Origin: Prochlorococcus marinus str. MIT 9301
GTDB lineage: Bacteria > Cyanobacteriota > Cyanobacteriia > PCC-6307 > Cyanobiaceae
Direction of reading: 5' to 3'
DNA length: 64,000 nt
NCBI RefSeq assembly: GCF_000015965.1
Contig: NC_009091.1
Coordinates: forward strand, 1 to 64,000
Positions 1 through 64,000 of the stretch are shown piece by piece (the stretch's first letter is position 1; each line of letters opens with the position of its first letter). The position numbers were made by a program, and so were the translations under genes. Under the pieces are notes generated by a model that worked only from the letters and a program-made list of their open reading frames with translations, searched no databases and was not told the origin of the DNA.

Positions 1-169
1 ACCTCGACAAGGTATTTAATTTAAGAATTCCACAGTTCCCACAAGAACTACTACTACTAATTTTTTTATTTTATTATTTATTTATATATTTAGAAAAATT
101 AAAAAATAAATTTATTGAATTTAATTTACGAAAAAAGTATATTGTATTTGTAAAAAGTTCCAAATTCTG
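1..169. other. AT-rich region upstream of dnaN, candidate replication origin
   Basis: About 170 bases precede dnaN at the left edge. Two CCACA-containing motifs (TTCCACA near 28 and TCCCACA near 37) resemble degenerate DnaA boxes, and a strongly AT-rich run from about 58 to 135 could serve as an unwinding element. Cyanobacterial origins are often placed beside dnaN, and chromosomes are often numbered from there. No perfect TTATCCACA box is visible, so the origin call is inference; the region must at least hold the dnaN promoter. Confidence 0.35.
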
Positions 170-1327
170 ATGGAAATTATTTGTAATCAAAATGAATTAA
201 ATAATGCTATACAACTAGTAAGCAAGGCAGTTGCTTCAAGGCCAACGCATCCAATTCTTGCAAACATACTTTTAACAGCTGACCAAGGAACTAATAAAAT
301 AAGCGTCACAGGATTTGATTTAAATTTAGGAATTCAAACTTCTTTTGATGGAACTATTAAAAATAGTGGAGCAATTACGATACCTTCAAAACTTTTATCC
401 GAAATAGTAAATAAATTACCTAATGAAACTCCTGTTTCTCTAGAAGTAGAAGAGAATTCAGATAACATCCTAATAAAAAGTGACAGAGGTTCTTTTAATC
501 TAAAAGGGATACCCTCTGATGAATACCCCAATTTACCATTTGTTGAAAGCGGCACTTCTTTGAATATTGATCCTAGTTCTTTTTTAAAGGCTTTGAAATC
601 TACCATTTTTGCCAGTAGTAATGATGATTCAAAGCAACTACTCACAGGTGTCAATTTTACCTTCAAACCAAATTATTTGGAGTCTGCTTCTACAGATGGC
701 CATAGATTGGCTGTAGCTTTAATTGGTAATGAAGAAGATATTGAAAATAAAGAAAACTTATCTTCAAATGTTGATAATTTATCGGTAACCATCCCAAATA
801 GATCATTAAGAGAAATTGAAAAACTAGTATCCTTGAGAAGCTCAGAAAAATCAATTAAGCTTTTCTATGACAAAGGTCAAGTAGTATTTATATCTTCTAA
901 TCAAATAATTACTACAAGAACCTTAGAAGGTACTTATCCTAATTATTCACAATTAATTCCTGATTCTTTTTCAAAAATTCTTAATTTTAATACAAAAAAA
1001 TTAATTGATGCTTTAGAAAGAATTGCTGTTTTAGCTGATCAGCAAAGTAGTGTTGTAAAGATTAAATTAGATGATACAGATTTAGCTTCAATCAGCGCAG
1101 ATGCTCAAGACATTGGAAATGCAAATGAATCAATACCTGTTTCTTATTCTGGAGAAAATTTTGATATTGCATTTAACGTAAGATATTTGTTAGAAGGTTT
1201 AAAAGTTATTGCTTCTGAAAATGTACTTTTAAAATGTAATATTGCAACTACTCCAGCTGTTTTTGTACCAGAAGATAATCTTAATTCTTTTACTTATCTA
1301 GTTATGCCTGTGCAGGTTCGTTCTTAA
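170..1327 (+). CDS. dnaN: DNA polymerase III beta subunit (sliding clamp)
   Basis: Ring-shaped processivity factor that tethers the replicative polymerase to DNA. The 385-residue length matches the family, with three successive clamp folds (about 1-125, 130-255 and 260-385). The N-terminal stretch ending in VASRPTHPILANILL and the C-terminal VMPVQVRS, equivalent to the usual MPxR ending, are typical. The ATG at 170 gives the canonical N-terminus. The next gene starts at a TTG one base after the stop, suggesting co-transcription. Position beside the putative origin is typical for cyanobacteria. Confidence 0.97.
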   Translation: MEIICNQNELNNAIQLVSKAVASRPTHPILANILLTADQGTNKISVTGFDLNLGIQTSFDGTIKNSGAITIPSKLLSEIVNKLPNETPVSLEVEENSDNILIKSDRGSFNLKGIPSDEYPNLPFVESGTSLNIDPSSFLKALKSTIFASSNDDSKQLLTGVNFTFKPNYLESASTDGHRLAVALIGNEEDIENKENLSSNVDNLSVTIPNRSLREIEKLVSLRSSEKSIKLFYDKGQVVFISSNQIITTRTLEGTYPNYSQLIPDSFSKILNFNTKKLIDALERIAVLADQQSSVVKIKLDDTDLASISADAQDIGNANESIPVSYSGENFDIAFNVRYLLEGLKVIASENVLLKCNIATTPAVFVPEDNLNSFTYLVMPVQVRS

Positions 1328-1328
1328 T

Positions 1329-2036
1329 TTGAAATTACCTAAAGAAATTTTATTAAGTGAATTACTAAATTATAGTGTTAAGGGTAATATGGTCCTTAAT
1401 TATGGAAATGGTGAAAATGTTTGGATGCACCCTCCGGTTCACCGGATTCTAGGATGGTACTCTCGTCCTTCAAATTTAGGTTTAAAAAGAAATGTTTGGC
1501 GATTAAATCAAATTTCTCAAATAATAGATAATGAAATTTATGTCAAAGGCGATCCTGCTATTTCGGATTTAGCAACTTTAAATAGGTTCCCTACTTTAAT
1601 AGAAGCTAATCTTATTAATATAAATGGATCAAAAATAGGAGTCATTGCAGATTTTTTATTTGAAATAAAAACGGGAACAATTAAATATTACTTGGTTTCT
1701 AGATCTAATCCTAAGATTCCAGGTTCTAGTAGATGGAAATTGACTATTGATAATATTATAGATCAACAACCGGGATTGGTATTCTGTGAAAGTAATTCTT
1801 TAGATGATTTATCTTTAATAAAATCAAGTATTAAAAATGAATTTATGCAAAAAGGGAAAAAAATTTTTGATAGATTTGATGATATGAAAAATATTGCTTC
1901 TAATAGATTAGAGGAATGGCTTGAAGAAGATGAAGATATTAGCCAAAACTTAGATTTTAAACAAAAAAGTTTTTATAATAATGACAGAACACCTATCTCG
2001 TCTAGTGAAAAAAAAGAAGATGACCCTTGGATATAA
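1329..2036 (+). CDS. PRC-barrel domain-like conserved cyanobacterial protein
   Basis: 235 residues, starting at a TTG one base after the dnaN stop and ending three bases before purL. The first half (about residues 8-85) and the middle (about 88-160) look like two PRC-barrel-type beta modules: short strands with conserved glycines, including GSKIGVIADFLFEIKTGTIKYYLV. The C-terminal third is charged and probably disordered, ending EKKEDDPWI. PRC barrels occur in photosynthetic reaction-centre H subunits and in RimM-like RNA-processing proteins. The position between dnaN and purL is conserved in Prochlorococcus, but the function is unknown. Confidence 0.8.
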   Translation: MKLPKEILLSELLNYSVKGNMVLNYGNGENVWMHPPVHRILGWYSRPSNLGLKRNVWRLNQISQIIDNEIYVKGDPAISDLATLNRFPTLIEANLININGSKIGVIADFLFEIKTGTIKYYLVSRSNPKIPGSSRWKLTIDNIIDQQPGLVFCESNSLDDLSLIKSSIKNEFMQKGKKIFDRFDDMKNIASNRLEEWLEEDEDISQNLDFKQKSFYNNDRTPISSSEKKEDDPWI

Positions 2037-2039
2037 ATA

Positions 2040-4379
2040 ATGATAAATCAAGAAAATAATGATCTATATGATCTTAATGAAGCACTACAAGTTGAAAATT
2101 TAACACTTAATGATTACGAAGAAATTTGCAAAAGATTAAAGAAAAAACCTAACAGAACAGAATTAGGCATGTTTGGCGTTATGTGGTCCGAACATTGTTG
2201 TTATAGAAATTCAAAACCTTTACTATCTAAGTTTCCCACTAAAGGTAAAAATGTTTTAGTTGGACCTGGAGAAAATGCTGGAGTTATTGATGTTGGAAAT
2301 AATCAAAAACTTGTTTTTAAAATAGAAAGTCATAATCATCCTTCTGCTATTGAACCTTTTCAAGGAGCAGCAACAGGGGTAGGAGGAATTCTAAGAGATA
2401 TATTTACAATGGGTGCAAGGCCCATTGCAGTCTTGAATTCATTGAGATTCGGCAATCTTGATAAATCATCAAATGTTGATTTACTACGAGGAGTTGTATC
2501 CGGTATTGCACATTATGGAAATTGCGTAGGTGTGCCGACTGTTGGAGGTGAAATTGACTTTGATGATAGTTACTCTGGAAATCCTTTAGTGAATGTTATG
2601 GCTTTAGGACTTTTAGAGACCGAAGAAATCGTTTGTTCTGGAGCTAAAAATGTAGGATCACCAGTCTTATATGTTGGTAATACAACTGGCAGAGATGGTG
2701 TTGGTGGTGCTAGTTTTGCTAGTTCAGAATTAACTACAACTTCATTGGATGATAGACCTGCAGTTCAGGTAGGTGATCCATTTGTTGAGAAAAGTCTTAT
2801 TGAAGCTTGTTTGGATGCTTTCAAGACAGGGGATGTTATTGCAGCTCAAGATATGGGTGCTGCAGGTTTAACATGCAGTAGCGCGGAAATGGCTGCAAAT
2901 GGAAATTTAGGGATTTCAATTGATTTAGATTTGGTCCCTTCCAGAGAAGATGATATGTCTTCATACCAATATTTATTATCTGAATCGCAAGAAAGAATGT
3001 TGTTTGTCGTTAAAGAAGAAAAAATTAATGATCTTATTGAAAAATTTAATAAATGGGGATTATATGCCAGTGTTATTGGTGAAGTGATAGGAACTAATGA
3101 GGTAATTATTTCTCATAAAGGTAAAATTGTGGCTCAAATACCTACTTCTGCCTTATCTGATGATACTCCTGTAAATTTCCATAATGTGATTAATAACCCA
3201 CCCGACGATCTTTTAAATAAATGGGAATGGAAAGAAAATGATTTACCAGAAATTCATGAGCAAAAAATATTTTCATTGAAGGAAAATAAGAAATTTTCTT
3301 TTCAAGAAATCATTTTAAAACTACTTTCTAATCCATCAATAGCTTCTAAACGATGGATTTATAAACAATATGACTCTCAAGTTCAAGCAAATACAGTTTT
3401 TAAACCTGGAAAATCAGATGCAGCCGTAGTAAGACTAAGGGAACAATATAAAAAAAATAAAAGTAAAGTATTTTCTGGTGTCGCTGCTTCAGTTGATTGC
3501 AATAGTAGATGGGTTGCGCTTGATCCTTTTAGAGGATCTATCGCTGCCGTTGCAGAGTCCGCTAGAAACGTTAGTTGTGTTGGTGCTGAACCTGTAGCAA
3601 TTACAAATAATTTAAATTTTTCTTCCCCTGAGAGTGAAATAGGATATTGGCAACTCTCATCTTCATGTAATGGAATTACAGAAGCTTGTAAAGCTTTAGA
3701 AACTCCTGTTACAGGAGGTAATGTATCTTTATATAATGAATCTAAAAACAAAGATAATCTAATTACTCCTATCAATCCTACTCCTGTTATTGGAATGGTT
3801 GGAAAGATAGATAATATCGAAAAAGCTATAAGTTGTGAATGGAAAAATATTGATGATCAAATCTGGTTAATTGGCTCCTATAAATCAGATACGACAATTG
3901 CAGCTAGTTCTTATTTGGAATATTTTCATGGAGAAATTACTGGTCGGCCTCCAAAAATAGATTTGTTGGATGAAAAGTTTTGCCAGAGTTTTTTAAGAAA
4001 TGCGATTTTAAATAGTCTTGTAGTTTCTTCTCACGATATTAGCGATGGCGGTTTAGCTATAGCTTTAGCAGAGTCTTGTATTTTATCTGCAAAAGGTGCA
4101 ACGATAGAATTAAAAAAAGATATAAACAGAGAAGATAATTTATTGTTTGCAGAAGGAGGTTCTAGAATTATTTTTTCAATAAACAAAATTAAACAAAATG
4201 AATGGCTTAATTATTTAAAACAAAATCAAATAAACTTTCCATCAAGTGTATATGTAAAAAAAATAGGACATGTGTCTAGTGAAACTCTTAAGATAAATAT
4301 CCAAGATAAAAATATTTGCAATATTAGGGTTGAGGAATTATCTGAAAAATTTAATAATAGTATTTCAGATTACTTTTAA
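2040..4379 (+). CDS. purL: Phosphoribosylformylglycinamidine synthase subunit II
   Basis: ATP-dependent FGAM synthase, fourth step of de novo purine synthesis. At 779 residues it is the small stand-alone form that works with PurS and PurQ, neither of which is in this window. Visible motifs are MWSEHCCYRNSKPLL near residue 47, ESHNHPSAIEPFQGAATGVGG near 98, the duplicated AIRS-type ATP-binding halves, and VTGGNVSLYNE near 560. Followed 47 bases later by purF on the same strand, so likely one purine operon. Confidence 0.96.
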   Translation: MINQENNDLYDLNEALQVENLTLNDYEEICKRLKKKPNRTELGMFGVMWSEHCCYRNSKPLLSKFPTKGKNVLVGPGENAGVIDVGNNQKLVFKIESHNHPSAIEPFQGAATGVGGILRDIFTMGARPIAVLNSLRFGNLDKSSNVDLLRGVVSGIAHYGNCVGVPTVGGEIDFDDSYSGNPLVNVMALGLLETEEIVCSGAKNVGSPVLYVGNTTGRDGVGGASFASSELTTTSLDDRPAVQVGDPFVEKSLIEACLDAFKTGDVIAAQDMGAAGLTCSSAEMAANGNLGISIDLDLVPSREDDMSSYQYLLSESQERMLFVVKEEKINDLIEKFNKWGLYASVIGEVIGTNEVIISHKGKIVAQIPTSALSDDTPVNFHNVINNPPDDLLNKWEWKENDLPEIHEQKIFSLKENKKFSFQEIILKLLSNPSIASKRWIYKQYDSQVQANTVFKPGKSDAAVVRLREQYKKNKSKVFSGVAASVDCNSRWVALDPFRGSIAAVAESARNVSCVGAEPVAITNNLNFSSPESEIGYWQLSSSCNGITEACKALETPVTGGNVSLYNESKNKDNLITPINPTPVIGMVGKIDNIEKAISCEWKNIDDQIWLIGSYKSDTTIAASSYLEYFHGEITGRPPKIDLLDEKFCQSFLRNAILNSLVVSSHDISDGGLAIALAESCILSAKGATIELKKDINREDNLLFAEGGSRIIFSINKIKQNEWLNYLKQNQINFPSSVYVKKIGHVSSETLKINIQDKNICNIRVEELSEKFNNSISDYF

Positions 4380-4426
4380 ATATGAAAAACATTTCTCAAC
4401 TATTAAAATTTTTAAGATATTAAGTT

Positions 4427-5887
4427 ATGTGCGGAATAGTTGGAATCGTTTCTTCAGATGATGTAAATCAGCAAATTTACGATAGTCTTTTGCTTTTGCA
4501 GCATAGAGGTCAAGATTCAACAGGTATAGCTACAATGGAAAATACTGTTTTCCATATACATAAGGCTAAAGGTCAGGTTAATACTGCTTATAGAACGAGA
4601 GATATGAGGAATTTAATCGGCAAAATTGGATTGGGTCATGTTAGGTATGCAACAAAAGGATCAGCAGAAAGTGTAGAAGAAGCACAGCCTTTTTATGTTA
4701 ATGCTCCTTATGGAATTGTTTTGATACATAATGGAAATTTGACGAACACTAGAGTTCTAGAAAAACAATTATTTAATATTGATAAAAGGCATACAAATTC
4801 TTCAAGTGATACTGAAATGTTGTTAAATGTATTTGCGACAGAATTACAAGAACAAATTCATAATCAAGAATTAGAACCTGATATTATTTTTAGTGCCGTT
4901 AAATCTTTACATAAAAGAATTCAGGGATCATATGCTTCAATTGCATTAATTTCAGGACATGGTTTATTAGCATTCAGAGATCCCTTCGGTATTAGGCCTT
5001 TAGTCATAGGAAAAAGATTTTCGTTAACTACAAAAAAAGAAGAGTGGATGGTTGCTAGCGAATCTCTAGTTCTTGAGAATAACGATTATCAAGTAGTGAG
5101 AGACGTAGATCCTGGAGAAGCTGTTTTTATAAATCTTAATGGTGAGTTTTTTTCTAAGCAATGTTCTGAAAATCCAATGTTATTTCCTTGTTCTTTTGAA
5201 TATGTTTATTTAGCTAGACCAGATTCAATAATGAATGGAATTTCAGTATATAAAGCTCGCTTAAAGATGGGAGATTATTTGGCAGAAACAATAAAACAGA
5301 CAATTAATTCTGGAGACGTTGATGTAGTTATGCCTATTCCTGATTCTTCTAGACCTGCTGCAATGCAAGTTGCAAGACAGTTAGGGATTGAATATAGGGA
5401 GGGTTTTTTTAAAAACAGATATGTTGGCCGAACATTCATAATGCCTGGTCAACAGAAACGTAAGAAATCTGTAAGACAAAAGTTAAATGCAATGAGCGCA
5501 GAGTTTAAAAATAAAAATGTATTAATTGTTGATGACTCGATAGTAAGAGGTACCACTTCAAAAGAAATTGTCCAGATGGCTAAAGATGCAGGAGCAAATA
5601 AGGTTTTCTTCACATCAGCAGCCCCTCCTGTTCGTTTTCCTCATGTTTATGGAATTAATATGCCGAATAGAGATGAATTAATAGCTCATGACAGAACAAT
5701 AGCTGAAATTGCTGATCATCTTTCAATTGATAACCTTGTTTATCAAAGTGTTGAAAGTTTACGGAAATCTATAATAAGTGATTCTCCTATTCAGGATTTG
5801 GAGATGAGTTGCTTTACCGGGTCTTATGTAACCGGAACAGTAAATCAAGAATACTTAAATTGGGTTGAAAATGAATATAAATCTTAG
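4427..5887 (+). CDS. purF: Amidophosphoribosyltransferase
   Basis: First committed step of purine synthesis: transfers ammonia from glutamine to PRPP. The glutaminase nucleophile is Cys2, exposed directly after Met1 (MCGIVGIV), so there is no propeptide to remove. [11 protein letters not shown] near residue 26 and the PRPP-binding loop [14 protein letters not shown] near 365 are intact. Cysteines that ligate an Fe-S cluster in Bacillus-type enzymes appear partly missing: PHVYGIN has His where a Cys is expected, and the C-terminal CxxC is reduced to MSCFTG. It therefore resembles the cluster-free E. coli type. Its 3' end overlaps the convergent topoisomerase gene by four bases. Confidence 0.96.
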
Positions 5888-8325
5888 TCGATAAAATTTT
5901 CAAGTCGGAAACAATTTTCAAGATATTCATCTTTGTCTAAGTTTAAAAAATCTATTAAAAATTTTGATTTATTTGGTTTGAAATTTAATTTATTTAGGTC
6001 TAATCTTGCAGATTTATTTTTATTAGTTTCAATATCAAGATAATGGTTACTTGTTACTATTTTAAAGAAGCAATCGTTTTTAAGTTGGGTTTTTTCATTT
6101 AAGTAACCCAAGCTGTATTCATTGGAATAATAAATTTCATTACTATTTATACAAAAAATTTTTCCTTGTCTAGATATTAAAAAAATATTTTCTCCATTAT
6201 CAAATGGACAACAAGATACGATTGTTTCACTTGGTAAAAGTTTTGCGAGTATTAATCCTTGGGATTGTTTAGAAGTTGGCGTTAAAATTTTATTTGATAA
6301 ATTAAATCTAAAAATTCTTCCTATCGAGGTTAAAATTATTAAATCTTTGTTTTTATTAGAAATAAATGAATCAATTGTTTTTAAATTATTTTTTAATTTT
6401 GTAATTGTGAAAGATCTATTACTTTTAATCATATCTTCATCAAATAATACTTTTTTAAATCTTCCATCTGAATTCAAGATGCATAAATAATTTTTAATTT
6501 CTTTTTTAATTGAATGAAAGTTTATTATTTCACTAGGATGAATATTTCCAAGTATTTTATTGTCTAATTTATAGTCATTATTTACATTTGACTCCCAATC
6601 AATATTAAAAACTTTTCCTGTATTTGTGATGCCAATTAATTTTATATTTTTTTCAATATTGCATATAAATTTTTGAATATTTTTATTATCTATAAATTTA
6701 TTTACAACTTCAAATGATTTCTTGTAATTACCTAAAATCATTTTCTTTAAGTAAAGTCTATTGTCAATGCATAATTTAGTTTTTTTATTTATGAATTCCT
6801 CTAATATCTGATTATTGAGATTTTCTAGTTCTTTATTTTGATTGATATTTTTAATTACTTTTGTTTTACGTTTAACATTGTATTTCTTCTTTAAGATTAA
6901 TAGCTCTTCTATAAGTAATTCGAGTAATAATTCTCTTTCGTTTAATAATTTTTGAAAATAACTCTTTTTTTCTTCCAAATTTATTATTTCATTATCAATT
7001 TGATTCTTTTCTAGATTTGTTAATTTTCTTAGTGGCATATCTAAAACTGAACTTGCTTGTTTTTCACTTAGGAAAAAATTTTTAATTAATTTCGATTTAG
7101 CTTCTACAGAATTTTCTGATTCTTCAATAATTGCTACAACTTTTTTTATGTTTTTTGTGGCTTTAGATAAACCTTCTAATATTTCTAGTTTTTCAAGAGT
7201 GTTTTTTAGAAAATAAAAAGTTCTTTTTCTAATTGTTTCTTCTCTAAATTCGAGAAAAAAGTTGAGATATTTTTTTAGGCTTAATTGTACAGGCTTGCCT
7301 TTAATTAAAGCTAAGAATATCGCACCAAAGTTTGTTTGAAGAGTTGTTTTTTTATATAAATTAGAAATAACAAGTTCAGAATTAGAATCTTTTTTTAGCT
7401 CTATTACAATTCTCATTCCATCTCTATCGCTTTCGTCTCTAATATCAGAGATTCCATGAATTTTACCTGAATTGACAAGTTCTGCGAGTTTTTCAATCCA
7501 ACCTGCTTTACTAATTTGGTAAGGAAGTTCTGTAATTATTAGCGCATTCTTTTTATGTTTACCTTTGCCTAAATTTACTTCTTCCATATTTATAACTCCT
7601 CTTATTGTTAAAGATCCTTTTCCTGTTTCATAAAGTTCTTCTATTGCTGCACTATGAATTAGCTCTCCTCCAGTAGGAAAATCAGGTCCTTGAATAATTT
7701 TAGAAAGTTTTTTATTACTAATATCATTATTTTTTACTAAAGCAACTAAGCTATCTACAATTTCGCCTAGGTTGTGAGGGGGTATGTTTGTTGCCATGCC
7801 GACAGCAATACCTGATGAGCCGTTTAACAATAAAAATGGAAGTTGGGCCGGAAGAACATCTGGTTCTGTTTGAGAACCGTCAAAGTTATTCGAAAAACTT
7901 ACTGTTTCTGATCCAATTTCTTCAAGAAAACCTTTATGAGCTATCGAAGCTAATCTGGTTTCAGTATATCTCATTGCTGCTGGCGGATCGTTATCTACAG
8001 ATCCAAAATTTCCATGGCCGTCAAGAGTAGGATATTTTGTAGAAAAATCTTGTACTAGCCTTACTAATGCATCATATACTGCCTGATCTCCATGAGGATG
8101 GTACTTTCCAAGTACATCTCCTACAACTCTCGCACACTTTCTAAATGGCTTATCAGGTGTTAAACCTAACTCGTACATTGCAAATAGTATTCTTCTTTGC
8201 ACAGGCTTAAGGCCGTCTCTTGCATCGGGTAGAGCACGTCCAACTATTACGCTCATTGCATACTCCAAATAAGAACGTTGCATTTCTTCTTGAAGTGAGA
8301 TAGAAGTGAAGTTTTTCTTATCCAT
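5884..8325 (-). CDS. DNA gyrase/topoisomerase IV subunit A
   Basis: Type IIA topoisomerase breakage-reunion subunit, 813 residues. The catalytic tyrosine is Tyr120 in [11 protein letters not shown], and QRRILFAM and [12 protein letters not shown] are conserved. The drug-pocket position that is Ser in E. coli GyrA is Gln81 here. The C-terminal half (about 500-813) is Asn/Lys-rich, diverged beta-propeller sequence in which I see no QRRGGKG GyrA-box, so this may be the ParC-like paralogue rather than the supercoiling GyrA. The ATG at 8325 gives the standard N-terminus. It is convergent with purF, overlapping by four bases. Confidence 0.9.
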
Positions 8326-8402
8326 TAGAACGTAAAATTGAAAAAATATTGATTAATTAAATTAAGACTAATAGGTAAAACAATATTTACCAGTATTGAA
8401 AA

Positions 8403-9266
8403 TTAAGATGATTCAGTTATTTTGGATTTTGCTAGTATTACATCTTTTTTAAGCTGTTCATTTTGTAAAAGAATTTCTGTAGAGGATTGTAATTTCTCTC
8501 CCCACAACTGTTCTTTTCTATAATCATAATTGACGTATCTAGGATCTTTAGCCAAAGCTTTTTTTGCTAGCTTAATTGCTAACTTAGTATCATTATCCCT
8601 AACGCATGAGGCCAGTCCTAGCAATGGTTCAGCATTTTCCTGAATTGCGATTGCACTTTTAAAAAGTTTGATTGATAGATTTATATTGTTTTTCTCAAAA
8701 TAAGCTAAACCTTGATTATTAATTGCTTGCCAGAAATCAGGTTTAATTTTGATAGATTTTTCAAACAATTTGATAGCTCCCAAGTAATTTTTTTCTATTA
8801 AAAAAATATTTCCTAATTGAAAAATAGCTTTGTGGTTATTAGGTTCTATCTTTATTCCTTTTTCTAAAGCATTCTTTGCCTTTTTTTGTTGTGATGTTTT
8901 TAAGTATATATTACTTTTAGTAAAATATATTTCGCTAATATTTGCGTTTAGCTGCTCTGCTTTATTTAGAGAATTTAATGCGTTTTTGTATTGTTTGCTA
9001 GCTATTTGTGCTTCAGCTAAAATTAACCAAAGCTTTTCATCTTTTGAATTTATTTTCACAGATAATTTAGCTAAGCTAAGGCTATCTTCATATTGTCCAA
9101 AATAAAGAAGTTGATATGCATTTTTACCAATATATAAACTTTGCTTTTCTAAATTTTTTATTGTTGGGTAATAATAATAAGGAACAATTGCTTGAACTTT
9201 TTTTATTTGTAAAAAGTAAAAACTGATTAAGGAGATCCAGAGTATTCTTTGTAAAAACTTTTTCAT
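8403..9266 (-). CDS. Secreted or anchored TPR-repeat protein
   Basis: 287 residues. An N-terminal hydrophobic segment (FLQRILWISLISFYFLQIKK, about 4-24) is followed by AIVPYYYYPT, consistent with a signal peptide or anchor. Residues about 48-260 form five or six tetratricopeptide repeats with the usual A/G/Y spacing and PNN/PDF turns, for example GIKIEPNNHKAIFQLGNIFLIEKNY. TPRs act as protein-binding scaffolds; the partner is unknown. The start overlaps the end of queG by four bases (ATGA-type coupling), so it is probably translated from the queG transcript. A Prochlorococcus core gene with no assigned role. Confidence 0.8.
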   Translation of the reverse strand: MKKFLQRILWISLISFYFLQIKKVQAIVPYYYYPTIKNLEKQSLYIGKNAYQLLYFGQYEDSLSLAKLSVKINSKDEKLWLILAEAQIASKQYKNALNSLNKAEQLNANISEIYFTKSNIYLKTSQQKKAKNALEKGIKIEPNNHKAIFQLGNIFLIEKNYLGAIKLFEKSIKIKPDFWQAINNQGLAYFEKNNINLSIKLFKSAIAIQENAEPLLGLASCVRDNDTKLAIKLAKKALAKDPRYVNYDYRKEQLWGEKLQSSTEILLQNEQLKKDVILAKSKITESS

Positions 9267-10219
9267 ATATTAGTTTCGTTATTTTTTAGATTTGCTTGTA
9301 TGTTTCTTTTCCACATCCATGGTTTAATTCTTTTTAATGTAGTGCCTTGAAGATTTTCTTTCCAAGTTTCATCGTCCCAAGTTAGGGCATCAATATTAAG
9401 ATTTGTAATCCATTCTTTAGGTGTGGTTTCACAATTATTGTTGAATGGCACTGATTTATTCCATGGGCATACATCTTGACAAATATCACAACCAGCGACC
9501 CATCCATCTAAGTTTTTTTCTATTTTCTTTGGAATAGTTTTGCCTCTGCTCTCTATTGTGTGATATGCAATGCATAGATCCGATTGTATTACAAACGGTT
9601 CTACTATTGCCTTTGTGGGACAATGTTCAATGCACAAATCACATTTCCCACAAAGCGATTGATGAGGTTTATCTGATATTAAATCTTTTGTGAGAATCAT
9701 AAATCCTAAAGTAAACCAAGAACCGTTGTTTTTGCTTATTAAATTACTATTTTTACCTATCCAACCAATCCCTGCCTCCTCAGCCCATGCTTTTTCAAGA
9801 AGCGGAGAGGTATCAACACATATTTTCCATTTGCAATCAGGAATTTCTTTGTTGATCCATTTACCAATATTCTTTAATTTTTTGTGAATCACTTTATGAT
9901 AATCCTCTCCTTGGCCAAATTTAGCTACCTTGAGAAAATTATTATTGTTGTTTTGTGAATTAATGTAAGTATATCCAACGCTTAAAACACTTTTTGCCTC
10001 TTCAAAAAGTGAGCCTATATTTCTTCTCCTTTCTGCTTCCATCCATTTCATTTCTGCATGGTAATTATTTGATAACCATCTTTCTAATGCATTATTTCTT
10101 AATTTTATACGCGAACTACCTGGTATTGAAGCTATTCCAGCAATTGTAAAACCTTCAAAAATAGCTCTTTCTTTTAACTTTTTACTAATTTCTTTTTTGT
10201 CTTGAATCCTATTAATCAT
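9263..10219 (-). CDS. queG: Epoxyqueuosine reductase
   Basis: Cobalamin- and Fe-S-dependent enzyme for the last step of queuosine synthesis in tRNA (epoxyqueuosine to queuosine). Two 4Fe-4S motifs are visible, CGKCDLCIEHCP near residue 188 and CDICQDVCPWN near 243. The conserved DTSPLLEKAWAEEAGIGWIGKNS block near 136 belongs to the B12-binding and active-site region. At 318 residues it is close to the core length and lacks the C-terminal HEAT extension of some homologues. Linked by a four-base overlap to the downstream TPR gene. cbiD in the same window fits the B12 requirement. Confidence 0.93.
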   Translation of the reverse strand: MINRIQDKKEISKKLKERAIFEGFTIAGIASIPGSSRIKLRNNALERWLSNNYHAEMKWMEAERRRNIGSLFEEAKSVLSVGYTYINSQNNNNNFLKVAKFGQGEDYHKVIHKKLKNIGKWINKEIPDCKWKICVDTSPLLEKAWAEEAGIGWIGKNSNLISKNNGSWFTLGFMILTKDLISDKPHQSLCGKCDLCIEHCPTKAIVEPFVIQSDLCIAYHTIESRGKTIPKKIEKNLDGWVAGCDICQDVCPWNKSVPFNNNCETTPKEWITNLNIDALTWDDETWKENLQGTTLKRIKPWMWKRNIQANLKNNETNI

Positions 10220-10282
10220 TTCATAATTTTTTATAGCATTTCTCTTAAGACTTATTTTGGAGAATAAACTTATAAATAAAAA

Positions 10283-10308
10283 GGATATATTTTAAAAAAA
10301 ATATATCC
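10283..10308. promoter_or_regulatory. Perfect 11-bp inverted repeat between queG and the DUF502 gene
   Basis: GGATATATTTT and its exact reverse complement are separated by AAAA. It lies in the 146-bp divergent intergenic region. On the minus strand the hairpin is followed by a T-rich run, so it could be a terminator or attenuator ahead of queG; as DNA it could be an operator. Its role is not resolvable from sequence. Confidence 0.4.
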
Positions 10309-10365
10309 TAACTCAGTAAAAACAGTTAAATTATTAGTAATGTTAATATAGTTAGAAAATTTATT

Positions 10366-11100
10366 TTGGTTGAATCTAATCAAAATCAAGATTCCAATTT
10401 AGGATCTAGGCTTCAACAAGACCTAAAAAATGATCTTATTGCTGGGTTGTTAGTCGTAATACCCTTGGCAACAACAATCTGGCTTTCATCATTAGTTAGT
10501 AAATTTGTTTTAACATTAGTTACTTCAGTTCCAAAGCAACTAAATCCTTTTATTACTTTAAATCCTTTATTACAAGATTTAATTAATCTTACTTTAGGTT
10601 TAACTGTCCCTTTACTTGCTATCTTGCTTATAGGCTTAATGGCGAGAAATTTCGTTGGAAGATGGTTATTAGAATTTGGGGAAGGTACTTTATCAAAAAT
10701 CCCAGTTGCTGGAGCGGTTTATAAAACCCTTAAACAATTGCTAGAAACTTTTTTAAGCAATAAATCTAATAGATTTAGAAGAGTTGTTTTGGTTGAATAT
10801 CCTCGTGAGGGACTATATAGTGTAGGCTTTGTAACTGGAGATGTAGGTCCTTCTCTACAGCCAGAATTAGCAGAAAAGTTACTTAGTGTTTTTATACCTA
10901 CTGCACCAAACCCAACTACTGGGTGGTATACACTCGTTCCAGAGTCATCTGTAAAAGATTTGGATATTTCTGTTGAAGATGCTTTTAGAACAATAATTTC
11001 TGCTGGGATAGTTAATCCAGATGAGAAGAATAATACTACAAATCCAACATTTTCAAAATTGTTTTCTCAATTACGAGCTTCCACTAATACTTCTTCTTAA
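10366..11100 (+). CDS. DUF502 family membrane protein
   Basis: 244 residues from a TTG start; the reading MVESNQNQDSNLGSRL begins just before the conserved part. Two transmembrane helices are evident (about 24-50, LIAGLLVVIPLATTIWLSSL, and about 70-92, LTLGLTVPLLAILLIGLMA). They are followed by the DUF502 signature GEGTLSKIPVAGAVYKTLKQ near 106 and a soluble C-terminal domain (about 130-225). The family is widespread in cyanobacteria and plants, where members are described as plasma-membrane or thylakoid proteins of unclear biochemistry. It abuts nusB directly, so the two are probably co-transcribed. Confidence 0.88.
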   Translation: MVESNQNQDSNLGSRLQQDLKNDLIAGLLVVIPLATTIWLSSLVSKFVLTLVTSVPKQLNPFITLNPLLQDLINLTLGLTVPLLAILLIGLMARNFVGRWLLEFGEGTLSKIPVAGAVYKTLKQLLETFLSNKSNRFRRVVLVEYPREGLYSVGFVTGDVGPSLQPELAEKLLSVFIPTAPNPTTGWYTLVPESSVKDLDISVEDAFRTIISAGIVNPDEKNNTTNPTFSKLFSQLRASTNTSS

Positions 11101-11103
11101 TTG

Positions 11104-11721
11104 ATGCATAATAGATCTCTTTCTAGAGAATTATCTTTAATTTCTCTTGGCCTCATAAAAGATAAAGGTGATTTGAAATTAAATAAATTTCAGATAGAAG
11201 AAATTTTTGAATCTGCTTTGGATTCCCTAATAAAGTATTGCAGAGAGGAATTAGATAATTGTGAGTCAGAGTTAGAAAATGCTTCACAGAAAATATTAGA
11301 TAGTGAATTGCAAGAAGGTGTTGATTCCTCTTATTCAAATGTGCGAGATGAGTTAAAAAAATCACTTATAAAAATTGAAACTGTAATGAATACACTCTCA
11401 ATAACTCTAGATTTCCCAAAATTAATTGTTTCTAGCGGCCAGATTGATATTAGAGAGGATGTGAATCAAAGGATTTGTAATATAATTAATAACCTTAAAA
11501 GTATTGATTCTGATATTGATCAGGCAATGGATGGCTGGAGATTAAAACGATTACCGAGAATTGATAGGGATATTTTGCGTCTAGCTTATGTGGATATCAA
11601 TTTTTTGAATACACCTGTAGCTGTTGCTTGTGATGAGGCTGTTAATTTAGCTAATAAATATAGTGACTTGCAAGGAAGAAAATTTATTAATGGAGTTTTA
11701 AGGAGATTACAAACAATTTAA
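11104..11721 (+). CDS. nusB: Transcription antitermination factor NusB
   Basis: RNA-binding partner of NusE/S10 in rRNA antitermination. An ATG at 11104 immediately follows an in-frame TTG at 11101; I prefer the ATG, which starts MHNRSLSRELSLISLGLI. The family domain is at the C-terminal end (about 125-205), with DGWRLKRLPRIDRDILRLA and TPVAVACDEAVNLANKYSDLQGRKFINGVLRRL. At 205 residues it is longer than the ~140 of E. coli NusB because of an acidic helical N-terminal insertion, which is common in cyanobacterial NusB. Lies between the DUF502 gene and ftsY. Confidence 0.93.
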   Translation: MHNRSLSRELSLISLGLIKDKGDLKLNKFQIEEIFESALDSLIKYCREELDNCESELENASQKILDSELQEGVDSSYSNVRDELKKSLIKIETVMNTLSITLDFPKLIVSSGQIDIREDVNQRICNIINNLKSIDSDIDQAMDGWRLKRLPRIDRDILRLAYVDINFLNTPVAVACDEAVNLANKYSDLQGRKFINGVLRRLQTI

Positions 11722-11783
11722 TTACCAAGATTATTTGATATAAATAAAGAGTATTTTAAAATATTAAATACGAATCATTAATA

Positions 11784-13103
11784 ATGACTAATATTGAATC
11801 CGATAATTCTCGTGAGTGGGCTGCACAAGCTTATGCACTTTTAAAAAAACAACAGGTAGAGCAAAAGCAAGAATTACAGAAACAAGAAGAGCAAAAGCAA
11901 GAATTACAGAAACAAGAAGAGCAAAAGCAAGAATTACAGAAACAAGAAGAGCAAAAGCAAGAATTACAGAAACAAGAAGAGCAAAAGCAAGAATTACAGA
12001 AACAAGAAGAGCAAAAGCAAGAATTGATTGATATTACTAATAAAGAAAATATTTCTATACAGTCTAAAACTATTACTGAACCTCAATTAGGAGAATTTGA
12101 TGATAATTTTACTTGGTCTGCAATGGTATTAGCTGCTCAAGGAAAAAAAATAAATCAAATATCGATTGATGAAATTGATTGGTTAACTAAATTACGGAGA
12201 GGATTAGAAGAAACCCGAAAAGGATTTGTTACTGAATTATTGGATAAATTAGGAGATGATCCTTTGACTCCTGAAGCTCTTGATGATTTAGAGACTTTAT
12301 TAATAAGAGCTGATGTAGGAATTGATTCAACAGATAAAGTTATAAGTTCTCTAAGAACAAAATTAAATGAGGAAGTTTTGGGTGCAGAAGCAGGAATTAA
12401 ATTCTTGAAGAAGGAATTAAAATTAATTATCGATAAACCAATAAAAAGTTCTGGCACTGATCTTTTAGTTCCCCAAAAGGGTAAATTAAATGTCTGGTTA
12501 TTAGTAGGAGTTAATGGTGTTGGTAAAACTACTACATTAGGAAAACTAGCATATTTGTCATCCAAAAGTAATTACAAAACTTTGATAGCTGCAGCTGATA
12601 CTTTTAGAGCGGCTGCAGTAGAACAACTTAAAGTATGGGGAGATAGAAGTAATGTTGAGGTCATCTCTAATCAATCAAAAAATGCTGATCCAGCTGCTGT
12701 AGTTTTTGATGCAATTAATTCTGCAAAAAAAAGAAATGTTGATTTATTACTTGTTGATACAGCTGGTAGATTGCAAACAAAAAATAATTTGATGGATGAA
12801 TTAGCGAAAATAAAAAAAATTATTGATAGAAAGGTTCCAGATGCAATTGTTGAATCATTATTAGTTTTAGATGCAAGTCAGGGTCAAAATGGCTTAAAGC
12901 AAGCAAAAAGTTTTGCTAAATCAGCAGATTTAAGTGGTGCAATTATTACTAAATTAGATGGAACTTCTAGAGGTGGAGTCTCTTTAGCAGTATCTGAAGA
13001 AGTAAATTTACCTATAAGGTTTATTGGAGCTGGAGAAGGAATAAAAGATTTGAGACCATTTAATAGTTATGAATTTGTGGAGGCTATGCTCGCTGATAAA
13101 TAA
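11784..13103 (+). CDS. ftsY: Signal recognition particle receptor FtsY
   Basis: SRP receptor GTPase that docks ribosome-nascent chains at the membrane. The NG domain spans about 130-439: N-domain helices, P-loop GVNGVGKTTTLGKLA near 240, DTAADTFRAAAVEQ-type G2, DTAGRLQTKNNL near 328 (G3), and TKLDGTSRGG near 394 (G4). The N-terminal A-domain is unusual. Residues 26-81 consist of five and a half perfect copies of EQKQELQKQE, a highly charged helical or coiled-coil tract. The catalytic part looks intact, so the repeat probably affects membrane or partner contact only. Confidence 0.96.
   Translation: MTNIESDNSREWAAQAYALLKKQQVEQKQELQKQEEQKQELQKQEEQKQELQKQEEQKQELQKQEEQKQELQKQEEQKQELIDITNKENISIQSKTITEPQLGEFDDNFTWSAMVLAAQGKKINQISIDEIDWLTKLRRGLEETRKGFVTELLDKLGDDPLTPEALDDLETLLIRADVGIDSTDKVISSLRTKLNEEVLGAEAGIKFLKKELKLIIDKPIKSSGTDLLVPQKGKLNVWLLVGVNGVGKTTTLGKLAYLSSKSNYKTLIAAADTFRAAAVEQLKVWGDRSNVEVISNQSKNADPAAVVFDAINSAKKRNVDLLLVDTAGRLQTKNNLMDELAKIKKIIDRKVPDAIVESLLVLDASQGQNGLKQAKSFAKSADLSGAIITKLDGTSRGGVSLAVSEEVNLPIRFIGAGEGIKDLRPFNSYEFVEAMLADK
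11859..12026 (+). repeat. 30-bp tandem repeat inside ftsY
   Basis: Five full 30-bp units plus 18 bases of a sixth, encoding EQKQELQKQE per unit. The units are identical at DNA level except the last base of the partial copy, which implies recent expansion by slippage or unequal recombination. The unit length is a multiple of three, so copy-number change keeps the frame. Confidence 0.95.
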
Positions 13104-13170
13104 AAATTTAATTAATTTTTTCTAAAAATTAAAATTTAATGTTAAAACATACTTATCTATTAAATTTGTT

Positions 13171-14514
13171 TTGACAAATAATCAAAAAGAAAAAATATTT
13201 TCGAACAAATTTATTCAACAATTTTTAGATAATGAATCCAACTTAACTTTAAAAAATAATTATAAATTTGATGAAATTGCTTCTTCATTAGCATATTATT
13301 TAAAATCATTTTCCAACATAAATAAGTTACTTGATTATGTATGTTTAATTTTTAAACATATTTTTTCTGAGAATATAATCTTAATTATTCCTTTAAATTA
13401 TGAGGGGGAGATATGGAACGAAAATATAAAAATTTCCGATAATGATCAATTTTTTACAACTTTAGAGAAAATTAATGGTTTTTTGAATAAATTTAATTTT
13501 TCAAAAAATTTTAAAATAAAAGATATTCATACTTTTGAAAATACTTTAAAAAATAACTTTAAAGAATATAAAATTGAAACTAAAAAAATACTATCTAGAG
13601 GTAAATGTAGAGGATTTATATATATTTTTAGCAAAGATATTTCTGGCCCGTCGATTACTGAGGATAGTTATTTTAATTTTGTTGAGAATTGTCTAGCGGT
13701 TGGATTAGAAAATCACTTCTTAATAAAAACAAAAAAAAAGCATGAAAACGTAGATAGAGAAATTTCTACCGGTGCTGAAATTCAATCTCAATTACTCCCG
13801 GAGTATTGTCCAACTATCCATGGTTTAGACCTCGCGGCTCACTGCAGACCAGCTCTCCAGCTTGGTGGGGATTACTATGATTTTATGTGCTTAAAGACAA
13901 ATATTTCTGAAAAAAGAAAAGAAAAATCAAGATGGGCTTTTGTAATAGGTGATGTCATGGGTAAAGGTATTCCTGCCGGTCTTTTAATGACTATGTTAAG
14001 AGGAATGCTACGTGCAGAGGTTCTTACAGGTCTGCCTCCAGATAGAATTTTGTATGATTTGAATCAACTAGCAATAAATGATTTAGATCAATCGCATAGA
14101 TTTGTGACATTATTTTATTCAGATTATGACCCTAGAACTAGAAAATTAAGATTCGCTAATGCAGCACATAATCCTCCTTTGCTTTGGAAAAATTCAGATC
14201 AGAAAATTATAAAATTAGATGCAGAGGGATTTGTACTTGGACTACAAAAAGATGCTGAATATCATTGTGGTGAAATTAAGCTTAATGACAATGATCTAGT
14301 TTTTTATTATACAGATGGAGTAATTGATACTTCTAATTCTTTAGGGCAAAGATTTGATGAGGAAAGGTTAATTAAAACACTTGCAAAATTATGCAAGCAA
14401 TCTTATACATCTCAAGAAATTTTAAATAAAATATTCAAAAAGTTAGATGATTTTACAGGTCAAAATAGACATCTGGAAGATGATGCAACGATGGTAATTT
14501 TTCAATTGAAATAG
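13171..14514 (+). CDS. PP2C-type (SpoIIE/RsbU) serine phosphatase with N-terminal sensor region
   Basis: 447 residues from a TTG start. Residues about 25-190 look like a degenerate GAF-type sensor domain with no visible cofactor motif. Residues about 200-445 form the SpoIIE phosphatase, with metal-binding and active-site motifs AEIQSQLLP, GGDYYDF, GDVMGKGIPAGLLM, RFVTLFYSDYD, ANAAHNPPLLW, YYTDGVIDT and DDATMVIF. Such enzymes usually dephosphorylate anti-sigma-factor antagonists in partner switching; no such partner is encoded nearby. Probably a stress or light signalling output. Confidence 0.9.
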   Translation: MTNNQKEKIFSNKFIQQFLDNESNLTLKNNYKFDEIASSLAYYLKSFSNINKLLDYVCLIFKHIFSENIILIIPLNYEGEIWNENIKISDNDQFFTTLEKINGFLNKFNFSKNFKIKDIHTFENTLKNNFKEYKIETKKILSRGKCRGFIYIFSKDISGPSITEDSYFNFVENCLAVGLENHFLIKTKKKHENVDREISTGAEIQSQLLPEYCPTIHGLDLAAHCRPALQLGGDYYDFMCLKTNISEKRKEKSRWAFVIGDVMGKGIPAGLLMTMLRGMLRAEVLTGLPPDRILYDLNQLAINDLDQSHRFVTLFYSDYDPRTRKLRFANAAHNPPLLWKNSDQKIIKLDAEGFVLGLQKDAEYHCGEIKLNDNDLVFYYTDGVIDTSNSLGQRFDEERLIKTLAKLCKQSYTSQEILNKIFKKLDDFTGQNRHLEDDATMVIFQLK

Positions 14515-14575
14515 ATATTTTTGTCACTTATATAAAAAAATGCTTTATTAGAGATACTTAAAGTTAATAATTAAT

Positions 14576-15955
14576 ATGGCAAAAGTTTGGAGTAAAAGAT
14601 TTGACAATGCACTTGACCCCTTTATTGAAAAATTTAATGCCTCAATTGGTTTTGATAAAAAGCTTATTTTAGAAGATTTAGATTGCTCGATTGCTCATGC
14701 GAAAATGCTTGGCAAAACAAAAGTTTTATCACCTTCTGAAACTTTGCAAATTATTAATGGACTTGAGTCAATAAAAGTTGAGTATTTGGAGGGTAAATTT
14801 TCTCCTAGCCTACCTTCTGAAGATATTCACTATTGTATAGAACATAAACTGATAAGTTTAATTGGTGAAACTGGTAAAAAGTTACATACTGGTAGAAGTA
14901 GAAATGATCAAGTTGGTACAGATATAAGATTGTGGCTGAGAAAAGAGATTGATAATATTGAAATTTTAATTGCCGATTTGCAAAAATCCTTCTTAAATCT
15001 CGCTAAAGCAAATATTTATACTTTGATTCCTGGATATACCCACATGCAAAGAGCTCAACCATTATCTTTGGCTCATCATTTATTGGCTTATATAGAAATG
15101 CTCCAAAGAGACCGTGAAAGGTTTAAAGAAGTACGCGGAAGAGTAAATATTTCTCCTTTAGGAGCTGCAGCATTAGCTGGAACAAAAATAAAAATAGATA
15201 GGCACTTTACAGCTGCAGAATTGGGCTTTGAAAAGATTTATAAAAATAGTATTGATGCTGTTAGCGATAGAGATTTTTGTATAGAGTTTGTTTCTACATC
15301 TGCTTTATTAATGTCTCATTTAAGTAAAATTTCAGAGGAAATAATTTTATGGGTAACTGATGAATTTTCTTTTGCAAAGTTAACAGATAAATGTGCCACA
15401 GGAAGTAGCTTAATGCCGCAGAAGAAAAATCCCGATGTTCCAGAATTGATAAGAGGTAAGACGGGAAGAGTGTATGGACATCTTCAGGCATTATTAACTA
15501 TGGTCAAAGGGGTACCTCTCTCATACAATAAAGATTTTCAAGAGGATAAAGAGCCAATATTTGATACTGCAGAAACAATTTCTTCTTGTATTACGGCAAT
15601 GACTATTCTACTCAATGAAGGTATCGAATTTAATATTCAAAATTTATCTGATTCTGTAGAAAATGATTTTTCTAATGCTACTGATCTAGCAGATTATTTA
15701 GTTAGTAAAGATGTTCCTTTTAGAACAGCCTATCAAGTTGTTGGTGAAATAGTTAAATATTGCCTGAAGAGAAAAATGTTGTTCAAAAACCTCAAAATTG
15801 ATGAATTTAAAAAATTTCATCCCGAATTTGATGAGGATGTTTTTGTGGACCTTAAACCTTTTAATGTCGTTAAATCAAGAAATAGCGAGGGTGGAACAGG
15901 TTTTGCTCAGGTAGAAAAAGAGGTAAAAAATTGGCAAAAAAAATTGTCAATTTGA
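14576..15955 (+). CDS. argH: Argininosuccinate lyase
   Basis: Last step of arginine synthesis: splits argininosuccinate into arginine and fumarate. The 459-residue length is normal. Signature [24 protein letters not shown] near residue 278 carries the catalytic serine loop; TGRSRNDQV near 107 and [12 protein letters not shown]-like [16 protein letters not shown] near 153 bind substrate. Another arginine gene, argJ, sits about 42 kb away in this window, so the pathway is dispersed. Confidence 0.97.
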
Positions 15956-16019
15956 ATCTCAATTATTTTTCTACAACAAGGGTATGCTTTGAAGTAGAAT
16001 AGTAGGGCAACGTTACGAG

Positions 16020-16040
16020 ACTACCTATTGTAGTTTTTTT
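16020..16040 (+). terminator. Short hairpin with T-run after argH
   Basis: ACTAC and GTAGT form a 5-bp stem around a CTATT loop, followed directly by seven T residues at 16034-16040. This has the form of an intrinsic terminator for argH. It lies about 30 bases before the rbp start, so it could instead be a structured 5' leader or thermosensor of the RNA-binding protein gene. Confidence 0.45.
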
Positions 16041-16070
16041 ATAAGGTAAATTTTCTTTGTTGAGTTTAAA

Positions 16071-16724
16071 GTGAGTATTTTTGTTGGCAATTTGCCGTTC
16101 CGCGCAGAGCGTGAAGATGCTATACAATTGTTTGCCCCTTTTGGTGAAGTTTTAAATTGCTCTCTTCCCTTGGAGAGAGATACTGGGAGAAAAAGAGGAT
16201 TCGCATTTATTGAAATGGCTGATGAGGCGATTGAGTCAACAGCTATTGATGGTTTGCAAGGTACGGAACTTATGGGTAGGCCATTAAGAATTAATAAAGC
16301 TGAGCCAAGAGGTTCAGGTGGTTCACGTAGAGGAGGAAGAGGCGGCGGTTACGGCGGCGGAAATAGTGGCGGCGGTTATGGTGGCGGCGGCTATGGTGGC
16401 GGAAATAGTGGCGGCGGCTATGGTGGCGGCGGCTATGGTGGCGGAAATAGTGGCGGCGGCTATGGTGGCGGCGGCTATGGTGGCGGCGGCTATGGTGGTG
16501 GCGGCTATGGTGGCGGCGGCTATGGTGGCGGAAATAGTGGCGGCGGCTATGGTGGCGGTAATTCTGAATCCAATAGCTCTAATATTAATAAATCTTCTGG
16601 AGCAGAAGGTTGGGAAGATAGAAGTTATGGAAATTCTTCTGAAAATTCTGAATATGAAAGCGGTAGGAGTAGGAGAAAAAGGGGAGTCTCCAATGAGAGC
16701 AATGCTTCAAACGAGGCAGATTAG
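16071..16724 (+). CDS. RRM-type glycine-rich RNA-binding protein (Rbp)
   Basis: One RNA-recognition motif at residues 1-80 with RNP2 IFVGNL and RNP1 KRGFAFIEM, preceded by a GTG start that gives the standard MSIFVGNLPF. Residues about 90-164 are almost pure Gly/Tyr/Asn (YGGGG and GGNSGGG units), and the tail (165-217) is Ser/Asn-rich and hydrophilic. Cyanobacterial Rbp proteins are often cold-inducible and act in RNA folding or stability; some help localise thylakoid-protein mRNAs. The Gly tract suggests phase-separation or low-specificity RNA contacts. Ends four bases inside the convergent dusA gene. Confidence 0.92.
   Translation: MSIFVGNLPFRAEREDAIQLFAPFGEVLNCSLPLERDTGRKRGFAFIEMADEAIESTAIDGLQGTELMGRPLRINKAEPRGSGGSRRGGRGGGYGGGNSGGGYGGGGYGGGNSGGGYGGGGYGGGNSGGGYGGGGYGGGGYGGGGYGGGGYGGGNSGGGYGGGNSESNSSNINKSSGAEGWEDRSYGNSSENSEYESGRSRRKRGVSNESNASNEAD
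16341..16560 (+). repeat. GC-rich glycine-coding tandem repeat in rbp
   Basis: Imperfect 15-bp (GGCTATGGTGGCGGC) and 18-bp (GGAAATAGTGGCGGCGGC) units alternate, giving an island of high GC in an AT-rich chromosome. GGC and GGT glycine codons are used almost exclusively inside the tract, unlike the A/T-ending codons of neighbouring genes. Units are nearly identical at DNA level, so length is probably strain-variable. Confidence 0.9.
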
Positions 16725-17725
16725 AAACCCATTTCTTGAAGGGCTGACGTTAATTTAAATAGATATTCAATATCTAATTCCTTTTTTATAGATTTTTTTG
16801 AAATTTGATTTCTCCAAATTTTTGCTTTTGGTATACCTTCGACTAAATTTATAAGATGTTTACAAATATCCCAAGATTTTCCTCCATTACTTATATGAGC
16901 TTCTATGTATGGAATTAAGGAGAATATAATATTAGAAGCAGATTTGTTTTTTTTATTAATTCCATAAATTTTTTGATCAATTTCAGACCATCTTAAGGGA
17001 TGTTTATAAATTGACCGTCCAATCATTACCCCATCAAAATCATTTAAGGCTTTTAATGATTGATCGATATTTGTTAAACCCCCATTGATTTCTATTAACA
17101 ATTCTGGATTTGATTTTTTTAATTTTTTAACTACATCATAATTTAGTGGAGGTATGGTCCTGTTTTGTTTTGGATTTAGACCTTTTAATATTGCTTTTCT
17201 TGCATGAACTGTAAATCTGTCCGCACCAGCATTTGCGATAATTCTTACGAAATTATTCAAGTTAACGAAACTATCATCATTATCTACACCGATTCTGTGT
17301 TTGATCGTAACCGGTAAGTTGCAATTATTTTTTAAAGATTCTATACATTTTGCTACTTTTTCAGGATCTTTCATAAGAGAAGCGCCAAAATTTCCAGAAC
17401 AAACCCTAGGACTGGGACAACCAACATTAAAGTTTATTTCGTCATAACCCCAATCCTGTGCCATTTGGGCTGCTTCTTTGAGGATTTTAGGGTCGTCCCC
17501 ACCAAACTGAATCGATATCGGGTGTTCTTCACTATTAAAGTCTAAAAAATATTCTTTTTTATCCGTATAAACTAAACTCTGGGCCACAATCATTTCCGTA
17601 TACAATAGAGCTTCAGAACTTATTTTTCTCATTATCATTCTGAAGTGCTTATCAGTACAATCCATCATTGGAGCAATACTTAATTTGTGAATATTTTTAA
17701 TAGAATTAGGCTGAATGAAATTCAT
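16721..17725 (-). CDS. dusA: tRNA-dihydrouridine synthase, DusA type
   Basis: FMN-dependent reduction of uridine to dihydrouridine in tRNA D-loops. TIM-barrel start SIAPMMDCTDKHFRMIMRK near residue 17, catalytic Cys in NVGCPSPRVCSGNFGASLM near 100, TIKHRIGVD near 140 and NGGLTNIDQS near 215. The PMMDCTDKHFR wording and the 334-residue length match the DusA subfamily (positions 20/20a) better than DusB. Overlaps the convergent rbp stop by four bases. Confidence 0.93.
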   Translation of the reverse strand: MNFIQPNSIKNIHKLSIAPMMDCTDKHFRMIMRKISSEALLYTEMIVAQSLVYTDKKEYFLDFNSEEHPISIQFGGDDPKILKEAAQMAQDWGYDEINFNVGCPSPRVCSGNFGASLMKDPEKVAKCIESLKNNCNLPVTIKHRIGVDNDDSFVNLNNFVRIIANAGADRFTVHARKAILKGLNPKQNRTIPPLNYDVVKKLKKSNPELLIEINGGLTNIDQSLKALNDFDGVMIGRSIYKHPLRWSEIDQKIYGINKKNKSASNIIFSLIPYIEAHISNGGKSWDICKHLINLVEGIPKAKIWRNQISKKSIKKELDIEYLFKLTSALQEMGF

Positions 17726-17747
17726 TGCTTTTTTGTAATTTAAATAT

Positions 17748-18242
17748 ATGAATCAATTTCTATCAAGAAGAACTTTTATTCTAATTCCTACTATGTCATT
17801 CTTAAAAATAATCTTTAAGCCCATGCAAGTATTAGCATCTTCACTTGCTTCTAAAGAAGAGTGGAATTTTTCAAAAGACGAATGGAAAGCTAGGCTTAGT
17901 CCTGAAACTTATTATATTTTGAGGGAGGAAGGGACTGAAAGAGCTTTTAGTAGTCAACTAAATAATGAGAAGAGAAAAGGGAATTTTCATTGTGCAGGAT
18001 GTGATTTACCACTTTTTTCCTCAGATAAAAAATACGATAGTGGTACAGGATGGCCAAGTTTTTGGGATTCAATTGAAGGATCAGTAGAAACAAAAGTTGA
18101 TTTCAAGTTAATTGTCCCAAGAACCGAATATCATTGCTCTCGATGTGGAGGTCATCAAGGACATGTCTTCAATGATGGGCCGCCTCCCACTGGTAAAAGA
18201 TACTGTAACAATGGATTAGCATTAAAATTTGTTCCTGATTAA
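17748..18242 (+). CDS. msrB: Peptide-methionine (R)-S-oxide reductase with putative Tat signal
   Basis: Repairs methionine-R-sulfoxide. The SelR domain covers about residues 38-163, with zinc cysteines in CAGCDLP and [12 protein letters not shown], substrate motif GTGWPSFWD, and catalytic Cys in RYCNNG. The N-terminus [18 protein letters not shown] contains a twin-arginine SRRTFI followed by a hydrophobic stretch to about residue 33, which predicts export to thylakoid lumen or periplasm by Tat. Most bacterial MsrB are cytosolic, so this suggests photo-oxidative repair outside the cytoplasm. Export is inferred, not shown. Confidence 0.93.
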
Positions 18243-18316
18243 ATATTTGTGCGGCCTTCCGCAACTTGTTTTGTGCATCACTTTATTGGAGAATAGTTTT
18301 ATTAAATTTTAGAAAA

Positions 18317-19036
18317 ATGATTGAAAATCAATCAGACAATATTGATAATAAGGAAATTGATGTTTCTATTCAGGATAATGCTCCTGAAGATAAATCATCT
18401 ATGCAAAATTCAACAACCGAAAATGATGAATTATCTTCTCAAAAAACAGAAGAAATAAATACTGAAGAATTAAAAAATACTATTTCAAATAATGATGCAA
18501 GATTGGAACAATTAGAAAAAGAGCATGAAACATTAAAAAATCAATATGTAAGAATTTCAGCAGATTTTGATAATTTTAGAAAAAGGCAGTCAAGGGATCA
18601 GGATGATTTAAAAATCCAACTTGTTTCAAAAACTTTAACTGCAATACTCCCTATTGTTGATAATTTTGAGAGAGCAAGACAACAACTTAAACCAGAAAGT
18701 GAAGAAGCTCAAGCTCTTCATAGAAGTTATCAAGGATTGTATAAACAATTGGTAGAAGTTTTAAAACAACAGGGAGTCTCACCCATGAGAGTTGTAGGTC
18801 AACAATTTGATCCAAATTTGCACGAAGCTGTATTAAGAGAGCCTAGTGAAGAGTTTGAAGAGGATTTTATTATTGAAGAATTGCAGCGAGGATATCATTT
18901 AGAGGGTAAGGTTTTGAGACATGCATTGGCTAAGGTTTCTATGGGACCTGGTAAACAAAAATCACAACAGGAAGTAGAAAAGGATACAGTTGAAGGGGAT
19001 GTTGATTCAGATGCAAATACTTCTGAAGATGTATAA
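18317..19036 (+). CDS. grpE: Nucleotide exchange factor GrpE
   Basis: Releases ADP from DnaK. The ATG at 18317 gives 239 residues starting [13 protein letters not shown]. An in-frame TTG at 18266 would add 17 hydrophobic residues unlike the family, so I reject it. Residues about 1-70 are acidic and disordered, about 70-130 the long dimer coiled coil, and about 130-215 the beta-wing domain with [21 protein letters not shown] and [19 protein letters not shown]-like ending. Directly upstream of dnaJ. No CIRCE (HrcA) inverted repeat is visible. Confidence 0.95.
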
Positions 19037-19065
19037 ATTCCAAATTCTTATTTAAGCATTATCTA

Positions 19066-20190
19066 ATGGCTGATTTTTACCAAATACTTGGAGTTTCAAG
19101 AGATGCTGATGCAGATACTCTAAAAAGGGCTTATAGAAAGTTAGCGAGACAATATCATCCTGATGTTAATAAAGAACCTGGTGCTGAAGATAAATTTAAA
19201 GAAATTGGTAAGGCTTATGAAGCATTAGCTGATCCTGAAACAAGAGCTAGATACGATCAGTTTGGAGAGGCCGGCCTTGGAGGTGCAGCCGGAATGCCTG
19301 ATATGGGCGATATGGGTGGCTTTGCAGATTTATTTGAAACTTTTTTTAATGGCTTTGGTGGACAAAATCCTCAGGGTGGAAGAACTCAAAGAAGAGGCCC
19401 TCAACAAGGAGATGATCTCAGGTATGACCTTAATGTTGACTTTAAAGATGCAATATTCGGCCAACAAAGAGAAATTAAAATTCCTCATCTTGAGACATGC
19501 GAAGTCTGTAGGGGAACGGGAGCTAAGCCAGGTACCGGACCAAAAACTTGTTCAACATGTGGGGGAAGTGGACAAGTAAGAAGAGCTACGAGAACACCTT
19601 TTGGTAATTTTACACAAGTTGCTGAATGCCCTTCATGCAATGGAGCTGGTCAGATAATTGCAGATCCATGTGTAAGTTGCGGCGGTAATGGAGTAAAGCA
19701 AGTTAGAAAAAAATTAAGAATTAATATTCCTGCAGGAGTTGATACAGGTACTAAATTAAGAGTTTCCGGAGAGGGTAATGTTGGTTTAAAAGGGGGTCCA
19801 CCTGGAGATCTTTATGTTTTTATCAAGGTTAAGAATGATTCAAAACTTAAAAGAGATGGTGTGACTATTTACTCAGAAATAGATGTGAGTTATTTACAGG
19901 CCATTTTAGGTGACACTGTTAAAGTTACTACAGTTGATGGAAATGTTAATTTAAAAATTCCGTGTGGCACCCAGCCAAATACAACTCTTTCACTTGAGAA
20001 TAAAGGGGTACCTAGACTTGGTAATCCGGTTGCTAGAGGAAATCATGAAGTCTTAGTAAAAGTAAAATTGCCAACTCGTGTAACTGACGAAGAACGAAAG
20101 CTTTTGGAGGGTTTAGCTTCGCAATATTCAGACAAAAATATTAATTCCAGTAGTGGACTTTTTAGTAAATTATTTGGTAAAGAATCTTAA
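19066..20190 (+). CDS. dnaJ: Chaperone DnaJ
   Basis: Hsp40 co-chaperone of DnaK, full domain set in 374 residues. J domain at 1-66 with HPD in QYHPDVNKE, Gly/Phe/Met-rich linker about 67-110, zinc domain about 135-215 with four CxxCxGxG motifs ([32 protein letters not shown]), then the substrate-binding beta domains. Lies 29 bases after grpE, and its stop overlaps the ATG of the TusA-like gene by one base (TAATG), so these genes form one transcription unit. Confidence 0.97.
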
Positions 20191-20420
20191 TGACTTCTTT
20201 AAAGCATTTGGATCTTAAATCTGTTCCATGTCCTTTAAATGTTGTCAAAATCAAATTGGCTTTGGAAAAGTTATCTAAAAATGAACAACTTATAGTTGAA
20301 CTAGATAAAGGTGAGCCAGAAGAAATGGTATTAAATAACTTAAAAGAGATGGGATGTTTCTTTAAGCAAATTAAAGAAAGTAAAAAATTTATAAAAATAA
20401 AAATATTGAATGAAAACTAA
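20190..20420 (+). CDS. TusA/SirA-like sulfur-carrier family protein
   Basis: 76 residues. The family signature CPLNVVKIKLALEKL begins near residue 15, with the Cys-Pro at the start of the first helix. The order is beta-alpha-beta-alpha-beta: LDLKSVPCP, EQLIVELDKGEPEEMVLNNLKEMG, KKFIKIKI. TusA-type proteins carry persulfide sulfur for tRNA thiolation or other sulfur transfer. The start overlaps the dnaJ stop and its end overlaps the rsgA start by 11 bases, showing tight coupling. The actual partner is unknown. Confidence 0.85.
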   Translation: MTSLKHLDLKSVPCPLNVVKIKLALEKLSKNEQLIVELDKGEPEEMVLNNLKEMGCFFKQIKESKKFIKIKILNEN

Positions 20421-21327
20421 TAGTAAAAATTTAGGTTTAGTTACGAAAAAATTTAATGATTTTTTTTTAGTTGACTTAAAAAATCAAGAAAACTCTGAAA
20501 ATAGCGACAAATTTTTATGTAAGGTGAGGAAGTCTATAAATTTTAAGGATCAATTAATTTATGTTGGTGACGAAGTAATAATTGAAAATATCGATTTAAA
20601 AAGTAAACGCGCAATAATAACAAGTCTTATGAAAAGAAAAAATTTATTAATTAGACCCTCAGTCGCAAATATTTCTAACATATACATCACTTTTTCAGTA
20701 GAAGAGCCAGAGTTAAATTTATCTCAAGTTAATAGGTTTTTGATATCAGCAGAATCTATGGGTGTTGAAGTGTCATTAGTTTTGACAAAATGTGATTTAA
20801 TTTCAGATAAAAGAAGATCTTCATTAATTGATAAATTTGAGAAATGGGGTTACCAAGCAATAACTTTAAATTTTGAAAGATCTGATTACTTTAATAATTT
20901 ATTAGCTGATTTAAAGCAAAAAAAGTGTTCAATTTTTATGGGCCCATCAGGTGTTGGCAAAACTACTTTGCTTAATATGATAATTCCAGGCCTTCAAAAT
21001 AGTACTGCTCCAGTTTCCAATAAAATTAAGAGAGGTAAAAACACAACTCGAAATATAGAGTTATTTTCAATATCGAATCAAAGTTACATTGTGGATACTC
21101 CTGGTTTTAATATGCAACCTCCAGAGATTGATATTAATTTGTTACCAAATCTTTATGCAGAAATATATAAACAGGTAATTGAAGAAGGAATTAAGTGTAA
21201 ATTTCGTAACTGCTTACATTTAAAAGACGAGGGTTGTAATTTAAATAAATCCTTTGAAAGATATTCTTTTTATAAAGAAATGATTGAGTCTGCTAAGAGT
21301 CATTATTATCAAAACCAGGAAGATTAA
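20410..21327 (+). CDS. rsgA: Small ribosomal subunit biogenesis GTPase RsgA
   Basis: Circularly permuted GTPase assisting late 30S assembly. OB fold at about 1-75. The G motifs appear in permuted order: TKCD (G4) near residue 123, then P-loop [11 protein letters not shown] (G1) near 178, then DTPGF (G3) near 231. A C-terminal zinc knuckle has [15 protein letters not shown] near 262. 305 residues, slightly short but complete. Last gene of the grpE-dnaJ cluster; its 3' end overlaps the convergent YbaB gene by 35 bases. Confidence 0.95.
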
Positions 21328-21643
21328 GATTTAATCCACCAGTCAAATCATTCATCCTTTCTTTCATAGTTGTAGTTGATAATTCATGAGCTTTTTTAAT
21401 AGCTTGTAAAATGTTTTGCTCTATTTTTTCTTTATCTGCATTTAAAAAATTTTCTTGTACTTCTACCTTTAAAGGAAGTTGATTTCCACTTATCCAGACT
21501 TTTATCATTTCATCATCACTTTTTCCTTCAATCTCCATATTTTCAAGTTCATCTTGTAATTTTTGAGCATCTTGCTGAATTTGTTTAGCTTTTTTAAAAG
21601 CTTCTGTAAGTTGTCCAAAGTTTGGAAGTCCAAAACCCGCCAT
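21293..21643 (-). CDS. YbaB/EbfC family nucleoid-associated protein
   Basis: 116 residues. N-terminal [33 protein letters not shown] is the long helix of the YbaB fold, followed by the strand block [19 protein letters not shown] and a second helix [23 protein letters not shown]. The family forms DNA-binding tweezers-like dimers. Genes of this family often sit near dnaX and recR; here it is downstream of murB, 17 bases apart, in a murC-murB-ybaB order typical of cyanobacteria. Overlaps rsgA at the 3' end. Confidence 0.92.
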
Positions 21644-21660
21644 TTTGTAAAAAAGTTTCT

Positions 21661-22554
21661 TTAATTAGGATAGTCAAAACCAATCATTCTTACTTCCGGT
21701 TGCAAATAAATTCCTTTGTTTTGTAGTACTTTTTGTTGAATTACTGTTATTAATTCAAAAATATCTTTTGAACTTGCTGAAGAAGTATTAATTATAAAAT
21801 TTGAATGTATTGTAGAAATTTCAGCACCGCCAATTTTAAATCCTTTTAAACCCATTTCATCAATTAATTTAGCAGCATAATGATTTTCAGGATTTTTAAA
21901 AACACTACCAAAGCTTGGTTGATGATATGGTTGTGTTTCTGTTTTTAATTTAAGGTTATTTTTGGTTGTTTGAATTAGTTGTTCTAGATTTCCATTAGGC
22001 TCAAAATGTAGTCTTGCACTAATAATTGTTAAATCATTTTTTTGAAAAGAGCTAAATCTATACTCAAAGTTTATATCTTTTTTTTCAATTTCAAGTTGTT
22101 CATGAGTTTTATTATTTATAACTTTTACGGAAATAAGATTTTTTGCTAGTGATAAATTTCCTGTGCCTGCATTCATATAAATTGCTCCTCCTAATGTTCC
22201 TGGAATTCCGACAGCCCATTCCCCTCCTTGTAATCCATTTTTAGCAAGAGAATTAGATAATGTTGGGAGCATTACACCTGCTTCAGCTTCAACAATTCCT
22301 GAATATGGCTCTATCTTTAATGATTTTAATTTTTTTGTACATAAAACTAAGCCTTTTATGAAAATATTATTTATTAAAAGATTTGAACCTGCGCCAATTA
22401 TTTGACATCTTTGTTTGTTTAAATTGGCCCATTTTATTAGATATGAAAATTCTTCAATGCTTACTGGCTCAGCAAAATATTCAGCTATTCCTCCCACTTT
22501 TATAGTCGTATAATTACTTAAATTACAGCTTTCAGAAAGAATTGTTTTTTTCAT
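21661..22554 (-). CDS. murB: UDP-N-acetylenolpyruvoylglucosamine reductase
   Basis: FAD/NADPH enzyme that makes UDP-MurNAc. FAD-binding features IGAGSNLLI near residue 54 and [18 protein letters not shown] near 116. Catalytic proton-donor Ser in SFGSVFKNP near 215, and the final Glu in QPEVRMIGF. At 297 residues, without the E. coli C-terminal loop, it is a type II MurB. Transcribed from murC, 15 bases upstream. Confidence 0.95.
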
Positions 22555-22569
22555 AAATTATTTATCCAT

Positions 22570-23976
22570 TTAATTATTTTTATTTAAAATTGACCAGAAA
22601 TTATGACAATCACCAGCTCCCATATTCAAAATTAAATCCCCTTTTTGAGTTAATTCGTAAAAATTCTTCGTAACTTCATAATAATTATTTATGTAACTAA
22701 CATTTTTATTTTTTTTATAAATCAGATCAGTGATAATTTTCGAAGTTATTCTATCTTCGTTTCCTTCCCCTGCTCCATAAATACTGGTTACATAAATAAC
22801 ATCTGCTTTTGATAATTCTTCAGCGAATTCTTTCGTAAATTGTTTTACTCGAGAGTATCTATGAGGTTGAAATATAGCTATTAATCTACTTTTTTGACAT
22901 TCTTTATTATGGTTTTGTTGAATCAATAATCTTCCTAATTTAATCGTTTCTTTTATTTCGTTTGGGTGATGTGCATAATCATCATATAAACTTCTTTCAT
23001 CTAATTGGCCTCTAAATTCAAATCTTTTTTTTGGCAGTTTTAGATATTTTATATTTTTTTTAATTTCTATAAAATCTACTCCTATCATTCTTGAAGCAGC
23101 TATTGCTGCGGTGATATTTGATAGATTGTGTAAACCTGGAATTGGGATATTTAAACTACTAATAAAATTTCCATTTTCATAATATTTCCCAATTGTATAC
23201 TTTGAATTAATCTCAATCGGAATTATTGCATAAGTAACGTTTTTAGCAGTACTGTTTGACCACTTCCAATTAGAATAAAAATTATTTCTTGACGTTTCAC
23301 AATCAAAATTAAGTAGTAATTTTTTAGAGTTTTTAGCGAAACTTTTAAAAGTAGAGATTACTTCATTTAAATTAGAAAAGTGATCGCAATGATCAAAATC
23401 AATGTTATTAATTATTCCGATATCAGACTTATATTTGTTAATTGTTCCATCAGATTCATCAACTTCAGCTACTAAGTATTTTGTATTATCTAAATGACAA
23501 TTAGAGTTGTAAATAGGAATTATTCCTCCAGTTATTGAAGACGAATTACGTGTACATAACTCAAGTATTGTTGAAAGAAATGTACTGGTTGATGTTTTTC
23601 CGTGGCTGCCTGCTACCGCCAATGCAGTGTAAGTGCGCATTAGCATTGCAAGTATCTCTGAACGATGTTTTATTGATAAATTATTTTCTCTGCAGTACGA
23701 AAATTCTTCATTTTCTGGCTTGATCGCGGAGCTTACAACAAAATAAATCAATTTGTTGGTAAATTTTGAAATAATAAATTCAATATTTTGTCGTACTTGA
23801 GAATTAAAGATTACTGCACCTAATTTCTCTAATTTATTGGTTTCATCATTTTTAACTAAATCAGATCCTGAAACTGAATAACCTTTTTTAAGTAAACCTA
23901 TTGCTAATGCTGACATCCCAATACCCCCAATCCCAATAAAATGAAAATGACCTTTCAATAGTAATTCTTTATCCAA
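22570..23976 (-). CDS. murC: UDP-N-acetylmuramate--L-alanine ligase
   Basis: Adds the first amino acid to UDP-MurNAc in peptidoglycan synthesis. N-terminal Rossmann HFIGIGGIGMSALAIGLLKKGY near residue 11, ATP loop VAGSHGKTSTSTF near 118, EVDESDGTI near 170, NIDFDHCDHF near 190, and the C-terminal DDYAHHPNEI near 330. 468 residues, as expected. Diverges from gap2 across a 193-bp AT-rich intergenic region. Confidence 0.96.
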   Translation of the reverse strand: MDKELLLKGHFHFIGIGGIGMSALAIGLLKKGYSVSGSDLVKNDETNKLEKLGAVIFNSQVRQNIEFIISKFTNKLIYFVVSSAIKPENEEFSYCRENNLSIKHRSEILAMLMRTYTALAVAGSHGKTSTSTFLSTILELCTRNSSSITGGIIPIYNSNCHLDNTKYLVAEVDESDGTINKYKSDIGIINNIDFDHCDHFSNLNEVISTFKSFAKNSKKLLLNFDCETSRNNFYSNWKWSNSTAKNVTYAIIPIEINSKYTIGKYYENGNFISSLNIPIPGLHNLSNITAAIAASRMIGVDFIEIKKNIKYLKLPKKRFEFRGQLDERSLYDDYAHHPNEIKETIKLGRLLIQQNHNKECQKSRLIAIFQPHRYSRVKQFTKEFAEELSKADVIYVTSIYGAGEGNEDRITSKIITDLIYKKNKNVSYINNYYEVTKNFYELTQKGDLILNMGAGDCHNFWSILNKNN

Positions 23977-24012
23977 TGTTTATCTTTTACTTAAATCAAA
24001 ATAACTTCTAGG

Positions 24013-24018
24013 TATAAT
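24013..24018 (+). promoter_or_regulatory. Candidate -10 box upstream of gap2
   Basis: A perfect TATAAT lies in GGTATAATTT within the murC/gap2 divergent region. A second -10-like TATGAT occurs nearer the gene at about 24129 in CAGTATGATCAG. No clear -35 partner is seen, which is common in this AT-rich genome. Confidence 0.4.
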
Positions 24019-24169
24019 TTTGCTATTTTTTATTAAAAAAAAATGTTTTTTTTTCGTGAATTAATACAAAACTAGACTTATTTGCTTAATAAATCAAAAA
24101 AACCTTACGTTATTGCACAAAATTCAGTATGATCAGCAACTTAGGTAAATCTTTTAGAAATTATTAGTT

Positions 24170-25192
24170 ATGACTTTGCGTGTTGCAATTAACGGCTTTG
24201 GCAGAATTGGTCGAAACTTTATGCGTTGTTGGCTTAGTAGAGGGGCCTATACCAATATTGAAGTAGTTGGAATTAACGTTACCTCAGATCCTAAGACAAA
24301 TGCTCATCTATTAAAGTATGATTCAGTCCTTGGTCAACTTGATGGTGTTGATATTCAATATACTGATGATACTTTTGTAATTAATAACAAGACAATTAAG
24401 TGTTTCTCTGATAGAAACCCATTAAATCTCCCTTGGAAAGACTGGGGTGTAGATTTGGTTATCGAATCTACTGGCGTTTTTAATACAGACGTAGGAGCAA
24501 GTAAGCACTTAGAGGTGGGAGCAAAAAAAGTTATCTTAACTGCTCCAGGTAAAGGCGATGGAGTTGGTACTTATGTAGTTGGAGTTAATGCTGATACATA
24601 TAAGCATACAGATTATGATATTTTGAGTAATGCCAGTTGTACAACGAACTGTTTAGCTCCAGTAGTTAAAGTTTTAGATCAAACTTTTGGAATTAACAAA
24701 GGTTTAATGACTACGATTCATAGTTATACAGGGGATCAAAGAATTTTAGATAATAGTCATAGAGATTTAAGAAGGGCTAGAGCCGCTGCTACAAACATCG
24801 TTCCTACTTCTACAGGTGCTGCAAAAGCAGTAGCACTTGTATACCCAGAAATGAAAGGCAAATTAACAGGAATTGCAATGAGAGTTCCAACTCCTAACGT
24901 TTCAGCGGTAGATTTTGTTTTTGAATCTTCTAAATCTGTCACAACTGAAGAAGTCAATAATGCTCTCAAGGAAGCATCTCTAAGCTCAATGAAAGGCATT
25001 ATTAAGTATGGAGATGAACCATTAGTGTCGAGTGATTATGCAGGTACCAATGAATCATCAATTGTAGATAGTGACCTTACTATGTGTATCGGAGATAACC
25101 TTGTTAAGGTCCTTGCATGGTATGACAATGAGTGGGGTTATAGTCAGAGAGTTGTAGATTTAGCAGAGATTGTTGCTAAGAATTGGGAGTAA
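24170..25192 (+). CDS. gap2: Glyceraldehyde-3-phosphate dehydrogenase, NADP-utilising Calvin-cycle type
   Basis: Reduces 1,3-bisphosphoglycerate in the Calvin cycle. Cofactor motif NGFGRIGR at 8-15, catalytic Cys157 in SNASCTTNC, and phosphate-site residues in [11 protein letters not shown] near 210. The residue after strand two is in [10 protein letters not shown], not the acidic Asp of NAD-specific enzymes, which indicates use of NADP as in cyanobacterial Gap2. 340 residues and no CP12-like C-terminal extension. Convergent with thiL with no gap between them. Confidence 0.96.
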
Positions 25193-26179
25193 CTAAAAGT
25201 GTTTGAAAGTCGTATTATTTAATATTTTGTTTTTTTTATTATCATTAAATTCTATTGATGGTTTACCATCAGTAAAAAAACCAATCTCGTTAATATTTTT
25301 ATCAAGTTTAGATAAATTCTTTGCCCATTTTTTTGGCAATGAGAACACTAATTCATAATCTTCACCCCCAAAAAAATAATATTCATCCCATTTATCTCCA
25401 TTAGGCCAATCTTTATCTTTAGGTATTTTTTCATAATCTATTATCGCTTTGCAGCTGCTAGCCATTGCTAGATCTTGTAATGCTTGAAATAAACCATCAC
25501 TGCTATCAGTGCATCCTATTCTCTTAATTTTTTTATTGGAGCGAGTTTTGAGGAGATTATTTAGAAAATTTGGGTAAACTCTAGGTCGACAAAAATGTTC
25601 AATGGACTTAATAATTAATCTTTCATTAAGAGAAAATTGATTATCGAAATTAATTTTATTTTGCATCAAAAATCCTAGTTTGCTAAGACCATGAATTCCT
25701 GTAGTTAAAATTATCTCTCCTGGTTTGCATGCGTTTCTTCTTAATTCAAGTTCACCTTGTATTCCAAAGGCTGTAATTGAAATGACTTTGTCATCCCCCT
25801 TTGAGCAATCTCCCCCTAGAATCATCCCGCCATATTCTTTTAATGCTTTATTAATTCCTTTGTATAATTCTTCAACCCAAATCCACTCAGTTCTAGGAGG
25901 TAGAACTAGGCTTATTGTAATTCCAATAGTTTTCTTACTGCCACTAGATAATAAGTCTGAGATGTTGCTTACAACTGCTTTCCACCCAAGGTCCATAGGA
26001 CAAATATTAATGTCATTGAAATGAACATTTTCTACCAAACAATCAGTATTAACAAGTAAATTTTCATTTTTAGTTTTGATTAAAGCGCAATCATCTGAAA
26101 TTTGGTTTTTAGGCATAAATTTTCCTAGCCTATTGATTAATTCTTTTTCTCCTATATCTTCTAATGTTTTTTTATGCAT
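25193..26179 (-). CDS. thiL: Thiamine-monophosphate kinase
   Basis: Makes thiamine diphosphate from TMP. AIRS/PurM-like fold with NTDCLVENVHF near residue 44, LGWKAVVSNISDLLSSG near 63, LGGDCSKGDDKVIS near 119, TDSSDGLFQAL near 224, and YFFGGEDYELVFSLP near 268. 328 residues. The ATG overlaps the end of the upstream cyclophilin gene by eight bases, so they are co-transcribed. Abuts the gap2 stop. Confidence 0.94.
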   Translation of the reverse strand: MHKKTLEDIGEKELINRLGKFMPKNQISDDCALIKTKNENLLVNTDCLVENVHFNDINICPMDLGWKAVVSNISDLLSSGSKKTIGITISLVLPPRTEWIWVEELYKGINKALKEYGGMILGGDCSKGDDKVISITAFGIQGELELRRNACKPGEIILTTGIHGLSKLGFLMQNKINFDNQFSLNERLIIKSIEHFCRPRVYPNFLNNLLKTRSNKKIKRIGCTDSSDGLFQALQDLAMASSCKAIIDYEKIPKDKDWPNGDKWDEYYFFGGEDYELVFSLPKKWAKNLSKLDKNINEIGFFTDGKPSIEFNDNKKNKILNNTTFKHF

Positions 26180-27263
26180 TTAATTTGAGGTTTTCAATCC
26201 CATCTAAAACATCAATTGAAATGATTGTGTCATCTTTAGTAAGCTCTTCTAATACATCAAATCCATCAACAACGTAACCAAAGGCAGCATTTCTCCCGTC
26301 AATTAAATTGCGACCTGCTGGATTTAATTCTGCTTCATATAAAAAGAAGAAAAATTGTGATGAGCCATCATCAACTGCGGTATTTGAATGAGACCATCCT
26401 AGCGTTCCAAGTGTGGCAAAAGGTAATGTTGGCGTCTCTGTGTAAAGACCTAAATCTTCAAAAGTTTGATTATAAAAAGTATCTTTTTCGTTAGGAATTC
26501 TAATTTCTAAGGGAACGTGACGTTCTACGTTTGTTTCAGGATCTACATAGCCAATTTCTTCACCGATTGGATCACCTGTTTGCAGTACAAAAAATTCTTC
26601 TGCTCTATTTATAGGTAAATTTTTGTAGAAGTTTTTTGAAGATAAATCAATAAATGCTCCTGCTGTAAGTGGCGCGTTAAATCCATCTACAATAGCTTGC
26701 ATATCTCCTTTGGAAGTTTTTATATTGACTTTTGCCCTGCCAAGTAATCTTGGTAAATTATCAAATTCCTGAGGAATAGAGTATGGAAATTCAGTTGGTA
26801 GAAAATATTCTTCTAATCCACCTATTTTATCTAAGGCGTCTCTTCGGGTCGCTATAAATGAGTATTTATCCTTTGATTTAGAATAGTCTTGAAGACTATC
26901 AAAATTTTCTTTGAGTTCTAAAAATGTTTTTTCAGCAATTTCCTTTTTATCATTTGGTAATTCTTGAATAATTTTACTCTGGTATTTTTTTAGTAAAGAT
27001 TGACATTTTGTAACAGTTTTTGAAAGGGCGGGCCATCTTCCTCCTCTTACAAGATCACTAGTTTCTTCCAGTTTATGTTGAATTTCTTGCAACTCGACTT
27101 GCTTGATAGGAAGTGCATTTCTGAGGATTGCACTAGGGTCTTTTACTGCATTTCCAGTAGGTAAATCAGCTAGTACTTGAATCGGTTTCAAGAGGAAAAC
27201 CTGTAAAATTACAATTGATATGATTAAGAAAAGTTTGTTCTGATTTGATAAGAATTTTTGCAT
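26172..27263 (-). CDS. Lumenal or periplasmic cyclophilin-type peptidyl-prolyl isomerase
   Basis: 363 residues. The signal peptide [23 protein letters not shown] at about 11-33 predicts export. An all-helical N-terminal region (about 45-170) is followed by a cyclophilin domain (about 190-360) containing [40 protein letters not shown] and [13 protein letters not shown]. This layout matches the TLP40-like cyclophilins of thylakoid lumen. Several canonical cyclophilin catalytic residues are substituted, so activity may be low and a scaffold role is possible. Overlaps thiL by eight bases and diverges from efp, with only about 43 bases between start codons. Confidence 0.9.
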
Positions 27264-27306
27264 AGCACTCTTGCAGGTTTATGATCCTTGGGGATGTAAT
27301 ACAGGA

Positions 27307-27867
27307 ATGATTTCCAGTAACGATTTTCGCACAGGTACTACCATCGAATTGGATGGACAAGTTTGGCGTGTTGTAGAATTTCTACATGTCAAGCCTGGTA
27401 AGGGTTCTGCTTTCGTGCGAACAAAATTAAAATCAGTTCAAAACGGCAACGTGGTTGAAAAAACTTTTCGAGCCGGAGAATCAGTACAGCAGGCTATCCT
27501 TGAGAAGTCTAACCTGCAGCACACTTATGTGGAGTCTGGTGATTATGTTTTTATGGATATGACAAGTTTTGAAGAGACAAGACTTTCCTCTGAACAAATC
27601 GGTAAAGGCGCAAAGTATTTGAAAGAAGGAATGGAGGTTAATGTAATTTTCCATAATGGTAAAGTTTTAGAAGTAGAACTTCCAATATCTATCACTTTGA
27701 AAGTTACAGAGACTGATCCTGGAGTTAAAGGTGATACTGCTAGTGGGGGCACGAAACCAGCTATTCTAGAAACAGGTGCTCAAGTTATGGTTCCTTTATT
27801 TATTTCTGTGGGAGAAATGATTAGAGTTGATACTCGTAATGACAGTTATCTTGGACGTGAAAATTAA
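27307..27867 (+). CDS. efp: Elongation factor P
   Basis: Relieves ribosome stalling at polyproline. The ATG at 27307 gives the standard [18 protein letters not shown] and 186 residues. An in-frame TTG at 27271 would add 12 residues and nearly reach the divergent cyclophilin start, so I reject it. The modified-lysine loop is [16 protein letters not shown] near residue 28, and OB-fold domains follow, ending in [14 protein letters not shown]. The stop overlaps the accB start by one base (TAATG), a classic efp-accB pair. Confidence 0.96.
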
Positions 27868-28373
27868 TGGCTATGAAATTAGATCATGAAGACTTAAATC
27901 ACTTAATAGATAAGATTTCTACAAGTGACATACAAGAGTTCTCGCTAGAGGGAGAAGATTTTAAACTCGAAATAAAAAGGAATTTACTTGATCACAACCA
28001 AGTTTTTAATAATTTAGTTTCTAATACTTCAATTGATAAGCAAACAATTGCTAATCAAAAACCCATCAACGACGCTATTCCTCTAGTTAATGAGCCTGAA
28101 GCGCCTCAGGTAGCACCTCCAGGGCGTTCTGACCTAACTGAAATTACATCTCCTATGGTTGGCACATTTTATAGGGCTGCAGCGCCTGGTGAGGAGCCAT
28201 TCGTCGAAGTAGGAAATAACGTTAAAGTTGGTCAAACTATTTGTATTTTGGAAGCAATGAAATTAATGAATGAAATTGAATCTGAATTTAATGCTGAAAT
28301 AGTAGAGATTCTCGTTGAAAATGGGACACCAGTAGAATTTGGCCAAGTTTTAATGCGTGTAAAGCAGTCTTGA
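27867..28373 (+). CDS. accB: Biotin carboxyl carrier protein of acetyl-CoA carboxylase
   Basis: Carries carboxybiotin for fatty-acid synthesis. The biotinyl domain spans residues about 90-168 with the attachment Lys132 in EAMKLMNE. It follows a Pro/Ala/Val linker (about 65-90) and an N-terminal helical segment. Coupled to efp. It ends 24 bases inside the convergent pdxA gene. Confidence 0.96.
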   Translation: MAMKLDHEDLNHLIDKISTSDIQEFSLEGEDFKLEIKRNLLDHNQVFNNLVSNTSIDKQTIANQKPINDAIPLVNEPEAPQVAPPGRSDLTEITSPMVGTFYRAAAPGEEPFVEVGNNVKVGQTICILEAMKLMNEIESEFNAEIVEILVENGTPVEFGQVLMRVKQS

Positions 28374-29384
28374 ATTGTTAGTAATTTCTACAGCGGCCTT
28401 TATCGCCTCAATCATGCTCTGAGATTGAGCAACTCCTTTGCCAGCAATATCAAATCCTGTTCCATGATCTGGAGATGTTCTTATAAAAGGTAAACCGATT
28501 GTGGTGTTTACTGAGTAATTAAGGGCTATCACTTTCATTGGTATTAAACCTTGATCATGATACATAGCAAGAATGCCATCATGTTTTTCAGCATTTTTGT
28601 CACTCCAGGCTTTTACGGAAGAATTCCAGCAACTATCTGGTGATAAAGGGCCTAATAATTTAATGTTTCTATTTTTTTTTGACCATGTAATTAATGCATC
28701 ATTGAGCCAATCTTTTTCTTCATGTCCTAAAATACCTTCCTCGCCGGCATGAGGGTTTAATCCTGCTACTTTTAAAGTCGGTTTATCATTATAGGTATTA
28801 CAAAAATCTTTAAAAAGATCTAATTTAGAGTGGATTAATTCTGTATTTAATTTTTTGGAAACTTCACAAAGTGCTATGTGGGTTGTTGCTAGTAGAGTAT
28901 TAAATCTCCAACCTGTAATTGGTGATTTTGCTGTGAATAACATTCCAACGTTTTTTACCCCACATGATTTTGCTAGTACTTCAGTTTGACCCGTGAAGTC
29001 ATGACCTGCTAAGGACCATGATTTCTTGCAAATTGGTCCAGTTACAAGTGCTGAATCGGGATATTGTTTTACAATTTCTATTGCTTTTTTTAAATATTGG
29101 AAACTTGAATCACCGTAACTTGATTTAGAGTTATTATTTGTTGAAGAAACTTCGAGATCATGTATCTTTAAATTTTTGGGATTTGCAAGGCTTTCCAATC
29201 CTAAGGATCTAAGGTGTTCATATGTATCATGTAGGTTTTTTTCTGATCCAACTAATTTAAATTCAATATTTTTTGGTATCTCATTTGAACAAAGTGCTTT
29301 TAAGATTATTTCGGGTCCAATACCTGACTCATCTCCCACGCTTATTACTACCTTCAATGGTTTATTTGTATTTTGTAAATTCAT
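28350..29384 (-). CDS. pdxA: 4-hydroxythreonine-4-phosphate dehydrogenase
   Basis: NAD-dependent step in DXP-dependent pyridoxal phosphate synthesis. Metal-binding histidines appear in ATTHIALCEV near residue 166, GLNPHAGEEG near 209 and LAMYHDQGLIPMK near 272. ISVGDESGIGPEI at the N-terminus and the C-terminal RTSPDHGTGFDIAGKG are typical. 344 residues. Overlaps the accB 3' end by 24 bases. Confidence 0.95.
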   Translation of the reverse strand: MNLQNTNKPLKVVISVGDESGIGPEIILKALCSNEIPKNIEFKLVGSEKNLHDTYEHLRSLGLESLANPKNLKIHDLEVSSTNNNSKSSYGDSSFQYLKKAIEIVKQYPDSALVTGPICKKSWSLAGHDFTGQTEVLAKSCGVKNVGMLFTAKSPITGWRFNTLLATTHIALCEVSKKLNTELIHSKLDLFKDFCNTYNDKPTLKVAGLNPHAGEEGILGHEEKDWLNDALITWSKKNRNIKLLGPLSPDSCWNSSVKAWSDKNAEKHDGILAMYHDQGLIPMKVIALNYSVNTTIGLPFIRTSPDHGTGFDIAGKGVAQSQSMIEAIKAAVEITNNSRLLYTH

Positions 29385-29403
29385 AAAAATTTAAATTTAT
29401 TTT

Positions 29404-30282
29404 TTAACTATTCAGATAGCAATTTTTTAAGCCTACTTTATAGTTTTTATAAATTAGTTTATATCCAAGTGTTTCGCATAAAAGTTTATTCGAAACTCTT
29501 CTATTTTCCATCCAAAAAGATTTAGCTATAGGTGATAATTCCTCTTTTGCATCTTCAAATAATATTGGCTTTGGCATTGTTAAGCCAAGTAAATCGTAGC
29601 AAAATTGAATTACCTCTATTTGAGAACAGGGTTCATCATCTGCAATATTTATAATTTGGTAAAACTTTAAGGAATTTTTGTTTTGTAATAAGTAGATAAT
29701 TGCATTTGCAATATCAGCAACATGAATTCTCGAAAATACCTGGTTTTTTTTTGATATCACGCGAATTTTTTTATTTTTTATTGCCTCAAAAGTCGATCTT
29801 CCAGGTCCGTAAATACCCGGTAACCTGAAAATTTGTACAGGTAAACCAGATTCAATCCATTCTTTTTCACAATTTAACCTCTTATAACTTCGTTTTTGAA
29901 AGGGGTTTGGTTCATTAATTTCAGAAACCCAATCACCTTTGGTATTCCCGTAAACTCCTGTAGTAGATAAATAGCCAACCCATTCAAGGGACATACTTTT
30001 TAGTTTATTTTTAAGACTTTTTAATACTGGATCATTCCCATTTTTGTCGGGAGGTATGCAACTAAGAATATGAGTTACTCCATCAAAAATTTTTGCATCA
30101 GGAACCACACCGTTTTCGCTGTTGAAAACAAAACTATTTGGATCACCGCTTATAGATCTTGAGCTTGTTAAAACAGTGCAACCGAATTTTTTAATAGTTT
30201 TTGCAAAATAACTACCGCTGTAACCACATCCTAAGATTAAAAATTTATTTTTATTTCCAATTAAACTTGCAGTCTTCATCAT
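29404..30282 (-). CDS. NAD-dependent epimerase/SDR-like protein
   Basis: 292 residues of extended short-chain dehydrogenase type. Rossmann loop LILGCGYSGSYFAKTIKKFG at about 14-33, GYLSTTGVYGNTKGDW near 102, FRLPGIYGPGRS near 152 and HVADIANAIIYLL near 188. The usual YxxxK is not in standard register (RSYKRLNCEKEW), as in the YeeD/YfcH-like group, so substrate and even catalysis are uncertain. Shares an inverted-repeat promoter region with the divergent small gene at 30315. Confidence 0.82.
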   Translation of the reverse strand: MMKTASLIGNKNKFLILGCGYSGSYFAKTIKKFGCTVLTSSRSISGDPNSFVFNSENGVVPDAKIFDGVTHILSCIPPDKNGNDPVLKSLKNKLKSMSLEWVGYLSTTGVYGNTKGDWVSEINEPNPFQKRSYKRLNCEKEWIESGLPVQIFRLPGIYGPGRSTFEAIKNKKIRVISKKNQVFSRIHVADIANAIIYLLQNKNSLKFYQIINIADDEPCSQIEVIQFCYDLLGLTMPKPILFEDAKEELSPIAKSFWMENRRVSNKLLCETLGYKLIYKNYKVGLKNCYLNS

Positions 30283-30325
30283 GCCGGGTTAAAGTAGTAC
30301 ATATGTATTAATTAATGATGAAGAC
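30272..30325. repeat. 11-bp inverted repeat spanning two divergent start codons
   Basis: GTCTTCATCAT (30272-30282) and ATGATGAAGAC (30315-30325) are exact reverse complements. They contain the start codons of the genes at 30282 (minus) and 30315 (plus), so both proteins begin Met-Met-Lys-Thr. The 32 bases between them hold the LexA-like palindrome at 30296-30309. Confidence 0.85.
30296..30309. promoter_or_regulatory. LexA-box-like palindrome in a divergent promoter
   Basis: AGTACATATGTATT matches the cyanobacterial LexA (SOS) consensus RGTACNNNDGTWCB at every defined position except one (T for C). Its core TACATATGTA is a perfect 10-bp palindrome. It sits between the start codons of the divergent genes at 30282 (minus) and 30315 (plus), where a repressor could control both. 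Confidence 0.4.
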
Positions 30326-30545
30326 AGCTCTTAAGCCCGATTTAAAATCAAAAACTTTCTTTGTTAGCAAAAGTTATCCTCGTCTTATAGAGAAAGAAGT
30401 TAGATTAGTTAATTTTAAATTCTACCAAAAATTATTTGTCTTTCTTCTCGCATTTTCGACAATTTTAATATTTCCAGAATCCCCAAAAGAATTGGAAAGT
30501 ATATGTGAGAGTTATAACTCTATAAAAATATGTAATGTTTGGTAG
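30315..30545 (+). CDS. Small hypothetical protein with one membrane segment
   Basis: 76 residues, ATG start. A basic N-terminal 40 residues precede a hydrophobic helix (KLFVFLLAFSTILIFP, about 40-55). A short tail follows with two cysteines (ESICESYNSIKICNVW). I do not recognise the family. It abuts the convergent HNH gene (adjacent stop codons) and diverges from the epimerase gene. Confidence 0.55.
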   Translation: MMKTALKPDLKSKTFFVSKSYPRLIEKEVRLVNFKFYQKLFVFLLAFSTILIFPESPKELESICESYNSIKICNVW

Positions 30546-30947
30546 TCAAGCTGCTTTATATTCTGATTCATCTTTTTCGTAATCTTTATTTTTTACCTTA
30601 AAATTAGGATTAGCCCATTGTAGTAATCTAATAGCTAATCTTAAATCCCCCTCTAACCAAGCTCTTATAGCCATTGCTCTTCGAGGATCATAAAATTTTT
30701 GCCTTCTATACCAATACAAAGCATTTTCATCTGATTTATCCCCATTACAGGAAAGACAAGCAGGGACACAGTTTTCTGTTGTGCTTAAGCCTCCTTGGCA
30801 TCTTGGTATTACATGGTCAATAGATTCAGATGGTCTTCCGCAATATATACAACTTTTTCCTGTAAACCTATGAATAGATTTTCGCCATTGTCTCAATCTG
30901 AATTTAGGACATAAATCCTCTAAAAATACCGCATCATTAATATGCAT
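30546..30947 (-). CDS. HNH endonuclease family protein
   Basis: 133 residues. The HNH fold is clear: CIYCGRP near residue 34, SIDHVIPRCQGGLSTTENCVPACLSCN at about 44-70 (catalytic DH, Asn and the second Cys pair), then DKSDENALYW. Zinc ligands are the two CxxC pairs. The remainder is a charged helical tail. Cyanobacteria carry a conserved stand-alone HNH protein of this size with unknown substrate. A defence or DNA-repair role is possible but not supported by neighbours. Confidence 0.88.
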   Translation of the reverse strand: MHINDAVFLEDLCPKFRLRQWRKSIHRFTGKSCIYCGRPSESIDHVIPRCQGGLSTTENCVPACLSCNGDKSDENALYWYRRQKFYDPRRAMAIRAWLEGDLRLAIRLLQWANPNFKVKNKDYEKDESEYKAA

Positions 30948-31003
30948 TCAGAATATTTAGTTAAATAAATAATGGCTTGAATATAATAAAAGTCAATAAT
31001 TAC

Positions 31004-31022
31004 TTACTCTTTTTTAGAGTAA
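31004..31022 (-). terminator. Hairpin in the gap between the 31114 gene and the HNH gene
   Basis: TTACTCT, a TTTTT loop and AGAGTAA form a 7-bp stem. It lies downstream of the minus-strand gene ending at 31114 and upstream of the HNH start, so it could terminate the former. The following minus-strand sequence is only moderately T-rich. Confidence 0.35.
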
Positions 31023-31113
31023 ATTTTCTAGTAAAAATATGTTTTAGTGTGTTTAGATACAAAATAGTATTTAGTAAATTTTGAAAAAAATTATTATCTT
31101 TTTAAAAACTTAA

Positions 31114-31566
31114 CTAATAACTATATCTATCAAGTGTTTCATCAGAAATTTCTTTATTAGTTTCTTCTAATTCTTTTTCTAATTTCATTCTTTTGTTTTC
31201 TCTATCTTGTGCTTCTTTTTCTTTTCTTTTTTCTTCTTTTTCTAAATCTCGTATTAGTTTTCTATTTGGATGAAGATTATCTAAATATTCTACGCAATAA
31301 GTAAATTGTTCTTTTTCTCTTATAACTGTTTCAGTAATTTGTGCTGCTGCATTTTTAGGAGAAACTTTGAAAAATCCTCCCTTTTGTTTTTTTATATATG
31401 AATAAGCTGCATCCCAACTACTTTCATGATCATTTCCGCCTTCACGCATAGTACAAAAAATTTCTGCCCCAAATGAGCTCGCATTAACTTTTGTATTAGT
31501 AAGGATTAGAGGAGTGAAAACTCCCAACGCTAATAATATTAGTTTTTTCTCCTTAAATCTTTGCAT
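31114..31566 (-). CDS. Exported hypothetical protein with charged C-terminal helix
   Basis: 150 residues. Signal peptide KKLILLALGVFTPLILTNTKVNAS at about 7-30. The mature part (30-103) has two cysteines (EIFCTMREGG and FTYCVEYLDNLHP) that could form a disulfide. Residues about 105-142 are almost entirely Lys/Glu/Arg and predicted to be a single charged helix or coiled coil. The IFCTMREGGNDHESSWDAAYSYIKK block looks like a picocyanobacterial family of unknown function. No operon partner. Confidence 0.7.
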   Translation of the reverse strand: MQRFKEKKLILLALGVFTPLILTNTKVNASSFGAEIFCTMREGGNDHESSWDAAYSYIKKQKGGFFKVSPKNAAAQITETVIREKEQFTYCVEYLDNLHPNRKLIRDLEKEEKRKEKEAQDRENKRMKLEKELEETNKEISDETLDRYSY

Positions 31567-31622
31567 TAGTCATTTATCTTCTATTTAAAAATATCTTTTA
31601 TTGTCAATATGTCTATAGAAAT

Positions 31623-32135
31623 TTAAGATTTAATTACTCCAAATATATTCAAGCATTTCACAACTAAAGGAAGAATTAGAAGTACAGTAATCAACCTTAC
31701 TGCGTGCAGGGTAGCTACTGCAGCTCCCACCCCATACTCTGACCCTACAAGACTCATACCGCTAATACCTCCTGGTGCGGCACCAAGAATTGTTGTTATC
31801 ACGTCTATATTAAGTAATCTGCTTGTCCATAATCCAATTGCTAATCCTGTAATAACTAAAGTAAAAGTTATTAAAATAGCTGGCCTCCACAAGGTTTGAA
31901 GATCCATTAATGAGTCTTTGGTTAATGATGTACCAATAACTGTTCCAATGCCGATTTCTAAAATTGTTCTCGTGCCGATTGGCCACTCTGCTATATCAAC
32001 TTTACCGCTGATGCTAAGTATGCTTGCGCCTATCAAAGCACCTGCAAGAGGAGCAGCAGGAATACCCGTTTTTAGGGCTAAAGCTCCAAAAATACTACCT
32101 GCAATTAGATAATAAATTAGATTTATGTTTGGCAT
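31623..32135 (-). CDS. AbrB-family membrane protein, single-unit form
   Basis: 170 residues with about five hydrophobic segments: NLIYYLIAGSIFGALAL, AGALIGASILSIS, GTVIGTSL, ILITFTLVITGLAIGLWTS and AVRLITVLLILPLVV. The glycine-rich GAAPGGISGMSLVGSEYG near 118 is typical of the AbrB/ammonia-monooxygenase-like family. Most bacterial members are about 350 residues and consist of two such units, so this is a half-length protein that may work as a dimer or with a separately encoded half. It is unrelated to the AbrB DNA-binding regulator. Confidence 0.75.
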   Translation of the reverse strand: MPNINLIYYLIAGSIFGALALKTGIPAAPLAGALIGASILSISGKVDIAEWPIGTRTILEIGIGTVIGTSLTKDSLMDLQTLWRPAILITFTLVITGLAIGLWTSRLLNIDVITTILGAAPGGISGMSLVGSEYGVGAAVATLHAVRLITVLLILPLVVKCLNIFGVIKS

Positions 32136-32268
32136 AATTTTGTAAGATGTTTGAACATAATATTAAAAAAAAAATTTTTTTTTTAGGTTTAAAGTCAAAT
32201 AATATTTTTTCTTTCCTCTCGTAATGTCCCCTTTTGTTGGCATAATGTTATCTAAAGCATGAATTTTT

Positions 32269-32466
32269 ATGTCTTCACAAATTTCATACAAAGATAATAA
32301 AAACCGCATAAGGAAAAAATTATCTTTTTTTGAGGGTGGCCATCAGCTAGAAAAATTAGAGTTTGCTCTAGCAATAGCACAAACCAACGGTGATGAAAAA
32401 AAGTCGATTGTTCTTAGAAAAAAGATTTTTGAACTAGGCGGAAATGTTGAAGAGCCTGGAACTTAA
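32269..32466 (+). CDS. Small conserved hypothetical protein
   Basis: 65 residues, MSSQISYKDNKNRIRKK followed by two predicted helices (EGGHQLEKLEFALAIAQTNGDEKKSIVLRKKIFELGGN) and a short EEPGT end. Soluble, no cysteines, no known motif. The upstream ATG at 32261 is out of frame. It is convergent with the aminotransferase gene, separated by one base. Confidence 0.65.
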   Translation: MSSQISYKDNKNRIRKKLSFFEGGHQLEKLEFALAIAQTNGDEKKSIVLRKKIFELGGNVEEPGT

Positions 32467-32467
32467 A

Positions 32468-33631
32468 TTATTTTTCCTCAAGATATTTAGATACTACAAC
32501 TAATGCTTCACCAACTTGTTGGGCTGAAATTTTTCGCATTTTGAGAAGTGTATTTCCAATAGCAGAAACCACTGTAATAATATCTCTATCATTAACATAA
32601 CCTAAATGTCCGACTCTAAATATTTTCCCTTTCAAATGGTCTTGACCACCAGCAAGTAAAATATCAAAATTATTTTTTATTGTTTTTCTAAATTCTTCAG
32701 CATCCATCCCTTCGGTTTTTATTGCAGTAATTGAAGGGCTTAAATATTTTTCATCAGCAAATAATTTTAGATTTAAAGCCTTTACGGCATTGCTCATAGC
32801 TAGTTTATGTTTATTGTGTCTCCTAAAAATGTTATCTAAGCCTTCTTCTCGCATCATTTTTAAAGCTTCATCTAAAGCAAAAACCAAATTAACTGCTGGA
32901 GTATATGGATTACTGTTACTTTGAAGACTTTTTTTGTAGGATTTTAAATTTAAGTAAAATTTTGGTAAATTAGATTTTTCTGCAGCTTCCCATGCTTTTT
33001 GGCTCATAGATATAAAACTAAGACCTGGAGGTATCATATATCCCTTTTGTGAACCTGAAGCAACTATATCTAATTTCCATTCATCTACTGGTACATTGCA
33101 AGCACCAAGACTTGTAACGCAGTCAACAATTGATAAAGCTGTGTTGTGTTTACGAATATATGAACTTATAGTTTCTAGATCATTAATGACACCTGTTGAG
33201 GTTTCAGAATGAGTCAAAATAACTGCCTTTATTTCTTTGTGTTTATCTTCCTCTAATACTTTTCTAAATTCTTCTGGGTCAAGCGGAATTCCCCATTCCG
33301 AATCAATTTTTATTACTTCTAGACCAAATTCTTTAGCAACTTTTACCCATCTTTCGCCAAATTTTCCATTTTCTCCACAAATTACTTTATCTCCTCTACT
33401 TAAGGTATTTATTATTCCAGCCTCCATTGCGGCTGTCCCACTACCAGTAATTGTTAGAACATCATTTTGAGTTTGATGAAGCCACTGTAAATTTTTAGTA
33501 GTACTCTGTACGAGGTCTTGGAATTCTTTGCTGCGATGGCCTATTGGATGCTTACTCAATGCTTGTAAAACTTTTTCTGGAACTGGTGTGGGTCCAGGAA
33601 TCATCAATGATAATTTTTGTTGTATGGCCAC
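32468..33631 (-). CDS. Class V aminotransferase, serine/alanine-glyoxylate type
   Basis: PLP enzyme, 387 residues from a GTG start (33631). The PLP lysine is Lys196 in ASGSQKGYMIPPG; other landmarks are GPTPVPEKVLQAL near 13, GSGTAAMEAG near 63, and SIVDCVTSLGA near 167 with the cofactor Asp. The family converts glyoxylate plus serine or alanine, fitting photorespiratory glyoxylate disposal in a cyanobacterium. Older annotations call it the small subunit of soluble hydrogenase, which is misleading. Diverges from cbiD. Confidence 0.92.
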   Translation of the reverse strand: MAIQQKLSLMIPGPTPVPEKVLQALSKHPIGHRSKEFQDLVQSTTKNLQWLHQTQNDVLTITGSGTAAMEAGIINTLSRGDKVICGENGKFGERWVKVAKEFGLEVIKIDSEWGIPLDPEEFRKVLEEDKHKEIKAVILTHSETSTGVINDLETISSYIRKHNTALSIVDCVTSLGACNVPVDEWKLDIVASGSQKGYMIPPGLSFISMSQKAWEAAEKSNLPKFYLNLKSYKKSLQSNSNPYTPAVNLVFALDEALKMMREEGLDNIFRRHNKHKLAMSNAVKALNLKLFADEKYLSPSITAIKTEGMDAEEFRKTIKNNFDILLAGGQDHLKGKIFRVGHLGYVNDRDIITVVSAIGNTLLKMRKISAQQVGEALVVVSKYLEEK

Positions 33632-33691
33632 TTTTTGTTATATAGGTCATTCTTAGATTAGTTCTCATTATATATTTTTCAATTACTTGAT

Positions 33692-34804
33692 TTGAAAAAA
33701 GGATTTTCTTTACCTTTATGGGTTGCTGGAGCTGCTAGGTCAGCATTAAAAAAACTGGTAGGTTTATCATTTGAAAATTATGAACTAATAAAAATTCCTA
33801 ATGAAAAAAAAGAAATAAAAATCGAGATTCATTCTGTTGGTTTACTTAAAGATGACTCGCATGCGTTAGGAATTACCTTTGCAAAGTCAGGCTTAGATCT
33901 TGACATAACGCAAAACTTAGAAATATGGACAATAGCTTCTTTAGAAAAAATTTCTTTCAATAATCCTGTTCCAACAATTCCGATAAATATTATTGCAGGA
34001 TCTGGTGTAGGTATAAAAGAAGATACGTCGGAGATATGTATTTCTAATTTTGCAAAAGAAGTGTTACATCAAAATTTATTAGATATCATTCCTGAGGGCT
34101 TTAATTTGAAATTAGAAATTATTTTCCCAAAGGGGGCTTTTTTAGCGGAAAGAACTAGTAATAAGTCATTTGGTATCGTTGATGGACTATCTATTATTGG
34201 TACTTCGGCTGAGACTTATTCGAGTGCTTCACCTGATCAGTTAGAAAAGGCTAAAGTTAATCTGGCAAAGTTAATTAAAAATGATTTTAAAGGGGAAGTC
34301 GTTTTTGTTATTGGTGAAAATGGGTTAAATTTGGCAAAAACTTATAATATTAATTTACCAATTATCAAAATTGGAAATTGGATAGGACCATTATTAGTTG
34401 AAGCTGCCATAAATAAAGTTAAAACTGTAATTCTTTTTGGTTATCACGGAAAATTAATTAAATTAGCAGGTGGTATTTTTCATACACATAATCATTTAGC
34501 TGATGCAAGAATTGAGATTCTTGTTTATTTAGCTGTTCAAGAAAAGGTACCTCCTGAAAAATTATTTGAATTATCTCAGTTAAATAATCTAGAGGATGCA
34601 TTACTACTACTTGAAAGATTTAATCAATCTTTAGCTGATAAATTATTCCAGAATTTATCCAATATGATTGAAAAGCGCTCTTTTACTTATGTAAATAGGT
34701 ATGTAAAAACTGATATGGAAATTGCATCAATCATTTTTGATAGAAAAAGGAAAATTAGATGGGCTGGAATTTACGGTAATAAGTATATTTCTTATTTTCA
34801 ATAA
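33692..34804 (+). CDS. cbiD: Cobalt-precorrin-5B C1-methyltransferase
   Basis: Anaerobic-route corrin methylation in cobalamin (pseudo-B12) synthesis. 370 residues from a TTG start: PLWVAGAARSALKKLV, then IPINIIAGSGVGIKEDTSEIC near 96 and FPKGAFLAERTSNKSFGIVDGLSIIGTSAE near 148, then GYHGKLIKLAGGIFHTHNHLADARIE near 249, all typical of CbiD. Consistent with Prochlorococcus making its own corrinoid. Immediately upstream of guaA but with no functional link. Confidence 0.92.
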   Translation: MKKGFSLPLWVAGAARSALKKLVGLSFENYELIKIPNEKKEIKIEIHSVGLLKDDSHALGITFAKSGLDLDITQNLEIWTIASLEKISFNNPVPTIPINIIAGSGVGIKEDTSEICISNFAKEVLHQNLLDIIPEGFNLKLEIIFPKGAFLAERTSNKSFGIVDGLSIIGTSAETYSSASPDQLEKAKVNLAKLIKNDFKGEVVFVIGENGLNLAKTYNINLPIIKIGNWIGPLLVEAAINKVKTVILFGYHGKLIKLAGGIFHTHNHLADARIEILVYLAVQEKVPPEKLFELSQLNNLEDALLLLERFNQSLADKLFQNLSNMIEKRSFTYVNRYVKTDMEIASIIFDRKRKIRWAGIYGNKYISYFQ

Positions 34805-34858
34805 GATTATTTTGTGATTCATTATGCTTTTGTAAATAAATTGAGCTAACTTTTATAC

Positions 34859-36445
34859 ATGAGTCAAAAATCTTTCAAAAAAGAACGAGATCCTTCAATA
34901 TTAATTTTAGATTTCGGATCTCAATATTCTGAATTGATTGCAAGACGAATTAGAGAAACTAATGTTTTTTCTCTTGTAGTTAGTAATTGTATTTCAATTG
35001 AAGACATCAATGATATAAATCCTAAAGGGATTATTTTAAGTGGAGGCCCGAACTCTGTATATGAACAAAATGCTCCGAAATGTGATAAAAAAATTTTTAA
35101 TTTAGGAATTCCTATTCTTGGCATTTGCTATGGAATGCAATTAATGGTCAAAGAACTTGGAGGGTCAGTTATTTCAGCAACTAAAAAAGCTGAATATGGA
35201 AGAGCACCAATAAATATAGATCAAGAATCTGACCTCCTTCGTGATGTAGAAGATAAATCTATAATGTGGATGAGTCATGGCGATTCAATTAATTGTTTGC
35301 CTGATGGATTTAATAAAATTGCTCATACTGAGAACACACTCCATGCAGCAATTTCAAATGATATAAAGAAATTATTTGGCGTACAATTTCATCCTGAAGT
35401 TGTACATTCAGAGTTTGGGATGAAGATAATTAAAAATTTTGTTTATAACATTTCTTGTTGTGAGGCTGATTGGACAACTGAAACCTACATAGAGGAAACT
35501 ATTCCTAGGATAAGAGAGCAAGTTGGCAATAAAAAAGTTTTGCTTGCCTTGTCAGGAGGAGTTGATTCCTCGACCCTTGCTTTTCTTCTTAATAAAGCAA
35601 TTGGAAATCAGCTTACATGCATGTTTATTGACCAAGGTTTCATGAGAAAAGGCGAACCAGAATTTTTAATGAATTTTTTTGATAAGAAATTTCACATTAA
35701 AGTTGAATATATTAACGCAAGGGAAAGGTTTATTGCCAAATTAAAAGGGATTACTGATCCAGAACAAAAAAGGAAAATTATTGGTGAAGAATTTATTAGA
35801 GTATTTGAAGAAGAAAGTAATAGATTGGGACCTTTTCAGTACTTAGCTCAAGGTACTCTTTATCCTGATGTTATTGAAAGTGCTGGTACTAATATTGATC
35901 CCAAGACTGGTGAAAGAATAGCTGTAAAAATAAAGAGTCATCATAACGTGGGTGGATTGCCAAAAGATTTACAATTTAAATTAGTTGAGCCATTAAGAAA
36001 ACTTTTTAAGGATGAAGTCAGAAAAGTCGGCGGTGCCTTAGGTTTACCGGATGAGATTATAAAAAGGCATCCATTCCCAGGCCCGGGATTAGCTATAAGA
36101 ATTTTGGGCGAGGTGAATAATGAAAAGCTTGATTGTTTAAGAGATGCAGACTGGATAGTAAGAGATGAAATTAAAAAAGCTGGTCTTTACAACGATATTT
36201 GGCAAGCTTTTGCAGTATTGCTACCGGTTAAAACTGTAGGAGTTATGGGAGATAAAAGGACTTATGCATGGCCAATAGTTTTACGTTGCGTATCTAGTGA
36301 AGATGGCATGACAGCAGATTGGTCAAAAATTCCTTTTAAGATTTTGGAGAGGATTGCAAATAGAATCGTAAATGAAGTAATTTCAGTAAATAGAGTTGTA
36401 TATGATATCACGAGCAAACCTCCTGGAACTATTGAATGGGAATGA
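34859..36445 (+). CDS. guaA: GMP synthase (glutamine-hydrolysing)
   Basis: Converts XMP to GMP. Glutaminase domain about 14-200 with nucleophile Cys90 in GICYGMQL and the His/Glu pair in [10 protein letters not shown] near 176. ATP-pyrophosphatase loop ALSGGVDSS near 229. Dimerisation domain to the end, KPPGTIEWE. 528 residues, complete. The last 21 bases recur downstream at 37589 and 39325, which suggests the gene end is an integration site whose coding sense is restored by each insertion. Confidence 0.97.
36425..36445 (+). repeat. guaA 3' end, candidate attachment core copy 1
   Basis: The bases encoding G-T-I-E-W-E plus the TGA stop of guaA. The core ACTATTGAATGGGAATGA resembles 37589-37608 and 39325-39345. 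Across the codons for T-I-E-W-E-stop the three copies differ only synonymously (ATT/ATA, GAA/GAG, TGA/TAA/TAG). Confidence 0.7.
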
Positions 36446-36484
36446 AAAGTAGGGTATAAACCATGTCATAGTCTAGAAAAATTG

Positions 36485-36506
36485 GTTTCACACGAGTTTC
36501 ACATGA
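36485..36506 (+). repeat. Paired 11-bp direct repeat, GTTTCACA type, copy 1
   Basis: GTTTCACACGA followed directly by GTTTCACATGA, a period of exactly 11 bp (about one helical turn). Starts 40 bases after the guaA stop. The bases before it (TCTAGAAAAATTG) also resemble those before the 37500 copy. Confidence 0.75.
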
Positions 36507-36545
36507 GAATCTTTTAACCTATTGGCAAGGGATCTCGATATGGAG

Positions 36546-36567
36546 GTTTCACATAGGTTTCACATGG
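36546..36567 (+). repeat. Paired 11-bp direct repeat, GTTTCACA type, copy 2
   Basis: GTTTCACATAG then GTTTCACATGG, same orientation and same 11-bp period as copy 1, 61 bases further along. Confidence 0.75.
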
Positions 36568-36586
36568 AGGTAAAAATCTATCTCTA

Positions 36587-36617
36587 TAGAGAAATCGTAG
36601 AGTTTGAAATTTCTCTA
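36587..36617. terminator. Hairpin between guaA and the convergent 36630 gene
   Basis: TAGAGAAAT and ATTTCTCTA form a perfect 9-bp stem around a 13-base loop. It lies between convergent genes and could act as a bidirectional terminator, though only a weak T-rich run follows on either strand. Confidence 0.35.
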
Positions 36618-36629
36618 CACCTTAAATAA

Positions 36630-36947
36630 TTAATTGTTTATTTTTTTAATTTTTTCTAAATTCCATTTATCAAATATTAATTTCATTTCTCTTTCGTAGT
36701 GTCTTACTTTCTTCGAGAAAGGTAATGTTTGAATAATTATCCCAAAGGGAAATTTAAAAAAAGAAAAAACATAAACAATATAAAACTCGACAAATGAAGG
36801 TTTTGGTGGAAGAGGTAAATTTTTTATATATGCCCAATCAATGCATGCTTTTAGTTGCTTATCACTTGCAGCAATATTTTTTCTACATCTCCAGTAAGAG
36901 AATAGGTAAATTCCTATAAAAATCGGTAGTGGAAGAAGTCGCAACAT
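36630..36947 (-). CDS. Small membrane protein, unknown
   Basis: 105 residues. Hydrophobic segments at about 2-19 (LRLLPLPIFIGIYLFSYW) and about 51-75 (FVEFYIVYVFSFFKFPFGIIIQ), with a basic C-terminal helix ending NLEKIKKINN. I do not recognise it. It lies within the first module of the guaA-end island, so it is probably cargo. Codon use is like the rest of the genome. Confidence 0.55.
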   Translation of the reverse strand: MLRLLPLPIFIGIYLFSYWRCRKNIAASDKQLKACIDWAYIKNLPLPPKPSFVEFYIVYVFSFFKFPFGIIIQTLPFSKKVRHYEREMKLIFDKWNLEKIKKINN

Positions 36948-37049
36948 TAAATATCAAGGATAATTTTTCTCCTCATTAATTCATATTAAAGTGATAGTTT
37001 ATTTTTTATGAAAATTCCTGATAATACCCCAAAGCAATATCTTTCCTTC

Positions 37050-37203
37050 TTGAAAATAAAATAAGAGGGCATTTGTTTGCCCTCTTCGAGTCTTATGCAC
37101 CTCACTGTCCACAAAGTCGATGAAGTATTTTTGACTCCTGAATTATTTCTACTCCTATTGAATAGAAAAAGATAGTCGTACAAACCACAAAGCACTTCTA
37201 CCC
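37050..37203 (-). ncRNA. Candidate small RNA
   Basis: On the minus strand a -10-like TATTAT (37209-37214) lies just before the palindrome at 37199-37208. About 115-140 bases later there is a strong 9-bp hairpin followed by ATTTTATTTTC. That promoter-to-terminator spacing and the lack of a convincing reading frame suggest an sRNA of about 150 nt. I did not match it to a known family such as 6S, Yfr1 or Yfr2. Confidence 0.35.
37063..37086 (-). terminator. Intrinsic terminator, minus strand
   Basis: AAGAGGGCA and TGCCCTCTT form a perfect 9-bp stem with a 6-base loop. On the minus strand it is followed by ATTTTATTTTC; on the plus strand the following bases (CGAGTCTTATGC) are not T-rich. The GC content of the stem is unusual for this region. 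Confidence 0.6.
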
Positions 37204-37208
37204 GGGTA
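37199..37208. promoter_or_regulatory. Palindrome TACCCGGGTA between the sRNA and the mini-protein gene
   Basis: A perfect 10-bp GC-centred palindrome in very AT-rich DNA. It sits at the inferred start of the minus-strand sRNA and 62 bases upstream of the plus-strand gene at 37271, a position suited to an operator. Confidence 0.35.
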
Positions 37209-37270
37209 ATAATACTCTATGAATTTCAAGTAAATAGGAGGACAATATAGATATAGATCTAGGAGGTCTT

Positions 37271-37453
37271 ATGAAACTATTCAATCAATTTAATGTCCTT
37301 CCAAGATACCTAACTGCATTCAATTATGCAGGGTTAAACTTGAATGAGACTCCACAAGAATTACAAAAATGTACCCCTGAGTTTCAAAACTTTTGGGAGA
37401 AAGAATGTAGAGAACATCCAACTAATCAAAATTGTTTAATTTACTGTGACTGA
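37271..37453 (+). CDS. Four-cysteine mini-protein, unknown
   Basis: 60 residues, preceded by a full AGGAGG Shine-Dalgarno (37261-37266) four bases before the ATG. Such strong sites are rare in this genome and decide the start. Cysteines at 34, 46, 55 and 59 (QKCTPEF, KECREHP, QNCLIYC) could bind a metal or form two disulfides. The N-terminal half (FNQFNVLPRYLTAFNYAGLNL) is amphipathic. No family recognised. Within the first guaA-end module. Confidence 0.65.
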   Translation: MKLFNQFNVLPRYLTAFNYAGLNLNETPQELQKCTPEFQNFWEKECREHPTNQNCLIYCD

Positions 37454-37499
37454 GTAATTAATTTTTAGTTTTTATTAAATAATCTCGATCTAAAAAGTG

Positions 37500-37521
37500 G
37501 TTTCACACGGGTTTCACACGA
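37500..37521 (+). repeat. Paired 11-bp direct repeat, GTTTCACA type, copy 3
   Basis: GTTTCACACGG then GTTTCACACGA, 68 bases before the second guaA-end copy. With copies 1 and 2 just after guaA it frames a segment of about 1 kb. Confidence 0.75.
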
Positions 37522-37588
37522 AATAATATTTAAAATTATGCCTTGAGATGTATTGATATGACTGACTTTTTTTCTTGCTTAAATTTAT

Positions 37589-37608
37589 GGACTATAGAGT
37601 GGGAATAA
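37589..37608 (+). repeat. guaA 3'-end remnant, candidate attachment core copy 2
   Basis: GGACTATAGAGTGGGAATAA. In frame it reads W-T-I-E-W-E-stop when the preceding T is included, against G-T-I-E-W-E-stop in guaA. One base is missing relative to guaA before ACTAT; the T-I-E-W-E-stop codons differ only synonymously. The preceding GATATGACT weakly recalls the guaA sequence for D-I-T, but further homology is unclear. Confidence 0.65.
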
Positions 37609-37789
37609 AGTGAATTTGATAACCGAGTTATAACTACAACTTTTAACTCTCAAACAAAAATAATTCAAATATTAGATTATCTGATGCTAATTGTTTTAAA
37701 AATCAAGTTTTACTTGAGTTCTACAAAACACTTTTAGTTAACTTTAAGAGAAATCGTATTAAGTTTGTTTGTTCTTCTTTATTTTATAT

Positions 37790-39103
37790 TTATATTTTGT
37801 AAAAATTTACTCCAATAATAATTCTATCTTTTTCGCCTTTATAAAATACAGAGTGTTTTCTTTGTGCTGGGAAAATAATTATCAAACCATTAGAAGGAAG
37901 AATTTCCTGATTTGGGTTTTCTAATTTTAAAATTCCTGGCTCATCGCAAGTTTGATCACCAACTGATAGATAATAGACAAGAGAAAACTTTTTTTTAGCA
38001 ATATCTAATCCTTCTATTCTGTCTATTTTATTTAAATGATCGTGACTTACTAAACCACCCCCCGAACGAAATATAGTAAAAAAAGAATCGCTTATAAAGA
38101 TATTTGACTTCAAACTATTTTTTGCAATTACTATTAATTGTTTTTTAAAACTATCTATACTTACCTCACTCCTCTCGAATAACTTGTAATCTGAACCTAT
38201 AGCATCGCCGAAAGTTGGGAATTGATATATTTCTTGGTTTCTGGCTTTTATCTTGTATAAGCATTCAACGAGTTTCTTGTCTACTGGCAGATTTAAAGTA
38301 ATGAGATTTGAATTTGAGTTAGATTTCGTGAAAGAGCTCACCGAACTATTTTTTTCAGAGTCTTTATTATTAACAGTTAGTTCTTGTTGAAAAATACTTA
38401 ATAATAATTTGTTAGTTCTATTTTTCTTATCAAAGTAATTTGCTTTAACTATACATTTGACAGCTGAATTTATATCTTTTAAAAGATATAAACATATTCC
38501 TAAATCCCTGTGAGCCTCAAAAAAATTTGGTTTAAGTTTTATTGCTTTTTTTAGTGATATTGCTGCTTCAGATAACTTCTTTAAGTCTCTTAAAATATTT
38601 CCTAAATTATAATATGCATTTGCGTATTCAGGATTAAGTTCTATAGCTTTACGAGTAGATAATTCTGCTTCCTTCAATTTTCCAAGAGAATTTAATATTC
38701 CTCCAAGATTCGAATGTAATTCTGCTTCTTTAGGATTAAGTTCAATAGCTTTACGAATAAATAATTCTGCTTCCTTCAATTTTCCAAGAGAGTTTAATAT
38801 GCCTCCAAGATTTGAATATCCCAATGCATAGTGGGGATTAAGTTCTATAGCTTTACGAGTAGATAATTCTGCTTCCTTCAATTTTCCAAGTCCCTTTAGT
38901 ATTAATCCATAATTAGAAAAAACCCTATGATCTTCCACACCTTGAATTATTAGATATTGATAATATTTTGCTGCTTCTGCAATATTTCCTTGTGAATGAA
39001 ATTGAAATGCTTTACCTAATACTTGTTCTTTAGAACGGTTAATTTTTTTGTTGTTTCTATTTAGTTTTTTATGAAATTGATCCTCATTTTCAAAAACTTT
39101 CAT
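37790..39103 (-). CDS. TPR protein with C-terminal 2OG-Fe(II) oxygenase-like domain
   Basis: 437 residues. Residues about 30-235 are six TPR units, three of them nearly identical (LNSLGKLKEAELSTRKAIELNP type). A polar linker (about 245-275) leads to a C-terminal double-stranded beta-helix (about 290-437). There SHDHLN near 359 supplies the first metal ligands, PAQRKHSVF near 415 the distal His, and KDRIIIGVNF the 2-oxoglutarate Arg. This layout resembles TPR-linked putative hydroxylases of unknown substrate. The N-terminal TPR part is paralogous to the neighbour at 39429-40937. Cargo of the second guaA-end module. Confidence 0.8.
   Translation of the reverse strand: MKVFENEDQFHKKLNRNNKKINRSKEQVLGKAFQFHSQGNIAEAAKYYQYLIIQGVEDHRVFSNYGLILKGLGKLKEAELSTRKAIELNPHYALGYSNLGGILNSLGKLKEAELFIRKAIELNPKEAELHSNLGGILNSLGKLKEAELSTRKAIELNPEYANAYYNLGNILRDLKKLSEAAISLKKAIKLKPNFFEAHRDLGICLYLLKDINSAVKCIVKANYFDKKNRTNKLLLSIFQQELTVNNKDSEKNSSVSSFTKSNSNSNLITLNLPVDKKLVECLYKIKARNQEIYQFPTFGDAIGSDYKLFERSEVSIDSFKKQLIVIAKNSLKSNIFISDSFFTIFRSGGGLVSHDHLNKIDRIEGLDIAKKKFSLVYYLSVGDQTCDEPGILKLENPNQEILPSNGLIIIFPAQRKHSVFYKGEKDRIIIGVNFYKI
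38631..38890 (-). repeat. Three 102-bp TPR-coding repeats
   Basis: A 56-base block recurs at 38631-38686, 38733-38788 and 38835-38890 with only a few substitutions, spaced exactly 102 bp (34 codons). High DNA identity implies recent duplication or gene conversion of TPR units. Confidence 0.85.
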
Positions 39104-39265
39104 TCTCTAGTAATAATGTTCAATTAAGTTTTGATTATAATTGTATAATTTTTTAGCAACTATCGAATATTGTTTTTTAAATGTCAAAATTTTGATTTCA
39201 CTAACTAATTTTCTACAGTTAATTCAAAAACTTAGTTGTATTTACATAATGTTGGAATAAGTCGT

Positions 39266-39283
39266 TTTGTCATAGGTTTGTCA
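39266..39283 (+). repeat. Paired 11-bp repeat, TTTGTCA type, copy 1
   Basis: TTTGTCATAGG then TTTGTCACGCA with an 11-bp period, part of a 30-base block matching 41069-41098 at about 22 positions. It lies 41 bases before the third guaA-end copy. Confidence 0.65.
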
Positions 39284-39324
39284 CGCAAAAACCCATCTCT
39301 GCTGTAATGTGGGATTAGATTAAT

Positions 39325-39345
39325 GGAACTATTGAGTGGGAGTAG
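39325..39345 (+). repeat. guaA 3'-end remnant, candidate attachment core copy 3
   Basis: The core ACTATTGAGTGGGAGTAG preceded by GGA reads G-T-I-E-W-E-stop in frame, exactly the guaA C-terminus. It differs from guaA at three bases, all synonymous (two GAA to GAG, stop TGA to TAG). Confidence 0.7.
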
Positions 39346-39428
39346 TTCCAAAACAATTTGTAAGTCAGAGTCTAGGTTTAGTCGTTTTTTAGCATATGCC
39401 TTCTTTATATGCAAAAATTATTTCTTGA

Positions 39429-40937
39429 TTAGTATTTAAGGTCTTTATATTTTTTCTTTTTAGTAATGATTTCCATCGCAGGTTTAAGCATCTCTTTGTA
39501 GTTTTTCCATCCTCCTAATGATTTTGTGTTAATTGGTGAACGAACCTGAACATTACTTCTTGTTGAGACTCTTCGTTTATTTAAATGTGGCGATAAATAT
39601 AAATCATTCCAGTTCCAACCTAACCAATGAATCAACGATTTTATTTCATCTAAGGGATGAGTCACTAACTTATCGTAATTTAATGAATATATATGATTTT
39701 TAAATTCTTTCTTATATGTTCTCATAATCTCATCTTGATCAGAATAGACTTCGGCAGAATCAACCAAACTCGAAGAGAAATTATTCCCTGTTGCGAAATG
39801 TGCTCTATAAGTTGACAGAATGTTATCTAAAGGATTTCTATAACAATGTATTATTTTTGCATTAGGAATTGCTTTGGCAATTATGCCTGCATATTGATAA
39901 TTAAATAACCATTTGTTTGTTGTGATTGTTTTACTATCATTTATTTCTAATTTTTTCCAATATATCTCGCTTAGACTTTTTTGTTTTTTAGATTGTTTAT
40001 ATTCTCTATATGATTCTTCAAAGATATTAATTTCTCCAAGATCTTTTACTTTAGTATTTAAACTTATTATTGATTCGACAAGGGTAGAACCACATCTAGG
40101 CAAACCTACTATAAAAATGGACATTGAATAATTTTCAAATTTTTGATTATTGCTTTTATAGTTATCTGAGGAAATTTTTAATTTTTTAGTTTTATCAATT
40201 AATAAATCTACCTCGGATTTATGCATACTTAGTTTCATATTATTTGCATTAACAAGATTTTCAGCACTTTCTTTATATTGTCCTTTTCTATGAAAAATAT
40301 TTGATCTTGCGAAAAAAATATTCACTAACTCTCTATTGTTTTTATTTCTTAAAATGTTTTCAGAAAAAAGTTGATTGTGCCATTTTTGAGGTGTTTTACT
40401 TGTTTGTATAGTTGATAGTGATAAATATGCATCAGTTAATTGAGGATCAACTTCAAGTGCTTTTTGAGTATATGACTCTGCCTCTTTTAATCTGCCTTGA
40501 TCTTTTAATATGAAACCAAGATTATAGTGAGCAATAGCAAAGTCTGATTTAAGTTTAATTGCTTTTTTGAGTTCTAATTCTGCTTTTTCCAAATTCCCTT
40601 GACCTATGAATAAAACTGCAAGATTGTAGTAAGCATTTGCATATTCAGGATTTAGAGAAATTGCCTTTTTAAGTTTTGATTCTGATTCTTTATGTTTTCC
40701 GATCTCGTTAAGGAATATTCCATAATTAGAAAAAACTCGACAGTCTTTTATTCCTTGTTTAATAAGATATTCATAGTATTTTGCTGCTTCTGACTTCCTT
40801 CCTTGTGCCTGAAGATAGAATGCTTTTTGTATCAATTGATCGTTATTTAATTTCTGTTTATTTTTTGAAATTTTTTCTTTCTTTGATTGGTTCTTTTCGC
40901 CAAAACCTTTCATTTTTAATAAAGATAATTTCTTCAT
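39429..40937 (-). CDS. TPR protein with C-terminal sulfotransferase domain
   Basis: 502 residues. Residues about 32-175 hold four TPR units, closely similar to the neighbour at 37790-39103 (KAFYLQAQGRKSEAAKYYEYLIKQGIKDCRVFSNYG). Residues about 270-490 form a PAPS-dependent sulfotransferase: the 5'-phosphosulfate loop FIVGLPRCGSTLVESII near 274, KIIHCYRNPLDNILSTYR near 361 for the 3'-phosphate, and YDKLVTHPLDEIKSLIHWLG near 420. Such TPR-sulfotransferases are frequent in picocyanobacteria; the acceptor, perhaps a cell-surface polymer or peptide, is unknown. Confidence 0.85.
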   Translation of the reverse strand: MKKLSLLKMKGFGEKNQSKKEKISKNKQKLNNDQLIQKAFYLQAQGRKSEAAKYYEYLIKQGIKDCRVFSNYGIFLNEIGKHKESESKLKKAISLNPEYANAYYNLAVLFIGQGNLEKAELELKKAIKLKSDFAIAHYNLGFILKDQGRLKEAESYTQKALEVDPQLTDAYLSLSTIQTSKTPQKWHNQLFSENILRNKNNRELVNIFFARSNIFHRKGQYKESAENLVNANNMKLSMHKSEVDLLIDKTKKLKISSDNYKSNNQKFENYSMSIFIVGLPRCGSTLVESIISLNTKVKDLGEINIFEESYREYKQSKKQKSLSEIYWKKLEINDSKTITTNKWLFNYQYAGIIAKAIPNAKIIHCYRNPLDNILSTYRAHFATGNNFSSSLVDSAEVYSDQDEIMRTYKKEFKNHIYSLNYDKLVTHPLDEIKSLIHWLGWNWNDLYLSPHLNKRRVSTRSNVQVRSPINTKSLGGWKNYKEMLKPAMEIITKKKKYKDLKY

Positions 40938-41479
40938 AGCTAGTATAGTCTTTACAAAAATTTTTTTTATATTTTTCTTAGTTAAATAAAGATTTAATTT
41001 AGTTGCAATTTCTAACGAATTCTCCAGAAATTAATAAAAAATTATCTTGATTTATATAGTTTGAGGGATCAGTATGTTTGTTATGTCTTTGTCATGCAAA
41101 ATTCAACCCTAATGAGCGCGGGATTAGAAAAATAGTTCTGCTTGTGTTATCGATAATTTATTTAAGCGAAGAGTAAGTTACATAATTAAGTATATATTTG
41201 TGATTTTGTTTAGTAATGCATCCTTAAAATCTTTAAGTCATCTCTTCGAGATAGATTAAATTTTATAGAAATTACTCATAGTTAAAATGATTATTCCATA
41301 AGATATTCGTTATACGTCAAAAGTCCTGTGATAGCATAAACTCGTCACTAAAATATTTGTAATCACTTCAAGGGTCAAAAACTACTTGCAAATCTAATTA
41401 TTTACTAGATGTTGTTTATCAAATTTTTAAAAATTTAAACTTTTTAAGCAAAAAAGCTTTGAAATGAGATTTAAATAAA
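40938..41479. other. 542-base gap between divergent accessory genes
   Basis: Contains the second TTTGTCA pair (41077-41094) and GGGATTAGA block (41120-41128) upstream of the TPR-sulfotransferase gene. Further right are a short hairpin ATCTC-TTC-GAGAT (41240-41252) and an AAGC-A6-GCTT stem just before the nuclease gene. I see no gene, tRNA or clear guaA-end core here. Confidence 0.5.
41077..41094 (+). repeat. Paired 11-bp repeat, TTTGTCA type, copy 2
   Basis: TTTGTTATGTC then TTTGTCATGCA, 11-bp period, in a block matching 39261-39290. Located about 140 bases upstream of the TPR-sulfotransferase start, as copy 1 is about 160 bases upstream of the TPR-oxygenase start. Confidence 0.6.
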
Positions 41480-42193
41480 ATGAGCGAGATTATCAAATTA
41501 AGTCGATCTACTGTTGAGAAATATATTAGTTGTCCAAGATGTTGTGTACTCGACAAAAAATATCAAATAAAACCACCATCATTACCATTTACTTTAAATA
41601 TTGCTGTAGACAATTTATGTAAAAATGAATTTGATTACTACAGAAAAATTCAGGAGCCTCATCCTTTATTTACTAAACATGGTATTGATGCTAAGCCTTT
41701 TAAACACAAAGATTTAGAACGTTGGAGAAGTAATTTTCAAGGGATAAGATATAAGTCAATTGAACATAATTATGATTTTGGTGGAGCAGTGGATGATATT
41801 TGGCAGAAAAAAAATGGTGATCTTATTATTGTTGATGTAAAAGCAACATCTAGAAATAATTTTGATTGGTCTGAGACTTTTAATAAGTACGAATATGCAA
41901 AAGCTTACAAGAGACAATTAGAAATGTATCAGTGGTTATTTAAAAAAAACGGTTTTCAAGTAGCTAAAGAAGCTTATCTTTTATATTTCAATGGAAAGAA
42001 AAATGAAGAGTCATTTAATAACCAATTAAATTTTGATGTACATCTAATTAAATTAGATTGTTCTACGTCATGGGTAGAACAAAAGATAATTGATACTGTA
42101 AATTTATTACGTTCGGATAATTTCCCCAAACCTTCCTTAAATTGCGAATACTGTAATTATTTAAAGAAGCGTTGGAAGTTATCGATAACTTAA
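41480..42193 (+). CDS. Cas4/RecB-like PD-(D/E)XK nuclease with putative Fe-S cysteines
   Basis: 237 residues. Nuclease core GGAVDDIWQKKNGDLIIVDVKATS gives the D105/D106 ... D119-V-K121 signature, and Q146-LEM-Y150 is the RecB-type QxxxY motif. Cysteines 18, 21 and 22 (SCPRCCVLDKKY) near the N-terminus pair with Cys222 and Cys225 (NCEYCNYL) near the C-terminus, the split arrangement of 4Fe-4S nucleases such as Cas4 and AddB. No cas1, cas2 or repeat array is present, so it is a solo nuclease of unknown role, perhaps in repair or defence. Confidence 0.8.
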   Translation: MSEIIKLSRSTVEKYISCPRCCVLDKKYQIKPPSLPFTLNIAVDNLCKNEFDYYRKIQEPHPLFTKHGIDAKPFKHKDLERWRSNFQGIRYKSIEHNYDFGGAVDDIWQKKNGDLIIVDVKATSRNNFDWSETFNKYEYAKAYKRQLEMYQWLFKKNGFQVAKEAYLLYFNGKKNEESFNNQLNFDVHLIKLDCSTSWVEQKIIDTVNLLRSDNFPKPSLNCEYCNYLKKRWKLSIT

Positions 42194-42272
42194 TATTTAC
42201 AGGATAATTTTCATATTTCTGGAAAAGTAGTAAATAAAAGATAATCTTTAATTAGATTATTAATTTAGACTT

Positions 42273-42881
42273 TTGATAAAATCGAACAATTCTGAAAGAA
42301 AGATAACTAATCATCTTCAACAAGATGTAGTCAAAGTATCTGGTAAAACAATTTTTATAAATCCTTTTTTATATTGGCGTAGATTTGACGAAAATACTAA
42401 TAGATGGCTCAGAGAACCTGGTCAAATGTCAGAGGATCAAATTTCACCAAACAGAAACCGATTTTATCCTGAAATAGAGTGGGCTGATTTAAGTCATGAG
42501 CAAAAGCTTATAAAAGATGCAACTGTTGAGATGTTTTTAAAGACTCTTGAATTGATAAGTACATTTCATCCTTATCTTAGTTCCGGACAATTATTAGAAG
42601 TGGAGAGAAAAATGGCGATTATAAAAAAGATTCCTTTTGAAAAGTGGGTAACAAAATCCTTCGCTAAGAAAGCGAGATTATTAGAGAATGAAAAAAGAAA
42701 ATTTCAAAGAGAACGATTTATTAGTAGCTGGAGGGAATGGTTTAGTCTTGGAAATACTCAACAAGCCATTTTGCCTTTAATAGTGACAATATTTATTTCT
42801 TCATTTATTGGATGGTCTTTAGGGATATCAAAGAATAGTTGTAATCCTTATTTTCAACAAAATATAGATCAACTAGATTAA
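42273..42881 (+). CDS. C-terminally membrane-anchored hypothetical protein
   Basis: 202 residues from a TTG start. A soluble helical N-terminal part includes the aromatic-rich block NPFLYWRRFDENTNRWLREPGQMSE (given in pieces: NPFLYWRRFDEN, TNRWLREPGQMSE; about 31-57). A single transmembrane helix near the end (LPLIVTIFISSFIGWSLGI, about 170-189) precedes a short tail with one Cys. The layout suggests a cytoplasmic protein tail-anchored in a membrane. It resembles conserved picocyanobacterial unknowns; no catalytic motif. Confidence 0.7.
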   Translation: MIKSNNSERKITNHLQQDVVKVSGKTIFINPFLYWRRFDENTNRWLREPGQMSEDQISPNRNRFYPEIEWADLSHEQKLIKDATVEMFLKTLELISTFHPYLSSGQLLEVERKMAIIKKIPFEKWVTKSFAKKARLLENEKRKFQRERFISSWREWFSLGNTQQAILPLIVTIFISSFIGWSLGISKNSCNPYFQQNIDQLD

Positions 42882-42989
42882 TTTCTTATTGATATTTTTT
42901 AAATATATAAGATAATATAATTTTGAAAAAATAAATTTCTTATTTAAGATTATATTAAATGGAATAATTACTAAAAAAGTATAAGTTTT

Positions 42990-43133
42990 ATGATTGAAAA
43001 TTTGAATTCAAATAATATTGAAAATGATGAATGTAATCTGAATACTAAAGATAGTGATTACGAAGATTTAATTACTAAACTTAAGGAGATAAAATCAACC
43101 ATTGCTTTACTGGAAAAAACAATTTTTAAATAA
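42990..43133 (+). CDS. Very small acidic hypothetical protein
   Basis: 47 residues, MIENLNSNNIENDECNLN, then a Lys/Glu/Leu helix DYEDLITKLKEIKSTIALLEK with heptad-like spacing, a likely short coiled coil. ATG start without a clear Shine-Dalgarno. The gap to mrdA is only 11 bases, so it may be translated from the same transcript. Coding status rests on position and composition only. Confidence 0.5.
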   Translation: MIENLNSNNIENDECNLNTKDSDYEDLITKLKEIKSTIALLEKTIFK

Positions 43134-43144
43134 TTTTTATATTT

Positions 43145-44935
43145 TTGATAAAAACAAGTCCTAATAAAAAACTTATTTCATTAAAAAGACAACCTTTAGT
43201 CTTACTTATTTTTTCTTCTATTTCATTTTTATTGATTCTATTTAGGTTAATTTTTTTACAACTTTTAAGTTATGAATCTTTTAAGGAGATGTCTGATGAG
43301 AATAGGATTAGACTTATTGCTTCACAGCCAATACGCGGAAGGATATTAGATAAAAATGGTTATGTTTTAGCAGATAGTAGAGTTAAATATTCTTTGATAA
43401 TAAAGCCTCAATCTGTTATTAAAAGTAATTGGGAAAAACATAAATCAAGCCTTTCTAATTTGTTAAATATTGATAGTAATGAAATTCAAAAAATATATTC
43501 TGATGGTCTAAAAAATCAAAAACTTTCAGCAACTATTCTTGATGATTTAAATGTAGATCAATTAATAAAATTCAAGGAAAATCAGGATAATTTAATTAGT
43601 TTTGAAATAGCTTCAAAATTAATTAGAAATTATCCTTATAAATCCCTTGCTGCTCATGTAATTGGTTATACTCAGCCAATCACTGAATCAGAATATAAAT
43701 TCTTATCTAAAAAGGGTTATAAATTAAATGACTTAATCGGTAGAACTGGAATTGAATATGTTTACGAAGATTTTATAAGAGGTGAATGGGGAGGAGAAAT
43801 GGTTGAAGTAAATTCATTAGGAAAATTTCAAAGATCATTGGGTATTAGACCTCCAGTACAAGGTAATGATATTCAACTAACAATCGACCTTAATTTGCAA
43901 TTAGTTGCTGAGGAAGTTCTTAAAGATAAAAAAGCTGGAGCCGTAATAGTAATGGATCCAAGAGATGGAGCAATAAGAGCAATGACAAGTAAACCTACAT
44001 TTGATTTAAATTTTTTCTCAAAGGATTTTAAGCCTGAGAAAGAATATAATAAACTTTTTAATTCTCCAGAAAAACCTTTATTTAATAGAGCATTAAATGC
44101 CTACGATCCAGGAAGCGTTTGGAAAATTGTAACGGCTTTAGCTGGCTTGGAGAGTGGAAAATTCCCTAGAGAAACCATGTTAGATACGAAAGCATGTATA
44201 ACTTATGGGAGCCAATGTTTTAGAGAGCATAATGATTTAGGCTTTGGTTTAATAGGTTATGAAGATGCTTTAAGAGTTTCAAGTAATACATTTTTTTATC
44301 AGGTAGGTTATGGAGTAGGAGTTGATGAAATTCATAAGATCGCACGAAAGCTTGGTTTTAATTCTTTATCCGGAATTGAAATTTCTGAACAAGAAAATAT
44401 AGGATTAGTAGCTAGTAGTGAATGGGCTAAAGAAGGGAGAGGATGGGGGCAACCAGGAAGAACCCCTTGGGTTCCAGAAGATATTGCGAGTATGTCTATT
44501 GGACAATTTGTTGTACAAGTTACTCCTATTCAGATAGCGAGAGCATATGCTGCAATTGCAAATGGAGGTTATTTAGTTACTCCCTATTTAGTTAAAAAAG
44601 ATGATGTAAATCTATCAGATAAAAAACTTACTAAAATCGATATTGATTCAAATAATATTCAGTTGATAAAAAGTGGTCTTAGGAAAGTAGTAGAGTCCGG
44701 CACAGGAGTATCAATTAATTATGGAGTTTCAAATTTGCCTCCAGTTTCAGGCAAAACTGGAACTGCTGAAGATGGTGAGGGTGGATTAGATCACGCTTGG
44801 TTTGTTTGCTTTACGCCCTCTGAAAAAAGCGAATTACTTGTAGTTGCTTTTGCTCAAAATACTCCTGGTGGAGGATCTGTTCATGCACTGCCTATGGCTA
44901 GAGAAATTTTGAAAGTTTGGAATGAAAAAGAATGA
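43145..44935 (+). CDS. mrdA: Penicillin-binding protein 2 (cell-elongation transpeptidase)
   Basis: Class B PBP, 596 residues from a TTG start. N-terminal anchor helix about 18-41 (LVLLIFSSISFLLILFRLIF), then the dimerisation domain with RGRILDKNGYVLADSR near 66. The transpeptidase has SVWK near 324 (active-site Ser in DPGSVWKI), SSN in VSSNTF near 378 and KTG in SGKTGTAED near 535. The RIRLIASQPIRGRI start and lack of a PASTA domain favour PBP2/MrdA over FtsI. Confidence 0.92.
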   Translation: MIKTSPNKKLISLKRQPLVLLIFSSISFLLILFRLIFLQLLSYESFKEMSDENRIRLIASQPIRGRILDKNGYVLADSRVKYSLIIKPQSVIKSNWEKHKSSLSNLLNIDSNEIQKIYSDGLKNQKLSATILDDLNVDQLIKFKENQDNLISFEIASKLIRNYPYKSLAAHVIGYTQPITESEYKFLSKKGYKLNDLIGRTGIEYVYEDFIRGEWGGEMVEVNSLGKFQRSLGIRPPVQGNDIQLTIDLNLQLVAEEVLKDKKAGAVIVMDPRDGAIRAMTSKPTFDLNFFSKDFKPEKEYNKLFNSPEKPLFNRALNAYDPGSVWKIVTALAGLESGKFPRETMLDTKACITYGSQCFREHNDLGFGLIGYEDALRVSSNTFFYQVGYGVGVDEIHKIARKLGFNSLSGIEISEQENIGLVASSEWAKEGRGWGQPGRTPWVPEDIASMSIGQFVVQVTPIQIARAYAAIANGGYLVTPYLVKKDDVNLSDKKLTKIDIDSNNIQLIKSGLRKVVESGTGVSINYGVSNLPPVSGKTGTAEDGEGGLDHAWFVCFTPSEKSELLVVAFAQNTPGGGSVHALPMAREILKVWNEKE

Positions 44936-44957
44936 AATTTTATTAGGTTTTAAATAT

Positions 44958-45482
44958 TTATGTTTTTAATTTTTTCATTTGTAAAAGTCTTTGAATAATA
45001 TCTTCAATAGTTTTTGTATCTATAGGTTTACTATATGAAGACAAAAGTTGTCTCCCTAATACTTGACTTCCTAAATGCACTAATTGAATGCGTAATGAGG
45101 TCAGCAGTTCCAACCCTATGCCACCAGAAAATGTTGCAATTGCGATCGGTTGACCATTAAATAAATTCCTAAAGTCATCTCCCGAAATAGAAAGCCATGC
45201 TATGAAGTTGGATAAAATGGGAGGTATAGACCCATTATATTCAGGCGCACAAATCACCCATCTTTCAATTTTGAAAAGCTTTTTCTTTAAATCTTTTATT
45301 TCATTCGGAATATTTTCTTTGCTGTGAATTCTTGGATTAAATAATGGAATATCAAGAGTTGTAAGATCTAAAATTTCAGAACTTAGTTTAAGTTCATTAC
45401 TTTTTTCAAGAAATTTTTTTGAAAGTTCTAGATTTTTACCACAACTAGCCGTTATGATTATTAGATCTTTTGTTTCAGTCAT
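44958..45482 (-). CDS. NADPH-dependent FMN reductase family protein
   Basis: 174 residues with a flavodoxin-like fold. ITASCGKNLELSKKF is the FMN-phosphate loop, and CAPEYNGSIPPILSNFIAWLS near 91 is the family signature. Homologues reduce FMN, quinones or chromate. It follows the two flavodiiron genes on the same strand, 17 bases after flv1, so it may supply reduced flavin or belong to the same oxidative-stress response; that link is inferred from position. Confidence 0.85.
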   Translation of the reverse strand: MTETKDLIIITASCGKNLELSKKFLEKSNELKLSSEILDLTTLDIPLFNPRIHSKENIPNEIKDLKKKLFKIERWVICAPEYNGSIPPILSNFIAWLSISGDDFRNLFNGQPIAIATFSGGIGLELLTSLRIQLVHLGSQVLGRQLLSSYSKPIDTKTIEDIIQRLLQMKKLKT

Positions 45483-45499
45483 AAATTAGATAAATAAAT

Positions 45500-47302
45500 T
45501 TAATAGTTAGCACCTGTTTTACGGTGATGAACTGCTGTTAGACAATCGGATTTTAGTATATTACCGTGTAGTACTTCAGCGTATATTACCCAATGATCTC
45601 CACATTCCATTCGTTCTTTTACAGCCGCTTCTAACCATGCTAGAGAGTTAGGAATTATTATCTGTTCATTTGGGGTTAATTCAATATTTATACCTTCAAA
45701 TCTATCTTCACCAGGTGAAAAAGGTTTTGTGAATCTTTTCAAAGGTTCTTTAAAATCTTTTTCACTTAAAATATTCAATGCGAATGAATCTCCTATTTGT
45801 AGAAGAGACTCTACCGATCTATCTTTTGCTACTGCAATACTTAACCCCGGAGGCGAAAAACTTGCTTGACTAACCCAAGATGCAAGCATAGCTCCTTTAA
45901 TATTATTCTCATCTTTGCCTTTGGAGGCTGTTAGGACACAAAGCGAACCAATTACTCTTCCAAGAGCTTGCAACTTTGGATCTGTTTTACTTGTAATCAT
46001 TCCAGTATCTGATTTTCTAGGTTTTTTCTTAGCTTTCTTTATAATTTTTCTCCCAAAGTGAGTTCCTATTTCTTCTAGCTCCTTAATTTTTGGTTTATTT
46101 GGACTGAATTTAATTCTTATAGGATCAAAACTAAACTGAAAACCGCCGTCTTTCAATTTTGATTCAAGTAAATCTATCGCCTCGCCGCTCCACCCAAAAC
46201 TACCAAAAATCCCAACTGGCTTATCTCTATTACCCTCTGCTAACAATGTTCCTAGTGCACTTACTATAGGAGTTGGGGCGTGTCCACCAAGAGTGGGAGA
46301 TCCTATTAAATATCCATCAGCATTGTGGATGGATTTTATAAGTACATCATTTGATGTAAATTCACAATTAATACTTTCTACTTCAACAGAAGTTCTATTT
46401 ATCCCTTTGGCCAATGCATCTCCAATTGAGGCTGTATTTCCATATGCACTTGCATAAATAAGAGCGATCTTAGGATTATTTGTGGAGAGATTCTCTCCCC
46501 ATCGAATATAGTCATTGAAAAAGCTTTTTAAGCTATATTCGATAGCTGGCCCATGTAATGGTGCAATAGTTTTAATGTCATAGTCTGCAATTTTTTCAGT
46601 TATTGATACAACTTGATTAGACATTGGTGCCATCAAACAATCATAAAAGTGTTTTCTATCAATTTCTGTACTAATTCGATTCGTCTCAGACCAATATTCA
46701 GATGCAATGTGTGCAGAGAAAATTTTTTCACTTAGAAGTATTTCTTGATTACGTTCATAAATGATTAGACCTCCAGGCCAACGCGCAGTTGGAATAGGAA
46801 TTAACTCTAATGAAATATTACTTAATTCTAAATTAAGTTCCTTTTTGACTATGTTTATTTTGGGTAATTGAATTTCAAAAAATTCTTCTAAGTTAGGATT
46901 TCTTTGATTCCAAAGTTCACTAATAAGTTTGAAGCCAGGATTTGAGCAAGTTATAGTTAAGTCTTGAAATCGCTTACTAACGTTTTTTATGGTTTCTATG
47001 ATTTGAGGATTGATATGTCCAGATATGAAGTTAATTTTTTTTAATTTATATTGATTAAAAAAGTTAGATATTATCTCAATAAATGAATTTAAATATTGCT
47101 TTTCAGGTGGATGAATAATAAGAAGTTCTTCATTATTTCTTATGAAAAAAGTGTTAAAAGAGGTTCCTTTTTCGAGATTAAACTCAAGTTCAAATCTTTC
47201 TTTTTGACGATCTAGAAATCTGATGCAAGTAAAATTATCAGCAATTTCAAATTTTGATAAGTTTTGATTTTCTGAAAGTAAGCTTATATTAATCTCGGAC
47301 AT
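45500..47302 (-). CDS. flv1: Flavodiiron protein, Flv1-like with degenerate diiron site
   Basis: 600 residues: metallo-beta-lactamase-like domain (1-270), flavodoxin (about 275-420) and a C-terminal flavin-reductase domain (about 440-600) typical of cyanobacterial class C proteins. The HxExDH iron motif is replaced by H96-I-N-P-Q-I, the next His by Arg in TARWPG, and the Asp by Lys in LSEKIF; only the last His (APLHGPA) remains. This is the known pattern of Flv1, which pairs with Flv3 in light-dependent oxygen reduction. 16 bases downstream of flv3. Confidence 0.93.
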   Translation of the reverse strand: MSEINISLLSENQNLSKFEIADNFTCIRFLDRQKERFELEFNLEKGTSFNTFFIRNNEELLIIHPPEKQYLNSFIEIISNFFNQYKLKKINFISGHINPQIIETIKNVSKRFQDLTITCSNPGFKLISELWNQRNPNLEEFFEIQLPKINIVKKELNLELSNISLELIPIPTARWPGGLIIYERNQEILLSEKIFSAHIASEYWSETNRISTEIDRKHFYDCLMAPMSNQVVSITEKIADYDIKTIAPLHGPAIEYSLKSFFNDYIRWGENLSTNNPKIALIYASAYGNTASIGDALAKGINRTSVEVESINCEFTSNDVLIKSIHNADGYLIGSPTLGGHAPTPIVSALGTLLAEGNRDKPVGIFGSFGWSGEAIDLLESKLKDGGFQFSFDPIRIKFSPNKPKIKELEEIGTHFGRKIIKKAKKKPRKSDTGMITSKTDPKLQALGRVIGSLCVLTASKGKDENNIKGAMLASWVSQASFSPPGLSIAVAKDRSVESLLQIGDSFALNILSEKDFKEPLKRFTKPFSPGEDRFEGINIELTPNEQIIIPNSLAWLEAAVKERMECGDHWVIYAEVLHGNILKSDCLTAVHHRKTGANY

Positions 47303-47318
47303 TTTAAATATTTATTTT

Positions 47319-49094
47319 CTAATAGTGATTAGCAACTTTTCTGTGATGAACTGCTGTCTTGCATGATAAGTCAGAGACATTACCATTTTCAACAATTCCG
47401 TAAATTATCCAATGGTCTGGAGTTTCCAGTCTGGAACTAACTTTACAATCTAAAAAAGCGAGTGAATCTGAGAGGACTGGTCCTCCATCTGCGATGTTGC
47501 TAATTATATCTACATCTGCAAATCTATCAGCTCCAGGAGCAAATCTTTTTAAAAAATGTCTGAACATTTTTTGATAATTATCTTCTCTCAAGACATTCAC
47601 AACAAAACCTTTGCCAACTTGCATATATGATTCAATAGCTCTATCTTTTGCTACTGCAACTGTAATGCCTGGTGGAGAAAAACTTGCTTGACTAACCCAA
47701 CTTGCTACCATCGCACTTTGTCTAAATGTCGAACCTTCTCCCTGGCTTGCTGTAACTACATATAATCCTCCACTTAACCTACCTAAAGCTTTATCTAAAT
47801 TTGAATCAAGGCTCTTCATAGAGGCAATATTTTTCTTTTTATTGATCAATTGTCCTAAGTCAGTTCCAGCTTCTTCGAATTGTTGATAAACAATGGGATC
47901 TGGAATGTTTTTTACTCTTAAAGGAGAGAAAGCTTCTTTTTGACCAAGTTCTCTTAATTTATTTGCTAAGGAATCTATTGGTTCATCATTTCCACCAAAT
48001 GCATCATAGACAGCTGTAAATTGTTTTGATTTTAGTGCTGCAAATAAAGTACCAAGAGATTCTTTTAATTCATTATCTGAATCTACTGGCCATGTGGGGA
48101 TGACTACTGCTTTTGACTCTGAAATTAAACTTGTTAATTCTTGGGGGTCAGAAGATCTTAAATCAATTAATTGAACCTGTGCATCTGCTTTACTTATTCC
48201 ATGAGATATCGCTTGACTTAGTCGATCACAATAACCATAGTCGCTGATATAGCAAACTGATACAAAATCATTACCTTTGCTTTTATTGCTACTCCATTCT
48301 TGATATTTCCCTTTCCAAAAATTAACTTGATTATGAAGCAAAGGCCCATGACCTACAGCTATTGTTTTTAATTCAGGTAGTTTATCTATTCTTTTAATTG
48401 CTTGGAGAACGCTTCTAGCGTTTGGACCCATTAGGCAATCGTAATAAAAACGAAAATCATCATATATTTCTTTTTGATCAGTGTCATAAAATTCATCAGA
48501 ACAATAATGGAGTCCAAATGCATCGCATGTGTAGAGAACATGAGTGCTGTGGTCATATGAAAAAATTGTATCGGGCCAATGTAAATTTGGTGCGCTTATA
48601 AATTCAATATTATGTTCTAAGCCACTATTAGGATTAGTTCCAAGATTTAAAAACTCTCCACTTTTAACTTCTAGTCGCTTAAAGGGAACATGTATTTGGT
48701 CTTCAATAAACTTAAGGGCTAATTTTGATCCTACTACTGTGATATTTTTGTTTAATTGTAAAAGATTACCTATTAAACCAGAATGATCAGGTTCTGTATG
48801 GCTTGTAATTAGATAATCCACTTCTTGTGGATTTACCTCTTTAAGTAATTCTTCAAACCATAATTCTTCGAATTTTGCGTGACTAGTATCAATTATTGCT
48901 AGTTTTTCGCCTTTAATAATAAAACTATTGTAGGTAGTGCCATTTCTTAAGCCAAATTCAATATCAAATCTACTGCGATCCCAATCCAGTGATCTTATGG
49001 CACAAGAATCATCAGCAAAGTTTTGAGATTGAACTGTCAACTTGTTATTTATTTGTGCCAATTTGGAATTACTTGTCTGGGCAGAGGCTAGCAT
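47319..49094 (-). CDS. flv3: Flavodiiron protein, Flv3-like with intact diiron site
   Basis: 591 residues with the same three-domain layout. All diiron ligands are present: H99-T-E101-P-D103-H104, H172 in NLHWPD, D191 in TCDAFG and H249 in AVGHGPL. Flv3 with Flv1 reduces O2 to water using photosystem I electrons without making reactive oxygen. First gene of the flv3-flv1-FMN reductase unit; divergent from alaS across a 119-bp region with two inverted repeats. Confidence 0.94.
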   Translation of the reverse strand: MLASAQTSNSKLAQINNKLTVQSQNFADDSCAIRSLDWDRSRFDIEFGLRNGTTYNSFIIKGEKLAIIDTSHAKFEELWFEELLKEVNPQEVDYLITSHTEPDHSGLIGNLLQLNKNITVVGSKLALKFIEDQIHVPFKRLEVKSGEFLNLGTNPNSGLEHNIEFISAPNLHWPDTIFSYDHSTHVLYTCDAFGLHYCSDEFYDTDQKEIYDDFRFYYDCLMGPNARSVLQAIKRIDKLPELKTIAVGHGPLLHNQVNFWKGKYQEWSSNKSKGNDFVSVCYISDYGYCDRLSQAISHGISKADAQVQLIDLRSSDPQELTSLISESKAVVIPTWPVDSDNELKESLGTLFAALKSKQFTAVYDAFGGNDEPIDSLANKLRELGQKEAFSPLRVKNIPDPIVYQQFEEAGTDLGQLINKKKNIASMKSLDSNLDKALGRLSGGLYVVTASQGEGSTFRQSAMVASWVSQASFSPPGITVAVAKDRAIESYMQVGKGFVVNVLREDNYQKMFRHFLKRFAPGADRFADVDIISNIADGGPVLSDSLAFLDCKVSSRLETPDHWIIYGIVENGNVSDLSCKTAVHHRKVANHY

Positions 49095-49114
49095 AGGACA
49101 AATCGCGATATAGA

Positions 49115-49166
49115 ATAACTTTAGTTATGTAGAATATAAATCCGCGTGATTATTTTTGCGAAATAA
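49115..49166. promoter_or_regulatory. Two inverted repeats in the flv3/alaS divergent promoter region
   Basis: ATAACT-TT-AGTTAT (49115-49128) is a perfect 14-bp palindrome with a 2-base centre, and TTATTT-N5-AAATAA (49150-49166) is a second 6-bp inverted repeat. Either could be an operator for light or redox control of the flavodiiron genes. No NtcA GTAN8TAC site is visible. Confidence 0.35.
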
Positions 49167-49213
49167 CCGAAATTACGCTTTTCTTTAATTTTTAATCTTC
49201 TCATTCTGGATAA

Positions 49214-51874
49214 ATGACATCTCAACTAATTAAAAAAATAGTTACTGGAGATGAGATAAGAAATGCATTTTTAAAATTTTACAGTGAAAAATTACATAAA
49301 ATCATTCCAAGTGCATCTTTGATTCCAGATGACCCTACGGTTATGCTCACAATTGCTGGAATGCTACCTTTTAAACCAGTTTTTTTAGGTTTAAAAGAAA
49401 GACCATCAAAAAGGGCTACATCTAGCCAAAAGTGCATTAGAACTAATGATATAGAAAATGTTGGAGTTACAGCTAGACATCACACCTTTTTTGAAATGCT
49501 TGGTAATTTCTCTTTTGGAGATTATTTTAAACGAGAGGCTATTCAATGGGCTTGGGAATTAGTTACTAATATTTATCAACTTTCTGTTGAAAATATAATT
49601 GTGAGTGTTTTTCACGAAGACGAAGAGTCTGCAAAAATTTGGATAGATGAAATTGGTATTCATCCAGATAGGATCGTGAAACTAGGAGAGGAAGATAATT
49701 TTTGGTCATCTGGCAAAACAGGCCCATGTGGACCTTGTTCAGAACTTTATTATGATTTTCATCCTGAAAAGGGTCTGCAGAATATTGATTTAGAAGATGG
49801 AGATCGTTTTATTGAATTTTATAATCTTGTTTTTATGCAATATAATCGTGATCAAAATGGAAAATTGACAGATTTAAAATTTAAAAATATTGATACAGGA
49901 ATGGGTCTTGAAAGGATGGCTCAAATACTACAAAAAAAACAAAATAATTATGAAACAGATTTAATTTTTCCAATTATTCAAAAAATTTGTGAGATTGCAA
50001 ATATTGATTATTTTTCTTCAGATGATAAAAACAAAATTTCTTTAAAAATTATTGGTGATCATACAAGAGCTGTTATTCATTTAATTTCTGATGGGGTAGC
50101 AGCAAGTAATCTTGGCAGAGGATATATATTAAGAAGGCTTATTAGAAGAATGGTCAGACATGGGAGATTATTAGGAATAACAAATGAATTTTTACCCCAT
50201 ATTGCTTCTGTCGGAATCAATTTAATGCAAAATAATTATCCTGATTTAAAAAATAATAATGATTTAATTCTGAATGAGATAAAAATTGAAGAAATAAGAT
50301 TTAGGGAAACTCTCGAAAGAGGAGAGAAATTGCTAGATGAGTTAATTTCTTCAGGGCAGAAATTAATTTCTGGTTTTAAAGCTTTTGAACTTTATGATAC
50401 TTATGGATTTCCTCTAGAACTTACTGTAGAAATTGCTGAAGAAAATAGTATCAGTGTAGATGTAAAGGGTTTTGAAGAAGAAATGAATGCGCAAAAAGAG
50501 AGAGCTAAAGCTGCTTCAAGTAATATTGATTTGACATTAGAGGGATCATTAGAGCGAGAAATAGATCTTTTTAACAAAACTGTTTTTAATGGTTATAATT
50601 CACTCCTTTCGGAAGCTGAAATAAAGGGTATATTCTTAGATTCAACATTAGTTAAGCAAGCAAGTGAAGGTCAGAAAGTTTTAATTGTTCTTGATCAGAC
50701 AACTTTTTACGGAGAATCAGGCGGGCAAGTTGGTGATATTGGGACGATATTTTCAAAAGATGTAGAGGTCTTGGTTGATAATGTTATGCGAAAGAAAAAT
50801 GTTTTTTTACATCATGGAACGATCAAAAAAGGAATATTAACTATTGGACAAAAAGTTAAGACTAATGTTAGCTCTTCTAATAGAGCTAAGGCTGCTGCAA
50901 ATCATACAGCTACTCATTTATTACAATCTGCACTTAAATTAATTGTTAATGAAAGTGTTGGACAAAAAGGTTCATTAGTAGCCTTTAATAAATTACGATT
51001 TGACTTTAATTCCTCTAATCCTATTTCAAAAGATCAAATTTCTAAGATTGAGACTTTAGTTAACTCTTGGATTATGGAAAATCATGCCCTAGAAATAAAA
51101 AATATGTCTAAGAGTGAGGCTCTTGAAAAGGGCGCAGTCGCCATGTTTGGAGAAAAATACGATGATGAAGTGCGCGTTGTTAATGTACCAGGAGTTTCAA
51201 TGGAACTTTGTGGTGGCACACATGTTAAAACTACATCCGAATTAGGTTCTTTCAAAATAATTAGTGAGGAAGGAATCTCAGCCGGAGTAAGAAGGATCGA
51301 AGCATTATCAGGTCAATCAGCATTAGACTATTTCAGCGATAGAAATGCTTTAGTAAATCAACTAAGTGATTTGTTAAAAGCAAATCCTAATCAACTTTTT
51401 GAAAGGGTTAATAATTTGCAATCAGAACTTATTAATAAAAATAAAGAGATACAAAAAATGAAAGATGAAATTGCATATTTTAAATACTCATCTATAAAAT
51501 CATCCGCAGAAATAGTAAATTCTTTTTCAATTTTGGTAAATCAGATAGATGGCTTAGATGGGAATTCTTTGCAATCTGCAGCACTTAATTTAACTTCTCA
51601 TTTGGGAAATAAAGCAATAGTGATTCTTGGGGGAATACCAAATCCAGAAAATAGAAAGTTGTTATTTGTAGTTTCTTTAGGTGATGATGCAGTAAAAATA
51701 GGCTTGCATGCAGGGAAATTAATTAATGAGATTGCAAGAATTTGTTCGGGAGGAGGAGGAGGAAAGCCTAACTTTGCTCAAGCAGGAGCTAAAGATATTG
51801 ATAAGTTAAGTGATGCTATAGATTATGCTAAAAATTATTTGCAAAAAACATTAGATAGTCATTCTGATAAATAA
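49214..51874 (+). CDS. alaS: Alanyl-tRNA synthetase
   Basis: Charges tRNA-Ala. Class II catalytic core about 1-250 with [32 protein letters not shown] in pieces ([26 protein letters not shown]). The editing domain has zinc-site NHTATHLL near 560 and CGGTHVKTT near 666, and the DHHA1 C-terminal domain ends with [17 protein letters not shown]. 886 residues, full length. The 3' end overlaps speA by 16 bases. Confidence 0.97.
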
Positions 51875-53805
51875 CTACTTTTTCTGAGACTAATTTCGAT
51901 TTGATCCATTAATTTTCTTGCTTCTTCAATAGTTAATTTTTTTTGATCAATTGCTGATTCAGTATTAATTCTTATAGATTCAACCAAAGAAGCTGAACTG
52001 TAATCTAATAATTGCAAAATTTCTGATTTACTGTCCTCTTTAATAATATTTTTGACCTTATATGAATCATCTTGATTTATGTCTATATGAACAACGTTTG
52101 TACTGCCAAATAAATTGTGCAAGTTTCCTAATGCTTCTTGATAAGCTCCAGTCATAAAAATTCCAATTAGATAATCTTTATCTTTCTCTGGCTCATGTAA
52201 ATTTAGTAATGATTTAATTTTTCCATCATCAATAAAATTATTTAGTTTCCCATCTGAATCACAAGTTAAATCTGCAAAGTTGCCTTTGCAGAAAGGCTCT
52301 TCTAAGTGCCTATGTATTGGTACTATTGGAAAAATCTGATTTATTGCCCAGCTATCGGGAATAGATTTAAAGATAGATAAATTTGCATAATAAGTTGATG
52401 CAAGAGTTTCTGTAATTTCAGATAAATCAGGGTGATTGATTTCATCATTATTCAGGTTATTAGAAATTTCTTTTGCGCAAGCCCAAGCAAGTTCCTCGGC
52501 ATAAGCTCTTTCTGCTAAACTTAAAAATCCTAATCTAAAAGCGACTAAGCAATCTTCTTTAAACTTTTTTGCATCATTCCATAGTTCAATTATTTGAGAT
52601 AAATTTATTTTTTTATTTTTAAGTTTTTTTAATTCATAGTAAGTTTCAAGTAAATTTGAAATTATTAATTGTTGATTTTTTTTATCAAAAATTTGTAGTT
52701 TGGAACTAACATGGCTTGTTCCTAAGACATTAAAAATTAATACTGAACAATGACTAATGATTGCTCTTCCACTTTCTGAGATTATTGTTGGATGCTTGAT
52801 ATTATTTAATTCACATGAATCTTTAATAGTTGCAATAACATCGTTAGCATAATTTTGAAGAGAATAATTAGTAGAGGTGTTGGAGGAGGTTTTAGTTCCA
52901 TCAAAATCTATTCCTAATCCTCCTCCAACGTCGATATATTGCATTGGGGCTCCTAGTTTGCATAGTTCAACATATATTTGACTCGCTTCTTGTAAAGCGT
53001 CTTTGATCACAGCAATATCACTTATTTGACTGCCTATATGAAAATGGAGCAATTTCATTTCGTTGATAAGATTTGCTTCTTTCAATTCTTTTATTGTCAA
53101 CATAATTTCTGGGATTGATAATCCAAATTTGGAATTATCTCCAATAGATTTACCCCACCTACCACTACTTTTACTTGATAACTTTGCTCTAATTCCTATC
53201 AATGGAGTCGCGTTAAGTTCTTGAACTGCTTGAATAATTCTTTTTACCTCATCTCGTTGTTCAATAACTATTATTGGATTTTTGCCGAGTTTTCTGGCCA
53301 AAGTAGCAATCTCAATATATTTTTTATCTTTATATCCGTTGCATATTAATAATGAATTATGGTTTTCAAGAAGTGCAAGGCCAATTAATAGTTCTGATTT
53401 ACTTCCTACTTCTAAACCAAAATTCCATTGGCTACCAAAATCTATTATCTTTTCTAGGACATTTTTCTGTTGATTACATTTGACAGGAAAAACGCCTTGA
53501 TAAATGTTCTTATATTTATAGGTTTTGATCGCTTTAAAAAAAGAGTCATGTAGTGCATTTATGCGATCTTTCAAGATATCATTAAATCTTATGATTAATG
53601 GAGGATTTATTTCTCTACTCTTAAGTTCTTTGACAAGCTTAAAAAGATCAATCTTATTTTCAGATTTTATATCTTTAGTTACTGATATATTGCCTTTGGA
53701 ATTTATAGAAAAATATTTATCTCCCCATTTGTCTATGTTATAAGTCGAAATACTATCTTCAATAGTCCAAACATTCTTTAGTTTTTTCGGCTCAAAATTG
53801 GTCAA
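51859..53805 (-). CDS. speA: Biosynthetic arginine decarboxylase
   Basis: PLP enzyme making agmatine for polyamine synthesis. 648 residues. PLP lysine in [16 protein letters not shown] near residue 109. The barrel carries [12 protein letters not shown] near 253 and [15 protein letters not shown] near 290, and the C-terminal domain has the active-site Cys in LTCDSDGKL near 511. Convergent with alaS, overlapping by 16 bases, and divergent from ndk. Confidence 0.95.
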
Positions 53806-53927
53806 TTTATGTCTTAGTGATTAATAAATGTTTTTGAAAATAACTTAAAACAATATCTCTTATTTTAATGATTACTTGCCAAGTTACCACCCAAAAGTTG
53901 AATATACATAGAGTGATTATTAACTAA

Positions 53928-54386
53928 ATGACCAAAGAGAGAACCTTTATTGCAATTAAACCAGATGGAGTTCAAAGAGGATATGTTTCTGAGATTATTG
54001 GCAGATTTGAAAAAAAAGGATTTAAATTGGTTGGTTTAAAGCAATTAATACCTTCAAAAGAACTTGCTCAAAATCATTATGGAGTACATAGAGAAAGACC
54101 CTTTTTTGGGGATTTAGTAGACTTTATTTCAAGTGGGCCTGTTGTAGCAATGGTGTGGGAAGGCGAAGGAGTTATTTTGAGTGCTAGAAAATTAATAGGT
54201 TCAACAAAACCTCTGGAAGCAGAGCCTGGAACAATTAGAGGTGATTTAGCTATTGATATTGGAAGGAATATTATTCATGGTTCTGATGGAGAAGATACAG
54301 CAAAATTTGAAATTGATCTATGGTTTAACGAAGAGGAATTATGTGAGTGGGAAACTTCTGATTTGAAATGGCGATCTGAAAATTAA
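53928..54386 (+). CDS. ndk: Nucleoside diphosphate kinase
   Basis: Balances NTP pools by phosphate transfer through a phospho-histidine, here His117 in [25 protein letters not shown] at the N-terminus and [11 protein letters not shown] are family signatures. 152 residues, normal. Convergent with thiO, with only three bases between stops. Confidence 0.97.
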
Positions 54387-54389
54387 AAT

Positions 54390-55499
54390 TTAAATCTCAA
54401 ATCTATCTATACTAAATTTTTCTAAAAAGCTTTTTTCAATTTTTTTTAGATTTTTATTTTGAATTATTTTCAAAAGAAGATCACTTGTTATTGCAGAAAA
54501 TAAAACTCCATTTCTGTAATGTCCTGTAGCTATAAAAAGATTTTTAATTTTTGATTTTCCAATTATTGGTTTTAGATCTGGTGTGCAAGGTCTAAATCCC
54601 CACCAATGCTCCATTTGCGGCCAATTTATAGCTTCTGGCAATAAGGAGCGAATGCCTTCTTGCAGTTGTTTTATTCCATTAGGAGTATTACCCTGATTAA
54701 ATTTTGAATCTTTTTCAACTGTCGCTCCAACTATAATGAGTCCATCATCACGGGGAACTAGATAAGTTTTTGGACCAAAAATAACTCTCTTTAAAAAATT
54801 TGTTGGACCTTGTATTGATAGCATTTGTCCCTTTACAGGAAAGACTGGAATCTTATTAAAAATTTTTTTACTCCAAGCACCGCTACATATAATTGCTTTT
54901 TCGCAGTTAATTTTTTTTATTTCCCCAGTGGCACATACAACTGTTGCACCTGTAATTTTGTTTTTTTCGAATGTCAAATTCTCTACTTCTGATCCCTCTT
55001 GAAATTCGACTCCATGCAAGGAGCATGCTCTCTCAAGAGCACGCATCAGTTGTCTTCGGTTATCTATTTGACCATCTTGTTCAAAAAGTAAACCATGTTT
55101 CCAAATTGAATTCATTCCATTAATTTCTGTTTGAAGATCTTTGTGATTTAAATATTTTCCATATTCATAAGTGGGAAACTCTTCAAGATCTTCTTTGTTT
55201 TTAAAAGGAACTACTATGCCACATTTTTTTAAACCGCATTTAATATTACTATCTTGTTCAATATTTTTTATCCATTTTGGAATTAGATTTTGACTTTCTT
55301 GGCCAAATTTTAGTAATTCATCTTCGAGCCCTTCGGCATGAGTAGCTAACATTCCTGCAGCAACAAATCCAGCTGATTCATTTCTGTTTTTGCTTAAAAC
55401 TAAAACTTTGAAGTTATTTCTAGAAAATTCATAAGCAAGAGATAAACCTAAAAGTCCACCGCCAATGATTAGTATTGAATTTTTGGTTTCTTGTGCCAT
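54390..55499 (-). CDS. thiO: FAD-dependent glycine/D-amino-acid oxidase, ThiO type
   Basis: 369 residues of the DAO superfamily. FAD loop ILIIGGGLLGLSLAYEFSR at about 9-27, internal KAIICSGAWSKK near 200, PVKGQMLSI near 222 and C-terminal GHYRNGVLFSAITSDLL near 335. The size and HWWGFRPCTPDLKPIIG block match glycine oxidase ThiO, which makes dehydroglycine for the thiazole of thiamine. thiL is also in this window, though about 28 kb away. Confidence 0.85.
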   Translation of the reverse strand: MAQETKNSILIIGGGLLGLSLAYEFSRNNFKVLVLSKNRNESAGFVAAGMLATHAEGLEDELLKFGQESQNLIPKWIKNIEQDSNIKCGLKKCGIVVPFKNKEDLEEFPTYEYGKYLNHKDLQTEINGMNSIWKHGLLFEQDGQIDNRRQLMRALERACSLHGVEFQEGSEVENLTFEKNKITGATVVCATGEIKKINCEKAIICSGAWSKKIFNKIPVFPVKGQMLSIQGPTNFLKRVIFGPKTYLVPRDDGLIIVGATVEKDSKFNQGNTPNGIKQLQEGIRSLLPEAINWPQMEHWWGFRPCTPDLKPIIGKSKIKNLFIATGHYRNGVLFSAITSDLLLKIIQNKNLKKIEKSFLEKFSIDRFEI

Positions 55500-55578
55500 T
55501 TAAAAATTAATATTTTTATTTGTGTTTTGGTCCTCTTTTCATTTATATCCAATAATATTAATAAAGAGACTTTTGATA

Positions 55579-57051
55579 ATGAACAATTTGGAATCTTGGG
55601 AAGCTGTGATTGGTTTGGAAACTCATGTACAGCTTAATACTAAAAGTAAAATATTCACATCTGCGTCAACAGCTTTTGGTGATGCACCTAATACGCATAT
55701 AGATCCTGTAGTTTGTGGGTTACCAGGAACACTTCCAGTTTTGAATGAGACTGTTCTTGAGTATGCTGTAAAAACTTCGTTAGCATTAAATTTAAACGTT
55801 GCTGAATATTGTAAATTTGATAGAAAACAATATTTTTATCCTGATCTACCTAAAAATTATCAAATTTCACAATTTGATGAGCCACTAGCTGAAAATGGCT
55901 GGTTAGAGGTTGAAATAATTGAAAAGGACAAAGAACCTTATATCAAAAAAATTGGTATAGAAAGGTTACATATGGAAGAAGACGCCGGAAAACTAGTTCA
56001 TTCAGGAAGTGATAGATTAGCTGGCTCTAAGTATTCTTTAGTAGATTACAATCGTGCCGGAATAGCACTTTGTGAGATTGTAAGTAAACCGGATATTAGA
56101 TCAGGTAAAGAGGCATCTGAATATGCTTCAGAGATCAGAAGAACAGTTAGATATCTAGGAGTATCAGACGGAAATATGCAAGAGGGTTCATTACGCTGTG
56201 ATGTCAATATTTCAGTTAGAAAAGGACCTAATGCTCCTTTCGGCACCAAAGTGGAAATAAAAAATATGAATTCATTTTCTGCAATTCAAAAGGCTTGTGA
56301 TTATGAAATAGCTAGACAAATAGAAGTTTATGAAAATGGAGGAAAAATTTTCCAAGAAACAAGGTTATGGGACGAATCTAAGCAATTAACGAAAAGTATG
56401 AGATTAAAAGAAGGTAGCAGTGATTATAGATATTTTCCTGATCCTGACTTAGGTCCAATTGAAATAACAAAAGCCCAACAAGAAATATGGTTTAAAGAAC
56501 TACCAGAATTACCTTCAAAGAAAAGAAATAAATATGTAAGTCAATTTGGGTTGTCTGCATATGATGCAAGGGTAATTTCTGATGAAATAAGTATGGCAAA
56601 TTTTTTTGAAGAAACAGTAGCAAATGGCGCTGAGGCCAAACTAGCTTCAAATTGGGTAACAAGTGATATTGTGGGCTATTTAAAATCAAACAAACTAAGT
56701 TTTAGTGAATTAAAGCTTAGTCCTGAAAATCTTGCTGAAATGATTAGCATGATTTCAAAAAATATAATTAGTGGAAAAATTGCAAAAGAAATTTTACCTG
56801 AACTTATTCAAAAAAATATTTCTCCGAAAAAATTAGTTGAAGAAAAAGGGTTGGCAATGATATCTGATTCTTCAAGTATATTACCAATAATTGATGAACT
56901 TTTAAATGAACATCCAAATGAAGTTCAAGCATTTAAAAATGGCAAAACTAAGTTACTTGGTTTTTTTGTTGGTCAACTTATGAAAAGAACAAAAGGTAAA
57001 GCTGACCCTAAACTTGCAAATAAACTTCTTATGGAAAAATTAAATAATTAA
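55579..57051 (+). CDS. gatB: Aspartyl/glutamyl-tRNA amidotransferase subunit B
   Basis: Part of GatCAB, which amidates Glu-tRNA-Gln and Asp-tRNA-Asn. The ATG at 55579 gives MNNLESWEAVIGLETHVQL and 490 residues. An in-frame GTG at 55522 would prepend 19 hydrophobic residues unlike the family, so I reject it. VCGLPGTLPVLN, QYFYPDLPKNYQISQ, LRCDVNISVR and DYRYFPDPDLGPIE are diagnostic, and the C-terminal YqeY-like tail reaches about 490. Confidence 0.96.
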   Translation: MNNLESWEAVIGLETHVQLNTKSKIFTSASTAFGDAPNTHIDPVVCGLPGTLPVLNETVLEYAVKTSLALNLNVAEYCKFDRKQYFYPDLPKNYQISQFDEPLAENGWLEVEIIEKDKEPYIKKIGIERLHMEEDAGKLVHSGSDRLAGSKYSLVDYNRAGIALCEIVSKPDIRSGKEASEYASEIRRTVRYLGVSDGNMQEGSLRCDVNISVRKGPNAPFGTKVEIKNMNSFSAIQKACDYEIARQIEVYENGGKIFQETRLWDESKQLTKSMRLKEGSSDYRYFPDPDLGPIEITKAQQEIWFKELPELPSKKRNKYVSQFGLSAYDARVISDEISMANFFEETVANGAEAKLASNWVTSDIVGYLKSNKLSFSELKLSPENLAEMISMISKNIISGKIAKEILPELIQKNISPKKLVEEKGLAMISDSSSILPIIDELLNEHPNEVQAFKNGKTKLLGFFVGQLMKRTKGKADPKLANKLLMEKLNN

Positions 57052-57054
57052 AGT

Positions 57055-57672
57055 TTAAAGAAGCTCCTTTATCGTATTGACCCATTTATTTTGATCATCC
57101 GAATTATCTAAAATAATATCTGAAAATTTTCTTTTTTCTTCAAAACTTAATTGAAAATTTATCAATTCATATGCTTCTTTTTCACTAATTTTATCTCTTG
57201 TGATGAGTCTGTTTTTTTGTAGTTCTTTAGAACATTTAACTAACCATATTTCAGTGCAAATATCTTCAAATTTTGCTTCAAACAATAATGGAATAACCAA
57301 TACTATAGTTTGATTATTTCTGTATTGACTGCATTCTTCTATCATTCTTTCTTTAATCAAGGGGTGAAGTAGTTTTTCAATCCATTCCTTGCTTGCTGAG
57401 TGTTTAAAAATAATGTTCCTTAAAAGTTTTCTGTTTATTTCTCTTTCTGAATTGCTCTTATTATCAATAATTTTATTTCCAAAATAATCTAAAATTTTCT
57501 TATATCCATATGTGTTTGGTTTAATTAATTCTCTTGAAAAATGATCTGCATCTAATATTGGTATGTTTTTATGTTTTTTAATGTAATTGGTTATGGTTGT
57601 CTTTCCACTTGCAATACCTCCTGTTAAACCAATCCTTCTTTGGTTGTTTTTTGATTTTTGAAGAATATCCAT
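57055..57672 (-). CDS. coaE: Dephospho-CoA kinase
   Basis: Last step of coenzyme A synthesis. P-loop GLTGGIASGKTTITNY near residue 16, DADHFSRELI near 41, LVIPLLFEAKFED near 125 and a lid region with SKELQKNRLITRD near 146. 205 residues. Convergent with gatB, with three bases between stops. Confidence 0.93.
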   Translation of the reverse strand: MDILQKSKNNQRRIGLTGGIASGKTTITNYIKKHKNIPILDADHFSRELIKPNTYGYKKILDYFGNKIIDNKSNSEREINRKLLRNIIFKHSASKEWIEKLLHPLIKERMIEECSQYRNNQTIVLVIPLLFEAKFEDICTEIWLVKCSKELQKNRLITRDKISEKEAYELINFQLSFEEKRKFSDIILDNSDDQNKWVNTIKELL

Positions 57673-57748
57673 ATAATTAATAATAATCTAATTACTTAGT
57701 TTCTTTAGTATTAAAGAGTAGTTAGTATGAATTAAAATACCAAAAAAT

Positions 57749-58987
57749 TTGAGCCAGTTAGATTCCAATTGGTCGTTTGTTGATGACAATAAGGTAACAC
57801 CCAAGGGGTTTCTTTTTGCTGGGATATCTGCTGGTTTAAAAGCTTCTAAGAAAAAAGATTTAGCACTAATATTCGCTCCAGAAGGAAGTGTTTTTACTGG
57901 GATGTTTACTCAATCAATAGTTCGCGCCTCTTGTGTGGATATTTGTGAGGAAAGGATTAAAACAACTTCAGGTTTTGTAAGAGCAATACTAATTAATTCT
58001 GGTCAAGCAAATGCATGTACAGGAAATCTTGGCATTCAACATTTTCAAATTGCTACAGGAAAGATTGCGGAACTTTTAGGAATAAAAGAAGAAGAAGTTT
58101 TAATGTGCTCCACTGGTGTAATTGGTGTTCCAATACAAATAAATGATTTAGTAAAAAATTTACCAAATTTAGTTAGTGATTTAAAGGGTAATAATATTCA
58201 AAATGCAGCAGAAGCAATTTTAACTACTGATTTGACTTTGAAAAAAGTGTCAATAGAGACGATTATTCAAGGTAGAAAAATAAAAATCTCAGGATTTGCA
58301 AAAGGTTCAGGAATGATTTACCCAAACATGGCTACAATGCTTGCTTTTCTAACCTGTGATGCGGGTATTAAAAAAGAAGAATGGGACAAAATGATTGCTA
58401 TTGCAGTTAAAAAATCTTTTAATGCAATATCAGTTGATGGAGAGACAAGCACAAATGATTCTTTTATTGGAATAAATGCAGGAGAGAAAATTGAAAAAAG
58501 GTTTTTTCCAATTATCCAACAAGGGATTGATATTGTATGTCAGAATTTGGCAAAAAATATTGCAAGGGACGGAGAGGGAGCAAATTGTTTATTAGAAGTT
58601 TTGGTTCAAGGAGCAAAAAATATAGATGATGCAATTAAGCTCGCGAAATCTATTTGTAATTCTGCCTTGGTAAAAACTGCGATACATGGTTGTGATCCGA
58701 ATTGGGGACGAATCATTTCTGCTGCAGGTAATTCTGGAGTTAAATTCAATTTAAATCACGTTGACTTGTATATAGGAAACGCTCAGATTTTGGAAAACGG
58801 CAAGTTAAATAAATATGATCCACAAAAAGTCACAGACTATATTAAGTCCAGAATGAACGGTAGATATTTAGTAGATGATATTGTAAAAATTATGATAAAT
58901 CTAAAGTCTGGCGAATATAAAGGCACAGCTTGGGGATGCGATCTTTCTAAAAAGTATGTTGAAATAAATAGCGAATATACTACTTGA
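57749..58987 (+). CDS. argJ: Bifunctional ornithine acetyltransferase/N-acetylglutamate synthase
   Basis: Arginine pathway enzyme that recycles the acetyl group. 412 residues from a TTG start (MSQLDSNWSFVDD). The self-cleavage site is the Thr of YPNMATMLAFLTCD near 195, splitting alpha and beta chains. The oxyanion region CSTGVIGVPI near 127 and C-terminal HGCDPNWGRIISAAGNSG are conserved. Last core gene before the second accessory stretch. Confidence 0.95.
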   Translation: MSQLDSNWSFVDDNKVTPKGFLFAGISAGLKASKKKDLALIFAPEGSVFTGMFTQSIVRASCVDICEERIKTTSGFVRAILINSGQANACTGNLGIQHFQIATGKIAELLGIKEEEVLMCSTGVIGVPIQINDLVKNLPNLVSDLKGNNIQNAAEAILTTDLTLKKVSIETIIQGRKIKISGFAKGSGMIYPNMATMLAFLTCDAGIKKEEWDKMIAIAVKKSFNAISVDGETSTNDSFIGINAGEKIEKRFFPIIQQGIDIVCQNLAKNIARDGEGANCLLEVLVQGAKNIDDAIKLAKSICNSALVKTAIHGCDPNWGRIISAAGNSGVKFNLNHVDLYIGNAQILENGKLNKYDPQKVTDYIKSRMNGRYLVDDIVKIMINLKSGEYKGTAWGCDLSKKYVEINSEYTT

Positions 58988-59310
58988 TCCCAGATCCATT
59001 CTGGCGCAACGAAAGTGGGGGTTTAAAATTCCTTATAACATAAATATAACACTTGATTTCCACATAAGAAATAATATTTGCATTAGTCATATTGGGGATT
59101 TTGCTTCTTTCCAAGTCTATTCAGATATTGTCTCAATGATATAGAGACGTATTTTGTAATCCAGAAACGGAATATAGATGTATAAAAAATCATTACTTGT
59201 ACGCACAAAAATGTACGTTCTGGAAAAGTACAATTATCATTTGAATCGCAATATATGAGGTTTAATAATCTTTCTACAAAAATTAATAATAGAGTTAAAG
59301 TGGTTGTATA
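58988..59310. other. 323-base gap after argJ
   Basis: Holds a small hairpin CCAGA-TCCAT-TCTGG at 58991-59005, the left copy of a 28-base repeat (59027-59054), and three GTAC motifs at 59199, 59213 and 59228 (14 and 15 bases apart). I see no gene. It separates core argJ from the accessory helicase and is a plausible island boundary. Confidence 0.5.
59027..59054 (+). repeat. Left copy of a flanking direct repeat
   Basis: AATTCC, then TATAACACT nineteen bases after the start, matching 63965-63992 at about 21 of 28 positions with one gap. The pair frames the helicase and hypothetical genes. AT-rich composition makes chance similarity possible. Confidence 0.35.
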
Positions 59311-62076
59311 TTAATAATCTTGAAATTTGCTCCACTCACTGTCGAGTTTATTTAGTAAATCTAATTTTTCTTTTGAGAGTTTTCCGTTTTTATAAGCAAT
59401 TTTTTGATATTGAATCCAACCTCTGACTTGTTCATTTTTTTGTTTAGCATTCTTAAGACTACCAAATTTTTCTATATATTTTTCAGTGTTTTTTAGTTTA
59501 TTTAACCAAATATCTTCTTTTGACCAAGTGAAGTTTGCTTCTTCTAACAAATTTAATCTCCATTGAGTAATTCCTCCTTTCTTCTTATTTCGTTTTATTT
59601 GAGTACTTCTCCACTCACTTAAAATCTTATCCGTAGAATCCGTTGGTTCTTTCTTATTTTTGCGTTTGAAATCTAAATACTTTTTATAAACTTGAAGCCA
59701 TTCTTCATCTTTTTTTCGTTTGGTATCAAAAACAAAGTCTAAGTCTTTTAATTGTTGAATTTTTTCTTTAGTTAATCTTTTATTTTCAAACCTTTTTCTG
59801 ATTGTGCCAAACCACTTATATAACTGATAATATTTTGAACCTTTACCGTAACTAGGAATATTTTGAGTCCCCCCATATATTTTTCTTAATTCCTTGAATT
59901 CGTCAATTCTTTTATTCCATGTTTTATCTGATGCATCCCAAGAGAATCCAATTTGATCCAGAAGATCTATTTTTTCCTTAGCGAGTTTATTTTTTTTATA
60001 TAACCTTCTCTGAATCTCCACCCATCTTCCAATATCTGGTTCATTTCTATGAACTAATGTATTACCGTGTTTTTCTTTAAATTCAAGAAGTTTTCCATAT
60101 ATTTCATACCATGATTCTGATGTATTTTTGACCAAAAGTACATTGATCGAATCTACAAACTCTTTACTTAAATTAGCAACTGGCAAATCAAAATGAACCT
60201 TTTGAATCCCCTTATAACCCTCTCTTCTTACTCTTCTTTTACCGAATGAAATTCTTAGATTATCAATACTTTCTTTAAGAACATCATCATGACACTTTAG
60301 TGCTCGTATCACTCGCCATACATCACTAAATCTTCCTGCTAAAACTTCATTATCTACATTATTTAAATCTTTGAGATAGACAGGAATCAATATAGTTCCT
60401 TTTTTATTATTACCTTTTCTTAAAACTCTGCCGACTGCTTGAACAATATCAATCTCACTACTTTTTGGATCTACAAAAGTAATGCCATCTAATGATGGAA
60501 CATCAACTCCTTCAGATAAACATCTTGCATTTCCAAGTATTTTAATTTCACCATTTTCTAAATTTTCAAGGTCTTGAATTTTGGAGTTACGATCCTCCGT
60601 ACTCATTTTACCTTCAACATAATCGCAACTAATTTTACCTATTGGTTTATCTTTCTCAGGGATTAAATTAATAACTTTTTTAAATGTATCTTTAAATAAT
60701 TTTGCTCCTGAAATACGAGTATGGAAATTAATAATTCTACTCAAATTATTTTGTTTGATTCCTTTTGCAAGAGCAATTTGTAGAGCAAGAGTTTCTGCAT
60801 CTAATATATTTTCTTCTGAGGTTTTAATAAAATCCCTATTTTTAATTTGTTCTGTAACCATTTGATCATCTACTCCAACAACAATTAATTCATAATCAGA
60901 GAGAATTTTTTGTTCGATGGCATCTGAAAACTTAAAAGTATGAATTACTTCTCCAAATAATTTTTCGTCATCCATAGATGCGACTTCTATTTCACTTTTT
61001 GTTGCTTGTTTTTTAATTTGATTAGTTAAAACTTTTGGAGTTGCTGTAAAGAATAACCTCTTCGAGGTTCTAATTTTTGCTTCGTCTAATACGGCACTAA
61101 ATTCACTTGATACTTTACCTGCGCATTTGTGTGCTTCATCAGCAAAGACCATATCAAAATTAGGAATATTGATGTTTTTTTGCGCTTCAACTACTAACAG
61201 TGATGATTGATAAGTAGAAAATAAAACTTTGGATTTTTCCTTAAGGAGGAAATTTTGAATTTCTTCGACGTTACTTGTTACAGGTATCCCTAATTCAGAG
61301 GGATCATTTATCCACTCATCTTCTCCATTATTTTTCTTATGAACTGTGTGATCAGAGCAAACACATAACCAATCAAAATTGAATTTGGCATTATTTCTCC
61401 ATGATGATAAAGTTTGACTCAGGAGATTTAAAGAGGGAAGTAAGACTAAAGTTTGTTTCAATTTTAACTCTTCCTTAATCCACAAAGAAGTTAATGTTTT
61501 TCCTGTTCCGCATGCCATTATTATCTGGCCTCTACTAATGTTGTCGATTTTATTTAAAACATCATTTATTGCTTTTCTTTGATGAAGTTTTGGCGTAAAA
61601 GGATCTTTCTTTTTCCCAGAAGATAAATTTTTAATAGAAGATGGGAATTTAATATTTGCTTTTCGAAAATCTTTTAATAGAAATTTGATAACTTTATTTT
61701 CTTTTAGTGTTATTTCTGCATTTGATCCAATACGATTGGTGCTTGCAATTAAAAGTCTCCTGTGAAATTTTGTAGTTGGAGAAGCAGATATAAAACTATC
61801 AATTGATTCTTTTGTAATTGATGTTTGAGGTGAATAACCTTTTGATTGAACTGCCCATTTATTACCTTCTTTATCTTTAAAAATTAAATCTACACCTAGA
61901 TCTTTTTTATCTGTTTTAAGAAATTGATCAACAATAGAACTCCAAATAGGATCATTGAGTAGAAACCATTTGACAAATATTTGTTCAAAAGGGCGACCTT
62001 TCTCTGTTTTATTGTGTTTTATATTGCCTTCTTCATCTAAATCTAAAGATGAAAAGAATTCATCAAAGGTTGCCAT
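59311..62076 (-). CDS. Restriction-endonuclease-like SF2 helicase with helicase-associated repeats
   Basis: 921 residues. N-terminal Mrr/PD-(D/E)XK-like domain about 20-125: DLGVDLIF followed by KWAVQSKGYSP, the D...QxK signature. SF2 helicase about 165-600: Walker A IIMACGTGKTLTS near 188, DEAH in MVFADEAHKCAG near 312, FFTATP near 346 and motif VI VQAVGRVLRKG near 545. Residues 655-921 are four helicase-associated domain copies, each starting with an aromatic-rich helix and ending near L-x-x-L. No methyltransferase is present, so it is not a classical R-M enzyme. Defence against phage is likely but inferred. Confidence 0.88.
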   Translation of the reverse strand: MATFDEFFSSLDLDEEGNIKHNKTEKGRPFEQIFVKWFLLNDPIWSSIVDQFLKTDKKDLGVDLIFKDKEGNKWAVQSKGYSPQTSITKESIDSFISASPTTKFHRRLLIASTNRIGSNAEITLKENKVIKFLLKDFRKANIKFPSSIKNLSSGKKKDPFTPKLHQRKAINDVLNKIDNISRGQIIMACGTGKTLTSLWIKEELKLKQTLVLLPSLNLLSQTLSSWRNNAKFNFDWLCVCSDHTVHKKNNGEDEWINDPSELGIPVTSNVEEIQNFLLKEKSKVLFSTYQSSLLVVEAQKNINIPNFDMVFADEAHKCAGKVSSEFSAVLDEAKIRTSKRLFFTATPKVLTNQIKKQATKSEIEVASMDDEKLFGEVIHTFKFSDAIEQKILSDYELIVVGVDDQMVTEQIKNRDFIKTSEENILDAETLALQIALAKGIKQNNLSRIINFHTRISGAKLFKDTFKKVINLIPEKDKPIGKISCDYVEGKMSTEDRNSKIQDLENLENGEIKILGNARCLSEGVDVPSLDGITFVDPKSSEIDIVQAVGRVLRKGNNKKGTILIPVYLKDLNNVDNEVLAGRFSDVWRVIRALKCHDDVLKESIDNLRISFGKRRVRREGYKGIQKVHFDLPVANLSKEFVDSINVLLVKNTSESWYEIYGKLLEFKEKHGNTLVHRNEPDIGRWVEIQRRLYKKNKLAKEKIDLLDQIGFSWDASDKTWNKRIDEFKELRKIYGGTQNIPSYGKGSKYYQLYKWFGTIRKRFENKRLTKEKIQQLKDLDFVFDTKRKKDEEWLQVYKKYLDFKRKNKKEPTDSTDKILSEWRSTQIKRNKKKGGITQWRLNLLEEANFTWSKEDIWLNKLKNTEKYIEKFGSLKNAKQKNEQVRGWIQYQKIAYKNGKLSKEKLDLLNKLDSEWSKFQDY

Positions 62077-62085
62077 CTTGCGGGA

Positions 62086-62832
62086 TCAAAAGACAAAGCA
62101 CATCGGATTAGTAATAATCATAAGAGTTAATTTGTCCCTAAAGTTATTTGCTTTATAACCGTTTATTTTTGCTTGTTCGTAATAATTACATGCTTCTTTG
62201 ATTTCACCATCAAAGTATTTTCTTCTTGCATTGGCCATAAAAACTTTTGTATTTACTTTCTTTTGAAATTCTTCAGAAATATTTGGTAAACAGTACTTTT
62301 GCACCCATGAAGTTGCTTTTTCATTATTATTTTCGCTTGCTTTTTGCCAATCAAAGCATGCTCCTTGAATATCTCCAATATTTGATTTAAGGATCCCTCT
62401 TGAAGCATATGCATTTTTCAACTCAATATTCTTATTAATTGCTTTTGAATAATCTCTTATTGAACTAAATTTGTGCCCAAGTTTGGCATTCACAATTGCA
62501 CGATTATATAAAGCAACGCCAATATTAGGATCAATTTCTAATACTCTGTTGAGGTCATCCCAAGCGCCTGCAATATCTTGAATCTTGTTTCTTGAATATG
62601 CTCTGCTAAAAAAAGCGTAAAAATTATTTGGATTTAGTCTGATTGCTTCAGTAAAGTATTCAATTGCTAATTGATGATTATCAAAGTCACTTTGTATATA
62701 ACCATCTAATAGGAGTTCTCTTGATCTTTCTAAATCCAGGACATTCTTACCATTTAATGCAAATATTTCATAAGGTACCGAAAGTAAAAATATTAAGGAA
62801 GATAGAAGAAAAATTGGTCTAATTTTTTTCAT
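62086..62832 (-). CDS. Secreted TPR protein
   Basis: 248 residues. Signal peptide PIFLLSSLIFLLSVPYEIFA at about 6-25. TPR units run from about 42 to 175 (AIEYFTEAIRLNPNNFYAFFSRAYSR, AWDDLNRVLEIDPNIGVALYNRA), with a final Sel1-like piece EIKEACNYYEQAKINGYK near 213. Cysteines occur in GACFDW and VQKYCLP. Related repeats exist in many picocyanobacterial exported proteins. It lies 9 bases upstream of the helicase gene on the same strand and overlaps the upstream gene by 14 bases, so the three may be one transcript. Confidence 0.75.
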   Translation of the reverse strand: MKKIRPIFLLSSLIFLLSVPYEIFALNGKNVLDLERSRELLLDGYIQSDFDNHQLAIEYFTEAIRLNPNNFYAFFSRAYSRNKIQDIAGAWDDLNRVLEIDPNIGVALYNRAIVNAKLGHKFSSIRDYSKAINKNIELKNAYASRGILKSNIGDIQGACFDWQKASENNNEKATSWVQKYCLPNISEEFQKKVNTKVFMANARRKYFDGEIKEACNYYEQAKINGYKANNFRDKLTLMIITNPMCFVF

Positions 62833-63253
62833 GAATTCTTATTTTTTTAGTAGATCGATTATTTATTATTAGATCGATTAATCTTTGGGATTCAAGTTTA
62901 ACCTCAGGGAAAATAGTCTTTTTAAATAATTTATGCATTTTTTCGGATAAATATCCAAAAGCGATCACTACATGATCTGTATTGTGCTTTTGAATGATTT
63001 GTCTGGATATTTTCATACCATGTTTGCTTAAATACTTCTTTATAAAATAAAAATTATTTTCAGAATCAAATTTAAGAAGCATTAGTTCCTTAAACATTTC
63101 TTCTTTGTTTAGTTTGGAAATTTTAAGTTCGAATTTTTTTAATTCAAGTTCTATTTCAGTTGGCATTGCAGTTTTTCGATCCATAATATAAAAATTGACT
63201 TGTTTAGATTTAACCGATTTAACAACTTTTTTCTTCGTATCCAGGCATATCAA
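62819..63253 (-). CDS. Basic hypothetical protein, unknown
   Basis: 144 residues, highly charged, Lys-rich at both ends (DTKKKVVKSVKSK and NNRSTKKIRIHEKN). The middle is helical: ELELKKFELKISKLNKEEMFKELMLLKFDSE. A short block HVVIAFGYLSEKMHKLFKKTIFPEV follows. I recognise no domain. A later ATG at the MDRKTAMPTEIEL position (about residue 24) is an alternative start. Its 3' end overlaps the secreted TPR gene by 14 bases, consistent with translational coupling in this accessory cluster. Confidence 0.55.
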   Translation of the reverse strand: MICLDTKKKVVKSVKSKQVNFYIMDRKTAMPTEIELELKKFELKISKLNKEEMFKELMLLKFDSENNFYFIKKYLSKHGMKISRQIIQKHNTDHVVIAFGYLSEKMHKLFKKTIFPEVKLESQRLIDLIINNRSTKKIRIHEKN

Positions 63254-63317
63254 AATATTTACTGTTCTAAAAAATTAATTTTATTACTTTTAAAAAATAA
63301 ATATTGAATATTTTTTA

Positions 63318-63758
63318 ATGTTGGTTCATCCTTTACAAAGAAAAGAATTTGAGACCTGGATCGGTAATTCTTCTATCAAAGAACCTGAAAGAAAAAACTT
63401 TTTTAATTGGATAGTAAATAGTCCAGTACAGATTTATATTCCAAGAATACCTCCAGTAGGATGCTCTATATCAGCAGGTTGGTGTATAGGTGATTACAAC
63501 GGATATGTCTTTGACATAACCGTTTCTATCGATCATTTTGATTGGATGAGTTATATCAACAAAGAGTACAAATATATTTCTATTGATTCAGAGGTAATCA
63601 ATTACTTAAATTGGATTGGAGATATTCCAACTAGTCGTTTTTCTATAGATCAGCGAACTGGATATTTTGATAAAAAAGCACATAAAAAAATAAGTGTTTA
63701 TTTAATTAAAGAGGATGAAAAATTTTACGAGATAGAGGCAGAAAAAAAAGCAAGTTAA
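63318..63758 (+). CDS. Conserved hypothetical protein, unknown
   Basis: 146 residues, predicted soluble alpha/beta: LQRKEFETWIGNSSIKEPERKNFFNW at the start (helical), then RIPPVGCSISAGWCIGDYNGYVFDITVSIDHFDW, a strand-rich block with two cysteines and several aromatics. No known motif. It is divergent from the 63253 gene across 64 bases and is probably cargo of the second accessory region. Confidence 0.6.
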   Translation: MLVHPLQRKEFETWIGNSSIKEPERKNFFNWIVNSPVQIYIPRIPPVGCSISAGWCIGDYNGYVFDITVSIDHFDWMSYINKEYKYISIDSEVINYLNWIGDIPTSRFSIDQRTGYFDKKAHKKISVYLIKEDEKFYEIEAEKKAS

Positions 63759-63798
63759 CTAATTGATGTTATTTATTAATTAAGCAAGCCTATTCATA

Positions 63799-63954
63799 AT
63801 GAAAAAGTATTTAATCTCTGGCTTAGTTGATACTTATAGAATCAAATTAAATTTATTTGCTCTATCTCCAAATAGTGCAATAAGTATTTTTAAACAAAAG
63901 TATCCAAGTGCTGAAGATGTTTATGTAATACAAGATTTATTTAAGAGAAAATAA
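63799..63954 (+). CDS. Small hypothetical protein
   Basis: 51 residues: MKKYLISGLVDTYRIKLNLF, then ALSPNSAISIFKQKYPSAEDVYVIQDLFKRK. A beta-strand start with an amphipathic helix ending KYPSAEDV suggests a compact alpha/beta mini-protein. ATG start, no strong Shine-Dalgarno, 40 bases after the 63318 gene. Codon pattern and protein-like composition support it, but no family is recognised. Confidence 0.55.
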   Translation: MKKYLISGLVDTYRIKLNLFALSPNSAISIFKQKYPSAEDVYVIQDLFKRK

Positions 63955-63964
63955 TATTTAAATT

Positions 63965-63992
63965 AATTCCCTTGTAGCACTTTTATAACACT
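63965..63992 (+). repeat. Right copy of a flanking direct repeat
   Basis: AATTCCC and TATAACACT in the same order and almost the same spacing as at 59027-59054. It lies near the window end, so what follows is unseen. Confidence 0.35.
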
Positions 63993-64000
63993 AGTTCAGT

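Follow-up and report, generated by a model that had tools for sequence, protein, structure and literature searches.

The three pairs of head-to-tail 11-bp repeats behind guaA of Prochlorococcus marinus str. MIT 9301 very likely serve as arm-type sites, to be bound by the N-terminal domain of a lambda-like tyrosine integrase that has the 3′ end of guaA as its core target, as judged from sequence comparison. They reside in a 1.16-kb, integrase-less unit (unit A, 36446-37608) of the window, i.e., the whole analyzed stretch of 64,000 nucleotides (positions 1 to 64,000 of NC_009091.1). The direct basis is provided by (i) the geometry of the sites, (ii) the concordance of the repeat words (arm words) at the ends of a unit, (iii) a step in sequence identity at the core, (iv) empty loci in relatives, and (v) an integrase with the same arm word at guaA in another genome.

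The 528-aa ORF at 34859-36445 (+ strand), which we take to be guaA (GMP synthetase) from family features and an earlier label, served as query for finding guaA in relatives. Its last codons form the left core (attL core; GGAACTATTGAATGGGAATGA, 36425-36445, +), the GARTGGGA part of which reads GAATGGGA (36434-36441) and is one base off GAGTGGGA. Downstream follow, all on the + strand, the putative arm-type doublets L1 (GTTTCACACGA GTTTCACATGA, 36485-36506, at +57 from the A of ACTATTG) and L2 (GTTTCACATAG GTTTCACATGG, 36546-36567, at +118) and a conserved palindromic box (TCTCTATAGAGAAATCGTAGA, 36581-36601, at +153). The putative doublet R (GTTTCACACGG GTTTCACACGA, 37500-37521, +) is placed at -91 from ACTATAG of the right core (GGACTATAGAGTGGGAATAA, 37589-37608, +), which holds GAGTGGGA exactly (37597-37604) and serves both as attR of unit A and as left core of the adjacent unit B. 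The cargo consists of a 105-aa ORF (36630-36947, -), apparently a membrane protein as judged by eye, and a 60-aa ORF (37271-37453, +); both are without match in Pfam or PHROGs, and the latter resembles the C-terminal region of an ORF of 92 aa in locus L114. All three GTTTCACAYRR doublets named in the preliminary description were recovered with 0 mismatches, on one strand and with 11-bp period, and the second guaA-like end reported there corresponds to the right core. The actual borders of the 1-kb segment, said there to be framed by the doublets, are the guaA-like cores at 36425 and 37589.

Unit A is followed by two further units. Unit B (37609-39345), the left arms of which appear eroded by eye, carries a gene for a TPR protein (37790-39103, -), an eroded R doublet with another word (GTTTTGTCATA GGTTTGTCACG, 39264-39285) and, at its right end, a third core copy (39325-39345). 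Within the TPR gene, three repeats at 102-bp spacing share 79-82 % identity with the first (38590-38918 of the window). Unit C (39346-41165; borders set by eye, the right limit being approximate as its core is too eroded to score) is decayed and contains a TPR-sulfotransferase gene (39429-40937, -) and an eroded doublet (41076-41097). The right border of the integration locus is formed by a PD-(D/E)XK-family gene (PF12705, 41480-42193, +).

The layout was mapped in stretches from 20 other doublet-positive genomes (G258, one of the 22, being without a larger stretch). The distances core-L1 (+57), core-L2 (+118) and R-core (-91) are mostly constant across these relatives, with differing cargo. 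Units with the word GTTTCACAYR and both ends found measure 0.88 to 6.2 kb from core to core, and the two cores of L109 are only 140 bp apart; in this collapsed unit (G096, cores at 9956 and 10096) one doublet lies in between. Other units display other arm words at similar places, e.g., GTTTCCCGT, GTTTCACGT, GTTTGTCACG, GTTTGTTGCG, GTTTCCCTY and GTTACACGT, and elements on one shared core employ at least 9 different arm words. Within 28 paired units, chosen by hand from the mapped loci as were the junctions (19 left, 12 right) and 40 left ends considered below, the words of L1, L2 and R are concordant (each of the three pairings reached in 0/20000 shuffles); for L1 and R, 17.39 of 20 bases match as compared to 14.15 after shuffling, an excess inflated by related units among the 28. 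A recognisable L1, L2 or R is missing in several of these units. Ends with different words occur in 2 of the 28, the second unit of L116 and L135 (G182), which are perhaps fusions of neighbours or units with missed cores. The palindromic box is present with up to 4 mismatches in 35 of the 40 left ends, 27 times at +151 to +154. Since it is retained also in most integrase-less units examined, this suggests a role in cis, perhaps as excisionase or regulator site or as element of the int promoter.

Comparison of 11 GTTTCACAYR units located directly after guaA with 8 located later in an array reveals an identity of 0.19-0.34 upstream and of 0.80-0.91 from the left core on, GARTGGGA being invariant or nearly so across the compared left cores. 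At the 12 right cores the step is weaker (0.56-0.72 before, 0.45-0.47 after). Among 60 genomes searched, 56 had matches, and the best 30 guaA loci of these 56, including that of the window, were inspected. Ten of the 30 are empty, i.e., guaA is followed by the PD-(D/E)XK gene after a gap of 71-79 bp, and in three further loci the gap amounts to 202-218 bp. Recognisable L1 and L2 doublets were present in 10 and 8 of these best 30 loci, respectively, as compared to 2 of 600 background windows. Since the 11-bp-doublet detector passes over eroded and displaced arms, the numbers of doublets recognised in these loci and in the mapped units are lower bounds. Among the sampled genomes the locus behind guaA is variable; some have no unit there, others several in an array.

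In the array of genome G185, a 454-aa tyrosine recombinase is encoded directly 3′ of guaA. Five strong matches to this integrase (itself included) exist in 266 genomes of the genus, all five directly after guaA; six weak matches (21-24 % identity) in five genomes including G238 were kept apart from them. A search of 400 family genomes (E ≤1e-40) yielded 14 matches, 10 of them behind guaA, the other four representing one truncated copy without guaA in its stretch and three distant relatives (~25-27 % identity). With G113 common to both sets, 14 integrase genes are located behind guaA in Prochlorococcus and the family, two of which are broken (internal stop in G341; truncation and internal stop in G475). 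A truncated copy of the guaA integrase (L028:6190-6580, first 81 residues aligned) lies behind a core with GTTCCACGTG arms. Eight arm words precede the 14 genes in much the same layout: GTTTCACAC (G276), GTTTCCCGT (G185), GTCTCACCC (G177), GTTTGTTGC (G113), GATCACACA (G147, G182, G341), GTTTCACGT (G517, G514), GTTTCACCY (G449, G475) and GACTACCCC (G508, G555, G274). The repeat is displaced by ~20 bases in G182 and G341, and the first doublet of G514 is degenerate. An origin from phages was considered and rejected: the G185 integrase matched none of 50,697 phage records and nothing in IMG/VR, and none of the 197 IMG/VR stretches matching the pattern of a six-integrase alignment was confirmed. 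Searching plasmids with the integrase of Prochlorococcus AG-409-O23 returned one weak match, from Rhizobium (23.4 % identity).

This AG-409-O23 integrase (genome G276, loci L019/L162, gene at L019:1591-2979 on the minus strand; 462 aa, PF00589) is encoded directly downstream of guaA and is the only one found with the word of the window. Its element has this word also at the same offsets as the window (L1, GTTTCACACGA GTTTCACATAG; L2, GTTTCACACGA GTTTCACA; R, GTTTCACACGA GTTTCACACAG), measures 8.8 kb and holds further genes, the products of which match PF23343 (Rep-like protein), PF00239 (serine recombinase) and, with 665 aa, PHROG 28855.

From this arrangement we infer the following course of events. 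The integrase would bind doublets at both ends, L1 and L2 at one and R at the other, bridging them to the cores, with strand exchange inside the guaA-like core. As each insertion would restore the end of guaA and leave a new core copy to its right, arrays would grow, and repeated insertion at the same core would result in the tandem array guaA-A-B-C. Unit A is regarded as integrase-less, since its ORFs include no integrase gene, no recombinase is encoded nearby, and the only PF00589 gene of the MIT 9301 genome (389 aa, of a kind present in most of 22 genomes searched) is far off at 479556. With putative att sites and palindromic box retained, unit A may still be mobile in MIT 9301 and would then depend on mobilisation in trans by an incoming cognate integrase, e.g., that of AG-409-O23, or on co-excision with a neighbour.

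Unit A might instead be a fixed relic, which holds its att sites by descent, does not move and owes the shared ends to homologous recombination at the guaA locus. Although rather unlikely, this would agree with the finding that no homologue of the guaA integrase is encoded in the MIT 9301 genome at E 1e-8, with the eroded ends of units B and C, and with collapsed units in some relatives (140 bp in L109). However, decay has affected the neighbours but none of the three doublets and neither core of unit A, and the same unit type occurs first or later in the arrays of different genomes, with the identity step positioned at the core. These points still leave room for a loss of mobility in MIT 9301 itself.

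Tandem sites one helical turn apart would also suit dimeric regulators, and where an element bears an integrase gene, its doublets and palindromic box are located upstream of this gene, making a regulatory side role possible. It is nevertheless very improbable that a transcription regulator of the small ORFs or guaA uses the doublets as operators. In the genome-wide motif search proposed in the preliminary description, the three doublets of the window are the only matches with up to 3 mismatches in the whole MIT 9301 genome (1,641,879 bases; one match for the reversed-pattern control), hence limited to one locus and not scattered. Furthermore, their places are mostly fixed relative to the core though the cargo differs, one doublet resides at the opposite end of the unit, immediately ahead of the second core, and the words are concordant across the sites of a unit. 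The single locus, the mostly fixed core distances and the AG-409-O23 integrase also support the original proposal of integrase arm-type sites belonging to a mobile unit. As for the clustering near islands or tyrosine recombinases suggested along with it, doublets are indeed found beside the integrase behind guaA in AG-409-O23, but there is no recombinase near those of MIT 9301.

Exact doublets are present in 22 of the 266 genomes of the genus (that of the window counted; reversed-pattern control, 0), and their search in the GTDB contig collection retrieved 41 stretches, 33 from Prochlorococcus and 8 from scattered taxa. The 8 stretches are taken as chance-level, because ~7.5 matches are expected for the pattern in 257 Gb with uniform bases. 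Of the Prochlorococcus stretches, 30 of 33 also contain a core resembling the guaA 3′ end (up to 4 of 21 mismatches), as compared to 0 of the 8 others, and also the single doublet match in IMG/VR is without such a core. A chance or low-complexity repeat without tie to mobility, with which the 8 matches in unrelated taxa would agree, is therefore practically ruled out by this association with the guaA core, by the empty reversed-pattern control in the 266 genomes, and by shuffling of the window (n = 100; mean of 0.01 doublets), which never produced the observed three.

Lambda-type integrases possess an N-terminal arm-binding domain, and their attachment sites contain arm-type integrase sites. 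Across the 12 intact guaA integrases, integrases with more similar L1 regions also tend to share more of residues 1-95 (rho 0.59 for L1 similarity against identity, 0/5000 permutations); the correlation is lower for the catalytic part (0.47, 1/5000) and the core-binding part (0.33, 58/5000), on the basis of 12 related sequences and of permutations that leave shared descent in. The N-terminal correlation amounts to 0.49 (2/5000) with the catalytic part allowed for and to 0.57 (3/5000) with near-copies removed (10 sequences). Within the 8-member main clade, the N-terminal value is 0.55 (150/5000) and those of the other two parts are 0.01 and 0.16; a version with hand-typed words gave 0.63 for the N-terminal, 0.16 for the core-binding and 0.29 for the catalytic part. 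Arm-word similarity thus tracks the predicted N-terminal domain better than the other parts of the integrase.

Modelled with AlphaFold (mean pLDDT 74, pTM 0.48, i.e., a moderate model), the AG-409-O23 integrase has a predicted N-terminal sheet-and-helix domain and aligns to lambda Int (1z1b_B) with Z 16.2 and rmsd 9.7 Å over 325 residues (model 8-440), the VIA-align rows covering mostly residues 96-440 and the N-terminal domain being probed mainly by the lambda Int rows. The head-to-tail pairs, the link between word and N-terminus and the lambda Int-like model together support the reading of the doublets as putative arm-type sites. Characteristics of a lambda-like three-domain tyrosine recombinase are found in the AG-409-O23 relative (PF00589, the moderate model, and the invariant residues R278, K319, R390, H391 and Y422, which have catalytic roles) and not in the window; having no integrase gene of its own, unit A is therefore not an autonomous lambda-like integrase element.

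One may speculate that the arm words function as interchangeable address tags, with many elements sharing the guaA core yet remaining independent, since each integrase would pair only ends of its own word, and with integrase-less units persisting because they display the address of an autonomous element and borrow its integrase in trans; this is quite conceivable, if somewhat short of probable. If true, N-terminal domains and words would form a natural code by which arm-type DNA is recognised. The co-occurrence of related integrases, one core and many arm words renders such an arm-recognition code directly testable.

Genomic islands at guaA elsewhere use 5′-GAGTGGGA-3′ at the 3′ end of the gene (PMC9376610; PMC7775301), and for GIsul2 (PMC9376610) and ICERspD18B (PMC7775301) excision and integration at this site were shown by experiment. 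The units described here resemble both in the probable integrase-mediated insertion at the guaA 3′ end with the 8-bp consensus GAGTGGGA, and the repeat of ICERspD18B (ACAATNGAGTGGGAATNNTT; PMC7775301) suits several cyanobacterial cores. For unit A, insertion at this place is indicated by the left core one base off the consensus, the exact right core, the identity step and the empty loci. In GIsul2, moreover, att sites occur in tandem (attL/attLR/attR), and its integrase also moves a smaller unit (PMC9376610); no mention of arm sites was found in this source. According to PMC7775301, citing Song et al. 2012, guaA islands often carry P4-type integrases. The cargo of GIsul2 and ICERspD18B includes resistance genes, unlike that of unit A, and the likeness drawn here concerns the site, not kinship of the integrases. 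Arm-type sites have precedents in mycobacteriophages, where putative pairs flank the core, and in ICEMlSymR7A with five arm motifs in a 283-bp attP (PMC10865867, PMC11963761). The units behind guaA differ from such lambda-type sites by having six repeat copies, arranged as three 11-bp doublets whose offsets are mostly fixed, and at least 9 words among elements on one core.

CIMEs (cis-mobilizable elements) are integrase-less units with attL and attR that accrete in tandem and are co-excised with a neighbour (PMC5704250, PMC3146451). Unit A resembles them in being without integrase, in keeping attL and attR, and in its tandem position behind one target gene. Close parallels are the ssrA islands of Dehalococcoides, 15 of which have no integration module; unlike the guaA units, they use a serine recombinase (PMC5704250, PMC3146451). 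By description CIMEs are decay products of ICEs or IMEs, whereas the same-word element of AG-409-O23 shows replication-type genes. In unit A, two small unmatched ORFs and no integration or transfer genes are located between intact putative att ends.

Prochlorococcus reportedly harbours the tycheposons of Hackl et al. 2023. Like the guaA elements, these are integrative elements with tyrosine recombinase and cargo, but their border is one of 7 tRNA genes and their length is 4-200 kb (PMC10872708). In the window, guaA constitutes the border and no tRNA gene is present, and a separate Rfam search of the window gave 0 matches at gathering scores; the 1.16-kb unit A is without recombinase, and the 8.8-kb AG-409-O23 element has one. 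There are precedents for elements at guaA, for pairs of arm-type sites, for accretion in tandem and for units bounded by att sites but devoid of integrase. No account of the guaA element family of Prochlorococcus or of the combination of many arm words with one core was found in the open-licence PMC literature searched; the accessible passages of PMC7775301 refer to Prochlorococcus only by citing a paper on tRNA 3′ ends, and those of PMC5974335 list guaA only in a table of nucleotide-biosynthesis genes. In Prochlorococcus, the gene exchange of which is a much-studied subject, the present data define the ends, the target and the probable integrase for a family of very small mobile units, and account for the variable locus behind guaA.

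Concerning the cargo, matches to pieces of unit A exist in 256 of the 266 genomes of the genus (two candidates scored per genome in a first look), and many of the matches listed are located away from guaA; the small genes of unit A therefore seem to be widespread in the genus. Its part with the 105-aa ORF occurs only once in the MIT 9301 genome. The intergenic segment at ~37058-37278 is without Rfam match and has two diverged copies at G000:C1:1341393 (85 %) and 1133649 (74 %). Another guaA unit, with GTTTCACGTG arms (L106, genome G065, core 721 to core 7875), contains mreB-like and murA-like genes (L106:1187-2305 and 2982-4604, matching PF06723 and PF00275), which are normally core genes; the G065 assembly is 65 % complete. 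Distant tyrosine integrases (~23 % identity) in L136 (G137) and L145 (G009) are accompanied by GTTGAAAATGA doublets with 11-bp period, located ~0.4 kb before the integrase gene and ~5 kb beyond, with no tRNA in these stretches. The doublet style may be more general among integrative elements of Prochlorococcus.
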